From assembly GCA_934754975.1 (NCBI GenBank), contig CAKVKI010000043.1:1-13516 (forward strand): a stretch of 13,516 nucleotides of DNA. The letters run 5' to 3'. Both the position numbers and the translations under genes were made by a program. The stretch comes from an uncultured Alistipes sp. GTDB taxonomy: Bacteria > Bacteroidota > Bacteroidia > Bacteroidales > Rikenellaceae. The notes beneath the pieces are model-generated. The model was not told where the DNA came from. It made no database searches and saw only the letters and a list, made by a program, of their open reading frames with translations. Positions 1-13,516 of this stretch are shown in pieces (the stretch's first letter is position 1; the number at the start of each line of letters is the position of its first letter).

Positions 1-392
1 GCTATTCGATCGCCAATTCGCACAAGAAACTGGAGAGCATGGCCCCCTACAAGCCCGATTTCATCGTGGCCAACTGTCCCGGATGCGCGATGTTCCTCGA
101 CAAGTGGCAGTACACGATCGCCGAGATGGAGGGGACGACTTACGGCGAAAACGGGCACGGGATTCCTGTCCTGACCTACGAAGAGATGGCCGGGCTGGTA
201 CTCGGTTACGATCCCTGGGCACTGGGTATGCAGATGCACCAGGTCGATGTCGAGCCGCTGCTGGACAAGATGGGCGTCGAGTACGACCCCGCGGCCAAAT
301 ACCTCGGCCGCAACGGAAAATATATCGGTAAACCTGCGTCGGCGGTGGTGAACTGCTGCCCGACGGATACAATATACGACATCAGAGAGTAA
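1..392 (+). CDS. HdrB-like heterodisulfide reductase subunit B family protein (3' part)
   Basis: The gene runs in from the left edge; the reading frame is open from base 3 and 129 residues are visible. An internal Met codon at 39 is not a plausible start because the open frame continues upstream. The visible part matches the end of the second Cys-rich CCG domain of HdrB: an NCPGC motif (visible residues 24-28) forms the final CxxC, followed by the typical tail (PVLTYEEMAGLVLGYDP, then a LG...H.VD..PLLDK stretch). In known HdrB two CCG domains hold unusual iron-sulfur clusters that reduce a disulfide; the first domain and the start of the second lie outside the window. An extra CC pair (visible residues 118-119) sits about ten residues from the C-terminus, in a tail that methanogen HdrB, as I recall it, lacks. 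The stop codon overlaps the next start by one base (TAATG), which implies coupled translation with the HdrA-like gene. The family is fairly sure; the substrate is unknown. Confidence 0.85.
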   Translation, partial: YSIANSHKKLESMAPYKPDFIVANCPGCAMFLDKWQYTIAEMEGTTYGENGHGIPVLTYEEMAGLVLGYDPWALGMQMHQVDVEPLLDKMGVEYDPAAKYLGRNGKYIGKPASAVVNCCPTDTIYDIRE

Positions 393-1396
393 TGAAACGA
401 GTGGCAGTCATAGGCGGCGGCGTTGCGGGCATGCAAACGGCCCTGCGTCTCGCAGAACAGGGGATCGAACCTGTAATCATCGAAAAGGAGGCCGAACTGG
501 GCGGCAAACTCCGGGGCTGGCATGTGCTGTTCCCGTCGTTTACCCCGGCGTCGGAAATACTCACCGAACTGCGCCGCCGCATCGCGGAGCGCGGTATTGA
601 AACGCTGATGCAGACCGAAGCCGCCGGGTTTACCCGCGAAGGCGTACGGCTGACCGACGGGCGTACGATCGCGTGCGACTCGGTGGTGGTGTGTTCGGGA
701 TTTACGCTCTTCGACGCGTCGATCAAGGAGGAGTACGGTTACGGCATTTACGACAACGTCTTTACGACGGTGGACGTCGAGCGCATGCTCAACGAAGGCC
801 GTGTGGCCAAGGCCGACGGCTCGCGGCCCAAACGCATCGCCTTCCTGCACTGCGTGGGTTCGCGCGACGAGAAGGTCTGCCAGCAGCACTGCTCGAAGGT
901 GTGCTGCATCACGGGTGTGAAGCAGGCGATAGAGATGAAACAGCTGTTTCCCGACGCCGACGTTTTCAATTTCTACATGGATATCCGCATGTTCGGCCCC
1001 GGTTACGAGGAGATGTACCGCGAGGCGCAGCAGAATTACAATATCCACTTCATCCGCGGTCGTATTTCGGAAGCCAGTCCGATGATCGACGGCCGCGTGC
1101 AGATCAAGGCCGAGGATACGCTGACGGGACGCCCGCTGCGGATGAGCGTCGATATGCTGATCCTGATCGTCGGCATGCGGGCCAACGACGACAATGCCGC
1201 GCTGGCCGAAGGCGCGGGCCTGAACCGGGCGCAGAGCGGCTTCATGGCGCCGCGCGATATGTTCCTGGGCAATGTGAAGAGCAATGTGGAGGGCATCTTT
1301 TATGCCGGAACCGTCACGGCTCCGAAGAATATCGGCGAATCGTTGAACGAAGCAACGGCCGCTGCCGACGCCGCGGCCCGTTATCTGGGGGCATAG
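392..1396 (+). CDS. Short HdrA/QmoA-like FAD iron-sulfur oxidoreductase
   Basis: This 334-residue flavoprotein resembles the FAD core of heterodisulfide reductase subunit A and QmoA. The N-terminus has a Rossmann dinucleotide motif (GGGVAG, residues 8-13) followed by E31 at the end of the second strand. Cysteines 154, 167, 171 and 172 lie in a CVGSRD...HCSKVCC motif; their spacing is the one I recall for the non-cubane-ligand cluster site in methanogen HdrA, and there is an additional C163. A second FAD-contact motif (FYAGT, 303-307) lies near the C-terminus. Canonical HdrA is roughly 650 residues and carries several ferredoxin-type clusters before and after this core; none are present here, so the protein is the reduced version, closer to QmoA in plan. 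It should pass electrons between FAD and the HdrC/HdrB-like partners encoded on either side. Whether it performs electron bifurcation cannot be told from this sequence, and the lack of ferredoxin domains argues against doing so alone. Confidence 0.9.
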   Translation: MKRVAVIGGGVAGMQTALRLAEQGIEPVIIEKEAELGGKLRGWHVLFPSFTPASEILTELRRRIAERGIETLMQTEAAGFTREGVRLTDGRTIACDSVVVCSGFTLFDASIKEEYGYGIYDNVFTTVDVERMLNEGRVAKADGSRPKRIAFLHCVGSRDEKVCQQHCSKVCCITGVKQAIEMKQLFPDADVFNFYMDIRMFGPGYEEMYREAQQNYNIHFIRGRISEASPMIDGRVQIKAEDTLTGRPLRMSVDMLILIVGMRANDDNAALAEGAGLNRAQSGFMAPRDMFLGNVKSNVEGIFYAGTVTAPKNIGESLNEATAAADAAARYLGA

Positions 1397-1399
1397 CGT

Positions 1400-1735
1400 A
1401 TGGCGGCGATCAATTTCGGATATACCATCTCCAAGCCGCGGGCGATCGACATCGACCGCAACAACCTGCGCAAGAGCGACGAGATACTCCACGAAATGCC
1501 GGAACTTCAGGCCTGCATCGGATGCGGGGCCTGCACGGCGGTCTGTACGGCCGGCAACCTCACGGAGTTCAATTTCCGCAAGGTACACACCCTCGTCCGC
1601 CGCGGCGAGTATCAGGGGGCTTACGAGGAGATGAACAAGTGCATGCTGTGCGGCAAATGCCGGCTGGTGTGCCCCCGCGGTATTAACACGCGCGGCGTGG
1701 TGATGCTTATCAAACGTAAACTGGGAGACTTCTGA
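1400..1735 (+). CDS. HdrC-like 4Fe-4S dicluster ferredoxin subunit
   Basis: This 111-residue protein has two classic [4Fe-4S] motifs: C39-x2-C42-x2-C45-x3-C49 and C81-x2-C84-x2-C87-x3-C91, the second followed by PRG in place of the usual P. Length and layout fit subunit C of soluble heterodisulfide reductase, which wires the flavin subunit A to the disulfide-reducing subunit B. It starts three bases after the stop of the HdrA-like gene and ends two bases before the next start, so it is part of the same operon. No membrane segment is visible, in contrast to QmoC, where an HdrC-like part is fused to a membrane domain; here the membrane domain is in the next gene. Family assignment is confident; the physiological partner chain is inferred from gene order. 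Confidence 0.9.
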   Translation: MAAINFGYTISKPRAIDIDRNNLRKSDEILHEMPELQACIGCGACTAVCTAGNLTEFNFRKVHTLVRRGEYQGAYEEMNKCMLCGKCRLVCPRGINTRGVVMLIKRKLGDF

Positions 1736-1737
1736 CG

Positions 1738-3519
1738 ATGACTTTTTTCGCACCATTCTGCATACCGTTCATGGCCGGCGCGGCTGTAATGCTCGTCGTA
1801 CTGCTCTGGAAGTGGGGTTCGTGGCTCTACCTGCTGCCCCGCGCCGACAAGAAACGGATTCTGTTCGGACTGCCGACGCGCCGCACCCTGGCGGCCGCAT
1901 GGGAGGTAATCAGCGAATCGCTGCTGCACCGCCGTATCTTCAAGGTCAATCCGCTGCTGGGTTATATGCACATGAGCCTGGCTTTCGGTTGGTTCCTGCT
2001 GATCGCCGTGGGGTGGATCGAGACCATCGCTTACCTCGGATTCCGTTATGTGCCACTGCAGGGGCATGTCTTTTTCAAATATTTCGCCACGGGGCTGGAA
2101 CATAAGCCCGTGTTCGACTTCCTGATGGACCTGCTGCTGCTGTTCGTCCTTTCGGGCGTGGCGCTGGCCTGGGGCAAGCGCGTTTACTCGCGGGCGATGG
2201 GCATGCGGCGTACGACCAAACACGTGCTGGGCGACCGTGTGGCCCTTTCGGCGTTGTGGTTCGTCTTCCCGGTGCGCCTGATCGCCGAGAGTACGACCTG
2301 CGCCCTCTACGGCGGCGGGGGATTCCTGACCGGATCGTTCGGCGCGTGGATGTCGGAACACGTCAGCACGCTCGCGCTGATGAACCTCGAAAGCGCGGCA
2401 TGGTGGGTTTACTCCGCATGTCTCGGTATTTTTTTCGTGGCGTTGCCGTTCTCGCGATATATGCATATCTTTACCGAAATTCCCCTGATCTTCCTGCGGC
2501 ATTATAAACTCCGCTCGACCGAAAAGGAGGGTTCGTTCGATCATTTTCAGGTCGAAGCCTGCTCGCGCTGCGGCATCTGCATCGACCCCTGCCAGTTGCA
2601 GAGCGTGCTGGGAATCAACGACGTGCAGTCGGTCTATTTTCTGCGTGACCGCCGTTACAGGATGTTGCGGCTGGCGACGGCCGACAACTGCCTGATGTGC
2701 GGGCGTTGTGCCGAAAAGTGCCCTGTGGGCATAGACCTCAATACGCTGCGGCTCAACTCGCGCGATACGATGCGCAATGTGCCCGACGAGAAGCGCTACG
2801 ACTATTTCAAAGGGCTGGACCGCTCTTCGGGAGAGGGCAAGGTGGGTTATTTCGCGGGATGCATGACCCTGCTTACGCCCCGTACGATGTCGGCGATGGA
2901 CAAGGTGTTCCGCGCAGCGGGTGAAGAGGTGTGGTGGGCCGACCGCGAAGGCGGCGTCTGCTGCGGCCGTCCGCTGAAGCTGGCCGGCGAGACCGATTCG
3001 GCGCACAGGATGATGCGCTACAACACTGAACTGTTCCGCAGGCACGGCATCACGACGCTCGTGACCTCGTGTCCGATCTGCCTGAAGGTTTTCCGCGAGG
3101 ATTACGAACTGGCCGGAATCGAGGTGTTGCATCATTCGGAATATATCCTGCGCCTGATCCGGGCCGGACGGCTGGATGTCGCGCACGGCTCGACGCGCTT
3201 CACCTACCACGACCCCTGCGAACTGGGGCGCGGAAGCGGTATTTACGACGAACCGCGCGCCGTGATCGAAGCGGTGGGCGAACTGCTCGAACCCGCGCAG
3301 ACGCGCGAAAATGCGCCATGCTGCGGCTCCTCGGTCGCCAATACGGCTATTTCCGACGGCCAGCAGGTGCGCCTTGCGCAGGCGGTCGCCGAAGAGCTGG
3401 AAGCCACGGGCGCCGAGGTGATCGTGACGGCCTGCCCGCTCTGCAAGAAGGCCATCGGCCGCGGCACGAAGGGCGAGGTGCGCGATTTGGCGGAGATCGT
3501 CGCCGCCGGGCTGAAATAA
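1738..3519 (+). CDS. HdrE-HdrD (DsrMK-like) fusion: membrane cytochrome-like domain, ferredoxin and double CCG domain
   Basis: This 593-residue protein has four parts. Residues about 10-250 form roughly five hydrophobic segments (near 10-32, 75-100, 125-145, 168-190 and 222-245) with several His (78, 110, 122, 208, 243) that could ligate b-type haem, as in HdrE, DsrM and NarI-like subunits. Residues 275-331 hold two [4Fe-4S] sites (C275/278/281/285 and C318/321/324/328). Residues 370-450 form a complete CCG motif, C375-x32-C408-C409-x35-C445-x2-C448. Residues 490-570 form a second, C494-x33-C528-C529-x36-C566-x2-C569. CCG motifs of this spacing hold the catalytic clusters of HdrB/HdrD. In methanogens and sulfate reducers the membrane and CCG parts are usually separate proteins (HdrE+HdrD, DsrM+DsrK); here they are one chain. 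I infer that it connects the quinone pool to the soluble HdrB/A/C-like partners. GlpC- or lactate-utilisation-type proteins also carry CCG domains but not this membrane domain. Confidence 0.88.
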   Translation: MTFFAPFCIPFMAGAAVMLVVLLWKWGSWLYLLPRADKKRILFGLPTRRTLAAAWEVISESLLHRRIFKVNPLLGYMHMSLAFGWFLLIAVGWIETIAYLGFRYVPLQGHVFFKYFATGLEHKPVFDFLMDLLLLFVLSGVALAWGKRVYSRAMGMRRTTKHVLGDRVALSALWFVFPVRLIAESTTCALYGGGGFLTGSFGAWMSEHVSTLALMNLESAAWWVYSACLGIFFVALPFSRYMHIFTEIPLIFLRHYKLRSTEKEGSFDHFQVEACSRCGICIDPCQLQSVLGINDVQSVYFLRDRRYRMLRLATADNCLMCGRCAEKCPVGIDLNTLRLNSRDTMRNVPDEKRYDYFKGLDRSSGEGKVGYFAGCMTLLTPRTMSAMDKVFRAAGEEVWWADREGGVCCGRPLKLAGETDSAHRMMRYNTELFRRHGITTLVTSCPICLKVFREDYELAGIEVLHHSEYILRLIRAGRLDVAHGSTRFTYHDPCELGRGSGIYDEPRAVIEAVGELLEPAQTRENAPCCGSSVANTAISDGQQVRLAQAVAEELEATGAEVIVTACPLCKKAIGRGTKGEVRDLAEIVAAGLK

Positions 3520-3545
3520 GACTGAGTTAGGTTAGTGAGTATAAG

Positions 3546-4454
3546 ATGAAAGCAAAGAAAACGATTTTGGATACCATCGGTTCTACGCCGATGGTTCGGA
3601 TCAATGCGCTGTCGCCCAATCCGAAAGTGAAGATTTTCGCCAAGCTCGAAGGGTTCAATCCGACGGGCAGCATCAAGGACCGCATTGCGGTCAAGATGAT
3701 CGAAACCGCCGAGCGCGAAGGCCGCCTGACCAAGGGTAAGACGATCATCGAACCCACGTCGGGAAATACCGGCATCGGACTGGCTATCGTCGGCATTGTC
3801 AAAGGCTATCCCGTAGAGATCGTGATGAGCGAGGCCGTGTCGATCGAACGCCGCAAGATCATCCGCGCTTACGGCGGTACGGTGCGCCTGACACCTGCGT
3901 CCGAGGGTACGGACGGTGCGATTCGCCTGGCCCGCAAACTCGTCGCGGAGAATCCCGAGAAATATTTTATGCCCGACCAGTTCGCCAATGCCGCCAATTA
4001 CCTGGCGCATTACGAAAACACGGCGCTGGAGATCTGGCAGCAGACGGGCGGACAGATCGATTATCTGGTCTGCTCGATCGGAACGTCGGGAACCCTGATG
4101 GGGCTGTCGCGGTTTCTGAAAGTGATGAATCCCGCGATCAAGGTGGTTTGCGCCCAGCCGACCAAGGGACACTATATTCAGGGACTCAAGAATATGGAGG
4201 AGGCGATCGTTCCCGATATTTACGATCCCTCGAAGATCGACGTGCAGGAACTGGTCGAGAGCGAGGAAGCCATCGACATGGCCCGTCGGATCATCTCTGC
4301 TGAGGGGATTTTCGCCGGGATGAGCAGCGGCGCCGCCATGCTGGCCGCCGTACGTACCGCGGCACGTATCGAATCGGGAAATATCGTCGTCATGTTCCCC
4401 GACCGTGCCGAGAAGTATCTCAGCACGACGATGTTCCGGGAATTCGAGAACTGA
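3546..4454 (+). CDS. cysM: PLP-dependent cysteine synthase, CysM-like
   Basis: This 302-residue fold-type II PLP enzyme should make L-cysteine from an activated serine (O-acetylserine or O-phosphoserine) and a sulfide donor. The PLP lysine is K44 in NPTGSIKDR; the substrate loop TSGNTG is at 71-76; the phosphate-binding loop reads GTSGT, a small variant of the more common GTGGT. Several stretches read like CysM rather than CysK: the EIWQQTGG segment, the EGIFAGMSSG segment and the DRAEKYLST ending. The part reading QGLKNMEE..VPDIYDP recalls mycobacterial CysM, which prefers O-phosphoserine and uses an Arg where Lys stands here. The CysM label is therefore a best fit and the acyl donor is open. 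The gene follows the membrane Hdr-like gene after 26 bases with no visible promoter or terminator between them, so co-transcription is likely. The following 188 bases hold only a weak hairpin (ATAGCC...GGCTAT near 4559-4580) without a T run. Confidence 0.92.
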   Translation: MKAKKTILDTIGSTPMVRINALSPNPKVKIFAKLEGFNPTGSIKDRIAVKMIETAEREGRLTKGKTIIEPTSGNTGIGLAIVGIVKGYPVEIVMSEAVSIERRKIIRAYGGTVRLTPASEGTDGAIRLARKLVAENPEKYFMPDQFANAANYLAHYENTALEIWQQTGGQIDYLVCSIGTSGTLMGLSRFLKVMNPAIKVVCAQPTKGHYIQGLKNMEEAIVPDIYDPSKIDVQELVESEEAIDMARRIISAEGIFAGMSSGAAMLAAVRTAARIESGNIVVMFPDRAEKYLSTTMFREFEN

Positions 4455-4591
4455 ATAGCTCCAAATATGGCGGATCGGGAAAATATTCGAATAACTTTTT
4501 GAGTGTTTTGGATAACCCGATATCCGGTAAAAATTTCGATCTTTGTCCCTACAGGAAAATAGCCGAATCGGGAGGGGCTATCCCGCTCGCA

Positions 4592-4623
4592 TTTGACTGA
4601 ATCGGTTTCTGTCATAAATGTTG
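4592..4623 (+). promoter_or_regulatory. Possible Bacteroidota-type promoter for the small membrane protein gene
   Basis: A TTTG at 4592-4595 is followed after 20 bases by AAATGTTG, a two-mismatch version of TAnnTTTG. Transcription would then start roughly 15 bases before the start codon at 4643. The match is weak and may be chance. Confidence 0.28.
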
Positions 4624-4642
4624 GAATAAATCTGCTGCGGCG

Positions 4643-5116
4643 ATGGGACGGTATAAATATGAAAAATCGAAGTTAAAGAGTATGGGGGCGGCTATCGCTC
4701 CTTTCGGGGGTATGCTTGTGCTGCTGGGGGTTGTCAGCAGGTATTTGTATGCCGGCGGCGGCCGGACGTTTCTGTCTTCTCTGCCGCAATTCGTGCAGTA
4801 TTATGCACTGCCTTTTGTTATGCTCCTGCTTTTGGTGATTATGTATCTAAGCTATCGGAGAATGCTTGCGGGTCCCCGAATTGCGGGAGAACTGTTGCTC
4901 GAAGAGGGAAAACTGAAGATGACGGTGTGCCGGGCAAACCGTACCGAGGATATCGAATTGGATGTCAAAACACTGACTTTTGTCGAAAACGACGAAGAAA
5001 GGGTGAAGGTCAGCTCCTCCGAAGGCGACTATATTTTTAATCCGAACGGATTCGGATCGCCGGAGGAATATGAGAAATTCCGGATTGAGCTGACGTGCGA
5101 AAAATATAAAAAGTAA
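4643..5116 (+). CDS. Small two-pass membrane protein of unknown function
   Basis: I do not recognise this 157-residue protein. It begins with a short basic stretch (KYEKSKLKS), then has a hydrophobic segment at about 15-36, a short loop, and a second one at about 52-70 followed by a positive YRR. By the positive-inside rule both ends face the cytoplasm. The remaining 85 residues (about 72-157) are soluble and rich in charged residues and alternating beta-type pattern (ELLLEEGKLKMTV, DIELDVKTLTFVE), which resembles the pleckstrin-like or similar small beta domains often found behind two membrane helices in Bacteroidota; that is only a guess. It stands alone on the + strand between the cysteine synthase and the tRNA gene. 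Base composition is lower in GC and codon choice less biased than in the Hdr operon, as is common for lineage-specific genes. Confidence 0.75.
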   Translation: MGRYKYEKSKLKSMGAAIAPFGGMLVLLGVVSRYLYAGGGRTFLSSLPQFVQYYALPFVMLLLLVIMYLSYRRMLAGPRIAGELLLEEGKLKMTVCRANRTEDIELDVKTLTFVENDEERVKVSSSEGDYIFNPNGFGSPEEYEKFRIELTCEKYKK

Positions 5117-5176
5117 TTTTTTGATGCCTGATAGATAGTGCGATAGGCGGTAATGGAACTATTGTGCATGGAAATA

Positions 5177-5208
5177 TTTGTAGAATCCGAATTTTTATCT
5201 TATCTTTG
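5177..5208 (+). promoter_or_regulatory. Bacteroidota sigma-ABfr-type promoter of the initiator tRNA gene
   Basis: TTTG (-33 element, 5177-5180), a 20-base spacer, and TATCTTTG (-7 element, 5201-5208) match the Bacteroidota housekeeping consensus TTTG-N19-21-TAnnTTTG at every fixed position. Transcription should start near 5213-5216, giving the tRNA precursor a leader of about 30 bases. Confidence 0.88.
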
Positions 5209-5245
5209 CACACGCAAAAGCGATAGTACACTACTAAAGACATAT

Positions 5246-5321
5246 CGCGGGATGGAGCAGTTGGCAGCTCGTCGGGCTCATAACCCGAAGGTCGGAGGTT
5301 CGAGTCCTCCTCCCGCTACCA
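5246..5321 (+). tRNA. Initiator tRNA-fMet (anticodon CAU), CCA encoded
   Basis: A full 76-base cloverleaf is present. The acceptor 5' strand CGCGGGA pairs with TCCCGCT except for the first pair, which is C1:U72. The D stem is GAGC/GCTC, the anticodon loop CTCATAA sits on a TCGGG/CCCGA stem, and the T arm is GGAGG-TTCGAGT-CCTCC, followed by A73 and a genome-encoded CCA. Three features mark it as the initiator rather than the elongator Met-tRNA or tRNA-Ile(CAU): no Watson-Crick pair at 1:72, three consecutive G:C pairs at the foot of the anticodon stem, and an A11:U24 pair in the D stem. It delivers formyl-methionine to the ribosomal P site. The gene is a single transcription unit with its own promoter and terminator. 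Confidence 0.97.
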
Positions 5322-5358
5322 AAGGGGTCGGATTGAAAAATCCGATCCCTTATTTTTA
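5322..5358 (+). terminator. Strong intrinsic terminator of the tRNA gene
   Basis: A 13-bp stem with one G:U pair (5322-5334 with 5339-5351) and a GAAA tetraloop is followed by ATTTTTA. The hairpin begins on the last base region of the tRNA (directly after the encoded CCA). Confidence 0.9.
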
Positions 5359-5408
5359 TGTTCGGAGTTAAGCGTGATTTATTGATAAGCGGCGGTAAAT
5401 CGAATTCG

Positions 5409-5431
5409 ACAGGGTCAAGTCCCTGTTTTTT
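5409..5431 (+). terminator. Second hairpin with T tract, possible back-up terminator
   Basis: ACAGGG (5409-5414) pairs with CCCTGT (5421-5426) around a six-base loop and is followed by five more Ts on the + strand. It lies about 55 bases after the tRNA terminator and faces the minus-strand DUF2867 gene. Read on the minus strand it has no T run, so it would not stop that gene's transcript efficiently. Confidence 0.5.
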
Positions 5432-5466
5432 GCGAACTGACGGCGAATGATGTGACCGGCGGCAAT

Positions 5467-5964
5467 TTATAACCCGCGTTCTTTCATAATCTTCAGAAAC
5501 GTGCTTTTCACGACGAGCGTGTGAAACGGGCGGATCAGATTGAAATAGAAGAAGCCCAGCCGGTTGTGGTATTGGACTAAGGTACTCAGGTGGATTTCGC
5601 GTGCTTCGACGTAAACCGAGAGGTAGGCTTTCAGGTGTTTGTCGTCGAGTGAAATGGCCGTTTCATTGTCGGTTTTCCCGACGACTGACATCATGCGGTA
5701 ATCTTTGCCGCTGCGAAGCGCCTTTTCCAGCTGTTGCGCATCTCCGTTGTCGGTTTGCAGTCCGAATGGTTTGACCAGCGCGTTGCGCAGTTTGAACAGC
5801 ATGTTTACCCATCCGGGCATGGTTGTCCAGAATGCCACCATCAGGTCGTCGGGCGAGACCTTTTGCCGGCAGTTCATGTTGTACGTGAAGCAGTCGTGGT
5901 AATTTCCCGGCAGATAGGCCGTTAGCAGGGACCGGGGCGGAACGGCGGTTTTGTGAATTTTCAT
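5467..5964 (-). CDS. DUF2867 family protein
   Basis: This 165-residue protein fits the DUF2867 family, whose function is not established. Characteristic stretches are PGWVNMLFKLRNALVKPFGL (about 50-69), the SLDDKHL segment (about 105-111), a VQYHNRLGFFYF segment (about 130-141), and the RPFHTLVVKS ending. The family usually has about 140-180 residues, so it appears complete; no signal peptide is visible. The start at 5964 is the only Met that keeps the full N-terminal segment (MKIHKTAVPP). It stands alone, convergent with the tRNA unit. In the 60 bases upstream I see a TATCTTG-like element but no matching -33 box, so the promoter is undefined. Confidence 0.82.
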   Translation of the reverse strand: MKIHKTAVPPRSLLTAYLPGNYHDCFTYNMNCRQKVSPDDLMVAFWTTMPGWVNMLFKLRNALVKPFGLQTDNGDAQQLEKALRSGKDYRMMSVVGKTDNETAISLDDKHLKAYLSVYVEAREIHLSTLVQYHNRLGFFYFNLIRPFHTLVVKSTFLKIMKERGL

Positions 5965-6275
5965 GTCGTTGCGTTGAAGTTGCGTTTGATTTCAACAAGA
6001 TACGCAAAAAAATGATTTGTTCCGCCGGCTGTCGTTTCTCGGGTTAGAGATTGTATCTTCGGAATATACGGAATCTGCCGGTTTTTACAATTTGCGGTGA
6101 TCGACCCGATTTTCTGCGAGCAGACTTATCTGCGCTATCGCTGTGGGTTAAAGCCGATCGGTGTCGCCGAATGTAAGCGGATCGTATCCGGCTTGTCGTC
6201 CGTATGCCCGAAAAGGCGTATAAATCGCCGGTAAAGGCGAAGTGTGGTTTTTTTGTGAAATAAGGAGGAGTGTGA
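5965..6275. other. Stretch without a recognisable gene
   Basis: Neither strand gives a convincing product here. The longest reading frame, on the minus strand (6044-6640), is rich in Arg, Ser and Phe, has no domain character and runs antisense to the small CxxC gene. A few short hairpins occur, for example GGCG...CGCC around 6216-6229 and CGGAT-CGT-ATCCG around 6178-6190. The 10-mer CGTATAAATC at 6217-6226 recurs exactly 90 bases downstream at 6307-6316, where it is part of an inverted repeat. Confidence 0.5.
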
Positions 6276-6307
6276 TTTCGTTTATACGAAAAAGAATCGT
6301 ATTTTTC
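6276..6307 (+). promoter_or_regulatory. Possible promoter overlapping the inverted repeat
   Basis: TTTC (6276-6279), a 20-base spacer and TATTTTTC (6300-6307) resemble the Bacteroidota promoter with one mismatch in each box. It would drive the leader and the 54-residue CxxC protein. The match alone is weak; the overlap with the palindrome makes it more interesting. Confidence 0.35.
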
Positions 6308-6314
6308 GTATAAA
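6281..6314. repeat. Perfect 13-bp inverted repeat with 8-base spacer, possible operator
   Basis: TTTATACGAAAAA (6281-6293) and TTTTTCGTATAAA (6302-6314) are exact inverse complements. The arm centres are 21 bp apart, two helical turns, which would suit a dimeric or tetrameric DNA-binding protein on one face. As RNA it would form an AU-rich hairpin, but no T run follows on the + strand, so it is not a usual + strand terminator. Confidence 0.75.
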
Positions 6315-6481
6315 TCCGTTTGCGCCATGAAGAAGTGTCTTTTTCCGTTGTCTGAGACTGAATCTGCGGGAGGACTCCCGCCCGGACTTATTCTCCCCGG
6401 CGGAAGGCGCCCGGACCTGCCGAGCCGAAAACTCCGGCGCGCAATTTGCCGGGGACCGTATAACGTTAAATTCCAAAAGTT
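6315..6481 (+). promoter_or_regulatory. Long GC-rich leader before the CxxC mini-protein, with a 52-codon upstream frame
   Basis: If transcription begins at the candidate promoter, a leader of about 165 bases precedes the start at 6482. It contains a tight hairpin (GCGGGA-GGAC-TCCCGC, 6366-6381) and repeated GCCCGGAC motifs. An open frame of 52 codons (6327-6485) starts with ATG AAG AAG and ends in an ATGA overlap with the start of the mini-protein gene. Its product is rich in Pro, Gly and Arg and looks unlike a folded protein, so it may be a leader frame for coupled translation or chance. Confidence 0.3.
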
Positions 6482-6646
6482 ATGAAAGAGGAGACGAAAA
6501 CGACCTGCACGCCCTGCGAGCAGAATTTCGAACGCAAAGTCAATGAACTGGTAAAGGAGGGCAAGACCCCGACCGCCAGGGAACGTGAAGCGAAGGAAGC
6601 CGAAGTGGAAGCGGCTTTCGCCGAACACGGAAAAGAGCAAAAGTAA
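6482..6646 (+). CDS. 54-residue charged CxxC mini-protein, function unknown
   Basis: The product starts MKEETKTTCTPCEQNFERKV, has a single CxxC pair (C9, C12), and then a long helix-prone, strongly charged tail rich in Glu, Lys and Ala (about 16-50), with no membrane segment. Support for being real: regular codon use with GC at third positions, a strong terminator 17 bases after the stop, and a good composition for a soluble peptide. It could bind a metal through the CxxC, perhaps as half of a site completed by dimerisation, but no family is recognised. It is too short for usual gene-finding limits. The start at 6482 overlaps the stop of an upstream 52-codon frame (ATGA). Confidence 0.65.
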   Translation: MKEETKTTCTPCEQNFERKVNELVKEGKTPTAREREAKEAEVEAAFAEHGKEQK

Positions 6647-6663
6647 CGCCGCAGGGCGGTATG

Positions 6664-6699
6664 AAAAGAGCCTGCTACCGAATAGTAGCAGGCTCTTTT
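6664..6699. terminator. Bidirectional intrinsic terminator
   Basis: A perfect 15-bp stem (6664-6678 with 6685-6699) with the loop CGAATA has four Ts at the end of the stem on each strand. It serves the CxxC mini-protein on the + strand and the DsbD-type gene, ending at 6715, on the - strand. Confidence 0.92.
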
Positions 6700-6714
6700 A
6701 TGCGTATATCCGTG

Positions 6715-8817
6715 TTATTGCTGTTTCTTGTAGGCTTCGGCGCCGCTGCGGAGAAATTGCACGAAGTTCTCGACGTTGAGGTCGTATCCGCGCGGCGGCA
6801 CGAGCGTTTTCCCGTCGCGGCCCTGCAGTACGTAATAGGGCTGGGCGTTGACGCCGTAGGTCTTCAGTGCATAGTAGGAGTTGATCTTGCCGAGACTTTT
6901 GAGTACTTTGCCCGAATCGGTGGTCACCCATTCGTTTTCGGGCAGGACTTTCTTGTCGTCGGAGTAGAGCGCCACGATCACGTAATCCCGGCGCAGGATA
7001 TCCAGCACCTGCGGATCGGACCATACGCGGGCTTCCATTTCGCGGCAGTTTACGCAGCCGTGGCCCGTGAAGTCGATGAACAGCGGCTTATTGACTTTCG
7101 CGGCGTATGCTTCGGCTTCCTGCAGGTCGAAGAACCCTTCGAGACCGTGCGGCAGGTGCAGGAAGTCGCTGTGCTTGGGTTTTTTGCCGTCCACGGTCAG
7201 CAGCATGCCCGATTCGCCGGATGCCGCGGCGGGTCCGCCCTGTCCGATGACGAAGTCCTGCGTATGCAGGGGCGGCAGGTAGCCCGAGAGTCCCTTGAGG
7301 GGCGCTCCCCACATGCCGGGAATCAGGTAAACGACGAACGAGAAGGTGATGATCGCCAGTGCCAGCCGTCCTACGCCTAGGTAGGGCATGTCGCTGTCGT
7401 GCGCGAATTTGATTTTTCCGAGCAGGTAAAGTCCCAGCAGCGAGAAGGTCACGATCCATACGGCCAGGTAGATTTCGCGGTCGAGCAGCCCCCAGTGATA
7501 GGTCTGGTCGGCGACCGAAAGGAACTTCATGCCCAGGGCGACTTCGATGAAGCCCAGCACAACTTTTACCGAGTTGAGCCAGCCGCCGCTCTTGGGCAGT
7601 TTCTTGAGCATCGAGGGGAAGAAGGCGAAGATCGTAAACGGCAGGGCGAATGCCACCGAGAATGCGAGCATCGTGACGATCGGACTCCAGAATTCGCCCG
7701 AAGTCGATTTGATGAGTACCGAGCCGACGATCGGTCCCGTGCAGGAGAACGACACCAGCACGAGCGTCAGAGCCATGAAGAAGATGCCCGCCAAACCTTT
7801 CGAATCGGCTTTTGCGTCGGTTTTGTTCACCATCCACGACGGCATCGTGATCTCGAAAGCCCCGAAGAACGAAGCGGCGAAGACCATGAACACCAAGAAG
7901 AAGAGAATGTTCGGGAGCCAGTGCGTCGCCAGCCAGTTGAAGATGTCGGCCGTCACGGTGTCGCCGCCCAGGACGCGCGTAATGATGATGATGGCCGCGA
8001 TCGGGAGCGTGTAGAGCGCGATGATGAAGAATCCGTACATGGCAGCGCGGAAGCGGCCGCGCGCGGGACTTCCTTCGCCTTTCATGAAGAACGAAACGGT
8101 CATCGGGACCATCGGGAAGACGCAGGGGGTCAGCAGGGCTGCAAAGCCCCAGAGGATAGCTTCGATAATCAGCGCCCACAGCGTACCGCCTCCTGCGGCG
8201 TCTTTTTGTGCCGGGACGATCTCTGCGGCAGGTGTCGCGGTCGTGTCGGAGGCTGTATCTGCGGCGGCTTCGGCCGGGGTGTCTTTGGCGGGAGTGTCTC
8301 CGGCAGAAACGTTTTTATTCGGGGTGACGGCCGCAGTGCTGCTAGCCGCAGCCGAGCCGGGCAGTGCAGTCAGCTCGACCGTCAGTTCCGTGTCGTCGGG
8401 GGGCATGCAACTCACCTCGTCGCAGATCATCCACTCTATTGAGGCCTTGACGGTCGCTTGGGGGACGGAGAGTTTTACCTGCTGGGCGAAGCGGGCTTTG
8501 CCGGCGAAAGTGCCGATCTCCATCTCGAATGTCTTGTCGTAATGGCGTTCCGGCGTCGAAAGCTGTTCCACGCCGCCTTCGAGCGTTACGCCGTCGCCCG
8601 GCGTAAAGGCGATGGCCGTGGCATTGGGGCCGCCTTCGTAGGGGCCCATGTCGTACATATGGTAAGGTGCGGGAATCGACGCTTCGAGAATGATTCGGTA
8701 GACATCGCCTTTAAGATGCTCTACGGAGCTTTTCCAGCTGACATTCTGGGCCGTGGCCGCCGTAAGGGCGAACAGCGCGGCGAATAACAGAAAGAGGGTG
8801 CGAGACAGTTTGTACAT
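6715..8817 (-). CDS. dsbD: DsbD-family thiol:disulfide interchange protein (protein-disulfide reductase)
   Basis: This 700-residue protein carries reducing power from cytoplasmic thioredoxin across the inner membrane to periplasmic partners. A signal peptide (1-23, cleavage probably after ATA) is followed by a DsbD-alpha-like domain with C132 and C137 (ICDEVSC). A flexible Ala/Thr/Pro/Asp linker covers about 155-210. The membrane core has about eight helices (about 213-500) with the two active cysteines C232 (TPCVFPMVPM) and C359 (SFSCTGP). A C-terminal thioredoxin-like domain has the C588-V-N-C591 active site and the cis-Pro region at P660. All six redox cysteines expected for DsbD are present, and length is a little above the roughly 570 residues of the E. 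coli protein because of the linker and a loop at about 505-560. In Bacteroidota such proteins support cytochrome c maturation and periplasmic disulfide isomerisation. It is a single gene, divergent from the glycosyltransferase. Confidence 0.93.
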   Translation of the reverse strand: MYKLSRTLFLLFAALFALTAATAQNVSWKSSVEHLKGDVYRIILEASIPAPYHMYDMGPYEGGPNATAIAFTPGDGVTLEGGVEQLSTPERHYDKTFEMEIGTFAGKARFAQQVKLSVPQATVKASIEWMICDEVSCMPPDDTELTVELTALPGSAAASSTAAVTPNKNVSAGDTPAKDTPAEAAADTASDTTATPAAEIVPAQKDAAGGGTLWALIIEAILWGFAALLTPCVFPMVPMTVSFFMKGEGSPARGRFRAAMYGFFIIALYTLPIAAIIIITRVLGGDTVTADIFNWLATHWLPNILFFLVFMVFAASFFGAFEITMPSWMVNKTDAKADSKGLAGIFFMALTLVLVSFSCTGPIVGSVLIKSTSGEFWSPIVTMLAFSVAFALPFTIFAFFPSMLKKLPKSGGWLNSVKVVLGFIEVALGMKFLSVADQTYHWGLLDREIYLAVWIVTFSLLGLYLLGKIKFAHDSDMPYLGVGRLALAIITFSFVVYLIPGMWGAPLKGLSGYLPPLHTQDFVIGQGGPAAASGESGMLLTVDGKKPKHSDFLHLPHGLEGFFDLQEAEAYAAKVNKPLFIDFTGHGCVNCREMEARVWSDPQVLDILRRDYVIVALYSDDKKVLPENEWVTTDSGKVLKSLGKINSYYALKTYGVNAQPYYVLQGRDGKTLVPPRGYDLNVENFVQFLRSGAEAYKKQQ

Positions 8818-8841
8818 AATCGTGACGCATTATAATTTGTG

Positions 8842-8849
8842 CAAAGATA
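8842..8849 (-). promoter_or_regulatory. -7 element of the dsbD promoter
   Basis: Read on the minus strand, TATCTTTG matches TAnnTTTG exactly and lies 24 bases before the start codon at 8817. No clear TTTG stands 19-21 bases upstream; the nearest A/T-rich part is ATTTATCC. The 67-base divergent gap must also hold signals for the glycosyltransferase. Confidence 0.6.
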
Positions 8850-8884
8850 GGTGTTTTTTGCGGATAAATTGCTACATTCGCACG

Positions 8885-9781
8885 ATGATTCGCCTATCGC
8901 TTATAATCCCTACGCATAATCGGGCCGAACGGCTTATCGCCGCGCTCGAATCTGTTGTCCGGCAGGATCTGCCCGCCTCCGACTGGGAGTGCGTGGTCGT
9001 GAGCAACAACTCGACGGACGACACCGTCGCGCGGTTCGGGGATTTTGCGGCCCGGTATCCCGGCCTGAACCTGCGCATCGTGACGGAGGACGGTCCGGGG
9101 GTCTCCTATGCCCGCAACCGGGGTATTGCCGAGACCACGGCTCCGCTGATGGCTTTTATCGACGACGATGAGCGGATCAATCCGGGATTCCTGCGCGCCT
9201 ATGCCGACTTTTTCGATGCGCATCCCGACGCCGTCGTGGCCGGAGGGCGCATTATCGCCGAGTATGTGACGGGACGTCCCGCGTGGCTCTCGAAGTATAC
9301 CGAGATGCCGATCGCCAATCCGATGGATTTCGGCGGCGCTGTGCGTCCGTTCCCTGCCGGCCGGGTTCCGGGCGGCGGCAACATGGCTTTCCGGCGTTCG
9401 GCGGCCGTACGCTACGGCGGTTTCGACCCGTCGCTGGGACGTGTCGGGCGGATGCTGATCGGGGGCGAGGAGAACGATTTCTTCGAACGCCTGATGCGCG
9501 GCGGTGAAACCTGCTGGTATGTGCCCGGCGCGGTTATGTGGCACATCATTCCGCCCGAAAAACTGACCGAATCCTATTTCCGCCGCCTGTGTTACAATGT
9601 CGGCGTGAGCCAGCGCCTGCGGGCGGGGATGTACCGCCGCTATCCGAAAACCGTCCTGTTCGAGTGTCTGAAATGGGGTGCGACGCTGCTGCTGTCGCTT
9701 ACGATGGCGCCCCGCAAATCGCTTTGGCTGATCCGTATGCGCTATGAGATCAGCCGGGGGCTTTTCTCCGACCTGCAATAA
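8885..9781 (+). CDS. Family 2 glycosyltransferase
   Basis: This 298-residue protein transfers a sugar from a nucleotide-sugar donor; donor and acceptor are unknown. It has the GT-A fold signs of family GT2: LSLIIPTHNR at the N-terminus, NNSTDD (41-46), ARNRG (76-80), the metal-binding IDDDE (92-96), a GGGNMAFRR segment (163-171) and the acidic GGEENDFFERL (193-203) typical of the catalytic base region, then W..HIIPPE (219-225). A hydrophobic patch at about 262-275 could bind the membrane, but there is no clear multi-pass part. I place the start at 8885, directly before the conserved first strand; the frame is open further upstream to 8753, but that would overlap the dsbD start and add residues without family match. 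It stands alone rather than in a polysaccharide cluster, so its pathway (LPS, glycan or other) cannot be told. Confidence 0.9.
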   Translation: MIRLSLIIPTHNRAERLIAALESVVRQDLPASDWECVVVSNNSTDDTVARFGDFAARYPGLNLRIVTEDGPGVSYARNRGIAETTAPLMAFIDDDERINPGFLRAYADFFDAHPDAVVAGGRIIAEYVTGRPAWLSKYTEMPIANPMDFGGAVRPFPAGRVPGGGNMAFRRSAAVRYGGFDPSLGRVGRMLIGGEENDFFERLMRGGETCWYVPGAVMWHIIPPEKLTESYFRRLCYNVGVSQRLRAGMYRRYPKTVLFECLKWGATLLLSLTMAPRKSLWLIRMRYEISRGLFSDLQ

Positions 9782-9809
9782 AAAACCGCACTCCGGAGAG
9801 TGCGGTTTT
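9782..9809. terminator. Bidirectional terminator between convergent genes
   Basis: A 12-bp stem (9782-9793 with 9798-9809) with a CGGA loop ends in Ts on both strands. It serves the glycosyltransferase (stop at 9781, so the hairpin follows immediately) and the adenosine-kinase-like gene, whose stop is at 9830. Confidence 0.92.
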
Positions 9810-9829
9810 ATCTGTTTTGCGATCTTTTT

Positions 9830-10831
9830 TTAGAAAAGGTATTTCTCGTTTTTGACCTTGTTTACGAGCCGGGAGATGTCCTCCCAGGCGTCTTCGCCGA
9901 ACGTCGTGCCGACGACCTCGATGACCTTGCCCGCCGTGATGGCTCCGATCGTGCCGCACTGCCGCAGCGAAAGGCCGTCGCACAGTCCCGAAAGGAATCC
10001 TGCGGCGTAGAAGTCGCCCGCGCCCGTGGTGTCCACGCGCTTGGCCGCGGCCATAATGCCTACATGCACCACTTCGTCGCCCTGCTTGATCATGGCGCCT
10101 TTGATGCCGATTTTCACCACGGCCAGTTCGCACATTTCCGAGATTACCTGCAGGGCGTTCAGCGGTTCGGCTTCGCAGGTGAAGGTCTTGGCTTCGTCCT
10201 CGTTGGCGAAAACGATATCCACATAGTCGCGGACCAGTCCGCGCAGGAATTCGAGATTTTCGGCCACGATGTTGAAGCTGGCCAGGTCGATGGCGACTTT
10301 CAGCCCGCACTCCTTGGCCGTCTTGGCGGCTTTGAGGATCAGGTCGTGGTTCTGCACCAGATACCCTTCGACGTAAAGGCAGTCGTAATGGTCGAAAATC
10401 GACGATTCGATCTCCCCGGCCGTCAGTTCGAGCGCGGCGCCCAGATGGGTGACCATCGTGCGCTCGCCGTCGGGCGAGATGAGCGACACGCATTTGCCCG
10501 AACGTTCCGTGCCCCGGAAGATGACCGGTTCCACACCCAGGTTTTCGAGCGCCTGCACGAAAAAGTCGCCTGTCGTGTCCTGTCCGACTTTGCCGATGAA
10601 TCCGACGCGGCAGCCCAGTTTGGCCATGGCGCGGATGGTGTTGCCTGCCGAGCCGCCGAGCGACAGCGAGTAGGGCAGTCCTGCCACGGATTTCGAAATT
10701 TCGGTCTGCAGTGTGGTGTCCACGAGGCTCATCGAGCCTTTGGCGAGTTTGAAGCGACCCAGCACGGAGTCGGATTCCAGATTGACCAGCATGTCCGTCA
10801 GGGCATTGCCGATGCCGATAACACGTTTCAT
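9830..10831 (-). CDS. PfkB-family carbohydrate/nucleoside kinase, probably adenosine kinase
   Basis: This 333-residue ribokinase-fold kinase transfers phosphate from ATP to a sugar or nucleoside hydroxyl. PfkB signatures are present: GGSAGNT (59-65) in the substrate-lid region and DTTGAGD (267-273), whose D273 is the expected catalytic base with the anion hole formed by GAG. The segment around 120-140 (DGERTMVTHLGAALEL) and the overall length fit the Bacteroidota/alphaproteobacterial group usually labelled adenosine kinase (adenosine to AMP), rather than ribokinase or fructokinase. Substrate remains inferred; inosine/guanosine or ketohexose kinases are alternatives. It starts 26 bases after the pfkA stop with no promoter match or terminator between them, so it is the second gene of a pfkA operon. 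The start at 10831 gives a proper first strand (MKRVIGIGNALTD). Confidence 0.88.
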   Translation of the reverse strand: MKRVIGIGNALTDMLVNLESDSVLGRFKLAKGSMSLVDTTLQTEISKSVAGLPYSLSLGGSAGNTIRAMAKLGCRVGFIGKVGQDTTGDFFVQALENLGVEPVIFRGTERSGKCVSLISPDGERTMVTHLGAALELTAGEIESSIFDHYDCLYVEGYLVQNHDLILKAAKTAKECGLKVAIDLASFNIVAENLEFLRGLVRDYVDIVFANEDEAKTFTCEAEPLNALQVISEMCELAVVKIGIKGAMIKQGDEVVHVGIMAAAKRVDTTGAGDFYAAGFLSGLCDGLSLRQCGTIGAITAGKVIEVVGTTFGEDAWEDISRLVNKVKNEKYLF

Positions 10832-10857
10832 TCGGTAAGTTCGGGATTGTGTTTGGA

Positions 10858-11838
10858 TTATATGGAGAGTATCTTGACCAGCTCGAGGTCTTTACGGTCG
10901 ATGCCCTTATCGTGCTTCACGGCTTTGGCGAACGGGACATAGACGATCTTGCCGTTCATCGTGCCGATCATCACGTTGCGCTGTCCGTCGAGGAGCGCTT
11001 CGATGGCGGCTTCGCCCATGCGCGAGGCGAGGATGCGGTCCACGGCCGTCGGCGAACCGCCGCGCTGGATGTGCCCCAGAATCGTGACGCGCGCGTCGTA
11101 CTGAGGGAACTCCTTCTTGACGCGTTCGGCCAATGCCGTGGCGCCGCCCGTCTTCGGGTTTTCGGCCACGATGACGATCGCCGAGTTTTTGCTCTTGCGG
11201 AAACCGTGGTTGATGAGTTCGGCCAATTGGTCCACTTCGGTGTCCATTTCGGGGATGATCGCCGCCTCGGAACCCGTGGCAATGGCGCTGTTCATCGCCA
11301 GGTAACCTGCCGTGTGGCCCATTACCTCGACGAAGAAGAGCCGTTCGTGGCTCGACGCCGTGTCGCGGAGCTTATCGACCGCTTCGACGATCGTATTGAG
11401 CGCCGTGTCGTAACCGATCGTCGAGTCGGTGCCGCCCAGGTCGTTGTCGATGGTGCCGGGGAGTCCCACGATCGGCACGTTGTATTCCTCGGCGAAGATG
11501 CTCGCTCCCGTGAGCGAACCGTCGCCGCCGATAATCACCAATGCGTCGATGCCGGCCGCCGCCATGTTGTCGTAAGCCGCCTTGCGGCCTTCGGTGGTGG
11601 TGAATTCCTGGCTGCGGGCCGTCTTGAGGATCGTGCCGCCCAACTGGATGATGTTGCTCACGCTCTGGGATTTGAACGATACGATCTCGTTGAATACGAG
11701 ACCTTTGTATCCGCGCATGATGCCCTTGACAGAGAAGCCGTTATAGATTGCGCTGCGGGTTACCGCGCGTATGGCGGCATTCATGCCCGGGGCGTCGCCG
11801 CCCGAAGTCAGAATACCGATGCATTTGATTCCAGCCAT
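10858..11838 (-). CDS. pfkA: ATP-dependent 6-phosphofructokinase
   Basis: This 326-residue enzyme phosphorylates fructose 6-phosphate to fructose 1,6-bisphosphate, the committed step of glycolysis, in the cytoplasm. Motifs seen: [10 protein letters not shown] (11-20), GGDGS (104-108), where Gly rather than Asp after GGD points to ATP and not pyrophosphate as donor, the catalytic PGTIDND (127-133) with D131/D133, and GHIQRGG (255-261) for fructose 6-phosphate. The substrate motif usually written MGR reads MGH here (173-175). Length equals the bacterial ATP-PFK norm of about 320. I place the start at ATG 11838; a TTG further upstream would add seven residues without family support. A near-perfect promoter lies upstream, and the adenosine-kinase-like gene follows in the same operon. 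Confidence 0.96.
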
Positions 11839-11866
11839 AGTTTTTCGTTTAGAAAACAAAATCGCT

Positions 11867-11897
11867 CAAAGGTAGTAATTTTTTCAATTTTTTCAAA
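11867..11897 (-). promoter_or_regulatory. Promoter of the pfkA operon
   Basis: On the minus strand TTTG (11894-11897) is followed after 19 bases by TACCTTTG (11867-11874), matching the Bacteroidota consensus at every fixed position. The -7 box lies 28 bases before the pfkA start. The TTTG is the end of the T tract of the upstream terminator. Confidence 0.87.
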
Positions 11898-11928
11898 AAA
11901 CGAGGGCGGTTCCCGGAGGATCCGCCCT
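11895..11928 (-). terminator. Intrinsic terminator of the GIN/PspC operon
   Basis: Read on the minus strand, AGGGCGG pairs with CCGCCCT (11922-11928 with 11903-11909) around a 12-base loop and is followed by CG and six Ts. It lies about 43 bases after the PspC gene stop. Confidence 0.82.
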
Positions 11929-11971
11929 GCGTTTCGAAAAAACTTTTTATTTTACCTAACGCCTGTGGCCT

Positions 11972-13291
11972 TTATTCAGTCTGCTCTGCGGGTGCTTCGC
12001 CGGCGTCCTGCTGCCGGGTCGAATCCGGTTTCGCGGACTCCTTGTTGCCGCGCCCCGTCTCAACTTTCACCCGTTTGCCGTTGGCCTTCACTTCCAGTCC
12101 GGCTTTCTCCCTGTCGACCGTAATGTCGATCGACTGGTTCGGAACGCTGATATGCAGCGTTTTTCGGCCGTCCTCGATGACGTTCTGGCTGTCGTATTCC
12201 TCCAACAGCCGCTCGACGGTCGTGGTGTCGTTATCGATGATTATCTCGCTGTTGAGCATCCGTTCGATAACGCTGTGCTTCGCACGGATACGGTCGCCGA
12301 CATTCTCGCGGATGGCGATGCAGGTGCAGGCGATGATGCCGGCGAGCCACAGCAGGAAGATGACCAATATGGTTTTTCCTCCGGGCTTGCGCGAAGCGAT
12401 GAGACACATCAGTACGTAAATGAGCAGTATTACCAGAATCAATACAATAAGTATGCCGAGAGCGGGAACCCACAACGTCATGCCCAGCGGGAAGAACGGA
12501 ATGGAGATGCTGGCGCCGCCTATGACGAGTGCGAAAAGTCCGATAATCAGGGCGCAGGCGGCCATGATGAGTCCGAATACGAGTACTCCTGCGAAGAGTT
12601 TCAGCAGGATGAGTACCACCTTGCCGAATACCGACACGGCTTCGGCGACGATGGGCTTGGCCCTGGCGTCGGGGTCGCAGCTGGCGGTAGCTTCGGTGGT
12701 GTCGCGGATCGACTGCGCCGTAATCTTTTCTCCGTTCATTTCGAGCTTCTGGCGCGCCGTACGGGGCGCCGGAACGGCGAACCACATGATGACGTAACAG
12801 ATGACGAAGATGCCGAACAGGTTGCCCATCATCGGGCCGGCCCAGTGTATGCCCGGAATCCACTGGAAGGCGGTGAGGAATACCGGCAGGAACATGGCCA
12901 GCCGGATCCAGACCGGATCGACGTCGAAATACTTGCCGATGCCGGCGCAGACGCCGCCCAGCTTGGCGTTCTCCGTGTCGCGGTAGAGACGGCGCGGGAT
13001 GCGCGGCTCCTCCGGATTTTTCCGCGGCTCCTCCTCGGAGATGTCCTCTGCGGTCCCCATCTGGCGGATGATGTTCAGGATCAGGGGTTTCTCGACTACG
13101 CGGGAACTGTCCTGCGCCGAGAGGATCAACTCGGCGATGCGGGCTTCGATGTCGGCGACGATCTCGGCTCCGTCGGGAGTCTCCTTATAGGTCTTTTTCA
13201 GGCTTTCGAGATAGGCTTCCAACTCCTGATAAGCGTCGGTATCCATCGTGAACGCCACGCCCGAAATGCTGCATTTCTTAACCTCTTTCAT
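11972..13291 (-). CDS. PspC-domain multi-pass membrane protein
   Basis: This 439-residue protein belongs to the PspC-containing membrane proteins common in Bacteroidota, of uncertain role (envelope stress is suggested by the phage-shock name). Residues 1-80 form an acidic cytoplasmic helical part (MKEVKKCSISGVAFTMDTDA at the start) seen in this group. The PspC domain spans about 100-175: RRLYRDTENAKLGGVCAGIG, then YFDVDPVWIR and two hydrophobic segments (about 130-145 and 155-173). A central block has three further segments (about 222-258, 268-297 and 306-326). The tail (about 340-415) is a soluble, beta-prone part (EIIIDNDTTTVERLL, then a TLHISVPNQSIDITVD strand pattern), ending in a Gln/Glu-rich disordered stretch. 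It follows a GIN-domain gene after 18 bases; this pairing, often with a PadR-type regulator upstream, is frequent in Bacteroidota. The regulator, if present, lies outside the window. Confidence 0.88.
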   Translation of the reverse strand: MKEVKKCSISGVAFTMDTDAYQELEAYLESLKKTYKETPDGAEIVADIEARIAELILSAQDSSRVVEKPLILNIIRQMGTAEDISEEEPRKNPEEPRIPRRLYRDTENAKLGGVCAGIGKYFDVDPVWIRLAMFLPVFLTAFQWIPGIHWAGPMMGNLFGIFVICYVIMWFAVPAPRTARQKLEMNGEKITAQSIRDTTEATASCDPDARAKPIVAEAVSVFGKVVLILLKLFAGVLVFGLIMAACALIIGLFALVIGGASISIPFFPLGMTLWVPALGILIVLILVILLIYVLMCLIASRKPGGKTILVIFLLWLAGIIACTCIAIRENVGDRIRAKHSVIERMLNSEIIIDNDTTTVERLLEEYDSQNVIEDGRKTLHISVPNQSIDITVDREKAGLEVKANGKRVKVETGRGNKESAKPDSTRQQDAGEAPAEQTE

Positions 13292-13309
13292 GGTTGCACG
13301 GTTTGGGGG

Positions 13310-13516
13310 TTAGTTTCTGCCGACGCTGCCGCCGCTCGACTTGTTGATGCTGGTCTGACAGTCGCCGCTGTAGCGGATCGAGCTGCCGCTCGACGCATCG
13401 GCGCGCAGGCGCTCCGTGCAGTTGACCACGGCTTTCGCTGCGCTCGAAGTGTTTACCGAGCAGTCGGCGACGACGAATTCGCCGCCCGAGAGCTTCGAAG
13501 CCGAACTCATGTCGAT
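13310..13516 (-). CDS. GIN-domain (DUF2807) protein, C-terminal part
   Basis: The gene runs off the right edge; 68 residues of the C-terminus are visible and the frame is open to base 13516, so the Met at 13510 need not be the start. The sequence is a run of short beta-strand turns rich in Ser, Gly, Ala and Asn (KLSGGEFVVADCS, SSGSSIRYSGDC, NKSSGGSVGRN), which fits the parallel beta-helix of the head-GIN domain family. These proteins are usually exported and about 230-280 residues long. Cys recur once per rung (three visible). It lies 18 bases before the PspC gene and is probably co-transcribed. Its function in the family is not established. Confidence 0.8.
   Translation of the reverse strand: MDMSSASKLSGGEFVVADCSVNTSSAAKAVVNCTERLRADASSGSSIRYSGDCQTSINKSSGGSVGRN

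Follow-up and report, generated by a model that had tools for sequence, protein, structure and literature searches.

We suggest that a five-gene operon of an uncultured Alistipes sp. may encode a membrane-anchored, five-subunit complex that links sulfur chemistry to the menaquinone pool, likely by oxidizing thiols or persulfides and passing the electrons to menaquinone; we hold this reading tentatively, placing it just short of probable. The 13,516-nucleotide stretch of DNA that was analysed, here called the window, starts inside the second gene of this operon, whose full order is hdrC1-hdrB1-hdrA-hdrC2-hdrED. The window carries the following features:

1..392, + strand: 3' end of hdrB1 (last 129 of ~362 residues), an open frame running in from the window edge with an HdrB match (E = 1e-11); the gene is full length in the related locus L001.
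392..1396, + strand: hdrA, short form, 334 aa, from family matches and a full-length match to sHdrA 6tjr.
1400..1735, + strand: hdrC2, 111 aa, with two predicted [4Fe-4S] motifs, from its open frame, family matches and related loci.
1738..3519, + strand: hdrED fusion, 593 aa, from its open frame, domain matches and a structure model.
1738..2502, + strand: membrane (HdrE/NarI-like) part of ED, residues 1-255, with five hydrophobic stretches, from sequence and the structure model.
2539..2736, + strand: two predicted [4Fe-4S] motifs, ED residues 268-333, from domain match and alignment.
2833..3135, + strand: first CCG site of D (Cys375, 408, 409, 445 and 448; Ile447), from domain match and alignment.
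3196..3462, + strand: second CCG site of D (Cys494, 528, 529, 566 and 569), from domain match and alignment.

An earlier, sequence-only reading had placed four Hdr-type frames, overlapping or 2-3 bases apart, in a Bacteroidota genome, and both the frames and the host were borne out: the hdrB1 stop and the hdrA start share one base, followed by gaps of 3 bases before hdrC2 and 2 bases before hdrED. The order that it gave, B-A-C-ED, is correct for the window and incomplete for the operon, since the window edge hides hdrC1 and most of hdrB1; the hdrB1 part within the window covers the C-terminal tail and, from the second CCG site, the final two Cys. Leftward extension through related loci, which had been proposed in search of further subunits, yielded C1. 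All five genes, in the order C1-B1-A-C2-ED, are present in 71 of 80 related loci, the nearest of which is 97% identical to the window in the last gene; the remaining nine loci reach a contig end before C1. Among 20 wider Bacteroidales regions, hand-picked and used for the operon count because some hdr genes had escaped a simple gene caller, the C1-B1-A core occurs in 17, one of which (L138) has a different order. The family matches to HdrA2 (4e-75), HdrC (3e-10) and, for the fragment, HdrB (1e-11) all lie under NCBIfam's curated full-length cut-offs; the CCG domain (6e-25) and the 4Fe-4S domains score above theirs. Based on these E-values and the conservation across the 80 loci, chance is excluded as the cause of the hdr matches.

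The nearest characterised relative is the LbpA-requiring sulfur-oxidising Hdr-like complex (sHdr), given in the excerpted text of PMC6067878 as hdrC1B1A-hyp-hdrC2B2 with a linked lbpA gene (lipoate-binding protein). Common to both are the C1-B1-A core, the short HdrA, the separate C2 and a degenerate first CCG site in B1, which ends in CxTS in the sHdrB1 of L145 and L146 as read by eye. HdrB1 keeps one complete CCG site, the second, in 26 of 26 aligned rows, with Cys25, Cys59, Cys97 and Ser100 as invariant at the first. When aligned with HdrB, Ser100 of B1 falls opposite Cys81 and Cys261 opposite Cys234 (bridging Cys of Hdr), such that one bridging position is a Ser in all 26 rows. B1 groups in one clade with sHdrB1 (support 100/98). 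The two systems differ in that sHdr has the hyp gene between A and C2, where the Alistipes operon has 3 bases and no hyp, and has B2 where the Alistipes operon has the membrane E-D fusion.

HdrA comprises an FAD domain with a C-x12-C-x3-CC motif, found in 24 of 24 Bacteroidales rows, and is without ferredoxin domains; the L001 protein is 34% identical to sHdrA 6tjr. In a tree of A subunits, rooted on one long-branched HdrA and built with picked reference rows (9 of 120 sHdrA matches and 28 of 120 matches of cyanobacterial A, just some of the latter being named), the 11 sHdrA rows form a single clade (97/95), while the 24 rows from Bacteroidales fall into another (99/98). Within this second clade, which also holds cyanobacterial A, the base is unresolved and Bacteroidales do not form one clade. 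The tree check that the sequence-only reading had proposed was thus run against sHdrA rows, and window-type A falls outside their clade. A plasmid operon of Picosynechococcus sp. PCC 7003, C1-B1-A-C2-B2-FAD, with no function annotated, has the same order as in Alistipes; its A, C1 and B1 are 48%, 47% and 42% identical to those of L001, and its A belongs to the same large clade. In place of ED it has a soluble B2 and an FAD protein, whose closest match is type III SQR, at 1.5e-23 and under the curated cut-off. The genes hdrA2, hdrB2 and hdrC2 are mentioned in a cyanobacterium, with bifurcation as the guessed role, in the excerpt of PMC8002359.

Three second C1-B1 pairs were also found, each with DUF134 and NifX-type genes in its region, and two of the three also with MinD-type ATPases. 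One pair (L128) is followed directly by genes of the methionine gamma-lyase, CoA-disulfide-reductase and ApbC types, a point in favour of sulfur chemistry; these sulfur-type neighbours are not the shared ones, since it is the DUF134 and NifX-type genes that are common to all three.

We propose that the complex is a thiol/persulfide:menaquinone oxidoreductase that would function independently of LbpA, a reading that builds on the parts, their order, the conserved ligands and the predicted fold. The substrate would be a thiol, disulfide or persulfide, either small or protein-bound. HdrA, with its FAD, may serve as the hub of two putative arms, the one running through C1 (two predicted [4Fe-4S] clusters) to B1 with its one complete CCG site, the other through C2 (likewise two) to the D module, in which both HdrB-type CCG sites are complete. 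From D, electrons could pass by way of the ferredoxin clusters to a presumed heme b in E and on to quinone. In the likely net direction, a thiol or persulfide would be oxidized and its electrons delivered to menaquinone and then to a fumarate-reductase-type acceptor. The sequence-only reading had offered a low-molecular-weight disulfide, a persulfide or reverse flow into menaquinone; C1-B1-A is an sHdr-type core whose B1 sits in the sHdrB1 clade, and any substrate remains putative. That reading had also called the complex quinone-linked; the fold does point to a quinone-type membrane subunit, from which the linkage would follow on structural grounds. MenD or MqnC was found in 21 of 28 carrier genomes; strong matches to both are absent in the other seven, five of them Alistipes, which counts against our proposal, although all seven keep a UbiA-family gene.

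The fold of ED raises the alternative that the complex is an electron wire only, with a flavoprotein such as ETF or a docking dehydrogenase as donor and menaquinone as acceptor, in the manner of EtfD/EMO (ETF:menaquinone oxidoreductase), and no sulfur chemistry at the CCG sites; we regard this as unlikely but worth serious weight. EtfD is the best match to ED in both sequence and fold, with a shared five-helix membrane part, two ferredoxin clusters and two CCG domains: it matches the structure model (pLDDT 88.8) over 557 of 593 residues, is the sole hit of a profile search and, in a sequence search against solved structures, is accompanied by just two weak NuoI-type chains. NarI matches the membrane part of the model, in which His64, His78 and His243 are invariant, with a middling score. 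The Foldseek lists for ED also contain many low-scoring racemase rows, which we took as common folds. Two sHdr-type loci of the phylum draw have EtfBA with an ED-like protein, and according to the excerpt of PMC7382037, Fix or Efd ETF dehydrogenases were among the finds in several phyla, Bacteroidota being one. However, both D sites are complete in ED: Cys409 is a CCG Cys with no counterpart in EtfD, and Ile447 stands where EtfD has its cluster-binding His; the excerpted text of PMC13083937 describes EtfD as without the extra CCG Cys and with His583 as a cluster ligand. The Cys motifs reported as intact from sequence alone are so, with both CxxCxxCxxxC motifs of HdrC in the translation and all eight ferredoxin and ten CCG Cys of HdrED, together with Ile447, in 26 of 26 rows. 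The ten Cys and Ile447, unlike EtfD, support a sulfur-active D. The operon consists of HdrA/B/C genes rather than an ETF partner, and ETF alpha is not tied to its presence, occurring in 86 of 92 B1 carriers versus 183 of 203 non-carriers across 295 genomes of the order. ETF was therefore rejected as an operon partner, though with ETF alpha in nearly all B1 carriers it could still serve as an electron donor; in one carrier (G001) the operon lies on contig C9 and the gene for ETF alpha on C7.

HdrA is the bifurcating subunit of methanogenic HdrABC, and here an HdrA hub with two HdrC-type arms could likewise form a flavin-based bifurcating or confurcating module that splits or merges electrons among menaquinone and ferredoxin or NADH. 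We consider this doubtful, as the 334-aa A is without the ferredoxin domains of the 643-671-aa HdrA chains and the conserved operon comprises the five hdr genes only. Methanogen HdrABC and HdrDE have homologous A, B, C and D/E modules and complete noncubane-type motifs in D; they differ from the Alistipes set, which is bacterial, has a short A and places E-D and a C1-B1 arm within a single operon. CoM and CoB would not be expected in an Alistipes host. QmoABC of sulfate reducers, with an HdrA-like flavoprotein and an HdrC/HdrE-type quinone module, is another likeness, but the Alistipes operon has one HdrA, a separate C2 and CCG modules. As had been presumed, no sulfate-reduction markers emerged: neither DsrA nor AprA was found over cut-off in any of 28 related carriers, with seven weak AprA matches below it. 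We think it very improbable that the operon constitutes a true sHdr pathway, in which protein-bound sulfane sulfur would be oxidized to sulfite and LbpA replaced by GcvH or some other carrier, despite the common core, the B1 grouping and a GcvH-family gene somewhere in 26 of 28 carriers (one strong match each, E<=1.3e-37). A lies outside the sHdrA clade, and LbpA was rejected as a member of the locus: among carriers no GcvH/LbpA-like gene shares a contig with the operon at a distance of 20 kb or less (the nearest is at 24 kb, in G006), whereas two control genomes (G307 and G389) have an LbpA-like gene at their own hdr loci. As sHdr depends on LbpA, its absence here also weighs against our own proposal.

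Around the operon, no substrate gene is constant among related loci with enough flank, another point against our proposal, and across 26 loci no other gene cluster recurs in more than four, which rejects a fixed wider neighbourhood. The cysteine synthase gene cysM was rejected as an operon part: of the 65 loci that have 1200 bases or more of downstream sequence, 5 carry it within 600 bases downstream. Within 600 bases upstream, folA occurs in 29 of the 65 Alistipes/Rikenellaceae loci whose sequence extends far enough.

HdrB1 was detected in 99 of 150 sampled genomes of the family, 92 of 295 of the order and 3 of 345 in the phylum draw. This gene is thus present in about two thirds of the family and one third of the order as sampled, and no description of the operon was found in the open-licence literature searched, in keeping with the sequence-only reading, which knew of no described function in Bacteroidales. 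We speculate further, and with still less assurance, that the operon represents an undescribed, LbpA-independent sulfur respiration in gut Bacteroidales, on a sister branch of sHdr with a swapped exit module (membrane E-D versus the cyanobacterial SQR-like flavoprotein). Ser100 of B1 and Cys409 and Ile447 of ED are the residues with which to probe a sulfur-active Hdr against an electron wire. If our proposal is true, the sHdr core can operate without an adjoining lipoate carrier, and if the complex acts on thiols or persulfides, it would connect gut sulfur pools with anaerobic respiration in a way not recognised so far.

The window holds the four-gene Hdr-like set that the sequence-only reading had described, with the 3' part of an HdrB-type gene, a short HdrA, a small HdrC and a fused HdrE-HdrD separated by junctions of -1, 3 and 2 bases. 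The nearest named locus is that of Alistipes sp. AH.B8_2 (97% identical in HdrED), from which we assign the DNA to Alistipes; statements at the genome level rest on relatives of the window. To the left of the window edge, these relatives supply a further subunit and a full B1, completing an operon of hdrC1 (232 aa), hdrB1 (362), hdrA (334), hdrC2 (111) and hdrED (593). Of 80 Alistipes/Rikenellaceae loci, 71 have all five genes in this order and 9 are cut off by a contig end. The order B-A-C-ED proposed earlier therefore holds in the window but not as the complete set, in which C1 stands ahead of B1. A comparison of the flanks of the relatives' loci found no fixed neighbour genes around the operon. 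The window also encodes, further downstream:

6715-8817, minus strand: 700-aa protein of DsbD type, carrying a thioredoxin-like domain

Within the family, 99 of 150 genomes encode HdrB1, one of them as two fragments. The order gives 92 of 295, of which two have it in fragments and 12 have two matches, and a draw from the phylum gives 3 of 345, including the centre genome G001. Twenty regions were chosen from the B1 places in the order genomes and examined for their gene set. The complete set was present in 17, including one (L138) with the order C1-C2-ED-B1-A. The remaining three (L128, L135 and L137) hold a second, stand-alone C1-B1 pair, in genomes that also carry a more complete copy. Across 16 full regions (L119 left out), identity to the proteins of L001, a relative's locus with the full-length B1 gene, is 64-72% for B1 and 38-48% for A, and ED is 36-48% identical to that of the window, which makes B1 the most constrained subunit.

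The predicted model of B1 (pLDDT 80.1) matches HdrB structurally. In the HdrB alignment its second CCG site is complete (Cys178, 218, 219, 258, 261), while the first is degenerate (Cys25, Cys59, Cys97), with Ser100 where HdrB has Cys81; all 26 rows, including one from a cyanobacterium, keep the residues of both sites unchanged. The portion available of one study (PMC13083937) gives Cys81 and Cys234 as the bridging cysteines of Hdr, so B1 retains one of the two. A midpoint-rooted tree of 28 B-subunit rows, with several long branches, places B1, cyanobacterial B1 and sHdrB1 in one clade (100/98), separate from HdrB, cyanobacterial B2 and D modules.

The Alistipes set shares its core with sHdr, for which the accessible text of two papers gives hdrC1B1A-hyp-hdrC2B2 and an inevitable link to lbpA (PMC6067878; PMC10332631). 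It differs in LbpA linkage, in the clade of its A subunit and in C2B2. The A subunit of L001 shares 34% identity with sHdrA (6tjr). In a tree of 64 rows, rooted on a single long-branched HdrA, 11 sHdrA rows group together as a clade (97/95), and the Bacteroidales and cyanobacterial-type rows, with some others, make up a separate clade (99/98) whose base did not resolve. Pathway checks covered 28 carrier genomes (8 taken from Alistipes/Rikenellaceae-type loci plus 20 more). A strong GcvH-family match occurs in 26 of them, in no case closer than 20 kb to the operon where both share a contig; the shortest distance is 24 kb (G006). One genome, G102, has two further, weaker GcvH-like matches with longer frames (contig C1, 209231-212507; E 6e-18 and 6e-23), on a different contig from its Hdr operon. 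In two genomes of the phylum draw (loci L145 and L146), by contrast, the hdr locus is of the sHdr type and includes a GcvH-like gene, EtfA and EtfB. The make-up of these two loci, and of one on a plasmid, is:

L145 and L146, sHdr-type: C1, B1, A, CCG protein, EtfB, EtfA, ED-like protein, GcvH-like LbpA candidate
L140:787-4490, Acidithiobacillus ferrooxidans plasmid: HdrB-like gene near hemerythrin-domain and GcvH-like genes

True sHdr oxidation is very improbable for the Alistipes set despite the common core.

A Picosynechococcus plasmid carries C1-B1-A-C2-B2 and then a gene for an FAD protein (L139:6119-11859), and its annotation gives the set no function. In NCBIfam the FAD protein comes closest to type III sulfide:quinone reductase (E 1.5e-23, below cut-off). 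Named matches of the plasmid's A subunit are mostly cyanobacterial, with one Altiarchaeales and one Actinomycetota label. From this one operon, we infer that Bacteroidales and cyanobacterial lineages both attach a quinone-type module to a common core.

In the Bacteroidales complex, HdrA would be the hub joining a C1-B1 arm to a C2-D-E arm, with a thiol or persulfide as electron donor and menaquinone as acceptor. This is the easier direction, since most thiol/disulfide couples have a lower potential than menaquinone. We tentatively propose that the complex couples thiol or persulfide chemistry to menaquinone; a sulfur substrate is suggested by the D residues and by the SQR-like partner in the cyanobacterial operon. 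The shared neighbours of the second C1-B1 pairs give no such pointer: DUF134 and NifX-type genes occur in the regions of all three, and MinD-type ferredoxin ATPases near those of L128 and L137. Methionine gamma-lyase, CoA-disulfide-reductase and ApbC-type genes directly follow the L128 pair, but because L128 also has DUF134-type neighbours, the sulfur proposal loses some weight, and the alternatives that the complex acts as an electron wire or in bifurcation gain some. We nevertheless regard both the wire and bifurcation as unlikely. ETF alpha is present in 269 of 295 order genomes (86 of 92 B1 carriers versus 183 of 203 non-carriers), and available parts of one survey list Bacteroidota among several phyla with Fix or Efd ETF dehydrogenases (PMC7382037).

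Consistent with the expectation that the host group lacks sulfate reduction, DsrA was found in none of the 28 carriers and AprA over cut-off in none (7 weak matches). MenD exceeds its cut-off in 8 carriers and MqnC scores above 400 bits in 13 others, 6 of these over cut-off; G002, the closest genome to the window, has MqnC. Seven carriers have neither strong marker, and five of them are Alistipes (G001 and G003-G006, the genomes of L002, L005, L013, L018 and L022), so the case for quinone linkage is weaker in part of this genus. A UbiA-family gene is present in all seven (27 of 28 overall), and they may use an imported menaquinone precursor.

A search of the open-licence literature, with subscription papers mostly outside coverage, turned up no account of this operon in Bacteroidales. 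LbpA-independent sulfur respiration in gut Bacteroidales, as a sister branch of sHdr, is a doubtful prospect. The Alistipes operon is a conserved, membrane-anchored sHdr relative that lacks LbpA at its locus and has a D module resembling that of Hdr. It is of interest because it occurs commonly in gut Bacteroidales and lends itself readily to testing.
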